Below are positions 1-64,000 of a stretch of 64,000 nt of DNA, piece by piece. A program made the position numbers and the translations under genes. The notes beneath the pieces were generated by a model. That model was not told the origin of the DNA and did no database searches. It saw only the letters and a list, made by a program, of their open reading frames with translations. Every line of letters begins with the position of its first letter. The first letter of the stretch is position 1. The stretch is from Rhodothermales bacterium (GTDB taxonomy: Bacteria > Bacteroidota > Rhodothermia > Rhodothermales > VXPQ01), in the NCBI GenBank assembly GCA_951812335.1, contig OX638293.1:2184731-2248730 (forward strand), given 5' to 3'.

Positions 1-95
1 ATGCCTGCCGCCCCCTTGACGCCGAGGCACGCATGCGCGCATTGCCAATAACGGAAATCAATGATGCGCATCCGTACACGCTTGGAAAAAAGCTG

Positions 96-168
96 CCCCC
101 TCGGGAGGATTCGAACCTCCGACCAACGGTTTAGGAAACCGGTGCTCTATCCCCTGAGCTACGAGGGG
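96..168 (-). tRNA. tRNA-Arg (anticodon CCT)
   Basis: Read on the minus strand, the sequence folds as a 73-nt cloverleaf. The acceptor 5' strand CCCCTCG pairs with CGAGGGG, followed by a G discriminator. A TA at positions 8-9 leads into a GCTC D-stem, the anticodon loop is TTCCTAA with anticodon CCT, and the T-arm contains GGTTCGAATCC. The 3' CCA is not encoded, so it must be added after transcription. It reads the AGG arginine codon. Confidence 0.95.
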
Positions 169-299
169 GTATATCAACCTGCCAGCAGCGTGCAACGAAG
201 AAACCATATCCTGCATTGCCTGCATAATCGACGCATGACGCATAGCACGGCATACGCCGCTGCATCAGGAACCTTGAAAGGAAAGATTGTATACTTGCC

Positions 300-1553
300 A
301 TGCAACGCCGTCGTACATCCGCCGTTTCCATGCACTGTGCAACACTATCGCCTGACCCGGATGTCAAGCTCATCGATGTAGCCCGCGCTCGTCGGGACAC
401 ACCGGCCTGTGAAAAGGTAGTGCACTTCAACAATGCCGGCGCCTCGCTTATGCCGAACCCGGTGCTTGACGCCTGCATCGAGCATCTCCGACTGGAAGCG
501 CGCATAGGAGGATACGAAGCCGCAGAGGAAGCACACGCCCGGCACGAAGCAATCTACCGGAGCATCGCCACGCTCCTGCACGCCTCCCCGGAAGAAATTG
601 CGCTTGCCGATAGCGCTACACGCGCATGGCATCTCGCCTTCCAATGCCTGCCGATGCCACGAGGCGCTAAAATTCTTACTACCCGTACATCCTATGCAAG
701 CAATTTCATCGCCTTTCTGCACCGTGCCCGAAAAGATGGTCTGGAAATAGACGTAGCGCCCTGTAACGATGCAGGCGACCTCGATCTCGACGCATTCGAG
801 CGGCGTATCGACCGGCGCGTGGCGCTCATCGCCCTTACGCACATTCCTACGAACGGCGGTATCGTCAACCCGGCCGAAGCCGTCGGGAAAATTGCCCGCA
901 GGCACGGAGTACCGTACTTGCTGGACGCTTGCCAATCGGCGGGACAGCTGCCGCTCGACGTAACGCGCATTGGCTGCGACATGCTTTCCGCCACGGGGCG
1001 AAAATTCCTGCGCGCTCCGCGCGGAACAGGATTTCTCTACGTCCGCCGCACTTTCCTGGATCGCCTTGAACCGCCGATACCGGACTTGCACAGCGCGACG
1101 TGGACAACCCCCGACGACTACAGGCCTCATGAAGGAATGCGCGCATTCGAAATGTGGGAATCCAGCATGGCCATGCAACTCGGCCTGGGAGCAGCCATCG
1201 ACTATGCACTGGATATGGGACTCGATGCCATCCGGGGACGCATCCGGGCTCTTGCCGACTTGCTGCGGCGGCGCCTCAATGCCCTGAAAGGTGTCCGCGT
1301 GCGGGATACGGGAACAGAGCGATGCGGCATTGTGACCTTCGACATTGCTAACGTGGCGGCATCCATTGTCAAATCACGTCTTCGCGAGCAATCCATGCAT
1401 ATCACCGTGTCCCTGCCCTCGCACACGCTGCTTGACGCCATGGAGCGTAACCTCCCCGAAATGGTGCGCGCTTCCGTGCATTACTACAACACGGAAGCAG
1501 AAATCGACTGGTTCTGCGAAGCGGTACATGCCATCTCTTCGAAAGACGCATGA
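300..1553 (+). CDS. Aminotransferase class V-fold PLP-dependent enzyme
   Basis: This is a 417-aa fold-type I PLP enzyme of the class V aminotransferase / cysteine desulfurase-like group. The N-terminal substrate-site motif FNNAGAS is followed by the cofactor aspartate motif DACQSAGQLPLDV and by SATGRKFLRAPRGTGF, in which K235 is the expected Schiff-base lysine. No catalytic-cysteine loop of the SufS/IscS type is obvious, so sulfur transfer for Fe-S clusters is less likely than a lyase or aminotransferase reaction on a small amino acid. A second ATG at 330 is a possible start. The stop overlaps the start of the MFS gene by 4 bp (ATGA), so the two are probably translationally coupled. The substrate is unknown. 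Confidence 0.85.
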   Translation: MQRRRTSAVSMHCATLSPDPDVKLIDVARARRDTPACEKVVHFNNAGASLMPNPVLDACIEHLRLEARIGGYEAAEEAHARHEAIYRSIATLLHASPEEIALADSATRAWHLAFQCLPMPRGAKILTTRTSYASNFIAFLHRARKDGLEIDVAPCNDAGDLDLDAFERRIDRRVALIALTHIPTNGGIVNPAEAVGKIARRHGVPYLLDACQSAGQLPLDVTRIGCDMLSATGRKFLRAPRGTGFLYVRRTFLDRLEPPIPDLHSATWTTPDDYRPHEGMRAFEMWESSMAMQLGLGAAIDYALDMGLDAIRGRIRALADLLRRRLNALKGVRVRDTGTERCGIVTFDIANVAASIVKSRLREQSMHITVSLPSHTLLDAMERNLPEMVRASVHYYNTEAEIDWFCEAVHAISSKDA

Positions 1554-2842
1554 CTTCCGGCACGAAACATCCCCGAGGCGCTGTCGCCGCATGGGCCACG
1601 TACGACTTCGCCAATTCGGCGTTCACGACGCTCGTCGTTACCTTCGTCTTCGCCACGTACTTCACGGATGCGATCGCTGAAAATGCCATATCCGGCACAA
1701 CGCTCTGGTCGCGCGCCGTAGCCCTGTCCCAGATCGCCGTTGCCTTGCTTTCTCCCTGGTTAGGCCTCCTTGCGGATCGGAACGGGCTTCGCAAGCGGTT
1801 CCTTTTACTCTCCACGCTGGTGTGCATTGCCGCTTCGGCAGCCCTGTACTTTGCGGGTCCGGGCGATGTGCTGTTCGCCCTTGTCGTATTCACGGCGGGC
1901 AACATCGCCTTCGAGCTTTCGAATGTCTTCTACAACGCTTTCCTGCCTGAACTGGCCCCGCCTCCACGGATCGGCCGCATATCGGGATACGGCTGGGCGC
2001 TCGGGTACGCAGGCGGTTTGTGCTGTCTTCTGATCGGCTACTTCGTTTTCGTAGCCCCTGAAACGCCCCCCTTTGGACTCGTCCGCGAAACGGGAGAACA
2101 TGTGCGGGCAACGAATCTGCTCGTGGCAGCCTGGTACGGAGTCTTTTCGATTCCCCTTTTCCTCATCCTGAAAAAATCCCTGCCTGCAAAACGACTCGCC
2201 GCCGGCAGGGCCCTCCGAACATCCATACGGGACCTCGGACGTACGTTACGCGAGGTACGCCACTCCAAAGACCTGTTCCAACTCCTGCTCGCACGGCTGA
2301 TCTATAACGACGGCCTCATTACGCTTTTCGCCTTCGGGGGCATCTACGCCACCGGCACGCTCGGATTCTCCACCGAAGATATTTTTCTCTTCGGCATTGC
2401 TCTGAACATTGCGGCAGGCGTCGGCGCCTGGGCCTTCGGCTTCCTGGACGACCGTATCGGTGGACGCGCCACCATCCTTATCAGCCTTGCGGTGCTTACG
2501 CTTGGAACGATCGTTGCCGTGTTCACAACGAACGTCGGCCTGTTCTGGGCTGCGGCGCTCCTCGGCGGCATATGCGCCGGCCCCAACCAATCCGCGAGCC
2601 GCTCGCTCATGGGACGATTCATCCCTTCCGGCAAGGAAAACGAATATTACGGCCTGTTCGCCTTCTCAGGTAAAGCGACGGCATTCCTCGGACCGATATT
2701 GCTGGGAATCGTAACAGGTCTGTTCAACAGCCAGCGGGCCGGCCTGGCCATCGTGGCGGCTTTCTTTATTGCAGGCGCCCTGCTGCTGCTTCGGGTCAAT
2801 GAAGCGCGGGGAATGGCCAGCGCCCAGACATACGGGCAGTGA
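1550..2842 (+). CDS. MFS transporter, UMF1/Atg22-like family
   Basis: This 430-aa polytopic inner-membrane protein has about 12 hydrophobic segments. The N-terminal WATYDFANSAFTTLV motif is typical of the UMF1 family (related to yeast Atg22), whose members are thought to export amino acids or other small molecules. A loop with LADRNGLRKR after TM2 resembles the MFS cytoplasmic signature. It overlaps the preceding PLP enzyme by 4 bp, suggesting that it moves the substrate or product of that enzyme (inference). It converges on the RpiB-like gene with an 8-bp gap and no visible terminator. Confidence 0.85.
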   Translation: MTSGTKHPRGAVAAWATYDFANSAFTTLVVTFVFATYFTDAIAENAISGTTLWSRAVALSQIAVALLSPWLGLLADRNGLRKRFLLLSTLVCIAASAALYFAGPGDVLFALVVFTAGNIAFELSNVFYNAFLPELAPPPRIGRISGYGWALGYAGGLCCLLIGYFVFVAPETPPFGLVRETGEHVRATNLLVAAWYGVFSIPLFLILKKSLPAKRLAAGRALRTSIRDLGRTLREVRHSKDLFQLLLARLIYNDGLITLFAFGGIYATGTLGFSTEDIFLFGIALNIAAGVGAWAFGFLDDRIGGRATILISLAVLTLGTIVAVFTTNVGLFWAAALLGGICAGPNQSASRSLMGRFIPSGKENEYYGLFAFSGKATAFLGPILLGIVTGLFNSQRAGLAIVAAFFIAGALLLLRVNEARGMASAQTYGQ

Positions 2843-2850
2843 GTCCTGGC

Positions 2851-3300
2851 CTATTCTCCCGTTTCCTCGACCTGCCGCACACGGGCTATCTGTCGAACAT
2901 TCCAGGCGTCCTCTCCGAAAGGCGTATCGAACCAGCGGTCCAGTATCTCGCTCAGTATAGCCGGCGATGTAGCGCGCAGACTCAATGCCAATACATTGGC
3001 GTGATTCCAGATGCGGGCCCCCTTTGCGGTCTCCCCATCTCTGCATAACGCGGCGCGTACGCCAGGCGCCTTGTTGGCCACAATAGAGCAACCCGTACCG
3101 GTCCAGCATAGCACGATAGCCTCATCGGCCTCACCGCTTCGAACCGCCCCGACCGCCTCCAGCGTTACCTCCGGCCAATCCGCCGTGTCCTGTTCCGCCT
3201 CGGGTCCGAAATACAATGGTTCATGTCCTCGCTGCACAAGTTCCTCGAGCAAGGTTTTGACGAGAGGCAACCATTCGTCCGTACTGACTGCAATACGCAT
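2851..3300 (-). CDS. RpiB/LacA/LacB-family sugar-phosphate isomerase
   Basis: A 149-aa protein when started at the ATG of MRIAVSTDEW; the upstream in-frame extension has no family similarity. RpiB enzymes interconvert ribose 5-phosphate and ribulose 5-phosphate. Visible family features are the N-terminal beta-strand MRIAVSTD, the active-site loop LCWTGTGCSIVANK (normally CGTGIG with the catalytic Cys) and the PGVRAALC segment followed by a WNHANVLALS-like motif. The catalytic-loop pattern is divergent (C-W-T-G-T-G), so the exact sugar phosphate is uncertain. It converges on the MFS gene. Confidence 0.8.
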   Translation of the reverse strand: MRIAVSTDEWLPLVKTLLEELVQRGHEPLYFGPEAEQDTADWPEVTLEAVGAVRSGEADEAIVLCWTGTGCSIVANKAPGVRAALCRDGETAKGARIWNHANVLALSLRATSPAILSEILDRWFDTPFGEDAWNVRQIARVRQVEETGE

Positions 3301-3455
3301 GGAATTCAGGAAATGGATTATAAATACCGGCACCGGAGCATGGGACATGAAACAAAACGCCAAACGCAACCGGATACCCCATGCTCCCTTGTGAACCAGT
3401 GGTGCGGTGATTAGTTTTTGCAAGCTTGCATTTTGAATCTTCCGACGCGTTCCCC

Positions 3456-4277
3456 ATGCCCAAGACCCCCACTATCCGACAAATTGCGGAATTTCTGGAA
3501 GCATGGGCCCCTCTCTCGTCAGCGATGTCATACGACAATGTCGGCCTGCAAGTGGGGAACCCCAATGCGGAAGTCCGGACAGCATTGCTTGGCCTGGATA
3601 TGACACCGGAACTGCTCAACGAAGCGAAAGCGCTCGGGGCAACGCTTATCGTCACCCACCACCCCCTCCTTTTCCGCCCCCTGCATGCCGTCACCACAGA
3701 AACCTATGTCCCGAATCTGGTCTGGCGGCTCGCTGCCGAAAACATCGCACTGTACAGTATCCATACGAACCTTGACGCCGCCTCGGGCGGCGTATCGTTC
3801 GCCCTTGCAAAGCAACTGGGACTCACGCATACCGAATTCCTCCAGCCCTCCGAGAGCGGCGAAACCGGCTTCGGAGCGATCGGCTCGTTGCTTGCTCCCA
3901 TTCGCTTGCAGGCCTTCCTCGAGATCGTCGCCGAACGCCTCGAAACGCCTGCATTACGTTATGTGGGCGACTCCGAAGCATGTATCAAGCGCGTAGCAGT
4001 ATGCGGCGGAGCAGGAAGCAATCTGATTGCGGAAGCGGCCTCTCGTGGTGCAGACGCCTACGTTACTGCGGATATAAAATATCACGACTTTTTCAACGTG
4101 CTCGACACACAAGGGCATCCGTACCCTGCCCTGATCGATGCCGGACACTACGAAACAGAAAAATTCACGGAAAGCCTGCTTGTGGACGCACTGGCAAAGG
4201 AATTTCCGCACACAGTCTGGCGACGTACGCAAACCAGCACAAGCCCCGTGCGAACTTTTATCTCCCCGAAACGTTAG
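3456..4277 (+). CDS. Nif3-like dinuclear metal-centre protein (GTP cyclohydrolase 1 type 2 homologue)
   Basis: This 273-aa member of the widespread Nif3/YbgI/YqfO family has a toroid-forming fold with a dinuclear metal site. The motif SYDNVGLQVG near the N-terminus, LIVTHHPLLF (metal-binding HH pair), SIHTNLDAASGGVS and the C-terminal DAGHYETEKF are all present. The physiological reaction is unsettled; GTP cyclohydrolase and iron-related roles have been proposed for homologues. The start is at the ATG of MPKTPTIRQ, 30 bp inside a longer frame, where family similarity begins. This version lacks the middle PII-like insert of YqfO, so it is the short form. Confidence 0.9.
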   Translation: MPKTPTIRQIAEFLEAWAPLSSAMSYDNVGLQVGNPNAEVRTALLGLDMTPELLNEAKALGATLIVTHHPLLFRPLHAVTTETYVPNLVWRLAAENIALYSIHTNLDAASGGVSFALAKQLGLTHTEFLQPSESGETGFGAIGSLLAPIRLQAFLEIVAERLETPALRYVGDSEACIKRVAVCGGAGSNLIAEAASRGADAYVTADIKYHDFFNVLDTQGHPYPALIDAGHYETEKFTESLLVDALAKEFPHTVWRRTQTSTSPVRTFISPKR

Positions 4278-4329
4278 CTTCTATTGCACCCGTCAGTCCT
4301 TAGAATAATTTGCTAGCGAGACATACAAC

Positions 4330-5088
4330 ATGCCCACTGCTCAGGAGACAAGTACCGGCGAACAACTGCGGGCCTTGATCTGTCTCCAGTACATCGACAG
4401 CCAAATAGATCAGATCGAAAAACTGCGCGGTGATCTGCCGGAGGAAATTCTCGACCTCCGGGATGAAAAGGAAGGCCTTTCGACACGCATCGAGAAATAC
4501 AAACAGGAAGAGACGCAAAACGAGAAAGACAAGGATTCGTCCGGAACAAGCGTCCAGGATGCCGAGCTACTCATTGCGCGGTATGAGGAACAGCAACTCC
4601 AGGTAAGGAATAACCGCGAGTACGACGCACTTACGAAGGAAGTCGAAGCGCAAAAGCAGCGCATTGAGGAAGCAAAAAAGCGCATCGAAGAAATCGCCCG
4701 GAACGAGGATGGACATAAGGCTGCTATCGAAGAGGCCGAGACCCGAATGAAAGAGCTGGACGAAGTCCTTGCTACGAAGGAAAAAGATTTGCAGGAAGTG
4801 CTTGACGATACCAAGCAGGAACAGGCCCATCTGGAAAAAAAACGAGCCGAGGCCACCCAAAAGGTGGATGCCCGCTATTTACTCGCTTATGAACGCCTGC
4901 GAGGACGCCTGCACGACGGCAGGGCAGTAGTACCCATCGAACGAGGCGCCGCGGCCGGTTTTGCTGTTCCTCCGCAGCGCCAGGTCGAGATTCGCCAGGG
5001 TAATCGCATTGTGGCCTGCGAGCACACAGGACGAATCATTGTAGACAGCGAACTGTTTGGCAAGACAATAGAGGCAACAAACGAATAG
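4330..5088 (+). CDS. CT398-like coiled-coil protein with a degenerate zinc ribbon
   Basis: A 252-aa protein made mostly of a long charged coiled coil (about residues 25-185) followed by a C-terminal domain. The architecture matches the CT398/HP0958 family, which ends in a C4 zinc ribbon (usually CxxC ... CxxC around a PPQ segment). Here the PPQRQVEIRQGN core is clear, but the first Cys pair reads GAAAGF and the second reads ACEHTGR, so only one of four cysteines remains and zinc binding is unlikely. The gene follows the Nif3-like gene by 52 bp, a neighbourhood often seen for this family. Function is not established; homologues have been linked to nucleic-acid binding or secretion chaperoning. 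Confidence 0.85.
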   Translation: MPTAQETSTGEQLRALICLQYIDSQIDQIEKLRGDLPEEILDLRDEKEGLSTRIEKYKQEETQNEKDKDSSGTSVQDAELLIARYEEQQLQVRNNREYDALTKEVEAQKQRIEEAKKRIEEIARNEDGHKAAIEEAETRMKELDEVLATKEKDLQEVLDDTKQEQAHLEKKRAEATQKVDARYLLAYERLRGRLHDGRAVVPIERGAAAGFAVPPQRQVEIRQGNRIVACEHTGRIIVDSELFGKTIEATNE

Positions 5089-5195
5089 CCGGATCGTACG
5101 AGGTTCAAGGGTGATTTGGCATCGTTCTCTCGCTATCTGCTAGAGGCAGGGCAACAAGGTCGAATCAATGCGTAGGGCCGGCACATTCTGCTAAG

Positions 5196-5449
5196 GGATA
5201 CTCTGATTAAATCCGCAAAGCTCAGATGCTGAGAGGGGTGCGCTGGCAAGAAATGACGAAGCAGTGTGGCAGGCCCCACATAATGAGGAATGACGCGGCC
5301 AGCGTGCCCCTCTCAGCATCCCGAAGGGCGCTTCACGCCCGCGACGCTCCGAATCCGCAATGCTTCCCCTTAACTCCAACGATGGAATCATGATGTCTTG
5401 TACTTGCAAACGTGAAGCGCTGAGCGAAGTGGTTTTGATCAGAGTATCC
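5196..5449 (+). repeat. GGATACTCTGAT-type interspersed element, full-length copy (254 bp)
   Basis: Begins GGATACTCTGATTAAATCC and ends GTTTTGATCAGAGTATCC, giving imperfect terminal inverted repeats of about 20 bp. Inside are two further inverted pairs: GTGCGCTGGC against GCCAGCGTGC, and CGCTTCACG against CGTGAAGCG. The copy at 50805-51058 has the same length and order. Short ORFs here are read differently in each copy and look non-coding. The right end lies 8 bp before the predicted 5' end of the RNase P RNA. Together with this element, the 369 bp between the coiled-coil gene and rnpB contain no gene. Confidence 0.9.
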
Positions 5450-5457
5450 CGAAAATA

Positions 5458-5864
5458 TTCCTGCCGGATCGCCGCTCCGGTCCGTGAGATCGGGGAGGAA
5501 AGTCCGAACACCAAAGGGCGCCGTGCTTCCTAACGGGAAGGCGCCGCTGACGCGGCGACAGCAAGTGCAACAGAAAGCAAACCTGCCGATGGCGCTCCGG
5601 CGCACAGGCGATGGGTGAAACGGTGGAGTAAGAGCCCACCAGCGTCCCGCGAAATCGGGGCGGCTATGTAAACCTCACGGGGTGCAAGACCAAACAGCGC
5701 CGCATCGTTCTTCGAGAACGGACAAGGTAGCCCGCCTTGGGAAACGGCGCGGGTAGGTCGCTCGAGGCCGTCGGCGACGACGGTCCCAGATAAATGGCGA
5801 TCTCGCCGCAAGCGGTGCAGTGGCTGCTGCTGCGGTCAGACAGAATTCGGCTTACAGGCAGGAA
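5458..5864 (+). ncRNA. rnpB: RNase P RNA, bacterial type A
   Basis: Conserved blocks appear in order: GAGGAAAGTCCGAACACC near the 5' end, AGAAAGCAAACC, GGTGAAACGGTGGAGTAAG, GCAAGACCAAACAG, GGGTAGGTCGCTCGAGG and, at the 3' end, GACAGAATTCGGCTTACAGG. The ends are set by an 8-bp P1 helix (TTCCTGCC with GGCAGGAA). It is the catalytic subunit of RNase P, which removes 5' leaders from pre-tRNAs. The upstream repeat element ends only 8 bp before P1, so the promoter must lie within or upstream of that element unless a longer precursor is made. Confidence 0.95.
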
Positions 5865-5884
5865 GTGCCGCGATATAGATGTGC

Positions 5885-6238
5885 TTACTCTTCGGCGGGG
5901 ACCGGCTGGGGCGCCCCTGGAAGTTCCTGCTGCTCCCCGACAGGGGGCAGTGCAGGCGTCGTTTGTTCTTCCTGCGCGCGTTGCTGAATCACGCTTTCCT
6001 GCACCTGCTCTTCTCTAATAGCGAAATTCGACACGACGCAAAGTATGATGAACAGCGTGGCGAGCATCCAGGTCGCCTTCTCGAGCACATCCGGGGCCTG
6101 ACGCGTTCCCAGGATTTGTTGCGTAGCGCCGCCTGCGGCAATACCGGCAAGCCCCCCTCCCTTGCCGCTCTGCACAAGCACTATCAGCGTAATCAGGACC
6201 GCAATCACCGCGATTAGCGTGATGATGAATGTAAACAT
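5885..6238 (-). CDS. secG: Preprotein translocase subunit SecG
   Basis: A 117-aa protein starting at MFTFIITLIAV. It has a first transmembrane helix (residues 2-22), then the conserved LVQSGKGGGLAG loop and GGATQQILGTRQAPDVLEKAT, then a second helix (about 54-74), and a Pro/Gln/Glu-rich C-terminal tail that is typical of this phylum. SecG assists SecYE in protein export across the inner membrane. The in-frame 16-residue upstream extension lacks similarity and was dropped. The gene converges on rnpB, with only 20 bp between the ends. Confidence 0.92.
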   Translation of the reverse strand: MFTFIITLIAVIAVLITLIVLVQSGKGGGLAGIAAGGATQQILGTRQAPDVLEKATWMLATLFIILCVVSNFAIREEQVQESVIQQRAQEEQTTPALPPVGEQQELPGAPQPVPAEE

Positions 6239-6377
6239 GGTCGCCGTGTCGTCGAATGTCGAATGATTGCCGATCGCGCCCCGCACCCGTTATCGATAAC
6301 GCCTTACGCGTCGAGGCTATCCCGATACGCCGAACACCCGCATCAGGATCCATACGCCTGCGCAGGGATGTTTGTCT

Positions 6378-6953
6378 CTACAGCGATACGTCTACAGAAA
6401 CCACTTCCTGCAAGTCAAGACGATAACGCGCATAGAGCAGAGCCAACGCGGATTTCATATCGACGATACCTCCCTCCCGTACAAGTTTCAGCGCATGGTC
6501 AAAAGATGCAGGCACCACCTCCACAAATTCGCCTGGCTCGAGACGCTGGGCCCCAACCTTCGTAAGGTCTTCAGCAAGATATAAATGAATGATCTCATTG
6601 CTGTAACCGAGGCAAGGGAAAAGGGCGCCCAACTTCGTGAAAGAGGCAGCGCGCCATCCGGTTTCCTCTTCCAGTTCGCGGGCCGCTGCTTCGGCAGGAT
6701 CTTCTCCCGACTTGTCCAATTTCCCGGCGGGCACTTCAAGAAACGTGCTTTTGGCCGGATACCGATACTGGCGAATCAGCAAGGTCGAACCATCCGGAAA
6801 CAGCGGCACCACAGCAGCCGCCCCGGGATGGTCGATCCACTCCCGAATCCCTTCTTTTCCATCCGGCAGGAGAACGCTGTCGCGATAAACCTTGAGTAAC
6901 TTGCCGTCGAGTAATTGCTCGGACGAACGTTCCTTTTCGATGAGATTCTGCAT
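6378..6953 (-). CDS. Nudix hydrolase, ADP-ribose pyrophosphatase-like
   Basis: A 191-aa protein when started at MQNLIEKERS. It has the layout of ADP-sugar pyrophosphatases: an N-terminal strand domain (LLKVYRDSVLLPDG), IREWIDHPGAAAVVPL, the substrate-loop segment RQYRYPAKSTFLEVPAGKLD, then the Nudix box ending EAAARELEEETGW. The box has one extra residue between its Gly and first Glu compared with the strict pattern. The expected reaction is ADP-ribose to AMP plus ribose 5-phosphate, as housekeeping of nucleotide sugars in the cytoplasm. Translation upstream of 6953 has no Nudix character. Confidence 0.88.
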   Translation of the reverse strand: MQNLIEKERSSEQLLDGKLLKVYRDSVLLPDGKEGIREWIDHPGAAAVVPLFPDGSTLLIRQYRYPAKSTFLEVPAGKLDKSGEDPAEAAARELEEETGWRAASFTKLGALFPCLGYSNEIIHLYLAEDLTKVGAQRLEPGEFVEVVPASFDHALKLVREGGIVDMKSALALLYARYRLDLQEVVSVDVSL

Positions 6954-7109
6954 GACGAAAAAACGGAATGGACGAAATGCTGTGGCTTGGCAAGGCGGAT
7001 ATGTTTCGTGAAATGACCCCTTCCGAACGCACACGCCGATATATGGGTCCCCTCTTCTCTTGCCCGGCGTGTCGGCCTGCACCCATGCACTGCTCCGCCC
7101 GCATGACGG

Positions 7110-8774
7110 TCACAGTCCGAAAGAAACACCCGCATGGATGCGCACGTCCCCCGGCCCGCTCTCGGGATTCAGCGCAGCGCTCATATTCATAATGCCCGCA
7201 GCGGTTTCGAATCGGATTCCCACGCCGTAACCCGGATGAATACCCTGGATAGCCTGCAAGTCCGGCGTCTCCGGGCGATCCACATAGCCAAGATCGAAAA
7301 AGCCATAGGCATACGAAACCGCATCGATCAATATCCGATATTCGACAAGCGCCCTTCCAGCAATGCGTCCCAGAAACCGATCTTCATCGTATCCCCTGAG
7401 CGTCGCGGCGCCGCCGAACCGGAAAAGGTCGCTCCGGTCGTACTCCGAACTCAACAGGACGCTGGCGTCTACTCCAAGCACAACGACCGATCGGGAAAAT
7501 ACCGGGGTAAACCAGCGTCCCGTTGCATACAATCGCTGTTGCTCCAGCGATGTCCGGCTCCGCAACGTATCCAGGCCGACCACATGATATTCCGTGCGCT
7601 CTTTGCGCCCGCTTTCGAGGTTCATCTCCACATAAAAGCCCTGTGAAGGATTCGATGTGTGGTCAAGGAGCGACAAGCGCACGCCCAGGCCCAGGAAACG
7701 CGCCTTTGCCATGGGGGCCACCTGCCGACCTGCCGGCCCGATCCGTACACCGGCTTGCCCGGGCGCTGTGCTTTCCCGGCTGAATCCGGCGAATACCTTC
7801 ATACCTGATGCAAGATCATAGTTCAGTTCGCCCCGGTACGCCCTTTTTCCATACGTAGAATCCTCTTCCAGTCCGGAGAAACCCGCCTCCAGCCCCAGAG
7901 GAAATCCAAAGGCGAACGGCCAGGCCGCCGACACGTCGAGGCTGCTCACCTGATCCGGCAGCCGGTTCAGACGCAAGGACGTCGCGAGGCCCCGCCCGAA
8001 CGGATTGCGGAGCGCAAGATGCCCGCTACCCGTAATGCTGCCGCGCTCACCATTCTCCGAGGGGGGTAAATAGCCCAGCACGAGATCGAAGGCCCCAGGG
8101 GGACCTTCTTCTATGGGGATACGCACTACAGCCGACGTATCGGCAGCGATACGCAATACCGGCAGACCCACGGCCTCGAAGAGCGCCCGTCCTTCAATAC
8201 GGCGACGGAGGCGCTCCGCGTCGAACCGGAGTATTTTCATCCCCGGTTTCATTCCCGCCAGACGGGTAACAAGCCTCGGCCTCGTACGTTCGGCGCCCTC
8301 CAGATCCAAGCGCCGTAGCACTACTTCCGGACCGGATACGATGTGTAATGTGACGGCAAGCCGATCCGGCGTATCGCCGGAGAGTCCGATCATCTGCACG
8401 GAAGCGGTCGCAAGAGGAAGTCCCTCCCGCTCCAGCACGGACAACACCCGTCCGATATCCGCCTCTATCCGGAGCGGATCGAAGGGCTCTCCAACCCCGA
8501 ACGCCACTTCCGTCCGGACAATACGGAGACGAGGCGGATCCAGACCCGTAATGTGTACCTCTCCGAGCAAGACTTGCGTACTATCGGACAGGCGAGCCGC
8601 CATACCGCCCATGCCATTACCCTCCTCTACCCCGCCTCCCGGCGCCTCGTCGGGCAGAGCAATGCGCTCCCCGTTCCCGGATTGCGCATACGCCTCCGGA
8701 AGCAGGCCTACAGGCGCCGCGATTACCAGAACCGCAAAGGTGAGCGCCCGTACAAACTGCGTTTCGATCCGCAT
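7110..8774 (-). CDS. Omp85-family (BamA/TamA-like) outer-membrane protein
   Basis: A 554-aa protein from the ATG of MRIETQFVRA. It has an N-terminal signal peptide ending near AYA-QSG, two or three POTRA-like units (about residues 70-230, e.g. LLGEVHITGLDP and VVLRRLDLEGAERTRP) and a C-terminal beta-barrel of about 300 residues with regularly spaced Gly/aromatic strands and RGYDEDRFLGR, which resembles the barrel lid-loop motif. Omp85 proteins insert or translocate proteins at the outer membrane. It is shorter than BamA (5 POTRAs), so a TamA-like or accessory role is more likely. The start codon lies only 8 bp from the divergent mutY start. Confidence 0.8.
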   Translation of the reverse strand: MRIETQFVRALTFAVLVIAAPVGLLPEAYAQSGNGERIALPDEAPGGGVEEGNGMGGMAARLSDSTQVLLGEVHITGLDPPRLRIVRTEVAFGVGEPFDPLRIEADIGRVLSVLEREGLPLATASVQMIGLSGDTPDRLAVTLHIVSGPEVVLRRLDLEGAERTRPRLVTRLAGMKPGMKILRFDAERLRRRIEGRALFEAVGLPVLRIAADTSAVVRIPIEEGPPGAFDLVLGYLPPSENGERGSITGSGHLALRNPFGRGLATSLRLNRLPDQVSSLDVSAAWPFAFGFPLGLEAGFSGLEEDSTYGKRAYRGELNYDLASGMKVFAGFSRESTAPGQAGVRIGPAGRQVAPMAKARFLGLGVRLSLLDHTSNPSQGFYVEMNLESGRKERTEYHVVGLDTLRSRTSLEQQRLYATGRWFTPVFSRSVVVLGVDASVLLSSEYDRSDLFRFGGAATLRGYDEDRFLGRIAGRALVEYRILIDAVSYAYGFFDLGYVDRPETPDLQAIQGIHPGYGVGIRFETAAGIMNMSAALNPESGPGDVRIHAGVSFGL

Positions 8775-8782
8775 GGCCACGC

Positions 8783-9913
8783 ATGACAAAACGAGTCCCT
8801 TCGGCACACGTTCCGCTCGGCGCAGCACACAAGCGCGCCTTTCGGGAGAACCTGCTGGCATGGTACGACGCGGATCACCGGGATATGCCATGGCGCAACG
8901 TCTCCGACCCGTACCGCATCTGGTTATCCGAAGTCATGCTCCAGCAGACCCGCGTCGATCAGGCAGAGCCATACTACCGACGATTCGTGGAGCGCTTTCC
9001 GACCGTCGGGGACCTTGCCGACGCCTCCCTCGACGACGTGCTTGCGTGCTGGGAAGGACTCGGCTACTATTCCCGCGCCCGGAACCTGCATAAGGCCGCC
9101 CGGCGCATCGTCGAGTCTTTCGGGGGATGTATCCCGTCCGACGAGCAGGATATCCGTTCCCTCCCCGGCGTAGGGCCGTATACCGCCGCCGCCGTACTCT
9201 CGATCGCCTACGGAAAAGCCTGTCCGGCGCTCGACGGAAACGCAATACGGGTGCTGACGCGCGTATTCCGGGTAAGCGAAGACGCCAGCCGGTCCGCAAC
9301 GCGCAGGCGCTTGCAGGAGACTGCGGCGTTACTCATGGATCCGGCCCGTCCGGGCGCCTTCAATCAGGCCGTCATGGAACTGGGGGCAAACGTGTGCAAA
9401 CCCTCCGGCCCCTGTTGCGGAGCATGCCCCCTGGAGTCCGTATGCGCCGCGGCCGCACAGGGGGATCCCGAGGCGTTCCCGGTTACGCCGCCCCGAAAAA
9501 AAACGCCTCATTTCGATGTGGCCGTGGCGATCGTTTTCGATGAAGCCGGGCGCCTGCTTGTATGCAAACGCCCCGAGGAAGCTATGCTGGGAGGATTGTG
9601 GGAGTTTCCCGGCGGCAAGCGAAAACCCGGCGAAACGCTGGAGGCAACGTGCCGGCGCACCTTGCAGGAGAAATGGAACGCGGTCGTCGAGACAGGCGAT
9701 CTCGTTCACCGGATATCCCATGCGTACAGCCACTTCCGCATCACGATGCACGCCTTCCGGGCGGCTATCGCAGCGGGTACGCCCTGTTCCCCTGAGGGAC
9801 GCGCCCTGAAATGGGCCGACCGCGCCGAACTGCATGCCCTGGCGTTTTCGAAGACAGGACGCCTTCTGATCGAATACATGGAAAAACAAAAAGCAGCGAG
9901 TGAAACGACCTGA
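8783..9913 (+). CDS. mutY: A/G-specific adenine glycosylase MutY
   Basis: A 376-aa base-excision repair enzyme that removes adenine mispaired with 8-oxoguanine. Seen in order: PWR segment, EVMLQQTRVDQ (catalytic Glu region), helix-hairpin-helix LPGVGPYTAAAV, LDGNAIRVLTR (catalytic Asp), the [4Fe-4S] ligand pattern C-x6-C-x2-C-x5-C around CKPSGPCCGAC, and a C-terminal Nudix-like domain (about residues 235-365) that reads 8-oxoG. The length is normal for the family. Its start is 8 bp from the divergent Omp85 gene, so its promoter probably lies inside that gene's first codons. Confidence 0.95.
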   Translation: MTKRVPSAHVPLGAAHKRAFRENLLAWYDADHRDMPWRNVSDPYRIWLSEVMLQQTRVDQAEPYYRRFVERFPTVGDLADASLDDVLACWEGLGYYSRARNLHKAARRIVESFGGCIPSDEQDIRSLPGVGPYTAAAVLSIAYGKACPALDGNAIRVLTRVFRVSEDASRSATRRRLQETAALLMDPARPGAFNQAVMELGANVCKPSGPCCGACPLESVCAAAAQGDPEAFPVTPPRKKTPHFDVAVAIVFDEAGRLLVCKRPEEAMLGGLWEFPGGKRKPGETLEATCRRTLQEKWNAVVETGDLVHRISHAYSHFRITMHAFRAAIAAGTPCSPEGRALKWADRAELHALAFSKTGRLLIEYMEKQKAASETT

Positions 9914-9968
9914 CCGGCAGAACGTAGGAAAAAGAGCCCGCATCGTTCGCCTTCCCGAAAGCGGGTCT

Positions 9969-10045
9969 CTGCCACACTACTTCGTCATTGCTTGCCGGCG
10001 CACCCCTCTCGGCCCCTGGGCTTTGCAGACTTAATCAGAGTATCC
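9969..10045 (-). repeat. GGATACTCTGAT-type element, left half only, inverted
   Basis: On the minus strand this matches the first 75-80 bp of the 254-bp element: terminal GGATACTCTGATTAAGTC, then GAGAGGGGTGCGCCGGCAAG and ATGACGAAG-AGTGTGGCAG. The right half is missing. The outer end lies one base before the ATG of the next gene. Confidence 0.85.
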
Positions 10046-10046
10046 C

Positions 10047-10715
10047 ATGGATTTTGGAGACCTTTTCTGGATTATTCCGGTTGTCTATGTCCTGAAGCGG
10101 GTCTTCTTCGGCGCTCGCAAGCCGGAGTCGGCCAAAAAACCAGCGACGCGCGAACCCCGGCAGCCAGTAGCGCAACGAACGCTGTCGCAGAAAAATCGGG
10201 ACGAACTGCAGGAAGCGCTTGGCGAAATCGGTCTGGCGTTGGGCTTTCCGGCAAACATGATGCAGGAAGGCGACAACCAAAAAGAGTCCGTAGAAACAGC
10301 GGACTACCCTGCTGCCTCCTCGATGCCTTTCGATGTCGAAGGCGAGCCTGGAAGAAAAGCCGGTATGGATCGCGGGACCTCCCTGTTCCCCATGGACCTG
10401 GCGTTGGAAGAAGCTGCCGAGTACGATCACTGGCAGGAAACATCCGTGCCGGAAGCGATCTACGAAACAGACGCCTTGTTCGCCGAAGAAGAAGCGTTCG
10501 AGGCAAGGGGGAGCGATCAGGCCCGGAAGCATAAAGAAGAAAATCCGGAGGCCGCGGCCGAAGGGCTATCCCCCTACGAACGTCCAAAAGCTCCCGGCCA
10601 TACGCTGCGGCGGCTCGTTGCGCGCGGTTCGCTGCAGGAAGCGGTCGTAATGAAAGAACTGCTCGACCGGCCCGTTTCGCTGCGCCGGAGATCCGTATCT
10701 CCTTTCAGAACCTGA
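10047..10715 (+). CDS. Hypothetical acidic protein with an N-terminal membrane anchor
   Basis: I do not recognise this 222-aa protein. Residues 1-21 (MDFGDLFWIIPVVYVLKRVF) form a hydrophobic segment that could be a single-pass anchor with the body in the cytoplasm. Residues 22-50 are basic and proline-rich, the middle is rich in Glu/Ala, and the C-terminus (RRLVARGSLQEAVVMKELLDRP) looks helical. The Ala/Glu-rich codon pattern and long open frame support it as a real gene. The ATG follows a repeat end by one base, so the promoter and ribosome-binding region fall within the repeat. Another repeat end lies 24 bp after the stop. Confidence 0.6.
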   Translation: MDFGDLFWIIPVVYVLKRVFFGARKPESAKKPATREPRQPVAQRTLSQKNRDELQEALGEIGLALGFPANMMQEGDNQKESVETADYPAASSMPFDVEGEPGRKAGMDRGTSLFPMDLALEEAAEYDHWQETSVPEAIYETDALFAEEEAFEARGSDQARKHKEENPEAAAEGLSPYERPKAPGHTLRRLVARGSLQEAVVMKELLDRPVSLRRRSVSPFRT

Positions 10716-10739
10716 AAAGTCTCCGCTTCCTCTGGTTAA

Positions 10740-10754
10740 GGATACTCTGATTAC
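10740..10754 (+). repeat. Solo end of the GGATACTCTGAT element
   Basis: A 14-15-bp GGATACTCTGATTA end without the rest of the element. It sits in the 41-bp gap between two converging genes, 2 bp beyond the stop codon of the minus-strand membrane-protein gene. Confidence 0.7.
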
Positions 10755-10756
10755 GG

Positions 10757-11248
10757 TCAGATCAGGTCGCTGGTGTTTGCCTCGGCTTTCTCCTCCTCTC
10801 CCCCTTTGAACACCTTGCTGCCGATAACGCCGCCAATGACGCCGGCGATCACGGATAATAATACGAGTCCTATCCCGATCATCACCACGAGAAAGCCGGG
10901 AGACGTCATAAATCCGCCGAGTTGCGATATGTCCGCGCCGCCTTGCTCCATGCTCTGACGCATTTCTTCCTGCCAGCTCGGTTTAATGGCCAGCGCCCGA
11001 AGCGCCGCATCCAGAACTAATGAGGTGACGGACGCCGCAAGGCAGGCCAATACCCCGAGACCGATGCCCTGCCCGCCTGTGAGGGTAACGCTATGCTTGT
11101 CGACGTAATGCCAGACAACAAGCATCCCGGCGCCTATGTACGCCAGACAACCGATGATATCGCCGGCCGTCGGTATAAAGGAGGCCAATACCACAACCAG
11201 TCCGGTAATGACGCCCACGAGAAGAATGGATTCCTTTTTATTTGGCAT
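10757..11248 (-). CDS. Hypothetical four-helix membrane protein
   Basis: A 163-aa protein starting at MPNKKESILL; the longer frame upstream is not membrane-like and was removed. It has four predicted transmembrane segments: ILLVGVITGLVVVLASFI, IIGCLAYIGAGMLVVWHYV, GIGLGVLACLAASVTSLVL and a long C-terminal FLVVMIGIGLVLLSVIAGVIGG, with a charged tail. The composition resembles small DUF4199-like or YtxH-like membrane proteins of this phylum, but I cannot place it in a named family. It converges on the acidic anchored protein. Confidence 0.6.
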   Translation of the reverse strand: MPNKKESILLVGVITGLVVVLASFIPTAGDIIGCLAYIGAGMLVVWHYVDKHSVTLTGGQGIGLGVLACLAASVTSLVLDAALRALAIKPSWQEEMRQSMEQGGADISQLGGFMTSPGFLVVMIGIGLVLLSVIAGVIGGVIGSKVFKGGEEEKAEANTSDLI

Positions 11249-11515
11249 GGTCAGAAAAAGATCGGTGGAACAGAAAAAACGAATGGCGGAAAACCGGGGC
11301 CTTTTGGCTGCGCATCGAGCGCACAGGCTATGAAGGACGCGCCAGAATTCTGCGTAACGAAGTATAGCGGAATTTTCCGTCTTTCGCCATACGCTGACGC
11401 CCTGCCGTGCGATCCCATGTTCCGCTGCACCGCCTAAGAGGATACGTATCACCAAAGCCAGGATCGATCAGCCCGGACATGCACGGCGGATTTCCGAATC
11501 AGTGCTTCACGCCCC

Positions 11516-12091
11516 CTACACACCGGGTGCAGCAGCCGGATCAGGGGCGTTGAAATCATCTGTTTGTTGCCCCTCCCCGCATTGCTCTGCCCTGTTCTTA
11601 CCGACCGGGCGATCCATAAGCGAGATCACGGCGGACACAAGAAAATACCCTGCCACGCAACCAAACACGGCGCCCGTAAGCACCCTGCTCCACGGCGTGT
11701 TGGTCCATAATCCAACGATATCGCCGCCCCAGTCTATAGCCGGAACGATCAGGCCTGCCAAAACAAAGTGTTTTGCATGACGATCTATCCAGGGATTCCA
11801 CGACCGCAAACTCAAGACCAGAAAAGGCGCCGCCGCCAGCGCCGCATACATACCGAAGCAACGGTCGCACACGGCAAGTTGCACCCCCTGAGCATGGGGC
11901 GAACGAACCGGAATCTGATGACACACCTCCGAAAACCCCAGCATAATACTGTATCGCAGGCCTTCGCCCACGAACGGCGGGGCCATGACCAGGCCGAAAA
12001 CCATCCATGTGAAACCGGCAGCCAGTATCCAGCCTGCCCATCTCCGATCTTTCCGGTTCATTCGTTGCAAGACGGATCCCGCATTGCCCAT
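11516..12091 (-). CDS. DUF2085 family membrane protein
   Basis: A 191-aa membrane protein with the DUF2085 signature: CHQIPVRSPHAQGVQLAVCDRC followed by FGMYAALAAAPFLVL. The two cysteines and His of this motif are conserved in the family and suggest a metal- or thiol-based site at the membrane face. About four transmembrane segments are visible. Function is unknown for the family. A second ATG (MNRKDRRW, 12061) is an equally reasonable start. About 270 bp between this gene and the previous minus-strand gene hold nothing I can identify. Confidence 0.8.
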   Translation of the reverse strand: MGNAGSVLQRMNRKDRRWAGWILAAGFTWMVFGLVMAPPFVGEGLRYSIMLGFSEVCHQIPVRSPHAQGVQLAVCDRCFGMYAALAAAPFLVLSLRSWNPWIDRHAKHFVLAGLIVPAIDWGGDIVGLWTNTPWSRVLTGAVFGCVAGYFLVSAVISLMDRPVGKNRAEQCGEGQQTDDFNAPDPAAAPGV

Positions 12092-12157
12092 ACGCCGACA
12101 AAGCGATTTTCACGTATCTAATTAACGTGAGTTTCATTACCCTGAGTCCTGCACGCC

Positions 12158-12186
12158 TTGACTACTTTTTTCGATCCCCTTATTTT
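12158..12186 (+). promoter_or_regulatory. Possible sigma70-type promoter of groES-groEL
   Basis: TTGACT (12158-12163) and TATTTT (12181-12186) are separated by 17 bp, 42 bp before the groES ATG. No CIRCE inverted repeat (TTAGCACTC/GAGTGCTAA) is visible here, so HrcA control through the usual operator is not supported by the sequence. The promoter call rests only on the hexamer matches. Confidence 0.4.
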
Positions 12187-12228
12187 TCCTAACTGCCCGA
12201 CACAATACATTCCAAACGCAACATCGTT

Positions 12229-14260
<2,032 letters not shown>

Positions 14261-14294
14261 GCCAGGCGCTTCCCTTACACGGGATCAAACAAGG

Positions 14295-14336
14295 AAAAAG
14301 GCGGAACCTGCTCCATGCGGGTTTCGCCTTTTTTGT
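14295..14336 (+). terminator. Rho-independent terminator of groES-groEL
   Basis: Hairpin AAAAAGGCGGAACC - loop - GGGTTTCGCCTTTTTT, a long GC-rich stem with a T-run, starting 34 bp after the groEL stop. The A-tract on its 5' side suggests that it could also work in reverse for the converging mutase gene. Further downstream (about 14340-14385) is a T-rich direct repeat of ACTCCTTTT-CAC units, of unknown meaning. Confidence 0.9.
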
Positions 14337-14435
14337 GCTTTTTCTACTCCTTTTCCACACTTTTTTTACTCCTTTTCGCACTTTTATGGTGCAACGCGCC
14401 GCAGGCGCATCCCCGTATTGACGATCTGCGAGCGC

Positions 14436-15845
14436 TCAATGGCTGGGAGCAGGGCCATTTCTGGCCACCGCTTGAATCTCGGCAATGAACCGGGCAGCCA
14501 GTGCGGAGGCACGCTCCTGCGAGGGGGCCTCCGCATAAACCCGAACAATGGGTTCCGTATTGGATTTGCGCAGGTGCACCCATGCGTCCTCGAAGTCGAT
14601 CTTGAGGCCGTCGATAGTATTCGTGTCATGCTCCCGGTAGCGCTCCGCCAGCGCAGCAAGAAGTATCCCCGGATCGCGCTCGCCAACAGGCGCCTTGTTT
14701 TTACTCAACACGTACTTTGGAAGACGCGCCTTCATAGCCGAAAGCGACTCGCTGCGATTCGCCATATGCTGCAGAACGAGCGCGGCGCCCGCAAGAGCGT
14801 CCCTCCCGTAATGCAGATCGGGCAAAATGACGCCCCCATTCCCCTCCCCTCCCAGCAACGCACCTGCCTCCTGCATCTTCTTCACCACATGAATCTCTCC
14901 CACCGGCGAGCGAAACACCTGCTGACCGAATGAGGCGGCCACATCGTCGATGGCCCGGGAGGAAGAAAGGTTGGTGACGAACGGCCCCTCGCGCAACCGC
15001 CACATAAAATCGGCAGCAATCACCTGGGTCAGCTCCTCGCCCATGTACGTTCCGCCATCGGCCACCAATGCCAGACGATCCGCATCGGGATCTACTGCAA
15101 ACCCTGCATCCGCATCCATTGCCGCCACGGTCTCCGTCAATTCGGAAAGATGCTCCGGAAGCGGTTCGGCAGGATGCGCAAAACGGCCCGTAGGCTCGCA
15201 GTGCAGGCAGCGAATACGTTCCTCCCGGACCCCCAGCCGCTTCAGCAAGGCCGGCAAGGCAATGCCGCCCACGGAATTAACGCCATCGATCACGACGGAA
15301 AAGTCCTTACGGGCAATGGTATCGACATCTATATATTCGAGGGCAAGAATGCGGTCGATATGGTACGCAAGGAAGTCTTCCTGTCTGTATTCGCCCAAGC
15401 GATTCCATGCAGCTACATCCGCTTCCTCGTTTTCGGCAAGGCATAATACGTCCCTCCCCTCCCCCGGGCTGAGAAATTCGCCCTTTGCATTCAATAGCTT
15501 CAGTGCATTCCATTCGGGCGGGTTATGCGAGGCCGACAGGACAATTCCCCCCGAAGCGCCCAGCGCTGTCACAGCCATCTCCACCGTGGGCGTCGTGGCC
15601 AGTCCGGTATCGACCACATCGATGCCTGCGCTTCGCAGCGTAGCGATTACGATCGAAGCGCATACTTCCCCGGTGACACGGGCGTCGCGTCCAACCACCA
15701 CCACCGGATCTCGTCCTTCATAGGCGGCACACAAACGGCACCATACGCCATAGGCCCCGGTATAGCGGACAAGCACTTCGGGATCCAGTCCATTGCCGAA
15801 AATGCCGCGAATTCCTGAAACGGAGGCGATAAGTGTCGTCGACAT
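14436..15845 (-). CDS. Phosphohexomutase (phosphoglucosamine mutase / phosphomannomutase family)
   Basis: A 469-aa alpha-D-phosphohexomutase beginning MSTTLIASVSGIRG. The metal-bound phosphoserine loop is GIVLSASHNPPEWNALK, the Mg-binding motif is DPDADRLALV, the sugar-binding loop is GGEGNGGVILPD and the C-terminal phosphate-binding motif is RKSNTEPIVRVY. The order fits GlmM/ManB-type enzymes, which convert glucosamine 6-P to glucosamine 1-P or the mannose/glucose equivalents. Sequence alone does not fix the sugar. The frame runs open far upstream (to 16817) antisense to ctaA, but similarity starts at 15845. The gene is divergent from ctaA across 111 bp. Confidence 0.9.
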   Translation of the reverse strand: MSTTLIASVSGIRGIFGNGLDPEVLVRYTGAYGVWCRLCAAYEGRDPVVVVGRDARVTGEVCASIVIATLRSAGIDVVDTGLATTPTVEMAVTALGASGGIVLSASHNPPEWNALKLLNAKGEFLSPGEGRDVLCLAENEEADVAAWNRLGEYRQEDFLAYHIDRILALEYIDVDTIARKDFSVVIDGVNSVGGIALPALLKRLGVREERIRCLHCEPTGRFAHPAEPLPEHLSELTETVAAMDADAGFAVDPDADRLALVADGGTYMGEELTQVIAADFMWRLREGPFVTNLSSSRAIDDVAASFGQQVFRSPVGEIHVVKKMQEAGALLGGEGNGGVILPDLHYGRDALAGAALVLQHMANRSESLSAMKARLPKYVLSKNKAPVGERDPGILLAALAERYREHDTNTIDGLKIDFEDAWVHLRKSNTEPIVRVYAEAPSQERASALAARFIAEIQAVARNGPAPSH

Positions 15846-15956
15846 ACGTAAAATGTACAGTTTGACGAGGAATAGAACGACGCCAGGCAACGCACGCCGC
15901 GTCGTGGTCGTTATCGACCGCCTGCGCAAGCTATTCTTTCCGGCGACTGCTTTTGC

Positions 15957-16922
15957 ATGATGAACCTTCCGCACATGCCTGGGGATCCGCCCCGCCCCGA
16001 AATGCGGTGGCGGTATCGCTTCACGGTACTGACCGGCCTCGCCACCATCCTGCTCATGGCGTGGGGCGCCTTCGTGACCAGTATCAATGCAGGGCTTGCC
16101 GTACCGGACTGGCCGTCGTCGTTCAATTCGTACGATCCTTTCAACCCCTGGCCGGAATGGTGGAAACTCACCCCGGTATTGGCTGAGCATGGACACCGTC
16201 TCCTTGGCATGTTGACGGGAACGCTGACCCTGATCCTCGCCGTGTGGACCTGGATCGCCGAACCGCGCGGATGGCTGAAGAAACTTGCGATCGCCGCTGT
16301 TGCGCTTGTGTCCTTGCAAGGAGTGCTCGGCGGGCTGCGGGTCGTATGGCTTTCGCTGGATCTTGCCGTGGTTCATGCCTGTATGGCGCAACTGTTCCTC
16401 GGTCTTATCGTTGCGATGGCCCTGTTCACGTCGAACGCCTGGCTGGAAGGGAACATAGAGATTCCCGACTCCAAAAACGCATCCGCACCATGGCGGATAT
16501 CGCTCGTAACCCTCGGTCTCCTGTATGTCCAGATTATCCTCGGCGCTCTGCTCCGCCATCCGGGCACAGGCATCGATCCGGTCCTTGCGGGTCTCCATAT
16601 TTTCGGGGCCGTTTTCGTGACCATCGCGATCGCTTATCTGTTCAGATGCGTTTCCAAAGAATTTAGAACCCCCCGCGTGTTGTATCCCGCCGTGCGCTTT
16701 CTCGTATTTCTTGTGGCGGTGCAAATCCTTCTGGGCTTTACGGCCTATATAGTTACCCTGGACGACGTCGGCATGCTCGAACCGAGTAACCTTCAGGTGG
16801 TGGCGAATACCTCTCATATGGTCATTGGGGCGCTCCTGATGGCCGCTTCGGTGCTGGCCGTTCTCAGCGCATTCCGACTTAAACGGCTACCCGAAACCAG
16901 CGCCCCCGACTACGCGAAGTAA
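15957..16922 (+). CDS. ctaA: Heme A synthase CtaA (COX15-like)
   Basis: A 321-aa integral membrane protein with eight hydrophobic segments in two four-helix halves. The early NAGLAVPDWPSSF motif, the heme-ligand histidines in AEHGHRLLGM and VVHACMAQLFLG, and LHIFGAV and ANTSHMVIGAL in the second half identify the COX15/CtaA family. It oxidises the C8 methyl of heme O to make heme A for cytochrome oxidase. It is followed after 16 bp by ctaB, so the two heme A steps are in one operon. A second Met 5 codons on is also a possible start. Confidence 0.93.
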   Translation: MMNLPHMPGDPPRPEMRWRYRFTVLTGLATILLMAWGAFVTSINAGLAVPDWPSSFNSYDPFNPWPEWWKLTPVLAEHGHRLLGMLTGTLTLILAVWTWIAEPRGWLKKLAIAAVALVSLQGVLGGLRVVWLSLDLAVVHACMAQLFLGLIVAMALFTSNAWLEGNIEIPDSKNASAPWRISLVTLGLLYVQIILGALLRHPGTGIDPVLAGLHIFGAVFVTIAIAYLFRCVSKEFRTPRVLYPAVRFLVFLVAVQILLGFTAYIVTLDDVGMLEPSNLQVVANTSHMVIGALLMAASVLAVLSAFRLKRLPETSAPDYAK

Positions 16923-16938
16923 CACAGAATCCGTTATA

Positions 16939-17946
16939 TTGAACCCGCTCGTCAACCGTCCCCGACACGTGACGCTCGTGCCGCAACGCCCTTCCCAAGA
17001 CATCCCTCGCAATGCGCTTGCGCCTGGCGAAAAAAACGGCGCGGCCCATACGGTCCACCAGGACCGTTCCCGGTCGAAGGTTCTTCGCTCTTACATCGAA
17101 CTGGCGAAACCTGAAATCACCCTGCTCGTCGCGTTGTCATCCGTCGGGGGGTTTTTTCTTGCGCCTGCAGAATTTATCGACCTGGCGCGGCTTGCTCTTC
17201 TACTTATCGGGGTGACGCTGACGAGTGCGGGCGCAAGCACTCTGAATCACTGGATAGAACGGGATTACGACACGGCCATGCGCCGAACAATGAACCGTCC
17301 GCTCCCTTCGGGGCGAATCTCCCCATCGGCAGCCTTGTACTTCGGGACCTTTCTGGCCGCGGCAGGTATCGGACTGTTGTGCCCGCTCGTTAATCCGCTT
17401 ACCGGCGTGCTGGCGCTGGCGACCGTTTTGCTCTATCTGTTCGCATATACCCCCCTCAAGCGGCGTTCCCAATGGAATACCCTGGTGGGCACGCTTCCGG
17501 GCGCTTTGCCCGCGCTGGGCGGATGGACGGCAGCTACCGGATCGATCGGCTGGGGTGGCATTGCCGCCTTCTCCATACTCGCTGCATGGCAAATGCCGCA
17601 TTTTCTTGCGCTCGCCTGGATGTATCGCAAGGATTACGAACGGGGCGGTTATGCAATGCTTCCTGTGGCGGATCCGTCGGGCCGCTCGACCACACGGCAA
17701 GCCCTTTTCTTCACCATCCTCCTTTTCGTGTTGAGCCTCTGGCCTGTCGCCCTGTCTCTCGCCGGATGGGGCTATGCCATCGGCGCCGTTGTACTGGGCG
17801 CATGGTTTCTGCATGGTGCTATCGCCTTCCACCGAAGCAGTGAAATCCAGAATGCCCGGCGTGTTCTGAACATATCGATCCGATACATTCCGGCACTCAT
17901 TCTCGTCCTTCTTATCGATCGCATCGTACTCGGCGATCTCTTTTAA
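16939..17946 (+). CDS. ctaB: Protoheme IX farnesyltransferase (heme O synthase)
   Basis: A UbiA-superfamily prenyltransferase of 335 aa from a TTG start. The first Asp-rich motif N-x3-D-x-D appears as NHWIERDYDTAMRRT with NRPLPSG, and the second as the YRKDYERGGYAMLPV region, with about nine membrane helices. It adds farnesyl to heme b to make heme O, the substrate of CtaA next door. The N-terminal 50 residues before SYIELAKPEITLL are variable, and no ATG exists between the ctaA stop and the conserved core, so a TTG or GTG start is needed. Confidence 0.92.
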   Translation: MNPLVNRPRHVTLVPQRPSQDIPRNALAPGEKNGAAHTVHQDRSRSKVLRSYIELAKPEITLLVALSSVGGFFLAPAEFIDLARLALLLIGVTLTSAGASTLNHWIERDYDTAMRRTMNRPLPSGRISPSAALYFGTFLAAAGIGLLCPLVNPLTGVLALATVLLYLFAYTPLKRRSQWNTLVGTLPGALPALGGWTAATGSIGWGGIAAFSILAAWQMPHFLALAWMYRKDYERGGYAMLPVADPSGRSTTRQALFFTILLFVLSLWPVALSLAGWGYAIGAVVLGAWFLHGAIAFHRSSEIQNARRVLNISIRYIPALILVLLIDRIVLGDLF

Positions 17947-17990
17947 TTGTCGGGACGGGACGCATCCGACCGGTTCTCGCCTCTGCAAGC

Positions 17991-18938
17991 ATGTCCATGC
18001 CGGTTCATCCCATCCATATCGACCAGCTCACCCATCGCTACGGATCGCTCACCGCACTGGACAACATCTCCCTGACCGTACCGAAGGGAGCCTTCTATGG
18101 CCTCCTCGGCCCAAACGGCAGCGGAAAAACCACCCTGTTTCGCATCCTTTCGACGCTTCTGAATCCGTCGGAAGGTGCGGTGCGCATCTTCGGAGCCGAC
18201 CCCCGAACATATCCTGCCAGCGTTCGTCAACATACGGGCGTCGTTTTCCAAAGTGCGGCTCTCGACGGAGAATTGACCGTACAGGAAAATCTGCGCACCC
18301 ATGCCGCTCTGTATGGCTTGCGGCGCAGCACATTCCGGGAGCGTCTCGCCAGGCTACTCCCGCTTTTTGGATTGGAGGAACGGCTCCACGAACGCACGGA
18401 ACGTCTTTCCGGCGGTCTTAAACGCCGCGTCGACCTGGTGCGGGGCCTCCTGCACGCACCACCGCTCCTCCTGCTCGACGAACCGGCTATCGGGCTGGAC
18501 CCGGCGGCCCGGCAGGCGTTCCGGGAAGCCATCGACCGCCTCCGACGCCAGGAAGGCACAACCATTGTGCTGGCCACCCATCTCATGGAGGAAGCCGATC
18601 GGTGCAACCAGCTCGCTATTCTGGACCGGGGCCGGGTAGTGGCTCACGACACGCCCGACGCGCTTAAACAAGCCATTGGAGAGGAAACGCTGTGGATCGA
18701 ATGCGACGACCCACAGGACCTTGCCGAGCGCATAGCAAAGCAGCTCGACGTTTCGACGCAAGTGATCGGGTTGCGCGTGCAGCTCTCCGGGCCCAATGCC
18801 CATGACATGCTGTCCCGCGTCTACGAAACGGCGGGCGACGCCATCCGGTCGGCAACCATCCGACGCCCCACGCTCGAAGATGTTTTCATGGTGCATACGG
18901 GGCACGGTCTTCACGAAAATGGACGGCCGGTATCATGA
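17991..18938 (+). CDS. ABC transporter ATP-binding protein (DrrA-like)
   Basis: A 315-aa cytoplasmic ATPase. Walker A is GPNGSGKTT (about residue 42), the Q-loop is VVFQSAAL, the signature is RLSGGLKRRVDLVRGLL, Walker B is LLLLDEPAIGLD and the switch His is in VLATHLMEEADRC. A C-terminal regulatory domain of about 90 residues is present, as in DrrA/CcmA-type exporters. It shares a 4-bp overlap with the permease gene, forming a two-gene exporter. Location behind ctaAB, 44 bp downstream, suggests a link to oxidase or copper/heme assembly, but the substrate is not known. Confidence 0.9.
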   Translation: MSMPVHPIHIDQLTHRYGSLTALDNISLTVPKGAFYGLLGPNGSGKTTLFRILSTLLNPSEGAVRIFGADPRTYPASVRQHTGVVFQSAALDGELTVQENLRTHAALYGLRRSTFRERLARLLPLFGLEERLHERTERLSGGLKRRVDLVRGLLHAPPLLLLDEPAIGLDPAARQAFREAIDRLRRQEGTTIVLATHLMEEADRCNQLAILDRGRVVAHDTPDALKQAIGEETLWIECDDPQDLAERIAKQLDVSTQVIGLRVQLSGPNAHDMLSRVYETAGDAIRSATIRRPTLEDVFMVHTGHGLHENGRPVS

Positions 18939-19720
18939 AAATGCATGCCGTGCCCGCGCTCTGGCGCCGGGAAATGGTCAAGTTCGTACGGGACGCGAAC
19001 CGGGTTGCGGGCGCCGTGCTGCAACCGCTCGCTGTCTGGCTGCTCCTCGGATTCGGTTTCCGGGACTCGTTCAGCCTGCCGACCCCTGCCGGCATGGATA
19101 TGCCCTACCTGGAATTTCTGTTTCCGGGCATGATGGCGCTCGTGGCGCTCTTTACCTCCATCTTCTCGACGATATCTATTGTAGAGGAACGCCATAGCGG
19201 CTTCCTGCAGGCCGCACTGGCAACCCCGGTGCGCAGATCGTCGCTCGTGCTGGGGTCCGCACTGGGAAGCACCACGCTCGCCGTGGGACAGGGACTGTTG
19301 TTTTTTGCCCTGATCCCCCTGACGGGCCATGTACCGAGCCTTCCGGGTCTTGCTCTGATGGCCGGTATCCTGGCGCTTGTCGCACTCGGTTTCGCGGCGT
19401 TGGGCGTCGTCGTCGCCTGGCGGAGTCGCACCACGCGGGGCTTCCATGCCGTGATGAACCTTTGCCTGATCCCCCTCTGGGTGTTATCGGGCGCTTTCTT
19501 CCCGGCGGAAGGGGCGCCGGGCGTCCTGCAATGGGCCATCCGGCTCAACCCGGTATCCTACGGGGTCGACGCACTGCGAACCGCCATGTACTGGCCGCAA
19601 AATCCGCCGATCGATGCTTCTTCGTTCGCCCTTTCCCTTGCAGTAACCGGACTCTTTGCGGCGGTCATGCTGATCCTTGCCACGCGTACCGCCAGGAAAC
19701 CTGTCAGGGAGTTCCGGTGA
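18935..19720 (+). CDS. ABC-2 type transporter permease
   Basis: A 261-aa membrane protein with six hydrophobic helices. It has the ABC-2 pattern: an amphipathic N-terminal helix (LWRREMVKFVRD), a first helix GAVLQPLAVWLLLGFGF, the coupling-helix region VEERHSGFLQAAL, and the late FPAEGAPGVLQWAIRLNPVSYGVDALR motif found in DrrB-like permeases. It forms the membrane half of the exporter with the preceding ATPase. The 251 bp downstream, up to the next gene, carry no feature I can identify and mark the left border of the defence island. Confidence 0.9.
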   Translation: MKMHAVPALWRREMVKFVRDANRVAGAVLQPLAVWLLLGFGFRDSFSLPTPAGMDMPYLEFLFPGMMALVALFTSIFSTISIVEERHSGFLQAALATPVRRSSLVLGSALGSTTLAVGQGLLFFALIPLTGHVPSLPGLALMAGILALVALGFAALGVVVAWRSRTTRGFHAVMNLCLIPLWVLSGAFFPAEGAPGVLQWAIRLNPVSYGVDALRTAMYWPQNPPIDASSFALSLAVTGLFAAVMLILATRTARKPVREFR

Positions 19721-19971
19721 GGGACGGAGGCAACCTTATTCCGGGCCAATCAAACCCTAAGAGACCCATGTCGAGACGCACACGCAGAACCCACAAGCTG
19801 TTCGTTCAGGGAGAAGGCAGCCTTCGCCAGGGAATTGAAAACCAAATCCCGACGACGTATTCTGCAAACGAAAACCGCTGTGCGTGGCGACATAACCCAC
19901 CGCAACGCTACACTTAAAATCGCATAGAAAACTGTCCGATTTTTTTGAACCATTTCTAACAGGCAAACGGC

Positions 19972-22206
19972 GTGGAGTGCATTATCGTTATTCTGTTTTT
20001 CCTGGCGCTCTATGTGATCAGTAACGCGATCAAAAAATCGCGCACACACGAGCCGGTATCCGAGGGAACTGTCAAGACGCCGGGCAAGGAAACCTCCCGA
20101 TTTCGTACCGGATCTGCTTCGTCGAAGGTGGCTACGCGATGGATTAAGCCGGGCAATGAAGTGATTGTGGCCGGCCGAAAAATTGACGGTATGATCTATC
20201 TGGGCTCGCAACCTCGTCAGGATACAAGTTGGAATAGAGACGGGGGTGCATTCATTGATCCAGGATTGCCCGTTGCGAAGATCGGCTCCGACTTTTCAGG
20301 AGAAAGCATGCCCTATTGGCCAAGCTATAGTGATATCAACCCGCAAGCACGGGCGACCTACCTCGATTGGTTAGCCGGAGGGCGCTCAGACACACAATTT
20401 GGCCCAGGGTACGTTTTTCTCTATTTCTACGGACTCGAAAGACGTTTTTTCGTAGACACTCCAGCCGAGGAGGAGAAACGACTCCTCGTCGACGAGGTTG
20501 AAAGACTGCTTGATGTCTACGGCGAAAACCATTCGGTGCAGCATTATCTGGGAGCCTTTCTGGATGCCGTGCGGGTGGTCATGGAGCCTGCCGACCATGC
20601 TGAGCCTCGCTTCGAGATATCCGGCTATGAGCTGCCGCTCGGCCTGCGCGTAGCGATTGGCCGCATGGTGAAGGAAAGACAACCGATAAGCGCCGATTGG
20701 CTCCTCAGCTGGTACATCGCTCATCCAGAACACTGGCTCCGGACAGCGGCGACGCGTGCGTCTCACGAGTTCAGGGCGCTGTTCAAGTTGCTTTTCGATG
20801 ATCGGTTTCCGAAAGGACTATCCATACGCGTTCCGAAACGGCTACTGAGAGATCACAGCTATTCCTCCGCGTCAGGGACATTCGAAGCGGATCTAATGCC
20901 TTTCCTTGAAGATATTCCAGACATCTCATATTTATCCCGACCACTTACTGTTGCGAAAGAGATTGTCGAAGAGGCCACCAACGCACTTGACAAATACAGC
21001 CGCTTTCTCGGGCGCAACCCAGAAGGTCGCGACACGATTGAGGCGTATGCGCTATTGCCAGAGCGCCTATGGCCCCTTTTTCCTTGCGCGGAGATAGAAG
21101 ATCTGCGTCACTGGGCAGAAGAGATCATTGATGCGGGCGGCCTTTCACCAATCGAGGAAATAATTGAACGACTCGAAGGTGCGCCCCCGGAAAAGATAAG
21201 CAAACGCCAGCTAATTGGGGCAGCCGATGCATTGGCGCGTCTGTCGATCGGTTTAGCGCCTGATCCGCGTTTTGCGTTACGAAGCCCAAAACCTGGTGAA
21301 CCCGTGGTTATCTTTCGGTTGCCAGAAGGCATTACGGCACTTGAGGAGGTAAATGAGCGATACAAAAGCATCCTTATCACCATTGCAATAGGAAGTTTCG
21401 TTGCCCACGCAGACGGAATGATAGCCGCGAAGGAGCGCAGAGCGCTCGAAAACCGGATCAATGCCACTGATATCTCCGAATCCGAACATGTTCGCCTCCT
21501 TGCGAATCTGAAATGGATACTAACAGTCCCTCTTGATCTTGCACTACTCCGGCGACGCCTACAGGATGTTCCTGAAAATGCTCGCCACGAACTCGGTCAA
21601 GTAGCACTTGCCATGGCGGCAGTGGACGGCGTGATTGATCCCGGAGAAATAAAAGCAATCGAGAGACTCTACAAAGCCATTGGCTTGACTACGTACAGGG
21701 TCTATTCTGACCTCCACGCGCTCACGGCCAGAAGCGAACCCATAACCGTCCGAAAAGCCGACGGACAGGCACGAGAATTCGCGATCCCGCCACCGCCGGA
21801 GCGTAATGGCAAAATAGTCCTCGACCCCAAGCGCATCGCCTCGCTGATGGCTGACACGGTACGAGTGTCCTCTATTCTGGGACAGATATTCGACAACGAT
21901 GAGCCTGAAGAGGATCAATTAGAAACAGAGGAAGATACCAGTAGCGGCTTCCCGGGATTAGACGCAAAACACGCCGCTTTGCTCAGGGAACTGTTGACGC
22001 AACCGCATTGGGAAGAGGACGGATTTGCAATTTTGGCAGGTCAATTTCGACTGATGCAGGCCGGCGCTATAGAAACCCTGAACGAATGGTCTTTTGAGCG
22101 CTTCGGGGAGGTACTGATCGAAGAATACGAAGGCTACGAACTCAATCCTGAAGTTGCCATCGAAATCAGAAATTATGAAACAACCAATGCAGGCCCCGAA
22201 AATTAA
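19972..22206 (+). CDS. sngA: TerB-domain protein, Shango-like defence component SngA
   Basis: A 744-aa protein from a GTG start. Residues 2-19 form a membrane helix (ECIIVILFFLALYVISNA). A TerB-N-like domain starts near MPYWPSYSDINPQARATYL (residue 104 on). A central TerB domain (about 469-573) contains two helical halves with acidic motifs AHADGMIAAKERRALE and AVDGVIDPGEIKAIE. A C-terminal TerB-C-like domain spans about 662-744 (LLTQPHWEEDGFAILAGQF). The following two genes overlap and encode an ATPase and an Lhr-like helicase, the composition of the Shango anti-phage system. TerB domains bind divalent metal and associate with membranes. Codon choice is less GC-biased than in the flanking genes. 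Confidence 0.8.
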   Translation: MECIIVILFFLALYVISNAIKKSRTHEPVSEGTVKTPGKETSRFRTGSASSKVATRWIKPGNEVIVAGRKIDGMIYLGSQPRQDTSWNRDGGAFIDPGLPVAKIGSDFSGESMPYWPSYSDINPQARATYLDWLAGGRSDTQFGPGYVFLYFYGLERRFFVDTPAEEEKRLLVDEVERLLDVYGENHSVQHYLGAFLDAVRVVMEPADHAEPRFEISGYELPLGLRVAIGRMVKERQPISADWLLSWYIAHPEHWLRTAATRASHEFRALFKLLFDDRFPKGLSIRVPKRLLRDHSYSSASGTFEADLMPFLEDIPDISYLSRPLTVAKEIVEEATNALDKYSRFLGRNPEGRDTIEAYALLPERLWPLFPCAEIEDLRHWAEEIIDAGGLSPIEEIIERLEGAPPEKISKRQLIGAADALARLSIGLAPDPRFALRSPKPGEPVVIFRLPEGITALEEVNERYKSILITIAIGSFVAHADGMIAAKERRALENRINATDISESEHVRLLANLKWILTVPLDLALLRRRLQDVPENARHELGQVALAMAAVDGVIDPGEIKAIERLYKAIGLTTYRVYSDLHALTARSEPITVRKADGQAREFAIPPPPERNGKIVLDPKRIASLMADTVRVSSILGQIFDNDEPEEDQLETEEDTSSGFPGLDAKHAALLRELLTQPHWEEDGFAILAGQFRLMQAGAIETLNEWSFERFGEVLIEEYEGYELNPEVAIEIRNYETTNAGPEN

Positions 22207-23485
22207 ACGTCGCGAACGCGATACCATCGTTCAGGCACTTCGAGCAGGCGTGGTTCCCAAGCTGGGACTACAGCATATCCAGGTCGGTCGCGTACGAGAA
22301 ATAGAGGAACTGGTCCGCGATATCGAGCGCATCAGAGAGGGTGGCGCAGCAATCCGCTTCGTTATCGGCGAATACGGTTCAGGAAAAACCTTCTTCCTGA
22401 ACCTGCTGCGTTTGATCGCACTGGAAAAGGGGATGGTGGTCCTGTCGGCGGACATGGCGCCTTCCCGGCGCCTCCATGCGACTGGAGGACAGGCGCGATC
22501 ACTTTACGCTGAAATGACCCGTAACGCCTCAACCCGCACTAAACCCGGTGGCGGAGCGATGGCGTCAATCGTCGAACGTTTCGCTATCCAAGCGGAGCGC
22601 TCAGCGGAGAGTAGCGACCAGCAACCCGGGGAAGTAATTCATGAAAAGCTTGCCCATCTTGAGGACCTGACCGGAGGTTATGATTTTGCCACGGTCATCA
22701 CTCGCTATTGGGAGGGTTTCGAAACCGGAAACGAGGAACTCAAATCCGCTGCACTCCGATGGTTGAGGGCCGAGTATTCAACCCGAACAGATGCCCGTAA
22801 GGCACTCGGCATCCGAACGATCATCGACGATGCAAACGTATACGACCAACTGAAATTACTGGCGTTTTTTGTACGCGAAGCGGGTTATCAGGGGCTATTG
22901 GTATCGCTCGATGAGTTGGTCAATCTTTACAAATTGACCAACTCGCAAGCTCGCAACGCAAATTATGAGCAGATTCTACGCATCCTGAACGATGTACTAC
23001 AGGGTACCGCCAGTTATCTCGGTTTCATGTTAGGCGGAACACCCGAGTTTCTGATGGACACGCGTCGAGGCCTCTATAGCTACGAAGCGCTCCAATCTCG
23101 GCTAAGCGAGAACACCTTCGCACGTGACGGGCTTGTTGATCTATCAGGCCCTGTGATCCGACTCGTCAATCTGACTCCGGAGGATATGTTCGTTCTGCTT
23201 ACCAATATCCGACGTGTGATGCAGGGCGAGAATGCCACTTTGCCGGATGAGGCGCTCACCGCCTTCATGAAACATTGTTCAGACCGAATCGGGGATGCCT
23301 ATTTTCGAACGCCTCGCAATACGGTCACCGCGTTCGTGAACATGCTTGCCGTGCTGGAACAAAACCCCGATGTGGACTGGCGTATGTTGATCGGGTCGGT
23401 CGAAGTGGTAGAAGATGGCGGAGACGACATGAAAGACATTCCAGATGACGAGGCGGATGATGAGCTCGCATCTTTCAAACTCTGA
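22175..23485 (+). CDS. sngB: P-loop ATPase (DUF2791/BrxD-like), Shango component SngB
   Basis: About 436 aa. Walker A is GEYGSGKTFFL (about residues 64-74) and the likely Walker B is LLVSLDELVNL (about 240-250), with a sensor-like region FMLGGTPEFLMDTRRGLYSYEAL. This pattern is that of the DUF2791 / BREX BrxD ATP-binding family. The exact start is uncertain: ATG codons at 22154, 22175 and 22187 are all inside the sngA tail, so the genes overlap by 20-53 bp and are translationally coupled. Presumed role: an AAA+-like ATPase that works with the helicase in recognising or processing invading DNA (inference from BREX and Shango relatives). Confidence 0.8.
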   Translation: MKQPMQAPKIKRRERDTIVQALRAGVVPKLGLQHIQVGRVREIEELVRDIERIREGGAAIRFVIGEYGSGKTFFLNLLRLIALEKGMVVLSADMAPSRRLHATGGQARSLYAEMTRNASTRTKPGGGAMASIVERFAIQAERSAESSDQQPGEVIHEKLAHLEDLTGGYDFATVITRYWEGFETGNEELKSAALRWLRAEYSTRTDARKALGIRTIIDDANVYDQLKLLAFFVREAGYQGLLVSLDELVNLYKLTNSQARNANYEQILRILNDVLQGTASYLGFMLGGTPEFLMDTRRGLYSYEALQSRLSENTFARDGLVDLSGPVIRLVNLTPEDMFVLLTNIRRVMQGENATLPDEALTAFMKHCSDRIGDAYFRTPRNTVTAFVNMLAVLEQNPDVDWRMLIGSVEVVEDGGDDMKDIPDDEADDELASFKL

Positions 23486-25700
23486 GCAATCCAGAGGGTT
23501 TGACCGGCTTGCGGAGCCTGTCCGCCGCTGGATTTGGGACAAACGCTGGAACAGTCTACGCGACATCCAGGAACGTGCAATTCCAATCCTGCTGAACGAC
23601 TATAAGGATGTGATCATTGCAGCCGCCACCGCAGGCGGTAAGACCGAGGCCGCTTTTTTACCGCTGATCTCGTCGGTTCTGGAGCGGCCCGGCGAGAGAG
23701 GCTTTGACCTCGTTTATGTGGGTCCTCTTCGGGCGCTGATCAATGACCAATTTGAGCGCCTGAAAGACCTCTGTGCCAAAACTGAATTGCTAGTCCATCC
23801 TTGGCATGGCGACATCTCCCAAGGGGTTAAGGCTCGCGCACGCAAAAATCCTCGAGGCGTGCTACTGATCACGCCAGAATCTCTTGAGGCTCTCTTTGTA
23901 CTGCGCGGTCTCGAGATTCCGGCGCTATTCATGGGTGCTCGAGCGATTGTTATTGATGAACTGCATGCGTTGCTGGACACTGAGCGCGGTGTCCACTTAC
24001 GGTCGCTCCTGACACGTCTGGAACTGGCGGTCGGTCGCCGGATCCGTCGGGTCGGACTGTCCGCGACGCTGGGCGAAATGGAGTTGGCAAGGGAATATCT
24101 TCGACCCGAAGATCCCGAGGCGGTGACGTTACTGGAGAGCAAGTCGGACAGCCAGGAGCTGAAGGCCCAGATCCGCGGCTATCTTCGACGACGAGATCGA
24201 AGTGAAAACGATGAAGAAGATGGGGGTGAAACGGCTGCAAAACGGGCGGTGGCCAGCCACCTTTTCTCCAAGCTGCGCGGCAGACGGAATTTGATCTTTG
24301 CAGGGTCGCGCCAGAATGTTGAATGGTATGCGGACGCTCTGCGCGAAATGTCGGAGAAGGCGCGTCTGCCAGTCGAGTTCTTTCCGCACCACGCCAGCCT
24401 GTCCCGCGAACACCGGATCGATCTCGAAAAACGTTTGAAGACGTATCCAGCGACGACTGCCGTCTGCACCTCAACACTGGAGCTTGGCATCGATATTGGC
24501 GACATTGAGTGCGCGGCGCAGATAGGCGCGCCATTCTCCGTTGCATCGCTCAGGCAGCGACTGGGCCGATCAGGGCGACGGACCGGCCAACCCGCCGTAC
24601 TGCGCATATACGCGATAGAGACGGTCCCCGGCATCGATTCTCATCCGCTGGACCGCCTGCATCTGGGTCTCGTTCGCTCAATCGCCATGGTTGAGCTGCT
24701 GATTCAGGGATGGTGCGAACCTCCCGCCGCAAAGGCACTTCACCTTTCGACACTCACTCATCAGATCCTTTCAGTAATCGCCGAACACGGCGGTGTAAAC
24801 GCAAAGCGACTCTATGTAACGCTTTGTAAAGCGGGACCATTTCGCCGCGTCGATTCTCATCTCTTTTTACGTCTCCTTACACAATTAGGCAAGCCTGATG
24901 TGGCGCTGATTGAGCAGGCGCCCGACGGCGATTTACTTCTCGCCCAGCAAGGTGAACGGCTGGTTGAGCATTACAACTTCTACGCCGTGTTCCAAACACC
25001 CAAGGAATACAGAATCATCGCCGATGGGAAACCACTGGGAACGCTTCCTATCATCACAATCCTGGTACCCGGCATGACGATCATTTTCTCAGGGCGACGC
25101 TGGCGAATCACCGAAATTGATGACAAGGACAAGGTGGTGGAGGTAACTGCTGATCGGGTGGGACGACCGCCATCTTTCGGGGGCGATAGCGGCCTGATTC
25201 ACGACAAGGTTGTGAATGAAATGAAAAAGGTGCTCTCGGACACGCATAGTCCCGCCTATCTTGACGAGAAAGCGGCTCAGCTTCTCGGAGATGCACGCTC
25301 TGAATTTCGAAGATTGGATTTTGCGCGGCAGTCTATTCACAAGATTGGTAAGGGAAGGTGCCTGATCTGCACATGGGCTGGCACAATCAAGACCTCCTCC
25401 CTTGCTCTGACATTACAATCCATGGGGTATCAGACTGAGACCTATAACGGATTCCTTGATGTCAATTATGATGAAGGGGTTCTATCCCTGGAAACAGCCC
25501 TCAAGGAAATCGCCTGTTCGGCACAAATTTCAACTGAAAATATACTGTCGGGAAAAACAAACCTCATGACTGAAAAATTTCATCCATATCTGAGTCCTGA
25601 TTTGCTCCTTGAAGATGCTACTAGCCGCCGGATCGATTTCGCCGCATTACCGGAATTAGTGAGTAGGATAACGAAAAAAGTGAATGCTGGAGATACCTAA
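23445..25700 (+). CDS. sngC: Lhr-like DEAD/DEAH-box helicase, Shango component SngC
   Basis: A 751-aa superfamily 2 helicase. Seen in order: Q-motif-like LRDIQERAIPILL, Walker A AATAGGKTEAA (about residue 60), motif Ia VGPLRALINDQ, motif II IDELHALL (DELH instead of DEAH), motif III LSATLGEM, then motif V TLELGIDIGDI and motif VI RQRLGRSGRR. The C-terminal 300 residues include LVPGMTIIFSGRRWRITEID, typical of Lhr/BrxHI-type helicases. It overlaps sngB by 41 bp or less (ATGs at 23445, 23457 and 23460). It converges on the peptidase gene with a 10-bp gap and no clear terminator. Confidence 0.85.
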   Translation: MTRRMMSSHLSNSEQSRGFDRLAEPVRRWIWDKRWNSLRDIQERAIPILLNDYKDVIIAAATAGGKTEAAFLPLISSVLERPGERGFDLVYVGPLRALINDQFERLKDLCAKTELLVHPWHGDISQGVKARARKNPRGVLLITPESLEALFVLRGLEIPALFMGARAIVIDELHALLDTERGVHLRSLLTRLELAVGRRIRRVGLSATLGEMELAREYLRPEDPEAVTLLESKSDSQELKAQIRGYLRRRDRSENDEEDGGETAAKRAVASHLFSKLRGRRNLIFAGSRQNVEWYADALREMSEKARLPVEFFPHHASLSREHRIDLEKRLKTYPATTAVCTSTLELGIDIGDIECAAQIGAPFSVASLRQRLGRSGRRTGQPAVLRIYAIETVPGIDSHPLDRLHLGLVRSIAMVELLIQGWCEPPAAKALHLSTLTHQILSVIAEHGGVNAKRLYVTLCKAGPFRRVDSHLFLRLLTQLGKPDVALIEQAPDGDLLLAQQGERLVEHYNFYAVFQTPKEYRIIADGKPLGTLPIITILVPGMTIIFSGRRWRITEIDDKDKVVEVTADRVGRPPSFGGDSGLIHDKVVNEMKKVLSDTHSPAYLDEKAAQLLGDARSEFRRLDFARQSIHKIGKGRCLICTWAGTIKTSSLALTLQSMGYQTETYNGFLDVNYDEGVLSLETALKEIACSAQISTENILSGKTNLMTEKFHPYLSPDLLLEDATSRRIDFAALPELVSRITKKVNAGDT

Positions 25701-25710
25701 CATCACTGAT

Positions 25711-27303
25711 TTATTCCTCCATGGCATTCAACCGAGATTGACGTTCCTCTTCAATGCGCTCCCGTTGGAAATCGGTGATATATCCAAGATTTTTCAGGTG
25801 GTGGAGAGTGGATAAGAAACCGGTTTGCATCTTTCTGGAAATATTTTCCACAGCCGTCTCTGTTGCAAGTTGCTCGTCCAGTTGTGCAACGGCGCTGTCC
25901 ACTAAACCCCAAGGCATCAACAGCATTGCAGCGAATGCGTTTGCGCGCTTTTCAATGTCCCTCGGCGCCCACGGGCCACTGGCGACAGCAAGGCGTTGTC
26001 CCACATCCCGGTCGAACAGCAGATGACAAAGTTCGTGAGCGAGCGTAAAGCGACGCCCTTGTGGAGTGTTATTCATGACATTATTGGAATTCCAAGCTAC
26101 GCCAGGCCGGTGCTGTGGTCCAGCTATAGCAACGCCTCGAATAGAATCATCCGATAGAGGCATTTGGGTTACCTCGATATTCCACTCATCAAGCACCTTT
26201 TCAATATCGACAAAGTCGATACTGTATGCACCGTTTACAATATGCTCCTCGAATACTTCTTCCGCCAGATCGTATCCCTGTTTCCAAGGAGCAGCGTTGG
26301 AATCGCCAATGGGTTCATTCCGACACATGGATACCACAGGATCGGATTCATCCTGTTGCGCATCAAGTCTGAGTATGGCAGTTGCAAGCCTCCGAACATC
26401 TTGCTTGTTGATGTCCGGAGAAACGGAACCGAACATCAATGCAGCTTGGCAAGAACCCTCAATCACCAGCGGTGAATTCCACGTCGTTTCTAGTAACCTG
26501 TCTTGCTCTTCTTGGGAGAAATCACCTATCCACCGTTTCAGGTTGTTCCAACCTCGACAAACAGTTTCTTCATTTTCTCCCAAGCTAGCCAGCCACATCA
26601 TCATGCTGTCTTGTCGCTGTGCATTGCTTAATTTCAATTCGCGAGTAGCACAAATCAGTCTTTTGATCCGAGTCGACGAGGGGTCCCTATTTTCCAGGTG
26701 CTCGGCAGCACCCAATAGTACTTCATACAGTGGTTCGGCAACTTCTTTCGGCTTTAATCTGACATAACCCGGCTGTGTTGCATCGAATTTCACATGACCG
26801 GGTATGCCAATGCCGTGAACATATCCCCAGGATAATTCAACGGTGTCGCGCACACGACGGATTACAACATCAGGAAAAATGCCTCCTTCAGAGGCCGCAT
26901 GAATGGCGTGACGTGTCCGCCAATCGTACCACTTCTCATTCCAGGAAATTACCTTGCTTTCGTCTCCAATGTAACGCGGGGGCAACCATGTTTCTTGCAA
27001 TGAATCCCATCCCGCATCTCCAGCATTGTGACACGGAAGTCGTTCTTCGTGCAACAGGGGTGCCCAGTTGCGCACAAGCCATTCCAGAAGCGGCAGAAGA
27101 TACCAATTTGCCGATTCGACGCGTTCGCCTTGCTCTTCGTGGGCACAAAGATTTCTTCCCTTGACCCAGAGTTGAAACGCCCCCCAAGAAAGCGCATCGT
27201 CCGGATCTGCGCCCTGACCATGATCAGGGTCTTCCACGAAGGTAAGCTTAAAAGCAAACGTGTCTTTATCGCCTGCTAATGGCATATCCAAATGAATAGC
27301 CAT
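25711..27303 (-). CDS. ImmA/IrrE-type zinc metallopeptidase with a large N-terminal domain
   Basis: A 530-aa protein. The C-terminal third is an ImmA/IrrE (DUF955) domain with the zinc-binding motif FTLAHELCHLLFDR at about residue 418-431 and the downstream third-ligand helix EKRANAFAAMLLMP. The N-terminal 330 residues (LSWGAFQLWVKGRNLC, SANWYLLPLLEWLVRNW) belong to no family I know and may be a sensor or substrate-binding part. ImmA-type peptidases cleave repressors or antitoxins to release mobile-element or stress responses. Convergence with the Shango operon and adjacency to a small partner gene suggest a regulatory or toxin-antitoxin-like module of the island. Confidence 0.75.
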   Translation of the reverse strand: MAIHLDMPLAGDKDTFAFKLTFVEDPDHGQGADPDDALSWGAFQLWVKGRNLCAHEEQGERVESANWYLLPLLEWLVRNWAPLLHEERLPCHNAGDAGWDSLQETWLPPRYIGDESKVISWNEKWYDWRTRHAIHAASEGGIFPDVVIRRVRDTVELSWGYVHGIGIPGHVKFDATQPGYVRLKPKEVAEPLYEVLLGAAEHLENRDPSSTRIKRLICATRELKLSNAQRQDSMMMWLASLGENEETVCRGWNNLKRWIGDFSQEEQDRLLETTWNSPLVIEGSCQAALMFGSVSPDINKQDVRRLATAILRLDAQQDESDPVVSMCRNEPIGDSNAAPWKQGYDLAEEVFEEHIVNGAYSIDFVDIEKVLDEWNIEVTQMPLSDDSIRGVAIAGPQHRPGVAWNSNNVMNNTPQGRRFTLAHELCHLLFDRDVGQRLAVASGPWAPRDIEKRANAFAAMLLMPWGLVDSAVAQLDEQLATETAVENISRKMQTGFLSTLHHLKNLGYITDFQRERIEEERQSRLNAMEE

Positions 27304-27315
27304 GTTCGTCAGTCC

Positions 27316-27603
27316 TTAGTGTCGTTTGAGGTCGCTTCGCTTTATGCGGCCCTCCTTGAGCCACTTCTTCCGCAGTTTGTATGGCACCTCCTGCCATCCA
27401 ACAGGGTACCCGTGCCATACATCGTCCCGCGTATTCTGTGCACAGTATGCTTTCCTTTCGTGAACAGCATATCGTTTTTCACCGACCAGTTCGCTCTGTT
27501 CCAGCAAATCCTGCGCCAAAGGACGCACTTCTTTCGGGCATAAGGTACCGCGTTTTCCAGGTTGCCACGGTTCGGAGTGTTTCGGATTGCTTTCGTACTT
27601 CAT
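27316..27603 (-). CDS. Small hypothetical protein paired with the ImmA/IrrE-type peptidase
   Basis: A 95-aa protein beginning MKYESNPKHSEPWQPGKRG. It is basic and has two cysteines (TLCPKEV and AYCAQNT), then HGYPVGWQEVPYKLRKKWLKEG near the end. I recognise no domain name; the pattern looks like a small conserved partner protein. Its stop is 12 bp before the peptidase start, so both form one operon. It could be the target or antitoxin for the peptidase module, but that is inference from arrangement only. The in-frame nine residues upstream are rejected because the ATG at 27603 starts the well-composed part. Confidence 0.6.
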   Translation of the reverse strand: MKYESNPKHSEPWQPGKRGTLCPKEVRPLAQDLLEQSELVGEKRYAVHERKAYCAQNTRDDVWHGYPVGWQEVPYKLRKKWLKEGRIKRSDLKRH

Positions 27604-27679
27604 ACCTGAGAGAATCAGAAATACGAACAAAAATTAAAGAAAATTATATAAAGCAGCAAATATGGCTAAGGTTACACCC

Positions 27680-28042
27680 TCACCCCTCCGACTTCGCAGA
27701 AGCATTTCCCGAAGCTCCCTTGCCCGCCTCGCTGCTTGCAGCGGCTTTCTCTCCGGACGGGGAAGATTCCCCGGCTGCGGCCCCGTTTTTTTCCGAATCC
27801 TTTACGGCCGATTCCCCGCTTTCCCCGTTGCCCTGCGCTTCCCGCTTCTCGCTTCCGCCGTTCCCCCGCACATAGTCGGTAAGGTAAAAGCCGCTTCCTT
27901 TGAAGATAAGCCCGGCGCTGCCTGTAATGATGCGTTTCACCTTCTGCCCTGTTTCCGGGCAGGTCGTCAGCGCGTCTGCAGTGATGCGCTGGTCGATTTC
28001 GAAGGTCGAACCGTCTTCACGCCGGTATACGTAGGTCGGCAT
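27680..28042 (-). CDS. FmdB-family small protein lacking the zinc-ribbon cysteines
   Basis: A 120-aa protein. The first 60 residues (MPTYVYRREDGSTFEI ... GLIFKGSGFYLTDY) match the FmdB regulatory family, whose hallmark is two CxxC pairs. Here the first pair is replaced by RREDG and the second reads CPETG, leaving one Cys, so a structural zinc is unlikely. The C-terminal 60 residues are a low-complexity Gly/Ser/Glu/Ala tail, as in many FmdB-like proteins. Role unknown. It stands between the defence island and the GH3 gene and is the first gene with host-like codon use after the island. Confidence 0.75.
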   Translation of the reverse strand: MPTYVYRREDGSTFEIDQRITADALTTCPETGQKVKRIITGSAGLIFKGSGFYLTDYVRGNGGSEKREAQGNGESGESAVKDSEKNGAAAGESSPSGEKAAASSEAGKGASGNASAKSEG

Positions 28043-28196
28043 ATTTCGTCAGCAATCGGTCAGCAGGGAACAGGATCTCCATCATGCGGCGACAAAGCAG
28101 AAAGACGATACAGGCAAGATGTTCCGCAGAACTTGCAAATCAATGTGTTATACTTTCCGTAATCTTTTGTCCGACAACGCATTGTAAGCAATACAT

Positions 28197-31136
28197 CTAT
28201 CTTGTCTCGAACAGGCTGTCCGGGAGCATAAAGGTGGCCGGTCCGAGTATGGAACCGTGCGCCTGATCGGCGACGCGCGGCCGGATTTCCACGATTTTCC
28301 GGTTGTTGCGCGTCGGATACACCCGGTTCGTGAGCAGAATGACGAACAGGCCCGTGTCGGGATCGATCCAGAACGAGGTGCCGGTAAAACCGGTATGTCC
28401 GAAACTGTCGGGGCCAAACCCCTCCCCGGCGGACGAATAGCCCTCCGGGCTCTTCGTATCCCATCCGAGCGCCCTTGTGCTGAGAGCCGGATCCTGTACG
28501 GTCGTGAACAGGCGGAGGGTTTCCGGCGAAATGAACGACCTGCCGTCCACACGCCCTTCGTCAAGCAGCATATGGGCGAATTTAACAAGGTCCTCGGCCG
28601 TAGAGAACAACCCGGCATGCCCGGAGACGCCTCCGAGTATCCAGGCGGTTTCGTCATGCACTTCGCCCTGCACGAGCCGCCTTCGGAATGTGCGGTCCCG
28701 TTCGGTAGGCACTACGTCCGGATTGGGCGAACCGGACATCATGAATCCGGTATCGTGCATGCCAAGCGGCCCGAAAATATGTTCCTCGGCATATTCGTCG
28801 AAGGGTTGTCCGGTAATTCGTTCGATAACCAGCATAAGCGCGATCATACTGAAATCGCTGTAGCGCATTTCCGTGCCCGGCTCATACTCCAGCGATTCCG
28901 CCAGTACCGAATCGAGGAGCGCCTCGCGCACGACGGTGCCCGTTTCGTAAAACCGCCGGTACGGGATAAGCCCGGAGGTGTGGGTAAGCAGGTGCCGGAT
29001 CGTAACGTTTTCCTTGCCGGATTGTCGAAACCTGGGGAGATAATCCGCCACCGGCGTGTCGAGTTGCAGTTGGCCGGCGTCGTACAATTGCATCGCGGCG
29101 GTCGTCGTCGCGACCACCTTGGTGAGCGAAGCGAGGTCGAACGACGAGGTCGTAACGACGGGCCGCTCCTCGTCGTAGGTGAAGTGGCCGTACGCTTCCA
29201 GTTTGGCGACCACGCCGTCGCGTCCTATCGCAAGAACAGCCCCCGGAAAAGCCGTGCTGTCGATGGCGTTCCGGATCAGTGTGTCGAGGCGGCTGATCAC
29301 CATGCCGTTCAAGCCGACCTCCGCAGGATATCCGGTTCGGATGGATTGCTGGAACAAGTCCATGCCGTCCCCGAACGCATACAGGTCGGGTATGCTGACG
29401 GGCAGACGGCCGGTAATGTCGGCCTGTCCGGTAAGCGCATCGGCAGCGGCTGTCTGGGAGACCTCCGACGCACTGTATGCGACCAGGTAAGAAGCAGGCT
29501 GCGCCATATCCCGCACGATGTACGGGTCGCCGAACGAAACGAGCGCTACTGGAGGCCCGTATTCCACAAGGCGCGCCAGAAAATCCTTTTGCGGGTCTTC
29601 GGGGCCGTTTTCCTCGTCCTCGGTTTCTGCACCCCGGGAACGGGTGCGTAGAAACGCAGACACCACGACAAACGGGTACGCGTCACTCTGCTCCAGGGCG
29701 ACTTCGTAGTCTTCCGCTTCGGACCTGCCGTCAAGACGCAGTGTGTCCACCTCGATGCCGGGCCGGTTGCGGAGCAAATCGGCAAGAAAACGATTTCCCG
29801 TGGACGGGTTCGAACCGTCCGAAAGGATAACGGACAACATGCGGGCATCCTCGGAAAGAGGGAGTATCCCGCCCGTATTCCGCAGCAGCGTAAGCGACTG
29901 CCGGGCAATACCGAGACTCAATGCTCTATGCTCTTGCAGGTCTATTTGCAGGCTGTCCCGATCCTGCGCGACGTTCCTGTCCGTATGCAGTCCCAACCAG
30001 GCTTTGGCGCGCAAAATCCGCATTACAGAGGCGTCTATGCGTTCTTCTGTGATCATGCCCTCTTCGATAGCTTGCATCACGGAGTCGCGCGCCGTCCGGG
30101 GATCTTCCGAAAGCAGCAGCATGTCGGCGCCTGCACACAGGGACCGAACGGCAATCTCCGCCGCCGGAAACTGCGCTGTGACGCCCGCCATATCCAGTGC
30201 GTCCGTGACGACGAGGCCATCGAAAGCCAACTCGTCGCGCAGCAGGCCAGTAATAACCTGTGGCGAAAGGCTGGCGGGAAGCGTGGTATCGGGTTCGATC
30301 CGGGGAAGCGCGAGATGGCCGACCATGACGCTCATCACGCCATCCTGCACCAGTTTTCGGAATGGAACGAGTTCCAGTGTCTGGAGTCGCTCTGGGCCAA
30401 AAAACAGCACGGGCAACGCCAGGTGCGAATCGACGGAAGTATCTCCGTGACCGGGAAAGTGCTTTGCCGTGGCGAGCACGCCGGCGTCCTGCAGCCCGGA
30501 TGTAAAAGCGGCGGCCATGCCTGCGACAAGCTCCGGCTGCTCGCCGAACGACCGGGTGTTGATAACCGGATTGTCGGGATTGTTGTTCACGTCGGCTACG
30601 GGAGCGAGTACGTGCCGCGTTCCTATAGCTCGCGCCTCCCGGCCTGTGATGTACCCCGCCATGCGCGCCCATTCGACATCCCTTGTAGCCCCCATCGCCA
30701 TGGCCCGTGGAAAGACCGTCGTCTCGTCCACACGCATCCCCGCCCCCCATTCCATATCCTGGGCAATGAGCAGCGGGAGCCTCGCACGGCTTTGCAGGTC
30801 GTTTATGAGCGCGATCTGATCCGATGGATTTCCCTGAAAAAAGGTGACGCCGCCGAGTCCGAATTGCTCGACCAGATCGACGAGATCCTGGTATGCGGCA
30901 TCGTCCGGGTCCATCATCCGGCCATAGGCGCGCACGGAAAACAACTGAGAGACCTTCTCTTCCAGCGTCATGGACCGGAGTTGCTCTTCGGCCCATGCTT
31001 CCGTATCGGGCCAAAGATCGTCGGTATCGGGAGGACTGGAAGAAAGGTCCGACAGAAACAGGACATACGCAGCAATCAACGCACCGAGCGTCAGGACGGC
31101 GCCGAGTAGAAGACGGCGGTGGAGAAAGCGGGGCAT
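28197..31136 (-). CDS. Glycoside hydrolase family 3 fused to a beta-lactamase-like serine hydrolase
   Basis: About 979 aa (an upstream ATG adds 6). An N-terminal signal anchor (LLLGAVLTLGALIAAYVLF) is followed by a GH3 domain (about residues 50-400) with the NagZ-type motif KHFPGHGDTSVDSH, a GH3 C-terminal domain (about 410-590), and a class C beta-lactamase/DD-peptidase domain (about 600-975) with SLTK as the SxxK motif and YSD as the second active-site motif. This fusion is known in Bacteroidota. The expected role is periplasmic cell-wall recycling: N-acetylhexosamine removal combined with a peptidase or esterase activity. Confidence 0.9.
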   Translation of the reverse strand: MPRFLHRRLLLGAVLTLGALIAAYVLFLSDLSSSPPDTDDLWPDTEAWAEEQLRSMTLEEKVSQLFSVRAYGRMMDPDDAAYQDLVDLVEQFGLGGVTFFQGNPSDQIALINDLQSRARLPLLIAQDMEWGAGMRVDETTVFPRAMAMGATRDVEWARMAGYITGREARAIGTRHVLAPVADVNNNPDNPVINTRSFGEQPELVAGMAAAFTSGLQDAGVLATAKHFPGHGDTSVDSHLALPVLFFGPERLQTLELVPFRKLVQDGVMSVMVGHLALPRIEPDTTLPASLSPQVITGLLRDELAFDGLVVTDALDMAGVTAQFPAAEIAVRSLCAGADMLLLSEDPRTARDSVMQAIEEGMITEERIDASVMRILRAKAWLGLHTDRNVAQDRDSLQIDLQEHRALSLGIARQSLTLLRNTGGILPLSEDARMLSVILSDGSNPSTGNRFLADLLRNRPGIEVDTLRLDGRSEAEDYEVALEQSDAYPFVVVSAFLRTRSRGAETEDEENGPEDPQKDFLARLVEYGPPVALVSFGDPYIVRDMAQPASYLVAYSASEVSQTAAADALTGQADITGRLPVSIPDLYAFGDGMDLFQQSIRTGYPAEVGLNGMVISRLDTLIRNAIDSTAFPGAVLAIGRDGVVAKLEAYGHFTYDEERPVVTTSSFDLASLTKVVATTTAAMQLYDAGQLQLDTPVADYLPRFRQSGKENVTIRHLLTHTSGLIPYRRFYETGTVVREALLDSVLAESLEYEPGTEMRYSDFSMIALMLVIERITGQPFDEYAEEHIFGPLGMHDTGFMMSGSPNPDVVPTERDRTFRRRLVQGEVHDETAWILGGVSGHAGLFSTAEDLVKFAHMLLDEGRVDGRSFISPETLRLFTTVQDPALSTRALGWDTKSPEGYSSAGEGFGPDSFGHTGFTGTSFWIDPDTGLFVILLTNRVYPTRNNRKIVEIRPRVADQAHGSILGPATFMLPDSLFETR

Positions 31137-31261
31137 TGCAGAGCCCTCAGGCAAGTTCGGATTCGAATGCCGAAATATACGGGCAATGCGACTGCGTTTT
31201 ACCGTATGGTTCGGTCAGGACACAATTCGAACGGGAGCGGATACGCCGGTTTGTCCGCATC

Positions 31262-31516
31262 TTACCGATGCCGGGGCGGCCCAGGAAGATGTTCCTCGTC
31301 GTTTTCACTGGCGATGTAGCTTACCATTCTTTCCGTGAGCAGTCCGGCCAGCACGACCACGGTAATTTCAAAAAAGATGCCGAAGACGAGCCGGCGCAAT
31401 CCACGCCGCAGGGTTTTCGGCAACAACGAAAAAGCGCCCGCCACGCCGAGAAAGCCCAAAAAGAAAGGCAACGGACTGTAACCGGTTTGCTGAGGTTCGT
31501 TCGGTGGGGAAGGCAT
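31262..31516 (-). CDS. Small hypothetical membrane protein
   Basis: An 84-aa protein with two hydrophobic stretches (YSPLPFFLGFLGVAGAFSLL and RLVFGIFFEITVVVLAGLL) separated by a basic loop KTLRRGLRR, and a charged tail. There is no family I can name. It lies 125 bp upstream of the GH3 gene in the same direction and could be co-transcribed with it. The alternative minus-strand frame over the same bases lacks such membrane character. Confidence 0.5.
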   Translation of the reverse strand: MPSPPNEPQQTGYSPLPFFLGFLGVAGAFSLLPKTLRRGLRRLVFGIFFEITVVVLAGLLTERMVSYIASENDEEHLPGPPRHR

Positions 31517-31581
31517 CCGGACAACGATGAGGGAATGAGGGAATAAAGGAATGAAGGAAAGCCGGAAAACGACTTGTCTAC

Positions 31582-31608
31582 AGAATACTCTGGGATACTC
31601 TGATTAAT
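31582..31608 (+). repeat. Solo end of the GGATACTCTGAT element, partly duplicated
   Basis: GGATACTCTGATTAATT (31593 on) is preceded directly by a truncated tandem copy, GAATACTCTG. No internal part of the element is present. It sits in the 221-bp gap upstream of the small membrane protein; the rest of that gap has no recognisable feature. Confidence 0.7.
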
Positions 31609-31737
31609 TGCTCGTTCAGCGATACGTGTGCAAAGTAATGCGAAGGTCCCGGTTCTGCAATATGCCGCAACAAGGCAAGCCGTATCCGACCTGCTCGAAA
31701 GCGATAGTGCAGGCCGAAGACGGTGAACAGGAACGCC

Positions 31738-32805
31738 CTACCTCTCCTCCTCCCCGCTCCACACATTCCCCTCCGCGTCGAAGCCGAACGTATGGGCCGC
31801 GTAGCCTGCGAACACGCCCAGACCCTCCTCGATATTCGAGTGCAAATGAACCGGTGGAGTTTGCAACAAGGCCGCCCCGATATCTATATCGCCCACCGTT
31901 TCGGATTGTAAAAGAACCGTATGGTGATAGGTGAAATAATCGGCGCTGAGGACCGAAAACTCCAGTTCGTATCGGGATTCCACTGTGTCGAAAGATCGCG
32001 CGGTAAAGGTAATTTCGAATTCTTTTGCCTTGCCTTCGAACAGTTCATCCGCGAAAAGAGCGCCAGAAAAACTATCTACCCCGTCCAAGTCCGGCTCGTC
32101 AAAAAAATAGGCGTAATTGTCGTCGCGAAATGAGGTATCGTTACTACCAAATCTAATTTCCCGAAACTCGGTTGGATTGCCCGGCTTGTCCTCGACAGGA
32201 CGGTATCCCGAGAAGCGTTCCTCTCCAACGGGAGACCACTGAAACAGTTTGAGCTTGTAGTAATTCGCGCCCGGAGGATCCGTTATCCGAAAACGCGCCC
32301 GGTAAACTTCGAACGAACCAATCTCCTCCGTCACCTCCGTGCGATCATTAAAAGTGTTCACATTCCCCTCCGTAACCGCTTCGAATGCTGTGAGACGCTC
32401 CAGTTCCACGATACTTGCTGTCGCAGCAGGAATGGAAGAAACCGCCTGTACCGTAGGCAAGCCGGGCGCCTCCGCCCGGAGCGTATACGCCACGCCGGGA
32501 ACCGGACGGTTGCCGGAAGCTGCCTGATAGATTCCGTTGCCGGCGTGCGCGAGCGTTTCCGAAAAACTCCCGTTTGCGTCCGCCACGCTTACCGTGGCAT
32601 CAGGGACGAACAGCCCCCGGACATCCTCGAAACCCGTAATGTCCGCACTCCGGTCCAACCGAACCGCCCATACGCTGTCGGGAGAGAAAAAACCATGCAC
32701 TACAAGTTGCGGAGTATGTTCGGGAACCGCAACCTCGACCACCGTCTCGCAGGCGCTCAATGCGCCCGTCGCAAGAAAAACAACGAACAGCGATCGTACG
32801 GACAT
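31738..32805 (-). CDS. DUF4249 domain lipoprotein
   Basis: A 355-aa lipoprotein with a signal sequence ending in the lipobox GALSAC (Cys near residue 19). The remainder fits DUF4249, a Bacteroidota family coded beside TonB-dependent receptors: TPQLVVHGFFSPDS near the start, an Ig-like part with VPDATVSVADANGSF and VPGVAYTLRAEAPGLPTV, and a C-terminal EEGLGVFAGYAAHTFGF. It starts 2 bp after the receptor gene's stop and is probably the surface partner that helps capture its substrate. Function beyond this is inferred. Confidence 0.88.
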   Translation of the reverse strand: MSVRSLFVVFLATGALSACETVVEVAVPEHTPQLVVHGFFSPDSVWAVRLDRSADITGFEDVRGLFVPDATVSVADANGSFSETLAHAGNGIYQAASGNRPVPGVAYTLRAEAPGLPTVQAVSSIPAATASIVELERLTAFEAVTEGNVNTFNDRTEVTEEIGSFEVYRARFRITDPPGANYYKLKLFQWSPVGEERFSGYRPVEDKPGNPTEFREIRFGSNDTSFRDDNYAYFFDEPDLDGVDSFSGALFADELFEGKAKEFEITFTARSFDTVESRYELEFSVLSADYFTYHHTVLLQSETVGDIDIGAALLQTPPVHLHSNIEEGLGVFAGYAAHTFGFDAEGNVWSGEEER

Positions 32806-32807
32806 AT

Positions 32808-35240
32808 TCAGAAAGAGATGCGGTATGCGAAAGCAGGAAGCACCGGAAACAGACTCAACTGCCTGAAGGAAAATATCGGCACATCCAGCTTGTTTGTGTG
32901 CTGTTTGGGATACACCACGAAGGGATTCCTCCGGTTGTAGGCATTATAGGCGCCGAATGTGAGCGTACGTGTCCCCCATGAACGTTCCTTACGGAAATGC
33001 ACGGCGAGATCAAGTCGATGGTACGACCCAACCCGGGACGCATTGCGGGGGCCGTAATCGACCAATACCCGCTCTTCTCCCTGCCGATAGTCATAGTCGT
33101 CATTCAGCGTAACCACATGACGGCCCACCGGCAACCACGCAGGATACCCGCTGCCGTATACCCAGGCCGCCGATATTTCCTTGTTTTTGGTCAGGCGGTA
33201 CTGCGCCACGAGCGATACGTCGTGACGCCGGTCGTACCGGTACGGGAAGGTTTCCCCGTTATTCAGGTCTTTGAAATCCCGTACGGCTTTCGCCCACGAA
33301 TACCCGAGCCATCCGTTCAGGCGGCCCGTTTTCTTCTGCAAAAACACCTCAAGACCGTACGCAGCGCCGCGGCCCGTTTCGATCAGATCGGGCCAGTTTC
33401 TGAACACCGAATCGAAGGTTTGCGTGCCCGCCTTGTATTCGATGAGGTCGGCCATCCATTTGTAATAGCCTTCGAGGGACGCTTCGTAACGCCCCGCCTT
33501 CATGCTTCGCACGGCGCCGGCCGCTGCCTGATGACTCTTTTGCGGAGGCATGCGATCCATCGCCGAAACCCAGAAATCCGTAAAGGGATTCCCTGTACTG
33601 GCCGTCAGGAAATGCACCGGCTGCTGCATCCGCACATACGACAACTTGACCGAGTTCTGTCGGCCAATGCGCCGGCTCATGCTCAGGCGAGGCTCGATCG
33701 AAGGATACCCCTTGTTATCCACGAAATAATGGGCAAGGCGAAGCCCTGCATTCAACCTGAGGCCGGAAAACAACGTCATGTCGTCTTCGGCATACAGCGC
33801 CACTTCTCCGGAACGCACCACGCCGATGGGTGAGGTAACGGTGGTATCCGTGTCCGTCTCTCCCGAATACACCGACCAGTACCAGAGCCTGCCCGGACTG
33901 AAACGGTGCGAAATCCCTTCCGCGCCAAAACGCAGATAATGATTGGGCGAAGGCCGGTGCTCCACGTCTATTTTCGCCGTAAAATCAAGGATGTCGGATA
34001 CGTAAGAAACCCTTGATTCATCTTTATACGACTCTGGCACGAACGTATCCTCTTCGTGTACGCCGATGGCGAAACTGTAATTCGTTACGCCCACCAGCAC
34101 GTTGGAAAACGTGCGGCTGCCGAGCAACCGGTTCCATCTGATGGCGCCGAGACGGTTGCGCCAGCCGAGGTCTCCCTTGGCTTTCCCATCATCCCATTCG
34201 TCCTTTATGTAGAACAGGTCGCGTCCCGAATATCCGCTCAGGTAGATACGGTCCTTTCTCGATGCGATATAGTTCGCCTTGAAATTGAGATCGTAAAAGA
34301 AGTAGCCCCCTGATGTTCTACTTCCAGACAGAAAAGGACGCGCCAGGAGATCCGCGAGCGTACGCCGACCGGTAAAGAGAAAAGAAGCCTTGTCCTTTAC
34401 GATCGGCCCTTCCAGCGTCACGCGCGACGCGATAATCCCGGTCCCTACTTCTCCACTGTACTTTTTCAGGTTGCCCTCCTTCATGGTGAGATTCACCACG
34501 GACGAAAGGCGGCCTCCGTACCTTGCCGGAAAGCCCCCCTTGATCAGCTCGACGTGCTTCATCGCGTCCGCATTGAAAACGCTCAGAAAGCCGAAGAGGT
34601 GGGTGGGGTTGTATAGCGGAAGACCATCCAGCAAAATGAGATTCTGGTCGGGGCCTCCGCCCCGCACGTAAAATCCGCTCCGGCCCTCGGACCCCGACTG
34701 CACCCCCGGCAACAGTTGCAGCGTCTTCTGGATATCCACCTCGCCGAGCAGGGCCGGCAACGACTGGATCTGCTCCACCGCCACGTCGTGCCGCCCCATC
34801 TGCGGCTCGTCGATGGGGGTATCCGCTTGCGCAACCACTTCGACTTCCTCCAGGCCTATGGTGTAGGGCGCAAGCGCAACGTCAAGCGTCGTATCCGCCG
34901 GAAGCGACACGGCGTGCATAGCGGTTTCGTACCCGATATAGGAGAACGCAAGCGTCAGAGAGTCGAGCCGAACCGTCAGGCTGTAGAAACCATACTGGTT
35001 GGTGACCGCGCCAATGCCCAGTTCCGGAACGCTCACGGTGGCGCCCGGAAGCCGCTCCCCGCTCGAAGCGTCCTCTACATACCCATTGACGGTGCGGGGC
35101 ACGGGCTGCGCCTGTCCGGTATCCTGCGCATGCGCCGGGACGCCAACGAGCCCCCCTGTCCAGAGGCACACGGCGAGAAGGAAACCCGCGCCGGACCGCT
35201 GCCCGGCGCATGAACCTGTTTTAAAGGAAAGAAGCAACAC
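32808..35240 (-). CDS. TonB-dependent receptor with a carboxypeptidase-like N-terminal domain
   Basis: About 810 aa from a GTG start at 35240. A signal peptide (GFLLAVCLWTGG ... AHA-Q) is followed by a carboxypeptidase-regulatory-like beta domain (VNGYVEDASSGERLPGATV), a plug domain (about residues 120-240, with GRSGFYVRGGGPDQNLILLD and a GGFPARYGGRLSSVV end) and a C-terminal barrel. No in-frame ATG lies near the signal peptide; the frame extends upstream antisense into tonB, so GTG is the best start. It imports a large substrate across the outer membrane using TonB from the gene just upstream. Confidence 0.85.
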   Translation of the reverse strand: MLLLSFKTGSCAGQRSGAGFLLAVCLWTGGLVGVPAHAQDTGQAQPVPRTVNGYVEDASSGERLPGATVSVPELGIGAVTNQYGFYSLTVRLDSLTLAFSYIGYETAMHAVSLPADTTLDVALAPYTIGLEEVEVVAQADTPIDEPQMGRHDVAVEQIQSLPALLGEVDIQKTLQLLPGVQSGSEGRSGFYVRGGGPDQNLILLDGLPLYNPTHLFGFLSVFNADAMKHVELIKGGFPARYGGRLSSVVNLTMKEGNLKKYSGEVGTGIIASRVTLEGPIVKDKASFLFTGRRTLADLLARPFLSGSRTSGGYFFYDLNFKANYIASRKDRIYLSGYSGRDLFYIKDEWDDGKAKGDLGWRNRLGAIRWNRLLGSRTFSNVLVGVTNYSFAIGVHEEDTFVPESYKDESRVSYVSDILDFTAKIDVEHRPSPNHYLRFGAEGISHRFSPGRLWYWSVYSGETDTDTTVTSPIGVVRSGEVALYAEDDMTLFSGLRLNAGLRLAHYFVDNKGYPSIEPRLSMSRRIGRQNSVKLSYVRMQQPVHFLTASTGNPFTDFWVSAMDRMPPQKSHQAAAGAVRSMKAGRYEASLEGYYKWMADLIEYKAGTQTFDSVFRNWPDLIETGRGAAYGLEVFLQKKTGRLNGWLGYSWAKAVRDFKDLNNGETFPYRYDRRHDVSLVAQYRLTKNKEISAAWVYGSGYPAWLPVGRHVVTLNDDYDYRQGEERVLVDYGPRNASRVGSYHRLDLAVHFRKERSWGTRTLTFGAYNAYNRRNPFVVYPKQHTNKLDVPIFSFRQLSLFPVLPAFAYRISF

Positions 35241-35388
35241 CCTTGCCTGTGCGAAAAACGATGAATCGGGCTCGTTAAAGACAGTAGCAAGTTTTATGCC
35301 AAGCGCACAGGCGGTGTTTGAATAGAAAATGTGGGGCGATACCGTGCTGTACGGTGAGCGATGGATCGGGTTCCTGTACTTCTTTCCG

Positions 35389-36114
35389 TTATTCCAGGCG
35401 GAACCGGAACGTAACAATGCCCGTCTGCAATTCTTGCGGTGCGTTGGGCGGCAGAGGATTGAAGCGCCAACGCTGCAAAATATCCATCGTGGCTTTCTCC
35501 AGTTCGGCATCGCCCTTGAGCAGCAGAAAGCGCTGCACGATCCGGCCTTGCGGATCGACGGTAATGCGCACCCGGATCGTCGCATTCACCTGGGTCCGGT
35601 ACTCGGGAACCGGGGCATACATAGGATCGCGGTTCAGCCCTTCTATTTCGAAGGGGGCCGTAGTCAATTCATCCAGCCCCTCTCCCGTTTCGGCAGGTTG
35701 CGTTTCCCCTACTTCGCTGGGCGCCGCGCTGTCAAGCGGGCGAACGGGGGGCGGTTCGGGCTCCGGATCGGGCTCTTCCGTCGCTTCCTCGCTATTCTGC
35801 CGTTCCGGAGAAACCTCCTCGACCTCCGACGTCGTCACCTGATCTTCTTCGATAACAGGTTGCAGCTGGTCCGGCAGATCCACCTGTCTGGCTTCTTCCG
35901 GCGCAGGCACAGGTTCCTCCATGGGTTCCTGCGGTGCTTCCGGCGCGACGGTCGCCTCCGAAGGACGGCTCTCCGCATAGGGACCGAATTCCACCTCTAT
36001 AAAGCCTGTCTGCCGGGAATCGGCCTGCGCTACCGTAAAAAAAGCGAAGCCGAGGAGCACCCCGGCGTGCAATGCAATGCTGGCTCCCAAACCGATCCAG
36101 TCGTTCTTTTTCAT
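35389..36114 (-). CDS. tonB: TonB-family energy transducer
   Basis: A 241-aa protein starting at MKKNDWIGLG. It has one N-terminal membrane helix (ASIALHAGVLLGFAFF), a Pro/Glu-rich periplasmic spacer (residues 55-150) and a C-terminal TonB domain with VRITVDPQGRIVQRF and ATMDILQRWRFNPLPP. It transmits proton-motive force to TonB-dependent receptors such as the one directly downstream on the same strand. It is divergent from eboA over about 245 bp, a stretch that should carry both promoters but shows no motif that I can call with confidence. Confidence 0.9.
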   Translation of the reverse strand: MKKNDWIGLGASIALHAGVLLGFAFFTVAQADSRQTGFIEVEFGPYAESRPSEATVAPEAPQEPMEEPVPAPEEARQVDLPDQLQPVIEEDQVTTSEVEEVSPERQNSEEATEEPDPEPEPPPVRPLDSAAPSEVGETQPAETGEGLDELTTAPFEIEGLNRDPMYAPVPEYRTQVNATIRVRITVDPQGRIVQRFLLLKGDAELEKATMDILQRWRFNPLPPNAPQELQTGIVTFRFRLE

Positions 36115-36360
36115 GGGATTCGCTGTGTAAAAGCGCCCGCTAAACGTGACGCCGAAACGTTTGAAAAGAAGGATACGGGAAACGAAAGCAAACGACACGA
36201 CATGGAACACGACAGGAGAGTTCGGGATCCCCGCAGCCTCCTAATCGACCTCGCCCATTTTCTGCGGAAAACGGTCGCGCGCAAACGCAGATTCCTTGTT
36301 ATTTTACAGGTCCGTTGCATGCAATTACGATATTTGTCCAACCCGTACGGCCGAAAAACC

Positions 36361-37269
36361 ATGAACACACCCCGGCATCAGGCCGATCTGCCCCGTGTGC
36401 GTGAGCAGCTCCTGGTATGGATTGCCCGGCAAGCCAGCGAGGAAGCCATGCAATGGCTGCGCACGCGTCATGCGGAAATTGCAGGGGGAGCACCCGCTTC
36501 CAAATGTTTTCTGGCGTTCAGTGGCGCACCCCGCCGGATTGCCAAAGAAACCCTTGTCCTCGCCAAGGCGGACCTTGAGCAAGCCGATTCCCTGCGCCCG
36601 GGCTGGAATCCGGATGCCTGGAGTGTCGACGAAGCCGCCCGCACCCTCCTGATCCTGTCTTTTCCCGCAGCCGACGAAAACGCCTATGTCGGTATGGTCG
36701 AACAAGTATTCTCGACCGCCGATGTGCGCGAGTCCACGGCGCTTTACCGGATGTTGCCGCTCTACCCCTTTCCTGAACGCTTCCGGGCACGCGCTGCAGA
36801 AGGCATTCGCAGCAATATGACCTCCGTATTCCAGGCTGTCGCCCACCATAATCCGTATCCCTCGGAGTATTTCGACGAGGGTGCATGGAACCAGATGGTG
36901 CTCAAGGCCCTCTTTACCGACAGTCCTCTGTACAAGGTGAGCGGGTTGGACGCACGCACCAACCCGGCCCTCGCGCGTATGCTTGTCGACTACGCCCACG
37001 AAAGATGGGCCGCCGGACGCACCGTTTCCCCCGAACTCTGGCGCCCTGTGGGGCCCTTTGCAACCCAGGGGTACCTGCACGACCTCGAGCGGGCACTGAC
37101 CAGCGGCAAAGAGGCGGAACGGGAAGCCGCCGCGCTGGCGCTCGCGGATGCGAACGCCCCTGCCGCCACCGAATTTCTTGCCGGATTTCCCTCCCTGAAA
37201 CAACGTATCGAAGCCGGCAAGCTGAATTGGGAATCGTTCAGCCGGAACCGTATCCGGGGCTCCGCATAG
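36361..37269 (+). CDS. eboA: EboA domain-containing protein
   Basis: A 302-aa cytoplasmic protein identified as EboA from its sequence and from its position as first gene of an ebo cluster. It is rich in helices, with the conserved stretch SLRPGWNPDAWSVDEAARTLL and ALYRMLPLYPFPERFRARAAEG. The biochemical role of EboA is unknown. In cyanobacteria the ebo genes are needed to move or process a precursor of scytonemin; related clusters occur in many bacteria with unknown products. The start is the ATG of MNTPRHQADL; the frame runs far upstream without similarity. eboB follows after 62 bp. Confidence 0.88.
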   Translation: MNTPRHQADLPRVREQLLVWIARQASEEAMQWLRTRHAEIAGGAPASKCFLAFSGAPRRIAKETLVLAKADLEQADSLRPGWNPDAWSVDEAARTLLILSFPAADENAYVGMVEQVFSTADVRESTALYRMLPLYPFPERFRARAAEGIRSNMTSVFQAVAHHNPYPSEYFDEGAWNQMVLKALFTDSPLYKVSGLDARTNPALARMLVDYAHERWAAGRTVSPELWRPVGPFATQGYLHDLERALTSGKEAEREAAALALADANAPAATEFLAGFPSLKQRIEAGKLNWESFSRNRIRGSA

Positions 37270-37331
37270 GGATCAGACACTCCTCCGTACCCTTTTCGCT
37301 TTTCAGACTCCGATTTTACATCCATCCCGTT

Positions 37332-38252
37332 ATGCCGACACGCCCTTCCCTGTTCATCGATCCGCATGTCCACATGATTTCCCGGACCACGGACGACTAC
37401 GAGGCGATGCGCGCCGCCGGCGTCGCAGCCGTCATAGAACCCGCTTTCTGGCTGGGCCAACCGCGCACCACCATCGGCGCCTTCAAGGATTATTTTTCCA
37501 TGATCGTGGGATGGGAGCGATTCCGGGCAGGCCAATTCGGCGTTCGGCACTACTGCACCATCGGACTCAATTCCAAAGAGGCCAACAACGAACCCCTTGC
37601 GGAGGAAGTGATGGAACTCCTGCCGCTCTACGCCGCCAAGGAAGGAGTCGTCGCCATCGGGGAGATCGGATACGACGACATGACGCCCTCCGAAGACAAG
37701 TACTTTCGGCTGCAACTCGAACTGGCGAAAGAACTCGACATGCTCGTGCTGATTCATACCCCGCATCGCAACAAAAAAGAGGGGACGAGCCGGAGCATGG
37801 ACGCCTGCGACGATATCGGGCTGGCTCCCGACCGGGTCATTGTGGATCACAATAACGAGGAAACGGTCCAGGAAGTCCTTGACCGCGGCTACTGGGCGGC
37901 CTTCACCATCTACCCTTTCACGAAGATGGGTAATGAGCGGATGGTCGAAATCGTCCGGGAATACGGGGCCGAGCGCATTTTCATCGACAGCGCGGCGGAT
38001 TGGGGCGTCAGCGATCCGCTGGCCGTACCCAAAACGGCCCGGCTCATGGCGAAGAAAGGCATTCCGGAAGACCTGATCCGCGCGGTGACCTACGACAACG
38101 CCCTCGCGGCGTACGGGCAAAGCGGGCAATTTTCGGAAAAAGACTGGCTGGAGCCAGCGCCGATCGATCAGCGCGACCTGTACGGCGGCAATTCGGTGCT
38201 GCGAGGCGGGCAGGCCCCTGTCGTGAAAAAGAAAGGATTGATTATCGAGTGA
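37332..38252 (+). CDS. eboB: TatD-family hydrolase, EboB-type
   Basis: A 306-aa TIM-barrel metal hydrolase. The N-terminal DPHVHMISRTTDDYEAM gives the HxH metal site, and GEIGYDD, LIHTPHRNK and VIVDHNNEETV supply the remaining ligands typical of TatD/amidohydrolase-like enzymes. The next ebo genes (D, E, F) lie downstream on the same strand. The reaction catalysed in the ebo pathway has not been shown. Its end overlaps the convergent Fic gene by 11 bp. Confidence 0.87.
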   Translation: MPTRPSLFIDPHVHMISRTTDDYEAMRAAGVAAVIEPAFWLGQPRTTIGAFKDYFSMIVGWERFRAGQFGVRHYCTIGLNSKEANNEPLAEEVMELLPLYAAKEGVVAIGEIGYDDMTPSEDKYFRLQLELAKELDMLVLIHTPHRNKKEGTSRSMDACDDIGLAPDRVIVDHNNEETVQEVLDRGYWAAFTIYPFTKMGNERMVEIVREYGAERIFIDSAADWGVSDPLAVPKTARLMAKKGIPEDLIRAVTYDNALAAYGQSGQFSEKDWLEPAPIDQRDLYGGNSVLRGGQAPVVKKKGLIIE

Positions 38253-39402
38253 CGGCTCCGTCCGGCGCTGCCACATCACCGCCCGGAGGCTCGAAATCTG
38301 CGAGTATCCTGTAGCTTGTGCTGCGCCCTCCTCCCGGGTTGCGAAGAAGGATGCCGCGTTCGATGAGTTCCGTGATATCCCGCAGCGCGGTGTCATGGGA
38401 GCATTTCGCAAGCTTCGCCCATTTCGATGTGGTGAGCTTGCCCTCGAACCCATCGAGAAGGCGGGTGAGCACATGGCGCTGGCGCACATTCAGGGAAAAC
38501 CCCGCAACGCGCTCCCAGAACCGGGCCTTTTCGAACACTGCGTCAAGGGCTACTCCGGCGCCGTCAATGGCCCGTTTCAGACAATCCAGAAACCAGTACA
38601 TCCATAAGGAAATGTCCATCGAGCCTTGCTGGGTTGCTTCCAGGATCCTGTAATAATCTGTACGCTCCTCTCGGATTTGCGACGACATGCTGTAGAAACG
38701 TTGCGGGCTTTTTTCCGAACGGGCCAGCGCCATGTCTGCAATGGCCCTGGCGATACGCCCGTTGCCATCGTCGAAAGGGTGGATGGTGACAAACCAGAGG
38801 TGGGCCAATCCGGCCTTGAGCACACCATCCGTTTCGCCGGACGCGTTGAACCACTCGAGAAAACGTTTCATTTCCCGATCGATTCGCTCGGCAGTCGGCG
38901 CCTCGAAATGTACCTGCTCATGACCGATGGGGCCGGAAATCCCCTGCATGGGGCCGGTACGACCGTCACGCCAGGCCCCTGTAGCAATCCGTCCCGAACC
39001 ACTGTACCCGTCAGGGGACAACAAGGCATGCCAATCCCCTAGCCGCCCGACCGTCAGGGGCAAACGATAACAGCCCGTGGCGTCGAGCATCATCCGAACG
39101 ATCCCGTCCACATTACGATCCACACGGCCAAGGCCGCCGATATCTATCCCAAGACGCCGGGCAAGAGAGGAGCGAACCTGCTCCGGGTCCAATTTCTCCC
39201 CTTCGATGTCACTGGTCTGAAGAATATCCTCGGTAAGCGTTTGGAAAACGGCTTCCTGTCGAAGGTCGAAACCCAGCGCCTCCATGCGGCCAAGGAGACG
39301 CCCCTGACGGTACCGTACGGTAGCCAGCAGGTTGGCCAGTGCCTCGTGATTCCAGTGGAAGCGAGGCCAATCGGGATGCTCATGGAGATATATTCTACGC
39401 AT
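38242..39402 (-). CDS. Fic-domain AMP-transferase with a C-terminal winged helix
   Basis: A 386-aa protein. An N-terminal Fic_N/DUF4172-like region carries the inhibitory motif T63-S-D-I-E67-G68 ([S/T]xxxE[G/N]). The catalytic Fic motif HPFDDGNGRIAR is at 208-219. The C-terminal 90 residues (GKLTTSKWAKLAKCSHDTALRDIT ... RSTSYRIL) look like a winged helix-turn-helix. Fic enzymes transfer AMP or another nucleotide part to protein hydroxyls; the intact inhibitory motif means self-control in cis. The gene lies opposite to and inside the ebo cluster, where eboC would be expected, and has inverted repeats in its upstream region. Confidence 0.88.
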   Translation of the reverse strand: MRRIYLHEHPDWPRFHWNHEALANLLATVRYRQGRLLGRMEALGFDLRQEAVFQTLTEDILQTSDIEGEKLDPEQVRSSLARRLGIDIGGLGRVDRNVDGIVRMMLDATGCYRLPLTVGRLGDWHALLSPDGYSGSGRIATGAWRDGRTGPMQGISGPIGHEQVHFEAPTAERIDREMKRFLEWFNASGETDGVLKAGLAHLWFVTIHPFDDGNGRIARAIADMALARSEKSPQRFYSMSSQIREERTDYYRILEATQQGSMDISLWMYWFLDCLKRAIDGAGVALDAVFEKARFWERVAGFSLNVRQRHVLTRLLDGFEGKLTTSKWAKLAKCSHDTALRDITELIERGILLRNPGGGRSTSYRILADFEPPGGDVAAPDGAVTR

Positions 39403-39437
39403 AATATACGGTAATTATATGCTGCAATCACCGCAAA

Positions 39438-39463
39438 TGCAAATAATCGACGCAATATTTGCA
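39438..39463. promoter_or_regulatory. Inverted repeat upstream of fic, possible operator
   Basis: A perfect 8-bp inverted repeat TGCAAATA - 10 bp - TATTTGCA, 36 bp upstream of the Fic start, in an AT-rich gap between fic and the divergent eboD. A second, weaker pair (ATAAT/ATTAT) lies at about 39406-39425. The Fic protein carries its own winged helix, so autoregulation is possible (inference). Confidence 0.45.
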
Positions 39464-39648
39464 TAGAAAAGTATTGACAAACTCATCCGCCCCTTGCAAA
39501 GTGCTCGTGGCCTGCCCGGCGAAACATGAGACAACACCCCGTTGTTTCCTGATCTTTTCGGCAGCAGACGGGTATCATACCGTCAAAACCGGTGAAATCG
39601 GACCGGCAGTCTTTTGTACAGCCATTCATAGCAGGAAAACCCTTGCCG

Positions 39649-40866
39649 ATGCAAACGATCCGGCAGGATATTCACGTCACGTTCCGATACGACGTACATT
39701 TCGTCACGGACGCTTTCAACCCGGAAAACGACCTGCTCGGACGCATCGTCGAAACGGAAGAGAACCTTGCCTCCCGCAAGATTCTGACCGTTATCGACGA
39801 GGGGTTGCTGCCTCACTATCCGGACCTCCCCGAACGCGTGGCCGCCTACTTTTCACGCTGGACCGTGACATCGGGCCCGCGTTCCACCGTACTTGCGCCT
39901 GCAGGAGAAGCGGCCAAAAACGACCCGGCGCTCGTCAGCGATCTGCACACGGCCATACAACAAGCCGGACTATGTCGGCACTCGTACATCCTGGCGATCG
40001 GGGGCGGCTCCGTGTTGGACCTTGCGGGATATGCCGCCGCCACCGCTCATCGGGGCATCCGCCTTATTCGAATGCCTACTACGGTACTCGGCCAGAACGA
40101 TTCGGGCGTGGGGGTAAAAAACGGTGTGAATGCGTTGCGTACCAAGAATTTTCTTGGTACGTTCGCGCCTCCGTACGCCGTAGTCAACGACCTTTCGTTC
40201 CTGGCTTCGTTATCCGACCGCGACTGGCGGAGCGGTATCGCCGAGGCCATCAAAGTAGCGCTTATCAAAGACGCCGCTTTCTTCGACGAACTCGAAGCGA
40301 ACGCGAAGCGTCTTGCGCCGCCCCGGCGGGATGCAAACGCAATGACCCGGCTCATCTACCGGTGCGCCGCCCTCCATCTCGATCATATCGCCACCTCAGG
40401 GGATCCCTTTGAAACGGGTACCTCCCGCCCCCTCGACTTCGGCCACTGGTCCGCGCACCAACTGGAACAACTCACAGACTATGCACTGCGACACGGGGAA
40501 GCAGTGGCTATCGGCATCGCACTCGACGCAACGTATTCGCACCTGTGCGGGCTCCTGCCCACAAGCGACTGGACCAGGGTGCTCGACCTTCTCGATGCAA
40601 TAGGGTTCAACCTGTACGTACCTGAAATCGACGCACACATGGACGATCCGGGGCATCCGAAATCCGTTTTCCGGGGTCTCGAAGCCTTCCGGGAACACCT
40701 CGGCGGCGCGTTGACCGTTATGTTGCTGGCAGGTATCGGTCGGGAGATAGAGGTGCATGAGGTCGATCTGTCCGCGTATCGCCAGGCAATGGCTCTCTTG
40801 CGCACGCGAAAAACCGGCGGACCTGTCCGGAACGCCACCGAAGACATCGTCGCAAATACCCCCTGA
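39649..40866 (+). CDS. eboD: 3-dehydroquinate synthase-like enzyme, EboD-type
   Basis: A 405-aa member of the sugar-phosphate cyclase / DHQ synthase family. The NAD-binding AIGGGSVLDLAGYAAAT, the RMPTTVLGQNDSGVGVKNGVN segment, the metal-ligand region EAIKVALIKDAAFF and LRHGEAVAIGIALD are present. DHQ synthases make the carbocycle from a sugar phosphate; the EboD subgroup is not thought to be the shikimate-pathway enzyme. The start at the ATG of MQTIRQDIHV is preceded by AGGAAAA 12 bp upstream; a longer frame from 39592 exists. eboE begins 6 bp after the stop. Confidence 0.9.
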   Translation: MQTIRQDIHVTFRYDVHFVTDAFNPENDLLGRIVETEENLASRKILTVIDEGLLPHYPDLPERVAAYFSRWTVTSGPRSTVLAPAGEAAKNDPALVSDLHTAIQQAGLCRHSYILAIGGGSVLDLAGYAAATAHRGIRLIRMPTTVLGQNDSGVGVKNGVNALRTKNFLGTFAPPYAVVNDLSFLASLSDRDWRSGIAEAIKVALIKDAAFFDELEANAKRLAPPRRDANAMTRLIYRCAALHLDHIATSGDPFETGTSRPLDFGHWSAHQLEQLTDYALRHGEAVAIGIALDATYSHLCGLLPTSDWTRVLDLLDAIGFNLYVPEIDAHMDDPGHPKSVFRGLEAFREHLGGALTVMLLAGIGREIEVHEVDLSAYRQAMALLRTRKTGGPVRNATEDIVANTP

Positions 40867-40872
40867 CGATCC

Positions 40873-42117
40873 ATGCGCATTCGGCAAGGCGATAGCCTGG
40901 AACTGACCTACTGCGCCAACATCCATCCCGGAGAAACGCTCAACGAGGTGGAGGAAAACCTCCGCACGTATGCAACCGCCGTCAAGAAACAGGTGGCGCC
41001 CGATGCTTCCATGGGAATCGGCCTGCGGCTCTCCAACCGCGCGGCGGAGGAACTGATCGGAAACGAAGCCAGACTGGACGGTTTCTGCAGCCTGTTGGAA
41101 AACCGCGGACTGTATGCCTTCACGATCAACGGTTTCCCGTACGGCAATTTCCACCGGCAGCGTGTCAAGGACGAAGTATACAAGCCGGACTGGCGTACTG
41201 CCGAGCGGCGTATCTATACGGAACGCCTCGCGAAGATCCTGGCGCGGCTTCTGCCTGACGGCGTCGAGGGGAGCATTTCGACATCGCCCATCTCCTACAA
41301 ACCCTGGCTGGAAAATCGGGATGCCCGGGACGATGCCCTGCGTGCGGGAGCCGGACACCTCGCAGAAATCGCCTTCCGGCTTTTCGAACAGCGCGAACGC
41401 AGCGGACAGCTCATCCACATCGGCATCGAGCCGGAGCCGGACTGTCTGATCGAAAACACCGCCGAAACCGTGTCCTTCTTCGAGGAATGGCTCTGGACGC
41501 ACGGTGCAAGCCGTCTGGCACAGGGCCACGGCCTGACTTTTACCCGGGCGGAAGATATCCTGCGCGAGCATATCCGCCTGTGCTACGACACATGCCATTT
41601 TGCGGTAGAATTCGAATCGCCCCGCGAGGCCCTGTCCGCTTTCGAGCGAGCAGGAGTCCGGATCAGCAAAATCCAGATCAGCGCTGCATTACGCGTCCCG
41701 CTGGAAAAACCGGATGCTGCCGATCGACAGACAGCCCGAAACGAATTGGCCGAGGCGCTAGAACCCTTTGCCGAATCCACCTACTTGCACCAGGTGGTGG
41801 CCCGATCTGAAGACGGTACGTTACATCGCTACCGGGATCTGCCCGACGCCTTGCCCTGCCTTATGTCCGAGGAGGCGGAAGAATGGCGCATCCATTACCA
41901 TGTGCCCGTTTTTATCGACCGGTTTCCGCATTTTTACTCGACACAAAAAGACATTACGGCCACTTTGGCGCAGGTGCTTCGGGACGCCTCGTGCCCTCAC
42001 CTCGAGATAGAAACCTACACTTGGGAAGTGCTTCCGGACCCACTTAAAACAGACATCGTATCCTGCATCGTGCGCGAGTACGCATGGGTGATGGACTGCC
42101 TCGAAAAAGCCGGATAA
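40873..42117 (+). CDS. eboE: EboE-type TIM-barrel protein (xylose isomerase-like)
   Basis: A 414-aa protein with a sugar-isomerase / AP-endonuclease 2-like TIM barrel: LTYCANIHPGETLNEVEENL at the start, IHIGIEPEPDCLIENTAETV and LCYDTCHFAVEFE with carboxylate and His residues for a divalent metal, and HFYSTQKDITATLAQ plus LEIETYTWEVLP at the end. This matches EboE (metabolite traffic protein) of ebo clusters. No reaction is known. It follows eboD by 6 bp and precedes eboF by 19 bp, so the three form one transcription unit. Confidence 0.9.
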   Translation: MRIRQGDSLELTYCANIHPGETLNEVEENLRTYATAVKKQVAPDASMGIGLRLSNRAAEELIGNEARLDGFCSLLENRGLYAFTINGFPYGNFHRQRVKDEVYKPDWRTAERRIYTERLAKILARLLPDGVEGSISTSPISYKPWLENRDARDDALRAGAGHLAEIAFRLFEQRERSGQLIHIGIEPEPDCLIENTAETVSFFEEWLWTHGASRLAQGHGLTFTRAEDILREHIRLCYDTCHFAVEFESPREALSAFERAGVRISKIQISAALRVPLEKPDAADRQTARNELAEALEPFAESTYLHQVVARSEDGTLHRYRDLPDALPCLMSEEAEEWRIHYHVPVFIDRFPHFYSTQKDITATLAQVLRDASCPHLEIETYTWEVLPDPLKTDIVSCIVREYAWVMDCLEKAG

Positions 42118-42136
42118 GGCCGTCCGCCGCGCCGCC

Positions 42137-43516
42137 ATGCCGAAACTCGCCGTACTGAATGTCGTCGGACTGACTCCCCGCCTCTTGCCGCAGGCGTCTT
42201 TTCTGGCATCGTGGGCGCAACGCGGAAAAACGACGGCAGTAACACCCATCCTGCCCGCCGTCACCTGCTCCATGCAATCTACCCTGTTGACCGGCGCCAT
42301 GCCCTCGGAACATGGCGTTGTCGGCAACGGATGGTATGTTCGGGACGAGGGCGAAATCCGATTCTGGCGGCAATCGAACCGGCTCGTACAGCACGAAAAA
42401 ATATGGGAAAAGGCCCGGCGCCTCGATATCCCGGACTTCACCTGCGCCAACATGTTCTGGTGGTACAATATGTATTCGTCGGCGGATTATGCGGTGACGC
42501 CGCGCCCCATGTATCCCGCCGATGGACGCAAAATCCCGGATGTCTGGACGGAACCGGCCGGACTGCGCTCGGAACTCAACCAAAAATTAGGGCTGTTCCC
42601 GTTATTCGAGTTCTGGGGACCCGGAACGACCATCCGCTCCAGCGAATGGATTGCGCAGGCGGCTCTGCATGTGAACGCCCGGCACGATCCCGGCATGACG
42701 CTCATCTATCTGCCCCATCTCGATTACGTACTGCAGCGCGAGGGACCGGAAGGAGCAAGCGTGGCCAAAGGAGTAGCACAGATTGACGGGGTCTGCGAGG
42801 AACTCATCACCCACTACGAATCGCAGGGAGCCGCTATCATCGTGCTGTCGGAATACGGCATTACGCCGGTGCATCGATCCGTGTCGCTCAACCGCATGCT
42901 CCGGCGGGAAGGATTCCTGCGGGTACGTGAAGAATTGGGACGGGAACTCCTTGACGCAGGCGCCAGTCAGGCCTTCGCTGTCGCGGATCATCAGGTGGCG
43001 CACGTATACGTGAACAATCGGGATGTACTGGAGGACGTACGCGCACTCGTCGAAGCGACAAACGGAGTGGCTGCCGTCCTGCACGGGGAAGAACGCACCG
43101 CCCACGGACTGGATCATCCCCGGGCCGGCGATCTCGTGGCTATTGCCGAACAGAATGCCTGGTTCACATACTACTACTGGCTGGATGACGACCGGGCGCC
43201 CGATTTTGCGCGGACCGTAGACATCCATCGCAAACCGGGCTACGATCCCTGCGAACTGTTTCTGGACCCGGCCCTCCCCTCGGCCCGATTGCGGGCCGGA
43301 TTCCGGCTATTGCAAAAGAAACTGGGGTTCCGCTACCTACTGGACGTGATTCCGCTGGATCCATCCCTTGTCAAGGGATCGCATGGGCGGCTACCCGACG
43401 ATCCGCTGGACGGGCCGCTCGTCCTGTCCAACCGCCCCGAACTGCTCTCCGGCGCCCCCCTGCCCGCAACGGACATACAGGACGTCATGCTGGCGCATCT
43501 CCGGAGTCCCCGGTAG
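42137..43516 (+). CDS. eboF: Nucleotide pyrophosphatase/phosphodiesterase-like protein, EboF-type
   Basis: A 459-aa alkaline-phosphatase-superfamily protein. The nucleophile region is ILPAVTCSMQSTLLTG, with the following MPSEHGVVGNGWY; metal-ligand motifs are YLPHLDYVLQREGP and VLSEYGITPV. It resembles the nucleotide pyrophosphatase/phosphodiesterase branch and sits at the end of the ebo operon, as EboF in other clusters. No signal peptide is evident, so it is cytoplasmic. Its 3' end overlaps the convergent glycosyltransferase gene by 32 bp. Confidence 0.88.
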   Translation: MPKLAVLNVVGLTPRLLPQASFLASWAQRGKTTAVTPILPAVTCSMQSTLLTGAMPSEHGVVGNGWYVRDEGEIRFWRQSNRLVQHEKIWEKARRLDIPDFTCANMFWWYNMYSSADYAVTPRPMYPADGRKIPDVWTEPAGLRSELNQKLGLFPLFEFWGPGTTIRSSEWIAQAALHVNARHDPGMTLIYLPHLDYVLQREGPEGASVAKGVAQIDGVCEELITHYESQGAAIIVLSEYGITPVHRSVSLNRMLRREGFLRVREELGRELLDAGASQAFAVADHQVAHVYVNNRDVLEDVRALVEATNGVAAVLHGEERTAHGLDHPRAGDLVAIAEQNAWFTYYYWLDDDRAPDFARTVDIHRKPGYDPCELFLDPALPSARLRAGFRLLQKKLGFRYLLDVIPLDPSLVKGSHGRLPDDPLDGPLVLSNRPELLSGAPLPATDIQDVMLAHLRSPR

Positions 43517-44474
43517 ACCGCCACACGTCCCGAAGCAGGTACCGCGGGCGCCCCTTCACTTCTTCATACACCCGCGCCAGATACGCTCCGGTCACGCCGA
43601 GGAAGAACAACTGCACCCCCCCGAAAAAAAACGCGGCGAAAATAAGCGACGTCCAGCCGGGGACTACGCCGCCGAATACATATTTCTGCAGCAGCGCCCA
43701 GGCGATGCCCGCGATCGACAGGAGGGCAATAGTCATTCCGACGCCTACGGCATACCATAGCGGCTTCTGAGAAAACGACGTAATGCTATCAACGGCAAGG
43801 CGAAGCGATTTCCGGAAAGAATATTTGGGCTTGCCTGCCGCGCGAGGAGGCCGCCGGTACCGGATTCCCGTCTGCTCGAAACCCAGCCAGGCAATCAGCC
43901 CCCGCACGAACGGCTGGCTCTCGCCAAGACGGCGGTAGGCGTCCAGCACGGGACGGCTCACCAACCGGAAATCCCCCGTATCTCTCGGGGCCTGCACATC
44001 CGTCATATGGTTAAAAAAGCGGTAGAACAGCCAGGCCGTGGCGCGCTTGAACACCGTTTCCCCCTCCCGCTCTTCGCGGAGGCCGTACACGACATCGTAT
44101 CCTTCCCGCCATTTGTCGATCATCTTCGCGGCCACGGAAAGCGGGTCCTGCAAATCCGCATCCATGATAATCGCGGCGTCCGCGGTTACGAATTCCATGC
44201 CCGCCGTAATGGCGATCTGATGGCCGAAATTGCGCGAAAATTGCAGCAGTACATAACCGGATTTGCCGGCGGTGAGGGCGCGCGCTTTTTCTGCGGTACC
44301 GTCCCGGCTGCCGTCGTCCACGAGAATCACTTCCACGACTTCCGGATGCGCTTCCCGAAAGGTCTCGATCTCCCTGATAAGGAGCGGCGCTACCGCCTCC
44401 TCATTGTAGAGAGGCGCCACAAGCGCCACCGTACGGCGGGGTACGGATTTTGATGTGCGTTCCGGGTTGTCCAT
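43485..44474 (-). CDS. Glycosyltransferase family 2 (DPM1/GtrB-like) with two membrane helices
   Basis: A 329-aa protein from MDNPERTSKS. The GT2 catalytic domain (residues 18-235) shows VALVAPLYNEE, VILVDDGSRDGT, the metal motif IIMDADLQDP and DTGDFRLVSRPV. Two C-terminal hydrophobic hairpin helices (about 255-315) anchor it to the membrane, as in polyprenol-phosphate glycosyltransferases. It would move a sugar from a nucleotide donor to undecaprenyl phosphate for export. The upstream 49-residue extension is not conserved. It is convergent with eboF (overlap 32 bp). Confidence 0.9.
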   Translation of the reverse strand: MDNPERTSKSVPRRTVALVAPLYNEEAVAPLLIREIETFREAHPEVVEVILVDDGSRDGTAEKARALTAGKSGYVLLQFSRNFGHQIAITAGMEFVTADAAIIMDADLQDPLSVAAKMIDKWREGYDVVYGLREEREGETVFKRATAWLFYRFFNHMTDVQAPRDTGDFRLVSRPVLDAYRRLGESQPFVRGLIAWLGFEQTGIRYRRPPRAAGKPKYSFRKSLRLAVDSITSFSQKPLWYAVGVGMTIALLSIAGIAWALLQKYVFGGVVPGWTSLIFAAFFFGGVQLFFLGVTGAYLARVYEEVKGRPRYLLRDVWRSTGDSGDAPA

Positions 44475-44529
44475 GCCAGCATATCCGGGAGAACTGAGAC
44501 CCCGCAATATACGGCAGGATATTCTGCAA

Positions 44530-45627
44530 TCATTCGGCGGCGCGGCGCCATGCCGCGCGCGCCAGTACGACCCGGGCCGATATGCGATGGGTATAGCCGA
44601 GATCGGAAGCAAGGCCCGCAAAATTTCCGAACCCGTAATTGATGGCCAATCGGCCCAGATGCAACCCGGCCCCTACTGTCGGAGCAGCATCCCATCCCTC
44701 TCGTTCGGATTTGAGGATATCGGTAAAACCTGCGCGCAGCGCCATGACCTTACGAAAGCCGTATTCCATGCCCAGGCGAGGGTGATACGACACGTCGCCT
44801 GTGTGCAGCGCATAGGCTTGCTGCCCCTCGAAAGCCATATCCACATCCAGACCCAGGGCGATATGATGTACCCCAAAGTCCAGGACATACCCCGATCCGA
44901 GCCGCAGAAGCGGCAGCACGGTCTCCACGCCGCCCTTGGGAATCGTTTGGCCAAAAACATCCTGGATGTTCGAAAGGAGATCGCGATTTACGTTCCAGGA
45001 TTGTCTCATTCCGGCAGCGTCCTGCAAGTTGACCCCCGCCATGAAAGCTCCGCGCCGATACAGCCCCCCCACATCGAAACTGTATCCCCAGGCGTCGGCA
45101 AAATCGCCGATGCTTCGGCGGACGATCTTCGCGGTCACACCGGCGGCAAGGTTCGTACGCACAAGGCGGGCATAGCTCACGAAGAACGCCGCATCTGCCG
45201 CCGAAAAGCTGGAAATGTGCTCTTCGGGATGAAATCGAGGCCGGTTGCGTTCAGGATCCCACGCATCGAGCGTGTTTTTTATATCGTTCACCCCGCTCCG
45301 GAAGAACGAAGCTCCCAGCGTCGAACGGGCATTGATGGGCCACGCAACAGCCCCGTAATCGAACGAAACGATCCCGGCGAAGCGCTCGGCATGCATGTAT
45401 TCGACTTCAGGGAACACCGTCCGGCTGAGGCCGGCGGGATTCCAGTAGCCTGCATTTACGTCGTCCGCCAGCGCAATATGGGCCCCTCCCATACCCAGCG
45501 CCCGCCCGCCTGCACCGGTTGCGAGAAAATCGGCTCCATGGCTGACCACCTGCTGTGCCCTGGCGGGCGCTGCCGTAAGCAGGGCTACAAAAAGGGTTGT
45601 ACAAAAAAACAATCGGCCTGCGGTCAT
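44530..45627 (-). CDS. PorV/PorQ-like outer-membrane beta-barrel protein
   Basis: A 365-aa protein starting at MTAGRLFFCT, with signal peptide ending ARA-Q (about residue 25). The mature part begins with ATGAGGRALGMGGAHIALADDVNAGYWNPAGL, the hallmark of the PorV/UPF0164 family, followed by a barrel of alternating strands. PorV-like proteins help shuttle type IX-secreted substrates in Bacteroidota, although this family also has members with other roles. Translation continues upstream to 45867 antisense to phoU, which was excluded. Confidence 0.85.
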   Translation of the reverse strand: MTAGRLFFCTTLFVALLTAAPARAQQVVSHGADFLATGAGGRALGMGGAHIALADDVNAGYWNPAGLSRTVFPEVEYMHAERFAGIVSFDYGAVAWPINARSTLGASFFRSGVNDIKNTLDAWDPERNRPRFHPEEHISSFSAADAAFFVSYARLVRTNLAAGVTAKIVRRSIGDFADAWGYSFDVGGLYRRGAFMAGVNLQDAAGMRQSWNVNRDLLSNIQDVFGQTIPKGGVETVLPLLRLGSGYVLDFGVHHIALGLDVDMAFEGQQAYALHTGDVSYHPRLGMEYGFRKVMALRAGFTDILKSEREGWDAAPTVGAGLHLGRLAINYGFGNFAGLASDLGYTHRISARVVLARAAWRRAAE

Positions 45628-45660
45628 AAAACGCTCGCTTGCTGAAGTGAAGTGCCACCG

Positions 45661-45675
45661 TTGATCAGAGCATCC
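45661..45675 (-). repeat. Degenerate right end of the GGATACTCTGAT element
   Basis: TTGATCAGAGCATCC, one mismatch to the right end TTGATCAGAGTATCC, preceded by a decayed GTGAAGTGCCACCG that resembles the internal part next to it. It lies 4 bp beyond the phoU stop codon, in the gap between phoU and the PorV-like gene. Confidence 0.5.
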
Positions 45676-45679
45676 GTAG

Positions 45680-46390
45680 CTATGTCGCCTGCGGTACGCT
45701 CCGGTCCGGATTGCGCTCCACGCCCCGGTGCCGTATATCCACGCCTTCCACCAGGAAAACGACAATTTTGCCGATGTTTTTTGCATGATCGGCCATTCGC
45801 TCGACCGACTTGCCGATATGAACGAGATGTATAATTTCGTTGGCCTTATCGGAATAGGTCCGAACAAGCTGCCCGATCATAGCGATCATATCCTGATACA
45901 GCCGATCCACACGCTGGTCATAGGCTATGATTTTGCGCGCCAGGAACTGATCTCTCCGGAAAAAAGCCTCGTGCGCACTTCGCAACATCCAACGCACCTC
46001 GTCCGCCATTTCCCGCATGTTCGTCTCCGACACCAGCTCCGCGGAAAGACCGATTTCACACACATGCTTGGCAAGATTTTTGGCGTGATCGCCTATCCGC
46101 TCCAGATCCGTATTGATCTTGACCGCCGAAATAATGAGTCGCAGATCGACCGCAACCGGAGTAAACAAAGCAAGGATGCGCTCGCATTGATAATCCACCT
46201 CCAATTCGAGCCGGTCCACCTCGTCATCCCGTGCCCGGACCTGCTCGGCCAGTTTCAGATCGTTGCTGGACAATGCATTAATGGCGTCGACTACCTGCTC
46301 TTCAACCAGCTCCGACATGTCGGAAAGCAACTGGCGGAGAACCGCCAACTCGTCGTCGAGTTGCCGACTTGATTGTGTTTGCATCGCCAT
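45680..46390 (-). CDS. phoU: Phosphate signalling protein PhoU
   Basis: A 236-aa all-helical protein with the two-fold PhoU repeat: VDLRLIISAVKINTDLERIGDHAKNLAKHV in the first half and HIGKSVERMADHAKNIGKI in the second; the E-R-(I/M)-(G/A)-D-H metal-cluster motif is present in both. PhoU links the Pst transporter to the PhoR kinase, keeping the Pho response off when phosphate is plentiful. It is the last gene of the pstSCAB-phoU order here, 72 bp after pstB. Confidence 0.97.
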   Translation of the reverse strand: MAMQTQSSRQLDDELAVLRQLLSDMSELVEEQVVDAINALSSNDLKLAEQVRARDDEVDRLELEVDYQCERILALFTPVAVDLRLIISAVKINTDLERIGDHAKNLAKHVCEIGLSAELVSETNMREMADEVRWMLRSAHEAFFRRDQFLARKIIAYDQRVDRLYQDMIAMIGQLVRTYSDKANEIIHLVHIGKSVERMADHAKNIGKIVVFLVEGVDIRHRGVERNPDRSVPQAT

Positions 46391-46462
46391 GAATCAATAT
46401 CCGCCTTGATCGAGGGACAGGCGACAAAACGTCAGGCAAAACAACCGGATCGGCATGCCGGC

Positions 46463-47260
46463 CTAACCGAACCTGCCGGTGATATAATCTTCCGTACGCT
46501 TCTGCGCCGGGCGAGTGAAAAGTTGGTCGGTGGCGTCGGTCTCAACCAACTCGCCCATGTAGAAAAATGCGGTACGGTCGCTAATCCTTCCGGCCTGCTG
46601 CATGTTATGCGTAACGATAATGATGGTATAGCGTTCCTTCAGCTGCAGAATTGTTTCCTCCAGTTTGGCCGTGGCGATCGGATCCAGGGCGCTCGCCGGT
46701 TCGTCCATCAACACCACATCCGGGGCAACAGCCAGTGTACGGGCAATACACAGGCGCTGCTGTTGCCCCCCGCTAAGGCTGTAGGCCTGCGCATTGAGTC
46801 GATCCTTCACTTCGTCCCAAAGCGCCGCTTTCCGGAGGCATTTCTCCACAAGATCGTTTTCCTTGCCTTTATAGCCGTTGACGCGTGCGCCCCAGATAAC
46901 GTTTTCGGAAATCGTCTTGGGAAACGGGTTTGGCTTCTGGAACACCATCCCGATGCGTCGGCGCACCATGACCGGGTCTGCATTACGGTAAATGTCGCGC
47001 CCGTCAATGAGCACCCGACCCTCGAGGCGAGTGCCCGGAATAAGCTCGTTCATCCGGTTCAAACAACGCAAAAGCGTGCTCTTCCCGCAGCCGGAAGGAC
47101 CAATGAATGCGGTCACTTTGTTGGCCCGGATGTCCAGTGAAACATCCTTAAGTACATGGTTCGTGCCGTACCAGAAGTCAAGGTTCTCCACAAGCACCTT
47201 GGCTTCCTGCAACACAGCTTGCCCGTTGGTCATCGACACGTTCAGTTCGTTCGTTTCCAT
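46463..47260 (-). CDS. pstB: Phosphate ABC transporter ATP-binding protein PstB
   Basis: A 265-aa cytoplasmic ATPase. Walker A is [13 protein letters not shown], then [12 protein letters not shown] and [10 protein letters not shown] (Q-loop), signature [14 protein letters not shown], Walker [14 protein letters not shown] and the switch [15 protein letters not shown] and [22 protein letters not shown] complete the PstB C-terminus. It powers high-affinity phosphate import with PstA/PstC. A second Met at residue 10 is an alternative start. Confidence 0.98.
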
Positions 47261-47278
47261 AGAATATATCGTGTCTTT

Positions 47279-48157
47279 TTATCTCGATCGGTACTTTTCG
47301 AAGTGATTCCGCAAAAGAATCGCGCTCAGATTCATAAGAAAAAGCACGATCATCAGGATAACGATGCCCGCGGCGGCCAAACTCTGAAAGTCCGCTTGAG
47401 GACGCGCCGTCCAGTTGAATATCTGTATAGGCAACACCGTAAACGGGTCCAGTACACTGGTGGGAAGGAACGCGATGAATGTCAGGGCGCCGATCATAAT
47501 GAGAGGCGCCGTTTCTCCGATAGCCCGACTCAATGCAAGAATCACCCCGGTCATGATACTCGGGGCCGACATGGGCAACAGATGACTCCAGACCACCTGT
47601 CTACGCGTAGCGCCAAGCGCAAAGGCGCTCTCCCGAATGCCCGATGGGATAGCGCGTAACGCCTCCTGGGCACTGATAACGATAATGGGCAAAATCAACA
47701 AAGCCATTGTCAAGGCGCCTGCAAGCAGGCTGCGGCCGAGGGCGAAGAAGCGCACGAAGAGCACCAGGCCCAGAATGCCGTAGACCACCGAGGGAATACC
47801 CGCAAGGTTGTTGATGTTGATCTGGATAAGTTTCAGAAACCAGCCCCGGGGCGCATACTCTTCAAGATACAAGGCCGAGGCCACCCCGATGGGCACCGAT
47901 ATGCCCGCTGTCAGCAGAATCATCCAGATGGAACCGACTATAGCCGATTTGATACCGGCCCGCTCCGGGATGCGCGAGGGGAAGCGGGTCAGGAAGTCCC
48001 AGCCGAGCCATTGCGCCCCCTGCATGACGACATCCACGATCAGCGTGATGAGCACCACCAGCCCGAACACGGTGGCCACAAACAGCAAACCGCTAAAAAT
48101 CAGCCCTCTGCGACGCCGGCTATCAAGGCGTTCGTCATATTGTTGCGAGGAGGCCAC
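47279..48157 (-). CDS. pstA: Phosphate ABC transporter permease PstA
   Basis: A 292-aa inner-membrane permease with six hydrophobic segments. Markers are WDFLTRFPSRIPERAGIKSAIVGS near the N-terminus, LEEYAPRGWFLKLIQININNLAGIPSVVYGILGL, and the EAA-type cytoplasmic loop ALRAIPSGIRESAFALGATRRQVVW. It forms the membrane channel with PstC. Its start codon is 3 bp after the pstC stop. Confidence 0.97.
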   Translation of the reverse strand: MASSQQYDERLDSRRRRGLIFSGLLFVATVFGLVVLITLIVDVVMQGAQWLGWDFLTRFPSRIPERAGIKSAIVGSIWMILLTAGISVPIGVASALYLEEYAPRGWFLKLIQININNLAGIPSVVYGILGLVLFVRFFALGRSLLAGALTMALLILPIIVISAQEALRAIPSGIRESAFALGATRRQVVWSHLLPMSAPSIMTGVILALSRAIGETAPLIMIGALTFIAFLPTSVLDPFTVLPIQIFNWTARPQADFQSLAAAGIVILMIVLFLMNLSAILLRNHFEKYRSR

Positions 48158-48160
48158 AGA

Positions 48161-49111
48161 TCAGTACCGCTCGCGGTATTTACGAATGATGAGGTTCGCC
48201 AGGAAATTCATGCTCAGGGTCATCAGAAACAGCACCAGGCCGACGGCGAAAAGGCTGTAGAACTCGACGGTCCCCTGCGGGGTGTCTCCCAGGCTCACGT
48301 TTACGATGAAAGCCGTCATGGTCTGCACCGATTCCATGGGATTCGCCGTGAGATTGGGCATGGCTCCGGCGGCCAGCGTTACGATCATCGTTTCGCCGAC
48401 AGCGCGGCTAAGCGCCAGAATAAAACTCGCCACGATGCCGCTGATCGCACCCGGAACCATGACCCGCAACACCACCTCGATCCGGGTGGCGCCGAGCGCA
48501 TAGGCCCCCTCGGCAAGCGAACGGGGCACCGCGCGAATCGCATCTTCGCTCAAGGAAGACACCATGGGGATGATCATGACGCCTACCACAATGCCCGCGC
48601 TGAGCGCATTGTAGATATTGAGGCCCGGGATAAACGTCTGCAGCAAGGGCGTCACGAAGGTCAGCGCGAAATAGCCGTAGACGACGGTCGGTATGCCTGC
48701 AAGCAGTTCAAGCCCCGGCTTCAGCACCTTGCGTATGCGCGAGGGGGCGTACTCGGCGATGAAAATCGCGCTCATGAGCCCGATAGGAAGCGCCACAATG
48801 GCTGCAATGACGGTAATGAGAAGCGTACCCGACAACAGGGGCCATATCCCGAAATGCTTCTCTGTGAACTGCGGAGTCCATCGCGTTTCGGTCAGAAAAT
48901 CGACGATGGAAACCTCTGCAAAGAAGTTCAGCGATTCAAAAACGAGGACGGCGGCAATGCCCAGCGTGGTCAGCACGCTGATCAGCGCGCATAAGCCCAA
49001 GGCATACTCGACCACCCGTTCTTTCGGGCTGCGGAACACGTTGACGGACAGGTCCCCACCGCCGGGCGCCCCCGCGAGCGATCTTTTCGACACGTGCCGT
49101 GAGACGACCAT
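48161..49111 (-). CDS. pstC: Phosphate ABC transporter permease PstC
   Basis: A 316-aa permease with six hydrophobic segments, the FIAEYAPSRIRKVLKPGLELLAGIPTVVYG motif and the EAA loop AIRAVPRSLAEGAYALGATRIEVV. ALSRAVGETMIVTLAAG is typical of PstC. It pairs with PstA. The gene is separated from pstS by 375 bp filled with two nested repeat elements, so transcription from the pstS promoter must cross them to reach it. Confidence 0.97.
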   Translation of the reverse strand: MVVSRHVSKRSLAGAPGGGDLSVNVFRSPKERVVEYALGLCALISVLTTLGIAAVLVFESLNFFAEVSIVDFLTETRWTPQFTEKHFGIWPLLSGTLLITVIAAIVALPIGLMSAIFIAEYAPSRIRKVLKPGLELLAGIPTVVYGYFALTFVTPLLQTFIPGLNIYNALSAGIVVGVMIIPMVSSLSEDAIRAVPRSLAEGAYALGATRIEVVLRVMVPGAISGIVASFILALSRAVGETMIVTLAAGAMPNLTANPMESVQTMTAFIVNVSLGDTPQGTVEFYSLFAVGLVLFLMTLSMNFLANLIIRKYRERY

Positions 49112-49122
49112 ACGTCTGTGAA

Positions 49123-49477
49123 GGATGCTCTGATTAAGTCCGCAAAGATTCAGAGGCCGACAGGCGCTTCACGACCGCGACGACCCGAAGCCGCCGTGTT
49201 TTTCGCTAAGGATACTCTGATTAAGTCCGCAAAGCTCAGAGGCTGAGAAAAGTGCGCTGGCAAGAAATGACGAAGCAGTGTGGCAGGCCCCACATAATGA
49301 GGAATGACGCGGCCAGCGTGCTTTTCGTAGTCTCCCGAAGGGCGCTTCACGCACGAACGTGAAGTGCTGAGCGAAGCGGTTTTGATCAGAGTATCCTTAA
49401 ATTTCGACGACGCCATCATATCGTTCTGTACGCGTGAACGTGAAGCGCTGATCGAAGTGGACTTGATCGAAGCATCC
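49123..49477 (+). repeat. Older GGATACTCTGAT-type element, interrupted by a second copy
   Basis: Outer element: its left part (49123-49209, beginning GGATGCTCTGATTAAGTCC) and right part (49397-49477, ending TTGATCGAAGCATCC) together match the 254-bp element with substitutions and an internal deletion. It is split by the second copy at 49210-49396. Both ends carry a T-to-C change (GGATGC/GCATCC), consistent with an older copy. The pair fills almost the whole pstS-pstC gap. Confidence 0.8.
49210..49396 (+). repeat. GGATACTCTGAT-type element, 187-bp deletion derivative (nested copy)
   Basis: Same ends and left half as the 254-bp copies (GGATACTCTGATTAAGTCC ... GTTTTGATCAGAGTATCC) but about 67 bp are missing between the internal CGCTTCACG and CGTGAAG inverted arms. 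It lies inside an older copy. The flanks read CGCTAA before and TTAAATT after the insertion, which would allow a TA target duplication. Confidence 0.88.
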
Positions 49478-49486
49478 TGAAATACC

Positions 49487-50641
49487 CTATTCGCTTACAG
49501 GTTGGGAGACAAGCGAATCGGGCGCTTCGGAGTCAAGTTCCCCGGACGATAATTCCGCAGACATGTACCGCGTCAACAGTTCACGCATAGTAACGCCCAC
49601 ATGCGCTTCCTCGCCGAACATAGTACCTTTGACACGGCGCTCGAAGCGATCCAGCACGAGATCGTATTCCTCGTCGGTAAGCGGGACATAACCCACTTCC
49701 CGGGCCAGCCCTCCGGCACGAGCAAGATAAAAACGAACAAATTCCCGGACAATCTCTTCTTCGGCAGCAACGGGGCGCACATAAATGAACAGCGCACGGG
49801 AAAGTGGCGCATACGTGCCGTTTTCGACCGTCGCGGGCGTAGGCAACACACACCCCTCCCCATTCTCGGGATCGCCGTCGTCAATGGCCAGCAATTTGAG
49901 CCGCTCCGCGTTTTCCTCGTAATAGGCGATGCCGAAAAATCCAAGGGCATGGGGATCGCCGGAAACACCCTGCACAAGCACGTTGTCATCCTCGCTCGCC
50001 GTAAAATCGAATCGGCTGGCGCCCGATTCGCCCCCCACGGCTTCGGTAAAATAATCGTACGTACCGCTGTCCGTGCCGGGACCGTACAAGGCAAGCTCGC
50101 GATCGGGAAAACCGGGACGCACCTCGTTCCAGTTGGCGATACGGCTGCCGGGCTCCCAGATCGCCCGCAGTTCGTCCACTGTCAGGCATTCGGTCCAATC
50201 GTTGTCGGGATGCACGACCACCACCAAACCGTCGTATGCCACCGGCAACTCGATAAAATCGATCCCATCGCGCGAAGCCAGTTCCAGCTCACTGGGTTTG
50301 ATGACCCGGGAAGCGTCGTTTATATCGGTCTCGCCCCGGAGAAATTTGCTGAATCCGCCGCCCGTACCGCTAACGCCCACCGTGATCCGGGCCTGTCCAT
50401 GGGCGATCATGAATTCCTCGGCGACGGCTTCCGTAATCGGATACACCGTGCTGGAACCGTCTATTTGAACGGCGCCGGAGAGTTCGCCCTCGACGGAGCC
50501 CCCCCCGCAGCCGCTTGCTGTCATCAGATAAACGGGCAGCAGCAAAAGCAGCGCAGCATACTGTACGGAACGTTTCGTCGAGGCTGCCAGGATAGCAGTC
50601 GAGAAGGAAAACATAGCGGTCGGGAAGGAAAAGGATAGCAT
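49487..50641 (-). CDS. pstS: Phosphate ABC transporter substrate-binding lipoprotein PstS
   Basis: A 384-aa protein (an ATG 9 codons on is an alternative start). The signal sequence ends in the lipobox MTASGC. The phosphate-binding regions are [40 protein letters not shown] and [15 protein letters not shown]. It captures phosphate in the periplasm for PstCAB. The C-terminus has an extra Ser/Glu-rich tail. It is the first gene of the pstS-C-A-B-phoU series; a PHO-box-like direct repeat lies upstream. Confidence 0.96.
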
Positions 50642-50718
50642 GTAGGGAAAGGCTCGAACGCTCCCTGGCGCAGAGATCGAACAGAACGGTACACGTTAGC
50701 ACGTAACAAGTCGAGGAA

Positions 50719-50735
50719 TGTTACCGAAATGTTAA
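50719..50735 (-). promoter_or_regulatory. PHO-box-like direct repeat upstream of pstS
   Basis: On the minus strand TTAACA and GTAACA are spaced 11 bp apart (TTAACA-TTTCG-GTAACA), about 80 bp upstream of the pstS start. Direct TTAACA-like hexamers at one helical turn are the recognition pattern of PhoP in Bacillus and similar to PhoB boxes. Only two units are clear. Binding by a PhoB/PhoP homologue is inferred. Confidence 0.5.
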
Positions 50736-50804
50736 TTTGCCTGATCTTGACAATAAGCCGGGACAGGCGGCATCGCCCTCGCCCCCCCGGGCCAAAGCAC
50801 TACA

Positions 50805-51058
50805 GGATACTCTGATTAAGTCCGCGAAGTTCAGAGGCTGAGAGGGGTGCGCCGGCAAGAAATGACGAAGCAGTGTGGCAGGCCCCGCACAATGAGGAAT
50901 GACGCGGCCAGCGCACCCCCCGCAGCTTCCCGAAGGGCGCTTCACGACCGCACTGCCCCTGATCCGCAGCGTTTCCCGCTAATGTCAACGATGCCATTAT
51001 GATATCCTTTACGCACGAATGTGAAGCGCCGGGCGAAGCGGTTTTGATCAGAGTATCC
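50805..51058 (+). repeat. GGATACTCTGAT-type element, full-length copy (254 bp) with extended terminal inverted repeat
   Basis: Same length and internal order as the copy at 5196. The flanking bases add a further perfect inverted repeat: GCACTAC directly outside the left end and GTAGTGC outside the right end, so here the terminal repeat runs from 50797 to 51066. Internal inverted pairs GTGCGCCGGC/GCCAGCGCAC and CGCTTCACG/TGTGAAGCG are visible. Together with the PHO-like box this fills the gene-free stretch of about 530 bp before the MCE gene. Confidence 0.9.
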
Positions 51059-51171
51059 TGTAGTGCATGGGATCCGCCGCATTTGAACGGAACGGGATAT
51101 GCCGCCTCCCGTTCCATCCGCACAAGGCGGAAAACAGACACGCTGCCCCTCCGGACCATGCCGCAAACATC

Positions 51172-52098
51172 ATGCCCCGACTCGACCATGTCGGTATAGC
51201 GACGGAAAATACCGACCGCGTACTCGAGGTGCTCCGCGATCTGCTGGGCGAATCATGCTACTTGTCCGAAACGCTCGAAAGGGATGGAATACATATCTCT
51301 TTCGTGTCAAGCGGGACCGCACAACTCGAACTGCTCGAAGCGCTCGACGAAACCTCGCCCGTTGCCCGATTCCTTCGTAAGGGTGGAAGCGGCCTGCATC
51401 ACCTCGCTTTTGAAGTCGAAGATATCGACGATATGTACCGGCGCGCCCAGGAAGCGGGCTACGAACCGATCGACCGCGCGCCCCGCCCCGGCGCGGGCGG
51501 CAAAACGATCTTCTTTTTATACCCCGGGCAGACATCGAATATCCTGATCGAGTTTTGCACCCGTGCGGAATCCTGCCTGGAGCCTGTAAAAGGTTCTCTG
51601 CCGGAAGGCGTCCAACGTGTTTTCCTTGCATCAGGATCTCCGACGAAAACGCCCTGCCTGTACGTAACGGCTTCGTCCGCGCACTCCCTGGACCCGCATC
51701 GACTTGCCCGTCGTTTGGCGCCCGGCAGAGTTTGTATGGCAGCGCACATCGAAACCGGCGCCTTCCCGGATATTACAGCGCTTATCGATATACTCGGCGC
51801 TCAATCTGTGCATTTGCTTGCACAGGGTCTGCCCGTAAAAACGGTTCTGCACACGGCCAAAACCGATTCCCGTATTCATGCGGTTATATTGACGGATCCG
51901 GGCCCGGACGAATTCGAAAACCTGCAGAATATTCCCAAGGGCTTGCTGCTCATAACCGCGGACAACGAAGCAGGCTTCCGCGCAGCAACAGCTCTGCGCG
52001 CTCGACACTCCGCTGTCTCAATCGTCGCGGTTTCCGATCCCCGTCTTCGCATGGCCCTTATCGAACAGCATCTGGAAATACAATCCGGCCCGGCGTAA
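51172..52098 (+). CDS. mce: Methylmalonyl-CoA epimerase with an extra C-terminal alpha/beta-hydrolase-like domain
   Basis: A 308-aa protein. Residues 1-135 form a complete methylmalonyl-CoA epimerase: LDHVGIATENTD near the start, SGTAQLELLE and HHLAFEVEDID, and NILIEFCTR as the last metal ligand region. Epimerases of this type are normally about 135-150 aa. The extra 170 residues (from about 145) have the strand/helix rhythm of an alpha/beta hydrolase, but the place of the nucleophile elbow reads LAQGLPVKT, without Ser, so this part is probably not catalytic. The MCE half interconverts (R)- and (S)-methylmalonyl-CoA in propionate metabolism. uvrC starts 2 bp after. Confidence 0.82.
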   Translation: MPRLDHVGIATENTDRVLEVLRDLLGESCYLSETLERDGIHISFVSSGTAQLELLEALDETSPVARFLRKGGSGLHHLAFEVEDIDDMYRRAQEAGYEPIDRAPRPGAGGKTIFFLYPGQTSNILIEFCTRAESCLEPVKGSLPEGVQRVFLASGSPTKTPCLYVTASSAHSLDPHRLARRLAPGRVCMAAHIETGAFPDITALIDILGAQSVHLLAQGLPVKTVLHTAKTDSRIHAVILTDPGPDEFENLQNIPKGLLLITADNEAGFRAATALRARHSAVSIVAVSDPRLRMALIEQHLEIQSGPA

Positions 52099-52100
52099 CT

Positions 52101-53963
52101 ATGAACCCGGAACTGGAAAAGAAAATCGAGCGCCTCCCCCGGCTCCCAGGCATCTACCAGCACAAGGATGCCGAGGGGAACGTGCTCTACGTAGGCAAGG
52201 CCAAAGACCTGCGTAGCCGTGTCCGCTCCTATTTCAGGGAAAGCCGATCGCATGACGGGCGCATGCGCATCATGATCCAGAAAGTAGAGGATGTGGAGGT
52301 GATCGTGACGGATACGGAGGCCGAAGCCCTCATTCTCGAAAATAATCTGATCAAACATCTCAAGCCGCGCTACAACGTTCTCTTGCGCGACGACAAGACA
52401 TTTCCTTTCATTTGCATTCGCAACGAGCGATTCCCGCGCATTTTTCCCACACGTCGCATTGTGCGGGACGGATCGAAATACTTCGGCCCGTATACCGACG
52501 TGAAGAATATGCATCTGATGCTGCGCACCATCCGCTCGATCTTCCAGTTACGGACCTGCAATCTGAATCTTGCGCCAGAACCCATCGCCGCCGGCAAATA
52601 CGATCCCTGTCTCGAATATCATATCAAAAAATGCGCGGCTCCCTGCACGGGAGGACAATCGGAAGCAGACTACAACCGAACGATCGAACAGGTCGAAAAA
52701 CTGCTGAACGGGCACACGAAAGAATTGATTGCCCTGCTCCGCGACGAGATGGAGCGCCTCTCCGGAGAAATGTTGTTCGAGGAGGCCGCCGGATTGCGCG
52801 ATCGTATCCTCGCCCTCGAAAAATACGCCCGAAAACAGAAGGTCGTGAGTGAAGACGAAGCCGACCGGGACCTCTTCGCCATGGAGGTTGACGAAAGAGA
52901 AAACGTGGCCTGCGGCGTCGTTTTTCAAGTGCGCGAAGGCAAAGTCATCGGGCGGCGTCATACCTATATCCATCCGATAGCAGGATTGCCCGGCAGCGCC
53001 CTGATGCAACGACTCGTCGAGGATTATTATGCGGACGCCGTCTTCTTCCCCGGGGAAATACTACTGAGCGGTAAAATGACCGAACCGGAACCGGTAAAAG
53101 AACTGTTGGCGCAACAGCGTGGCAGGAAGGTACCCCTCGCCGTACCGCGCCGGGGCCCCAAGGCCAACTTGATGCGCATGGTGAGCGCGAATGCGGCCAT
53201 GCTCCTCGAAGAATGGAAAATACGAAAGATGAAACGAGGCGAGGATCGTATTCCTCATGCCGTACGATCCCTGGAGGAAGATTTGCGATTGGAAATATTG
53301 CCCCGGCGCATCGAATGCTTCGACATTTCGCACCTGTCCGGTACGAGTACGGTGGCTTCGTGCGTGGTTTTTCGTGACGGATGCCCCCGCAAAAGCGAAT
53401 ACCGCCACTACAAGATCCGTTCTGTTACTTCCGGAAAACCCGACGACTATCAGAGCATGCGCGAGGTCGTCACGCGCCGATACGGGAACCGCGAAGACAT
53501 CGACTGGCCCGACCTTGTAGTCATCGATGGAGGCAAGGGACAGCTTTCGGCGGCCGCCGATGCGCTCCGGGAAATCGGAGCGTACGGAAGATTCCCGCTC
53601 ATCGGCCTCGCCAAACGACTCGAAGAGGTATTCTTTCCTGGCGATTCCGCGCCGCTGCATATTCCTAAAGCCAGTACGTCGCTTCAGCTCCTGCAACGCA
53701 TCCGCAACGAGGCGCACCGCTTTGCCGTCGCCTTCCAGCGCACCCAGCGGAAGAAACGCACGCTGCACACCTCCCTGCGAGAGATAAACGGCGTCGGCGA
53801 AAAGACCGCACAGAAACTGATCCGGCGCTTCGGATCCGTCAAGCGCGTCGAAGCCGCCGGAGAAGAGGCCTTGCGCGAAGCCGTCGGGGCTGCAACGGCA
53901 CGAAAGATTACCGCCTTTTTCGACGCCAAACAAGGGGATGCAACTTCGCAACGCTCTGCGTAA
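52101..53963 (+). CDS. uvrC: Excinuclease ABC subunit UvrC
   Basis: A 620-aa nucleotide-excision repair nuclease. The N-terminal GIY-YIG domain (LPGIYQHKDAEGNVLYVGKAK) makes the 3' incision. CLEYHIKKCAAPC and the UvrB-interacting UVR motif ELIALLRDEMERLSGEMLFEEAA follow. The RNase H-like endonuclease domain with CFDISHLSGT and LVVIDGGKGQL makes the 5' incision, and a C-terminal helix-hairpin-helix (INGVGEKTAQKLIRRFGS) binds DNA. It starts 2 bp after the mce gene, so they share a transcript. The frame extends upstream over mce but without similarity. Confidence 0.97.
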   Translation: MNPELEKKIERLPRLPGIYQHKDAEGNVLYVGKAKDLRSRVRSYFRESRSHDGRMRIMIQKVEDVEVIVTDTEAEALILENNLIKHLKPRYNVLLRDDKTFPFICIRNERFPRIFPTRRIVRDGSKYFGPYTDVKNMHLMLRTIRSIFQLRTCNLNLAPEPIAAGKYDPCLEYHIKKCAAPCTGGQSEADYNRTIEQVEKLLNGHTKELIALLRDEMERLSGEMLFEEAAGLRDRILALEKYARKQKVVSEDEADRDLFAMEVDERENVACGVVFQVREGKVIGRRHTYIHPIAGLPGSALMQRLVEDYYADAVFFPGEILLSGKMTEPEPVKELLAQQRGRKVPLAVPRRGPKANLMRMVSANAAMLLEEWKIRKMKRGEDRIPHAVRSLEEDLRLEILPRRIECFDISHLSGTSTVASCVVFRDGCPRKSEYRHYKIRSVTSGKPDDYQSMREVVTRRYGNREDIDWPDLVVIDGGKGQLSAAADALREIGAYGRFPLIGLAKRLEEVFFPGDSAPLHIPKASTSLQLLQRIRNEAHRFAVAFQRTQRKKRTLHTSLREINGVGEKTAQKLIRRFGSVKRVEAAGEEALREAVGAATARKITAFFDAKQGDATSQRSA

Positions 53964-53972
53964 GTTATTTAA

Positions 53973-54059
53973 GGATACTCTGACCAAAACCGCTTCGTCA
54001 TTCCTTACCAGCGCACCCCTCGCGAACCTCTGGGCTTTGCGGACTTAATCAGAGTATCC
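53973..54059 (-). repeat. GGATACTCTGAT-type element, 87-bp internally deleted copy
   Basis: Both ends are intact (GGATACTCTGACCAAAACCGC and its partner CGGACTTAATCAGAGTATCC) but only about 45 bp of interior remain, in reverse orientation. The flanks are TA on both sides (TTTA before AGGATAC, TTAC after GTATCCT), consistent with a TA target duplication. Fills the uvrC-spmA gap. Confidence 0.85.
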
Positions 54060-54105
54060 TTACCCGGCGCCCGCCGATTAACCGTTCATCACGTCTCGCT
54101 GCGAC

Positions 54106-55113
54106 ATGCTTAACTACATATGGGCCGGCCTGCTTATCGCCGCCCTCGCATTCGCTATCGTTTCCGACCTGCGAGACGCCGCAAGCGACCGGTTTCGAAA
54201 CGACGCCTCGCTCCCGATCCTTCTGGAATATCCGGAGGGATACCAGGACGAGGCGCGCCGTGTCCCCGTGCATATCCGGATCGATGCGGAAACGTACCGC
54301 GCATTTTACGGCGTAGCGGCCGCTCCCGATTCCGTCTACGCGGGCCATGTTATCCGTACGCAAGCCGGCGTCCGCCTCTTTTTCGCCGGCGACGCCTCGT
54401 TGCCGGAACCGCTCCCCCGCATCCGGGAATTTTCCGGGGGCGATGCGCTGCAAGGAACGCTGGACCAGGAAAACCTGTCGAGCACGCCGGCGGGGGCGCC
54501 GGTCACAGCCACTGCGGTCCGGTTCGAGCCCGTGCGTTTTCCGCACCTGCAGGATATTGCCGGGGCCGCTTTCGATTTCGCGAACACCGCCGTGCAGATT
54601 GCGATCGGTCTTATCGGAGTGCTTGCGCTTTTCCTCGGATTGCTGAAAATCGCGGAGGCAGGGGGACTCATTCGTCAGATGTCCCGCATCGTCGAGCCGC
54701 TCCTGCGCCCGTTCTTTCCCGGTATTCCAAAAGGACATCCGGCCTTTGCGATGATCGTGCTGAACCTTTCCGCCAACGTACTGGGCCTCGGCAACGCCGC
54801 CACGCCACTCGGCATCAAGGCCATGGAAGAACTGCAAACGCTGAACCCCGTCAAGGATACGGCCACCAATCCCATGGTCATGCTGCTTGCGATGAATACG
54901 GCCAGCGTGCAACTGGTCCCGCCTGCGTTGCTTGTGGCGGTCATAGGGCTTCAGGTGAACGAGCTGATCTTTCCCATCATCGCCGTCACCGGAGCCTCGC
55001 TCATCGTTGCGGTCGGAACCGCCTGGTTTCTCGAGCGCGTGCCGCTCTGGAAACGAAGCGACCCAAACGCCGATCCCGGCGATAGCGCCGAAACCGGGGA
55101 GGCGACGCAATGA
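54106..55113 (+). CDS. spmA: Spore maturation protein A-like membrane protein (nucleoside-recognition Gate domain)
   Basis: A 335-aa inner-membrane protein. The first helix (LNYIWAGLLIAALAFAIV) is followed by a periplasmic insert of about 100 residues not present in Bacillus SpmA, and then the SpmA/Gate core: FAMIVLNLSANVLGLGNAATPLGIKAMEELQTLNP and NTASVQLVPPALLVAVIG. SpmA and SpmB act together; in Bacillus they affect spore dehydration, but homologues are common in non-sporulating Gram-negative bacteria, where the role is unknown. The stop overlaps spmB by 4 bp. Confidence 0.88.
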   Translation: MLNYIWAGLLIAALAFAIVSDLRDAASDRFRNDASLPILLEYPEGYQDEARRVPVHIRIDAETYRAFYGVAAAPDSVYAGHVIRTQAGVRLFFAGDASLPEPLPRIREFSGGDALQGTLDQENLSSTPAGAPVTATAVRFEPVRFPHLQDIAGAAFDFANTAVQIAIGLIGVLALFLGLLKIAEAGGLIRQMSRIVEPLLRPFFPGIPKGHPAFAMIVLNLSANVLGLGNAATPLGIKAMEELQTLNPVKDTATNPMVMLLAMNTASVQLVPPALLVAVIGLQVNELIFPIIAVTGASLIVAVGTAWFLERVPLWKRSDPNADPGDSAETGEATQ

Positions 55114-55658
55114 GCTGGTTCCGCATCTTCATCGATTATTTCGCCATCTTCGTGCTGCCGCTCATGATTGTGGGACTGCCGCTCTACGGGCTCATTCGGG
55201 GAGTAAAGGTATACGAGGAATTCGTGGAGGGCGCAAAAGAGGGATTCCGGGTGGCCGTGATGATCATCCCCTATCTCGTCGCGATTCTCTTCGCCATCGG
55301 CATGTTCCGGGCCTCCGGCGCGATGGATTTTCTTGTGGAGACCCTCGAGCCGGTGCTTGGAGCGCTGGGTTTCCCGCCTGAAATGCTACCCATGGCGATC
55401 ATCCGCCCGCTGACCGGCTCCGGCTCCGCCGCCGTGGTCGCCGAGATGGTCGCCGTATTCGGGGAGGATTCGATTCTGGTCAAGATGGCGGGCGTCATGT
55501 TCGGCTCCACCGAAACCACGTTCTACATCATCGCCGTGTATTTCGGGGCCGTCAATGTCAAGAAAACCCGTCACGCCGTACCCGCCGGGCTGACCGCCGA
55601 CATTTTCGCCATGATCTTCGCGGTCTATCTGGTGCAGTGGCTCTTCGGCAGCGCGTGA
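55110..55658 (+). CDS. spmB: Spore maturation protein B-like membrane protein
   Basis: A 182-aa inner-membrane protein of the same Gate family: LIRGVKVYEEFVEGAKEGFRVAVMIIPYLVAILFAIGMF, then MAIIRPLTGSGSAAVV and MFGSTETTFYIIAVYFG. It is the usual partner of SpmA. The 4-bp overlap with spmA points to stoichiometric translation and a common complex. The length is close to the family norm (about 175). Confidence 0.9.
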   Translation: MSWFRIFIDYFAIFVLPLMIVGLPLYGLIRGVKVYEEFVEGAKEGFRVAVMIIPYLVAILFAIGMFRASGAMDFLVETLEPVLGALGFPPEMLPMAIIRPLTGSGSAAVVAEMVAVFGEDSILVKMAGVMFGSTETTFYIIAVYFGAVNVKKTRHAVPAGLTADIFAMIFAVYLVQWLFGSA

Positions 55659-55668
55659 GCGACGCCTT

Positions 55669-56745
55669 TCAGCCTTCCCCGGCCACGACCTGTTCCAGCG
55701 CGGCGGACAGCGTGCGCAGGTGCATCCGAAGCGCCGCCGCAAGCGGCAGCGTACGAAGGCGCAACCGCTCTATATCCTCGTCGATATCCTCCCCCTGCGC
55801 AATCCGAAGACGAAGTTCTGAAATGACCTGTTGAGATCCCCTCCCGGGCGGCATGTCCCCCACCAGAAAAAGAGGCAGTTCCGTGACGTAACACAGGGGG
55901 TCGCCGCCCAGGCTCCGTACGTATTCCATGGAACTGCTTCGAAAAAGCGCAGCCGTCTCCTTATCGTCCCGCGCCTCGAAAAACGCCCGCATGGCGCTTC
56001 CTTCCGGCGTCGTCCAGAAACCGGGGGCAAGGTAGAAAAATCCTTTCTCCCCTTGCCGGTTGCGGTCATAGAGGGGCAAGTCCTCGGCCTGAGCGGCCTG
56101 CCGAAAACGTTCCTGCAGGAGGGCCGCGCGATACCCCCAATTCTTTTCGATGAGCAGAAGCGCTCCGGCGCTGATACCCATGCCGTGCAGGCTTCCATGC
56201 ACCACGAAGGGACCGTGCTCCCGGAGCCACGCAGCAACCGCCCTGTTTTCCGGGCGCATATCCGGAAAACCGAATTCTACGTCCCGCCCCGGGGGCTCCC
56301 GCACCGCATGACGCAGATACTCCGTGACAATACCCCCCGCGTCATCTGCCCAGGCCTGCCGCCATGTGCGGTTTCGGAATGCTCCGTCGGGATTTGTGTG
56401 CGGAATTACAAAAAACCGGAAGGCGTCCAGCAGCGCGCCGTATTCGTCCGGACGGTTCAGCGCAACCGTTACGAACCGCCTCAGAAAGTCCGGCCCCACC
56501 GGTTCGTCGGCATGATTGCCCGCAAGCAAACTGACACGCCGGTTTCCTCTTCCCAGCACGACCCCGTCGATGGGGCGGCCTTCCTCGCTCTCGCCGATGC
56601 AAACGCATTGCGCTATGTCCGGGTGGCGCGCCGCCAGCCGTCGTATCCGCTCCGCCGCCTCGTCCGGTTCGAGAAACCGCTCCGCGTCCGCCGAAACGGG
56701 AAGTGCGTTCAGAGCGTCCAGCGAACTCCTCAGTGCATCGGACAT
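55669..56745 (-). CDS. M14-family zinc carboxypeptidase / succinylglutamate desuccinylase-like protein
   Basis: A 358-aa protein without a signal peptide. The zinc ligands appear as GNHADEPVG (H-x2-E) with a third His in VVHGSLHGMGIS, and VIPHTNPDGAFRN contains the substrate-binding Asn/Asp-Gly-x-Arg element. RPIDGVVLGRGNRRVSLLAG is the typical strand before the HxxE. It would remove a C-terminal residue or acyl group from a peptide-like substrate; the exact substrate is not determined. It converges on spmB with a 10-bp gap. Confidence 0.85.
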   Translation of the reverse strand: MSDALRSSLDALNALPVSADAERFLEPDEAAERIRRLAARHPDIAQCVCIGESEEGRPIDGVVLGRGNRRVSLLAGNHADEPVGPDFLRRFVTVALNRPDEYGALLDAFRFFVIPHTNPDGAFRNRTWRQAWADDAGGIVTEYLRHAVREPPGRDVEFGFPDMRPENRAVAAWLREHGPFVVHGSLHGMGISAGALLLIEKNWGYRAALLQERFRQAAQAEDLPLYDRNRQGEKGFFYLAPGFWTTPEGSAMRAFFEARDDKETAALFRSSSMEYVRSLGGDPLCYVTELPLFLVGDMPPGRGSQQVISELRLRIAQGEDIDEDIERLRLRTLPLAAALRMHLRTLSAALEQVVAGEG

Positions 56746-56761
56746 ACCGGCCTCTCCGAAA

Positions 56762-56938
56762 TTACTTGCGGCTCTTTCGTTCCAGAATATCCATGCGGAT
56801 ATCCTGCGCCAGACGCCTCAGCGCCTGCAGTCCCTTGCGCGCTCGTATCCCCGCGGTCTTGTTGCCTTTCTCGTAGAATTTGGCGAAATCGCTCTCGAGG
56901 CTGTTCAATAATTCCTGTAATTCCTGGAAGCGGTTCAT
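56762..56938 (-). CDS. Histone H1-like protein Hc1 family (58 aa)
   Basis: A short gene read as a 58-aa basic, helical protein beginning MNRFQELQELLNSLESDFA and continuing KFYEKGNKTAGIRARKG to end in LERKSRK. This matches the Bacteroidota/Chlamydia Hc1-like histone family, in which the N-terminal helix hairpin and the FYxKGNKTAGxRxRKG core are conserved. Such proteins bind and compact DNA. The gene starts 55 bp downstream of the TonB-domain gene on the same strand. There is a hairpin at about 56974-56993 before it. Confidence 0.85.
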   Translation of the reverse strand: MNRFQELQELLNSLESDFAKFYEKGNKTAGIRARKGLQALRRLAQDIRMDILERKSRK

Positions 56939-56993
56939 AGGAGAACGTGGGAGGGCGTCTTTGGGTCGATCGTACGCCGCTCGCTCGCGGCGT

Positions 56994-58100
56994 TTATTTC
57001 AGATGGAAGGAAATCGGCAGCGACATCAGCACCTTGACGGGCTTTCCGCCCTGCTGGCCAGGTTTGAACCTGGCCGCGCTCACGGCGCGGACAGCTGCCT
57101 CGTCGCATCCAGAGCCAATGCCCCGAGTGACGACCACATCCTGCACGTTGCCCTGTTCGTTGACGACGAATTTCAGAAATATGCGTCCTTGCACGCGGGC
57201 CATACGGCAGGTCGCGGGGTATTCCAATTTGGTTAGAATAGAGCGCATACCCCCGATCAGTTCAGGCATCCGCTCCTTAATTACGAATATCTCGGGCCCG
57301 TAGTTCTCTTCCTCCTGCGGAGGAGGAGGAAGCACAGCCACAGGGGCGATGGGCAGAGCAGCCAGCGGCAGGGATCTGGGCAGGGCAATCACAGGAGCAT
57401 CGAGGTCCAGCGAGGCGGGGGGCTCGTATTCCCCTAAACGTTTCCATGCTTTGACGGACAATGTCCATACGGCGACGGCTTCTGCCCAAGCTGCAGAAGC
57501 GCGGTCATGCGCATTGGCGGCCACCGTCCACCTGTGAGCGTTTGCGTCTGATTGTGTGGCCTGGGCGTTTCCTGCGGCCCGTCGGGCCTTGTCCGCTCCG
57601 TCTTTAAAACTCCCTTCGTTTCTTTTGGCATTATCGGCCTGCTCGCGTGCGTCCTGTTCTTTTATCGATGGAGATATAGACAGAAATAAATCATCCGTTA
57701 ATTGGGTTGGATTGTTTTGCACAATTTGCACGAAGGTCCGGATAGCTCGCGCATCGCTCCTGAAAGCAGCTACCGTTTTCTGGTAATACCTGGCGTGTCC
57801 GTTACAATTTTCAGAATTCTGGACACAAGAGCCTCCAGCCCGTACCCATGCATCCACGGCCAACGCAGCCGTTTCCGAAGCCTGGGCAAACGCCTCGAAT
57901 GCTTGCATATTGACTTCAAAAGCCTGAAGCAACAATTCAGCTTGATCTTGTGTGAAAGCCCGATCTTGCGGGAATACGGGAGTGGTATCGTGGAGCGCCG
58001 TATTATTGCTGTTTTGCGAATTTGCCGGAAAACAAATCAGGGACGAGATTGCTATAATCGAGTGGGTTACATAGTATTTCATGTTTGGGAGTGTTTTCAT
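56994..58100 (-). CDS. Secreted protein with a C-terminal TonB domain
   Basis: A 368-aa protein. The signal peptide (YYVTHSIIAISSLICFPANS) is not followed by any other membrane helix. The middle (residues 55-240) is Ala-rich and helical with repeated FEAFAQASETAALAV-like units and one Cys pair (GGSCVQNSENC). A Pro-rich stretch leads to a TonB_C domain with RVQGRIFLKFVVNEQGNVQDV and AVSAARFKPGQQGGKPV. Typical TonB is anchored by its N-terminal helix; here a cleavable signal suggests a soluble periplasmic protein. Another ATG 6 codons on may be the true start. The product is a TonB-domain protein of unknown role. Confidence 0.72.
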   Translation of the reverse strand: MKTLPNMKYYVTHSIIAISSLICFPANSQNSNNTALHDTTPVFPQDRAFTQDQAELLLQAFEVNMQAFEAFAQASETAALAVDAWVRAGGSCVQNSENCNGHARYYQKTVAAFRSDARAIRTFVQIVQNNPTQLTDDLFLSISPSIKEQDAREQADNAKRNEGSFKDGADKARRAAGNAQATQSDANAHRWTVAANAHDRASAAWAEAVAVWTLSVKAWKRLGEYEPPASLDLDAPVIALPRSLPLAALPIAPVAVLPPPPQEEENYGPEIFVIKERMPELIGGMRSILTKLEYPATCRMARVQGRIFLKFVVNEQGNVQDVVVTRGIGSGCDEAAVRAVSAARFKPGQQGGKPVKVLMSLPISFHLK

Positions 58101-58194
58101 GGCTTTCGCTGGTGCAAATAAAAGGGGGTTATGAGAAATGGTCCGAAAAAATGGACAGTTTTTCCAGCGTTTTTACGTGTAGCGCTGCATCGGG

Positions 58195-58727
58195 TTATGC
58201 CGCCTTGTGCAGCGGTTTTCGTTTGTAGAATACGTCGTCGGGGGTTCGGTTGTCAAGCACCTGGCGGGGGCGTTCCTCGTTGAAGTAGCGCAGGTAGTCG
58301 GCGATTCCTTTCTTGGCCTCGGCCACCGTCTCGTACGCATGCCGGTAGACTTCTTCCTGCTTGAGGCTGCGCCAGAGGCGCTCCACGTACACGTTGTCCA
58401 GCCAGCGGCCTTTGCCGTCCGTAGAGATACGTGCGCCGTGCGCCTTGAGTGCGCCGGCGGATGCCTCGGAGGTAAACTGCGCCCCCCTGGTCCGTGTTAA
58501 AGACCTCGGGCGCTCCGTAGCGGACAATGGCCTCTTCCGTCGCTTCGACGCAAAAGGCTGCGCCCGCCGTGTTCGAGAGCCGGTGGGCCAGTACCTTGCG
58601 GCTGTGCCAGTCGATCACGGCCACGAGATAGAGAAAGCCTTTCGCCATAGGGATGTACGTAATGTCCGCCGCATAGACCCGGCCTGGCCTGGTCACCTCC
58701 GTGCTTGCGAGCAGATAGGGGTAAAAT
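58195..58727 (-). pseudogene. IS3-family transposase remnant, frameshifted and 5' truncated
   Basis: The DDE integrase half of an IS3-type OrfB: YAADITYIPMAKGFLYLV, IDWHSRKVLAHRLSNT (second Asp region), NTDQG and, in a different frame, AQFTSEASAGALKAHGARIS then ERLWRSLKQEEVYRHAYE. The frame changes within a run of six G at about 58485; one G fewer restores the canonical TDQG-x-QFT motif. The N-terminal part and OrfA are absent: homology stops at about 58727, exactly where a half copy of the GGATACTCTGAT element begins. Inactive. Confidence 0.9.
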
Positions 58728-58730
58728 CTT

Positions 58731-58861
58731 GCGCCCCTCGCAGCCTCCCGAAGGGCGCGTCACGTCCGCAACGCCCGAAACCTCAGTGTTCCCGCTGATT
58801 TCAACGATGGAATCATGATATCCGTGAAGCGCTGATCGAAGCGGTTCTGGTCAGAATATCC
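58731..58861 (+). repeat. GGATACTCTGAT-type element, right half only
   Basis: Contains CTCCCGAAGGGCGCGTCACG, the CAACGATGGAATCATGAT block seen in the 5196 copy, CGTGAAGCGCTGATCGAAGCGG and a decayed end GGTCAGAATATCC. The left half is replaced by the IS3 remnant, which suggests that the IS or a deletion removed it. Confidence 0.85.
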
Positions 58862-58944
58862 GTAAATATCCCGCGTATTTATCCACATGGCTTGAAGACG
58901 ACGCTCCCGATGCGTTCCTTCAAATCGGGACCAGGTACTTTACA

Positions 58945-58957
58945 GGATACTCTGACC
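58945..58957 (+). repeat. Solo end of the GGATACTCTGAT element abutting the dnaE start codon
   Basis: TACAGGATACTCTGACC directly precedes the ATG of dnaE. The GGTCA/TGACC variant is the right-end version of the terminus. No Shine-Dalgarno sequence is visible between it and the ATG, so translation initiation would depend on the repeat-derived leader. Confidence 0.75.
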
Positions 58958-61900
58958 ATGGCCGATTTCAACCACCTGCATTGCCATACCAGGTTCTCGT
59001 TACTCGACGGGGCCGCGAACATCAAACTCCTCGCCCAAAAAGCGAAGGAACTGGGCATGGCGGGCATGGCCATTACCGATCACGGCAATCTCTACGGGGT
59101 CCCGGAGTTCTACGAAAAAGTCCGGGAAGCCGGCGTAAAGCCCATCATCGGATGCGAGTTCTACCTTACGCCCTCCGGCATGCAGAACCGGACCGATAGA
59201 ACGCGCTACCATCAGGTGCTCCTTGCGAAGAACAAGCAAGGCTACCGGAATCTGATCAAGCTCTCCTCCCTTTCCTTTACGGACGGCTACTATTACAAGC
59301 CGCGTATCGACAAGGAAATACTGCGTACGTACAGCGAGGGACTCATCGCCACCACGTGCTGCCTGCAGGGAGAGGTTCCGCACGCCATCCTTGCGCACGG
59401 CGAAGAAAAGGCGCGCGCCGTATTCGAAGAATGGTTCGACATTTTCGGAGAGGATTATTACATCGAGATTCAGGATCACGGCCTCGAAAAGCAAAAACGC
59501 TGTAATGCCGTCCTCCTGCGCTGGGCAAAAGAATACGGCGTGTCCGCCGTCGCCACGAACGACGTACACTACATCCGGCAGGAAGACGCCGAAGCGCAGG
59601 ATGTACTTCTGTGCCTCCAGACAAGAAAAGACTTCCTCGATCCCGACCGGCTGCGCTTCGATAACGACCAATTCTTCTTCAAGTCCGCCGAAGAAATGCG
59701 TGCGGCGCTCAAAGATCTCGATCCGGTCACGCGCGACGCAGCGCTCGATACCACGCGCGAGATCGTGGACAAATGTACGGTGGAACTGCCGAAGATCGAG
59801 ATGCTCATGCCGTCCTATCCCATCCCCGCCGAATTCGACGGCGACATGGATGCCTGCCTGCGCAGCATGGTCATGGAGCGGGCTGGAGAACGGTACCACG
59901 AAATCAACCAGGACATTGCAGAGCGGCTCGATTATGAACTCGGGATTATCCGGGACATGGGCTATGCGGGATACTTCCTGATCGTGCAGGACATTACGAC
60001 GGCCGCTCGAAAACTCGGGGTGCATGTAGGGCCGGGCCGGGGATCGGCGGCGGGAAGCGCCGTGGCGTATTGCCTGGGCATTACGAATATCGACCCCTTC
60101 GAGTACGACCTGATTTTCGAGCGCTTTCTGAATCCGGAACGTATTTCGATGCCGGATATCGATATCGATTTCGACGACCGGGGGCGATCGAAGGTGCTCG
60201 ATTATATCGTGGAGAAATACGGCCGGGAGAATGTGTGCCAGATCGTCACGTTTGGCCACATGGGCGCGCGCTCGGTAATCCGGGACGTGGCCCGCGTCCT
60301 CGATATCCCCCTGAACGAGGCCGACCGGATTGCAAAGACGATCCCGGAAGCGGTGGGCATGACGCTCGAAAAAGCCTGCAAAGAGGCTCCGGATTTTCGC
60401 GCGCTCAAGCAACACGAGGATCCGAAGATCCGCAACCTGATGCATTACGCGGAGGTGCTGGAAGGTTCGCCCCGCCATACGGGCGTGCACGCCGCCGGCG
60501 TCATCATTGCGCCCGGAGACGTGAGCGAATACGTGCCTGTAGCGATGTCCCGTAACAGTCAGAAGGAAGAAATCGTCACCACGCAGTACGACGGCAGCAA
60601 GGTCGAGAATTTCGGACTCCTGAAAATGGATATCCTTGGCCTCAAAACGCTCACTATCCTGCACGACGCGCTGCACATCATCGAAGAAGAGTACGGCGAA
60701 CATATCGGTCTGGAGGATATTCCGCTGGACGACCGGGAAACCTTCGAACTGTTCCAGCGAGGCGACACCGCCGCTATTTTCCAGTTCGAATCTTCCGGCA
60801 TGAGAGAATGGCTGCGCAGCCTGAAGCCGAGCCGACTGGAGGACGTCATCGCCATGAACGCCCTCTATCGACCGGGCCCGATGGACCTCATCCCAAGCTT
60901 CATCGCGCGTAAACACGGCAAGGAAACCATCGAGTATCCGCACGAGATGCTCGAACCTGTTCTGAAGCCCACGTATGGGCTGCCCGTATATCAGGAACAG
61001 GTGATGCAGATAGCGCAGATCATGGGCGGGTATTCGCTTGGCGGCGCAGATATCCTGCGGCGCGCGATGGGCAAAAAGAAGAAGGCGGAAATGGACAAGC
61101 AGCGCAGTATTTTCGTCGAGGGCGCGGTAGCGCGGGACGTGGCGGAAAAAACCGCCCACGAGGTGTTCGACATGATGGCGAAATTTGCAGGCTACGGCTT
61201 CAACAAAAGCCATAGCGCGGCCTATTCCGTCCTGGCCTATCAGGCCGCCTGGATCAAGGCGCATTACCCGGCCGCCTTCATGGCCGCCGTCATGACCAGC
61301 GAGCAGGGCGATACGAAAAGGCTGTCGGGCATGCTGCAGGAGGCCAAACACATGGGCCTGGATATCCTGCCCCCCTCCATTCACCGCAGCCGCAAACATT
61401 TCACCGTGTCCGAGGGCAGCATCTGCTTTGGACTCGCAGCCATCAAGGGGGTGGGTTCCTCCGCCGTCGACCATATCGCCGAGATGCGCGAGAAGCACGG
61501 CCCGTTCCAGGATTTTTTCGGAATGGTGCGGGAACTGGACCCGCATATCGTGAACAAAAAGGCGCTGGAGAGCCTCGTGCGGGCCGGCGCCCTCGACGAA
61601 CTCGAAGGACATCGCGCCCAACTGTTCGAAGCGATCGACCTGGCTGTCCGGTATGCGAAACAGGTGCATGGAGACCGCGCAGCCGGGCAAAGTAACCTGT
61701 TCGGAACGGACACCGGAAACAAAACCCAGACGCCGCTTCTTCCCGCCGCGGAGCGATGGAAACGCTTCAGGATTTTGAAGGAAGAACGAGAATTGCTGGG
61801 ATTTTACGTATCCGGGCATCCGCTTGAGGAATTCGCACCGGAAGCCCAGGCTTTCGCCACCGCAAGCCTGGGCCATATCAGCGAGGAAGACCTGGTGCAG

Positions 61901-62476
61901 AACGGCAAGCGCGATCACACCGGGCGAAACGGCTTCGCACGCCACGACGCCCGGCGCCATACGTTCTTCGGTATTGTCGCCAGCGTGCAGCGGCGCACGA
62001 ACAAGTCCGGCAAACCGATCGGATTCGCTACCATCGAGGACTTTACCGGACAGGGTGAAGTCATATGCTTTGCCGACGTCTATGACAAAGCGCAGAATTA
62101 TCTGAACCCCGATGAAATTGTGATGGTCACCGGCGAACCCGAACTCCGCGGGGGAAAGGTCAAGATCATCGCCCGTGACGTGTTGCCCATGTGGAAAGTG
62201 CGCGCCACGATGGTAAAGGCCATCGTGCTACGCATCGACAGCGACCGCGTCCAGCAGGAAACCATCGGCGCTTTGCGAGAACTATGCGAACAGAATCGGG
62301 GCAAATGCGGACTGTATTTCGATATACGCACCGACGATCTTCCCGGCAAGACACAGCGTATACACAGCCGCTCCTACGTAGTCGATCCTACCCCCGAACT
62401 GATGAATGGCATGGCGCGACTCATCGGCAGTTCTAACGTGGCGGTGGAAGGTCGAAACGGGCATGCAAGAACATGA
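58958..62476 (+). CDS. dnaE: DNA polymerase III subunit alpha
   Basis: A 1172-aa replicative polymerase. The N-terminal PHP domain (FNHLHCHTRFSLLDGA, MAITDHGNLYG) keeps its metal-binding His/Asp residues. The catalytic carboxylates are in PDIDIDFDDRGR, with VGPGRGSAAGSAVAYCLGI before, YRPGPMDLIPSFIARKHG, a (HhH)2 region and a C-terminal OB domain (FFGIVASVQRRTNKSGKPIGFATIEDF). It copies the chromosome as part of Pol III. The start MADFNHLHCHT was chosen because family similarity begins there; a longer frame from 58892 runs across the repeat end. It overlaps the next gene by 4 bp. Confidence 0.97.
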   Translation: MADFNHLHCHTRFSLLDGAANIKLLAQKAKELGMAGMAITDHGNLYGVPEFYEKVREAGVKPIIGCEFYLTPSGMQNRTDRTRYHQVLLAKNKQGYRNLIKLSSLSFTDGYYYKPRIDKEILRTYSEGLIATTCCLQGEVPHAILAHGEEKARAVFEEWFDIFGEDYYIEIQDHGLEKQKRCNAVLLRWAKEYGVSAVATNDVHYIRQEDAEAQDVLLCLQTRKDFLDPDRLRFDNDQFFFKSAEEMRAALKDLDPVTRDAALDTTREIVDKCTVELPKIEMLMPSYPIPAEFDGDMDACLRSMVMERAGERYHEINQDIAERLDYELGIIRDMGYAGYFLIVQDITTAARKLGVHVGPGRGSAAGSAVAYCLGITNIDPFEYDLIFERFLNPERISMPDIDIDFDDRGRSKVLDYIVEKYGRENVCQIVTFGHMGARSVIRDVARVLDIPLNEADRIAKTIPEAVGMTLEKACKEAPDFRALKQHEDPKIRNLMHYAEVLEGSPRHTGVHAAGVIIAPGDVSEYVPVAMSRNSQKEEIVTTQYDGSKVENFGLLKMDILGLKTLTILHDALHIIEEEYGEHIGLEDIPLDDRETFELFQRGDTAAIFQFESSGMREWLRSLKPSRLEDVIAMNALYRPGPMDLIPSFIARKHGKETIEYPHEMLEPVLKPTYGLPVYQEQVMQIAQIMGGYSLGGADILRRAMGKKKKAEMDKQRSIFVEGAVARDVAEKTAHEVFDMMAKFAGYGFNKSHSAAYSVLAYQAAWIKAHYPAAFMAAVMTSEQGDTKRLSGMLQEAKHMGLDILPPSIHRSRKHFTVSEGSICFGLAAIKGVGSSAVDHIAEMREKHGPFQDFFGMVRELDPHIVNKKALESLVRAGALDELEGHRAQLFEAIDLAVRYAKQVHGDRAAGQSNLFGTDTGNKTQTPLLPAAERWKRFRILKEERELLGFYVSGHPLEEFAPEAQAFATASLGHISEEDLVQNGKRDHTGRNGFARHDARRHTFFGIVASVQRRTNKSGKPIGFATIEDFTGQGEVICFADVYDKAQNYLNPDEIVMVTGEPELRGGKVKIIARDVLPMWKVRATMVKAIVLRIDSDRVQQETIGALRELCEQNRGKCGLYFDIRTDDLPGKTQRIHSRSYVVDPTPELMNGMARLIGSSNVAVEGRNGHART

Positions 62477-63180
62477 TTCGCATTGGGATTACCACATCAT
62501 TCGAGCATGGCGAGCAGCAACTGCGACATGACTACGTGCAGGCCGTGGAATGTGCGGGGGGGATGCCCTTGATCGCTCCCATGGCCGGAAAGAAAGCCAT
62601 GTACTCCTTCGCAAACCTGCTTGACGGGTTGATCGTCACCGGAGGCCCCGCCATCACAGAGGGATTGATCGGGAACCTTCCGGACGATATGGAAGAACCC
62701 GACGCCGTGCGCGCCTGCTCCGATACCGCACTGCTCCACGCTTGCCTGAGCATGCACTGCCCCGTTCTGGGTATCTGTTACGGGATGCAACTGCTCAATG
62801 CCTTATACGGGGGCAGCATATACGCTGACGTTCAACGAGACATGATGGGCGCACTTGTACACAGCGACAAGCGAGGCGCAAGCGCTCATGCTATCGAGTT
62901 GGAGGAAACCTCGCACCTGCGCAATATCCTGGGCGTGCAACGTCTTGCGGTCAACACCCGCCACATTCAGGCTATCGCCAGCGTGGCGCCCTTTTTCCGC
63001 GTATCGGCCCGCGCGCCCGATGGTGTTGTAGAGGCCATCGAAAACGAGGATGCCACGATCCTCGGCGTACAATTTCACGCGGAAAGAATGGGAGAAATCA
63101 TGCAACCTCTCTTCAAACACTTTGTTGGCCAGGCCGACCTCGCCAAACAAAAACGAAAAAATCCGATTCATGCCGCGTAA
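62473..63180 (+). CDS. Gamma-glutamyl-gamma-aminobutyrate hydrolase family protein (peptidase C26)
   Basis: A 235-aa class I glutamine amidotransferase-like protein. The catalytic Cys is in PVLGICYGMQLLNALYGG, with the His/Glu pair in LGVQFHAERMGE; LLDGLIVTGGPAI is the preceding oxyanion region. Family members cleave gamma-glutamyl bonds, for example of gamma-Glu-GABA. The start overlaps the dnaE stop by 4 bp, so it is translated with dnaE; a functional link to replication is not obvious. The end overlaps the next gene by 11 bp. Confidence 0.9.
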   Translation: MIRIGITTSFEHGEQQLRHDYVQAVECAGGMPLIAPMAGKKAMYSFANLLDGLIVTGGPAITEGLIGNLPDDMEEPDAVRACSDTALLHACLSMHCPVLGICYGMQLLNALYGGSIYADVQRDMMGALVHSDKRGASAHAIELEETSHLRNILGVQRLAVNTRHIQAIASVAPFFRVSARAPDGVVEAIENEDATILGVQFHAERMGEIMQPLFKHFVGQADLAKQKRKNPIHAA

Positions 63181-64000
63181 CCCGCTTCGCTCCAGTATAT
63201 TCCGGGCCTCTACAGGAGCATCCTGCACCATCCTGCTCCTTCTCTTCGTTTCGGGCGAACTGGCCCCGCTCGCGGGGCGCACCCTGCATTTCATGGACAT
63301 ACGTGGGGAAACGGATGAGAACAGCTTTACCCTCGAAAAACTCGACGCCCACCCGGATGCGGTCTTCCATTCCTGGTTCAGTGACCCGCTTGTTGAAGAA
63401 GAAGAAGATGCCGAAGAGCACGAAACAGTAATCCGCAACCGGCTTGTTCGCGCTTTCCGAGACTTTCTTGACCTGTATGTCCAGCGTCAGGGGGAAGACG
63501 ACAACTTCACGTTGCGCGTGGTGGACAACCGAACCGACGAACTCCTCGAAATCCACGAACTGAACCGGGAAGATTGGGAAAATCGTGCGATGGACGCCCC
63601 CTGGGACTGGGATATCGTTGACGAACAGCGACGGCGACAAACGCGCGTGCTCGTGGACAAATACGTGGATCAGGACATACCGCGCAGGGCAATCACCGTA
63701 AAATGGGGGCGCAGGAATCAGGTGGTCGAGGCTCGTATAAGAGAACTGGGGTATATCGAATACGAAGTCCGCCTGGCGAAAATCCTTGGCTTGAGCTTGC
63801 TGGTCACCGAAACGGGCACCGTGGAAACCTTCAACCGGGATGATCTCGTCTCTGCGGCAGGAGCACGGGGACGCTACCAGATCATGCCCTTTCTGCTGCG
63901 CCTGAACGATATCCACCGGTATCGTCTCGGCACAGCGGCAGGAAATACCATCCGGGTTTACGAAGAACGACACCCCCTCCTGACCATGGAGACTGCGTTC
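63170..64000 (+). CDS. Lytic transglycosylase-like protein (partial, runs off the window)
   Basis: An open frame from the ATG at 63170 to the window end (277 codons seen). A hydrophobic segment (GASCTILLLLFVSGELAPL) acts as signal peptide or anchor. There follows an acidic, strand-rich part (VEEEEDAEEHE) and then ETGTVETFNRDDLVSAAGARGRYQIMPF, which resembles the SLT lysozyme-like motif with its catalytic Glu, the S-x-x-GA-x-G-x-x-Q-x-M-P pattern being clear. Expected role: cleavage of peptidoglycan in the periplasm. The C-terminus, which often carries LysM repeats, is not in the window. It overlaps the previous gene by 11 bp. Confidence 0.75.
   Translation, partial: MPRNPLRSSIFRASTGASCTILLLLFVSGELAPLAGRTLHFMDIRGETDENSFTLEKLDAHPDAVFHSWFSDPLVEEEEDAEEHETVIRNRLVRAFRDFLDLYVQRQGEDDNFTLRVVDNRTDELLEIHELNREDWENRAMDAPWDWDIVDEQRRRQTRVLVDKYVDQDIPRRAITVKWGRRNQVVEARIRELGYIEYEVRLAKILGLSLLVTETGTVETFNRDDLVSAAGARGRYQIMPFLLRLNDIHRYRLGTAAGNTIRVYEERHPLLTMETAF

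What the first reader, a model, noticed from the sequence alone, without database searches (positions are those of the whole stretch)
5196..5449. A 254-bp MITE-like repeat family with GGATACTCTGAT ends, at least 11 sites in 64 kb
Two copies (5196-5449 and 50805-51058) have exactly the same length of 254 bp, imperfect terminal inverted repeats of about 20 bp and two nested internal inverted pairs. Further sites are deletion derivatives (187 bp and 87 bp), an interrupted older copy, halves (9969, 58731) and bare ends (10740, 31593, 45661, 58945). All lie between genes. No ORF is conserved between copies, so the family appears non-autonomous and possibly structured as RNA. I know of no named family with these ends.
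Basis: partly seen in the sequence, partly recalled or inferred. Interest (0 to 1): 0.8.

Follow-up and report, generated by a model that had tools for sequence, protein, structure and literature searches.

The report
Mobile DNA repeat with structured core
This is a short, gene-free jumping element, present in well over a hundred copies in one uncultivated Rhodothermales bacterium and shared with its sister species, moved by the transposase of an IS5-type insertion sequence; its one unusual feature is an inner hairpin that hardly changes although the rest of the element varies freely.

Summary
The 254-bp element has at least 138 copies in the 2.69-Mb genome (127 with both ends), about 77 strong ones in a sister species, and occurs in all 5 other genomes of the genus searched but in none of 54 genomes of other families of the order. 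It makes 4-bp target duplications (TTAA most often). Orthologous empty sites exist in sister species, including for the copy at 5196-5449. Decayed IS5-group transposase genes next to identical GGATACTCTGAT ends, one with both ends, survive in a sister genome; IS5-group elements with similar ends occur in another Rhodothermales family. It is therefore a MITE mobilised by an IS5-group transposase that is now missing from this genome. Only the ends are shared with the IS. The interior folds into a forked hairpin (z = -7.7) with compensatory changes and a nearly invariant internal loop (two GGAATGAC repeats that can face each other with tandem G.A mismatches). Variants shared between copies are tenfold rarer in that loop; private variants are not. 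This suggests that the core matters for spreading rather than for resident copies. Its role is not shown.

The parts
5196..5449 (+). full 254-bp MITE copy, immediately upstream of the RNase P RNA gene (5456-5870)
   Evidence: empty orthologous site in G003 and G005, copy at the same place in G004
5196..5216 (+). left terminal inverted repeat
   Evidence: pairs 1-21/234-254, about 99% of cells paired in 106 copies
5429..5449 (-). right terminal inverted repeat
5220..5327 (+). hairpin core (consensus positions 25-132) modelled as R1
5248..5262 (+). 5' side of the near-invariant internal loop (AAGRAATGACGAAGC)
5282..5294 (+). 3' side of the near-invariant internal loop (AATGAGGAATGAC)
50805..51058 (+). 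second full 254-bp copy; its flanks form a 16-bp palindrome (GCACTACA/TGTAGTGC), no clear target duplication
49123..49209 (+). left part of an older, shortened copy interrupted by the next one
49210..49396 (+). 187-bp derivative inserted into the older copy (flanks CTAA / TTAA)
49397..49477 (+). right part of the interrupted older copy
53973..54059 (-). 87-bp derivative with both ends
9969..10045 (-). left half of a copy
58731..58861 (+). right half of a copy
10740..10753 (+). isolated end
31593..31607 (+). isolated end
45661..45675 (-). isolated end, one mismatch
58945..58956 (+). possible isolated end, one mismatch (could be chance)

Best explanation
The repeats are copies of a non-autonomous transposable element (MITE) moved in trans by an IS5-group DDE transposase that recognises GGATACTCTGATYAA ends and cuts a 4-bp, A+T-rich target. 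Shown: the ends, the 4-bp duplications, empty orthologous sites, transposase genes next to the same ends in a sister species, and no such transposase in this genome. Inferred: the transposase was lost here after the latest burst, or is supplied by an IS not detected. The element is not a simple deletion derivative of the IS, because only about 16-20 bp at each end are shared; it is more likely a strongly self-complementary sequence captured between two IS ends. The inner hairpin with its invariant loop most likely acts in cis when the element spreads (binding of transposase or a host factor to it, or a folded transcript that protects the element or insulates its neighbours), because the constraint shows in variants inherited by many copies and not in private, post-insertion variants. 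That last step is an inference of moderate strength (about 0.4); the MITE/IS5 part is close to certain, and the confidence below refers to it.
For: 4-bp duplications: 32 of 116 copies exact at 4 bp against 5 at 3 bp and 1 at 5 bp; own genome 33 of 113 against 4 and 1, TTAA commonest. Empty sites, the cleanest GTGTCC-TAAA-[element]-TAAA-AAGC against GTGTCCTAAAAAGC, and at rnpB in G003 and G005. Transposase: PF01609 hits in G004, all near ATCAGAGTATCC, one with both ends, 666 bp; NF033581 IS5 family, E 1e-41 and 4e-39. IS5-group relatives in family f15, one with 72% protein identity and an intact 328-aa ORF; a 1169-bp one with CTAA/CTAA duplication and GGATAGTCTGATTAAG / GGAAGGTCTGATCAATCC ends. 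None in own genome. Restricted to one genus. Structure: z -7.66; 85 double-changed cells against 21.8 shuffled and 0-8 slid; apical stem 99.6% paired with several pair types. Source-level constraint: loop 1.3% shared-variant cells against 13% elsewhere, private 0.68% against 0.92%.
Against: No intact autonomous partner with exactly these ends was found. Many copies lack a perfect target duplication. Insertion polymorphism shows past movement, not present activity. For the fold: G.U- and A.C-type single changes in the main stem are about equally frequent, so no RNA strand is favoured; no Rfam family matches; the pairs inside the invariant loop never vary and so cannot be tested by covariation.
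Confidence: 0.93

Rival explanations
1. The repeats are host regulatory RNAs or terminators that were multiplied by the host and kept between genes for a function, not transposable elements.
For: Intergenic placement, strong fold, copies at shared sites much more alike than their flanks.
Against: Target duplications, empty orthologous sites, a nested insertion and transposase genes with the same ends; only 19 of 121 full copies have a counterpart at the same place among the 62 full copies of a sister genome; private variants are spread almost evenly over the element.
Confidence: 0.05
2. The invariant internal loop is kept as a pair of protein-binding sites on double-stranded DNA (direct repeat GGAATGAC) for transposase or a host factor, and the hairpin is incidental.
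For: GGAATGAC occurs twice, at consensus 55-62 and 92-99, both nearly invariant; the constraint acts at the level of spread.
Against: Compensatory changes in the apical stem between the two repeats and in the outer stem call for a paired form; the two repeats are placed so that the mismatches between them are all tandem G.A.
Confidence: 0.3
3. The compensatory changes come from template switching between the two arms of the inverted repeats during replication, with no selection on the fold.
For: Long near-perfect inverted repeats are known substrates for such correction (general knowledge); equal G.U and A.C rates in the main stem.
Against: It does not explain why the mismatched internal loop, which such correction would turn into a perfect stem, stays mismatched and nearly invariant.
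Confidence: 0.15

Closest known systems
IS5 family, IS5 group (NCBIfam NF033581)
   Same: Transposase genes with the same or similar ends and 4-bp target duplications
   Different: The element has no transposase and shares only its ends with the IS copies
RUP of Streptococcus pneumoniae (MITE of IS630-Spn1; reviewed in PMC2229807)
   Same: About a hundred intergenic, gene-free copies with ends like those of an IS
   Different: 107 bp, TA target, IS630 family
Correia/NEMIS elements of Neisseria (reviewed in PMC2229807)
   Same: Intergenic MITE whose transcripts form long stem-loops
   Different: Other ends, length and host; NEMIS RNA was proposed to be cut by RNase III, nothing comparable was tested here
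IS5-related MITEs of Porphyromonas gingivalis, BrickBuilt and others (PMC4596501)
   Same: Ends matching IS5-family elements
   Different: Different ends, BrickBuilt carries a minisatellite and has 19 copies
CIR repeats of Caulobacter/Brucella (reviewed in PMC2229807)
   Same: Two hairpin arms and a highly conserved short motif inside
   Different: No terminal inverted repeats, the motif is GANTC

Membership tests
MITE (non-autonomous DNA transposon) | short, no transposase gene | tested here: met
   254 bp, no long ORF in consensus
MITE (non-autonomous DNA transposon) | terminal inverted repeats | tested here: met
   20 of 21 end positions paired
MITE (non-autonomous DNA transposon) | fixed-length target duplication | tested here: met
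   4 bp
MITE (non-autonomous DNA transposon) | insertion polymorphism with empty orthologous sites | tested here: met
MITE (non-autonomous DNA transposon) | high copy number | tested here: met
   138 cores in own genome, about 77 strong hits in G004
MITE (non-autonomous DNA transposon) | movement by the related transposase | not testable with these tools
   needs a mobility assay
Non-autonomous member of the IS5 group | ends identical to those of an IS5-group transposase gene | tested here: met
   L120 both ends, L114 and L117 right end
Non-autonomous member of the IS5 group | 4-bp target duplication as in IS5-group relatives | tested here: met
   L134 CTAA/CTAA, element 4 bp; that IS5 itself prefers YTAR is from memory
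Internal-deletion derivative of an IS5-group element | interior sequence shared with the IS | tested here: not met
   only about 16-20 bp at each end are alike, by inspection of the sequences
Rfam RNA family | match above a gathering score | tested here: not met
   none at 5180-5455

The most novel reading that the evidence does not exclude
The inner hairpin with two facing GGAATGAC repeats (three tandem G.A mismatches) is a required structural signal of a DNA transposon: folded RNA or folded single-stranded DNA that decides whether a copy spreads, a layer of cis control not described for IS5-group MITEs.
Probability: 0.25. Interest if true: 0.75.

Novelty: new member of a known kind. Interest (0 to 1): 0.42.

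Why it matters
The element makes up about 1.2% of this genome (127 copies of about 254 bp in 2.69 Mb). With 138 copies at different sites, changes made before spreading can be told from changes made after insertion, so it becomes directly testable whether the inner fold of a bacterial MITE, often drawn but rarely tested, is needed for movement.

Tried and rejected
IS427-like IS (TAGGGCGTGTTAACAC ends; the only DDE_Tnp_1 of the own genome) as partner: rejected, other ends; it merely sits inside a copy of the element. IS701-type DDE_5 transposase: none in six genomes. Palindromic target without duplication, suggested by the first flanks: rejected, the 4-bp direct repeat explains most of them, many 4-bp targets being palindromes. 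Known Rfam RNA: none. Viral carriers of the transposase: no relative. RNA-strand bias by G.U against A.C counts: inconclusive. Orientation towards neighbouring genes: 44 against and 24 with the flanking genes in same-direction gaps, weak. Literature on these ends: only unrelated papers; no paper on MITEs of Rhodothermales found.

Full report
Observation. The two 254-bp copies, the shortened copies, halves and bare ends are as described. The end motif is far above chance in the window (17 sites against 3.1) and occurs 260 times exactly in the genome against none for the reversed control. The family is in all five other genomes of the genus and in none of 54 genomes of other families of the order; the core model finds it in no other genus among 394 genomes of the phylum.

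Anatomy. A consensus of 106 copies is 254 bp long. Positions 1-21 pair with 234-254; within them lie a long hairpin (30-52/103-125, with an apical stem 69-74/81-86) and a weaker second arm (133-143/215-225, with a variable distal part 144-214). The window copy folds at -119.5 kcal/mol, z = -7.66.

Transposition. Direct repeats at the two ends peak at 4 bp in a set of 116 copies from several genomes and again in the own genome's 113 complete copies. Five copies have an orthologous empty site in a sister species, the cleanest with exactly one copy of the TAAA target, and the copy of the finding itself has an empty site in G003 and G005, where CATTCTCCGAAATATTCC runs unbroken into the RNase P RNA gene. 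A 187-bp copy is nested in an older copy in the window; a subtype of that kind with 91-96% identity over its left part is repeated in G003.

Partner. The own genome has one DDE_Tnp_1 gene, an IS427-like IS inserted into a copy of the element (the IS427 label is from memory of such ends). In G004 three decayed DDE_Tnp_1 genes lie next to ATCAGAGTATCC; one, L120, is a 666-bp internally deleted element with both GGATACTCTGAT ends. The fragments match NF033581, IS5 family. In another family of the order, IS5-group elements of about 0.9-1.4 kb carry ends of the form GGAnnnTCTGAT, one with a CTAA/CTAA duplication, one with an intact 328-aa transposase 72% identical to the G004 fragment. Beyond 16-20 bp the ends of the IS and of the MITE differ, so the interior was not made by a simple deletion (inspection).

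The interior. Counted on 82 distinct cores, 96.7% of cells form standard pairs; 85 cells have both sides changed against 21.8 in shuffles and 0-8 in slid versions; the apical stem is 99.6% paired and three of its six pairs carry changes on both sides. The loop between the two stems (53-67, 87-99) is almost invariant. By inspection GGAATGAC (55-62) faces GGAATGAC (92-99) with Watson-Crick pairs interrupted only by tandem G.A mismatches, and GA (63-64) faces GA (90-91) likewise; the pairs there never vary and so are not tested by covariation. Facing GGAAT-type repeats with G.A pairs are stable in DNA as well as RNA (from memory), so the sequence does not tell which is meant.

Where the constraint acts. 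In the 138 copies of the own genome, variants seen in one or two copies are spread almost evenly (0.68% of cells in the loop, 0.92% elsewhere), while variants shared by three or more copies are tenfold rarer in the loop (1.3% against 13%) and also rare in CCGAAGG 126-132 (1.05%); the distal part has 18%. As the copies lie at different sites, shared variants were mostly there before insertion. The reading that the core is needed for spreading, not by resident copies, is an inference; it assumes that shared variants are inherited rather than recurrent.

Placement. With a home-made gene finder, 111 of 127 copies lie outside genes, while 78% of control positions lie inside. Insertion bias and removal of harmful insertions are not separated.

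A puzzle. Between G000 and G004, 15 pairs of complete copies at the same site differ by 0-7 bases. Three have nearly identical flanks (recent exchange). In the other 12 the element differs at 0.85% of sites while flanks differ at 5-9%, and orthologues are as a rule closer to each other than to any other copy. Differences are not clearly concentrated in the variable part. Pairs with fewer differences tend to have longer identical flanking runs, which favours recent exchange over short tracts; selection on resident copies is the alternative. This was not resolved, and if selection is the answer it would weaken the reading that resident copies are free to change.

Verdict. A real, abundant, genus-specific MITE family of the IS5 group, not found named anywhere, of a known kind. 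The structured and constrained interior is its only feature worth more than routine annotation.

Noticed in passing
window 5196-5455: The copy ends 6 bp before the RNase P RNA model starts; G004 has a (differing) copy at the same place, G003 and G005 none. The upstream region of rnpB has thus been split by the element.
   Followed up: partly
G000/G004 shared sites, e.g. L219 1277-1529 / L097 6980-7232; L248 1277-1529 / L112 2215-2467: Copies at the same site in two species are 97-100% alike although flanks differ by 5-9%; short-tract exchange or selection.
   Followed up: partly
L113 1444-2300: IS5-family IS with TAGGGCGTGTTAACAC ends inserted in a copy of the element; the transposase reads in two overlapping frames.
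   Followed up: no
G066 loci L131-L151: A genome of another Rhodothermales family with two dozen mostly decayed IS5-group transposase matches, several next to GGAAACTCTGAT-type ends.
   Followed up: no
window 50797-51066: The second full copy sits in the middle of a perfect 16-bp palindrome GCACTACA/TGTAGTGC.
   Followed up: no
L002, L031, L032 (site tattttacccat): Three species carry a copy at nearly the same site; the one in G005 has another junction and is only 92% alike, suggesting repeated insertion at favoured spots.
   Followed up: partly
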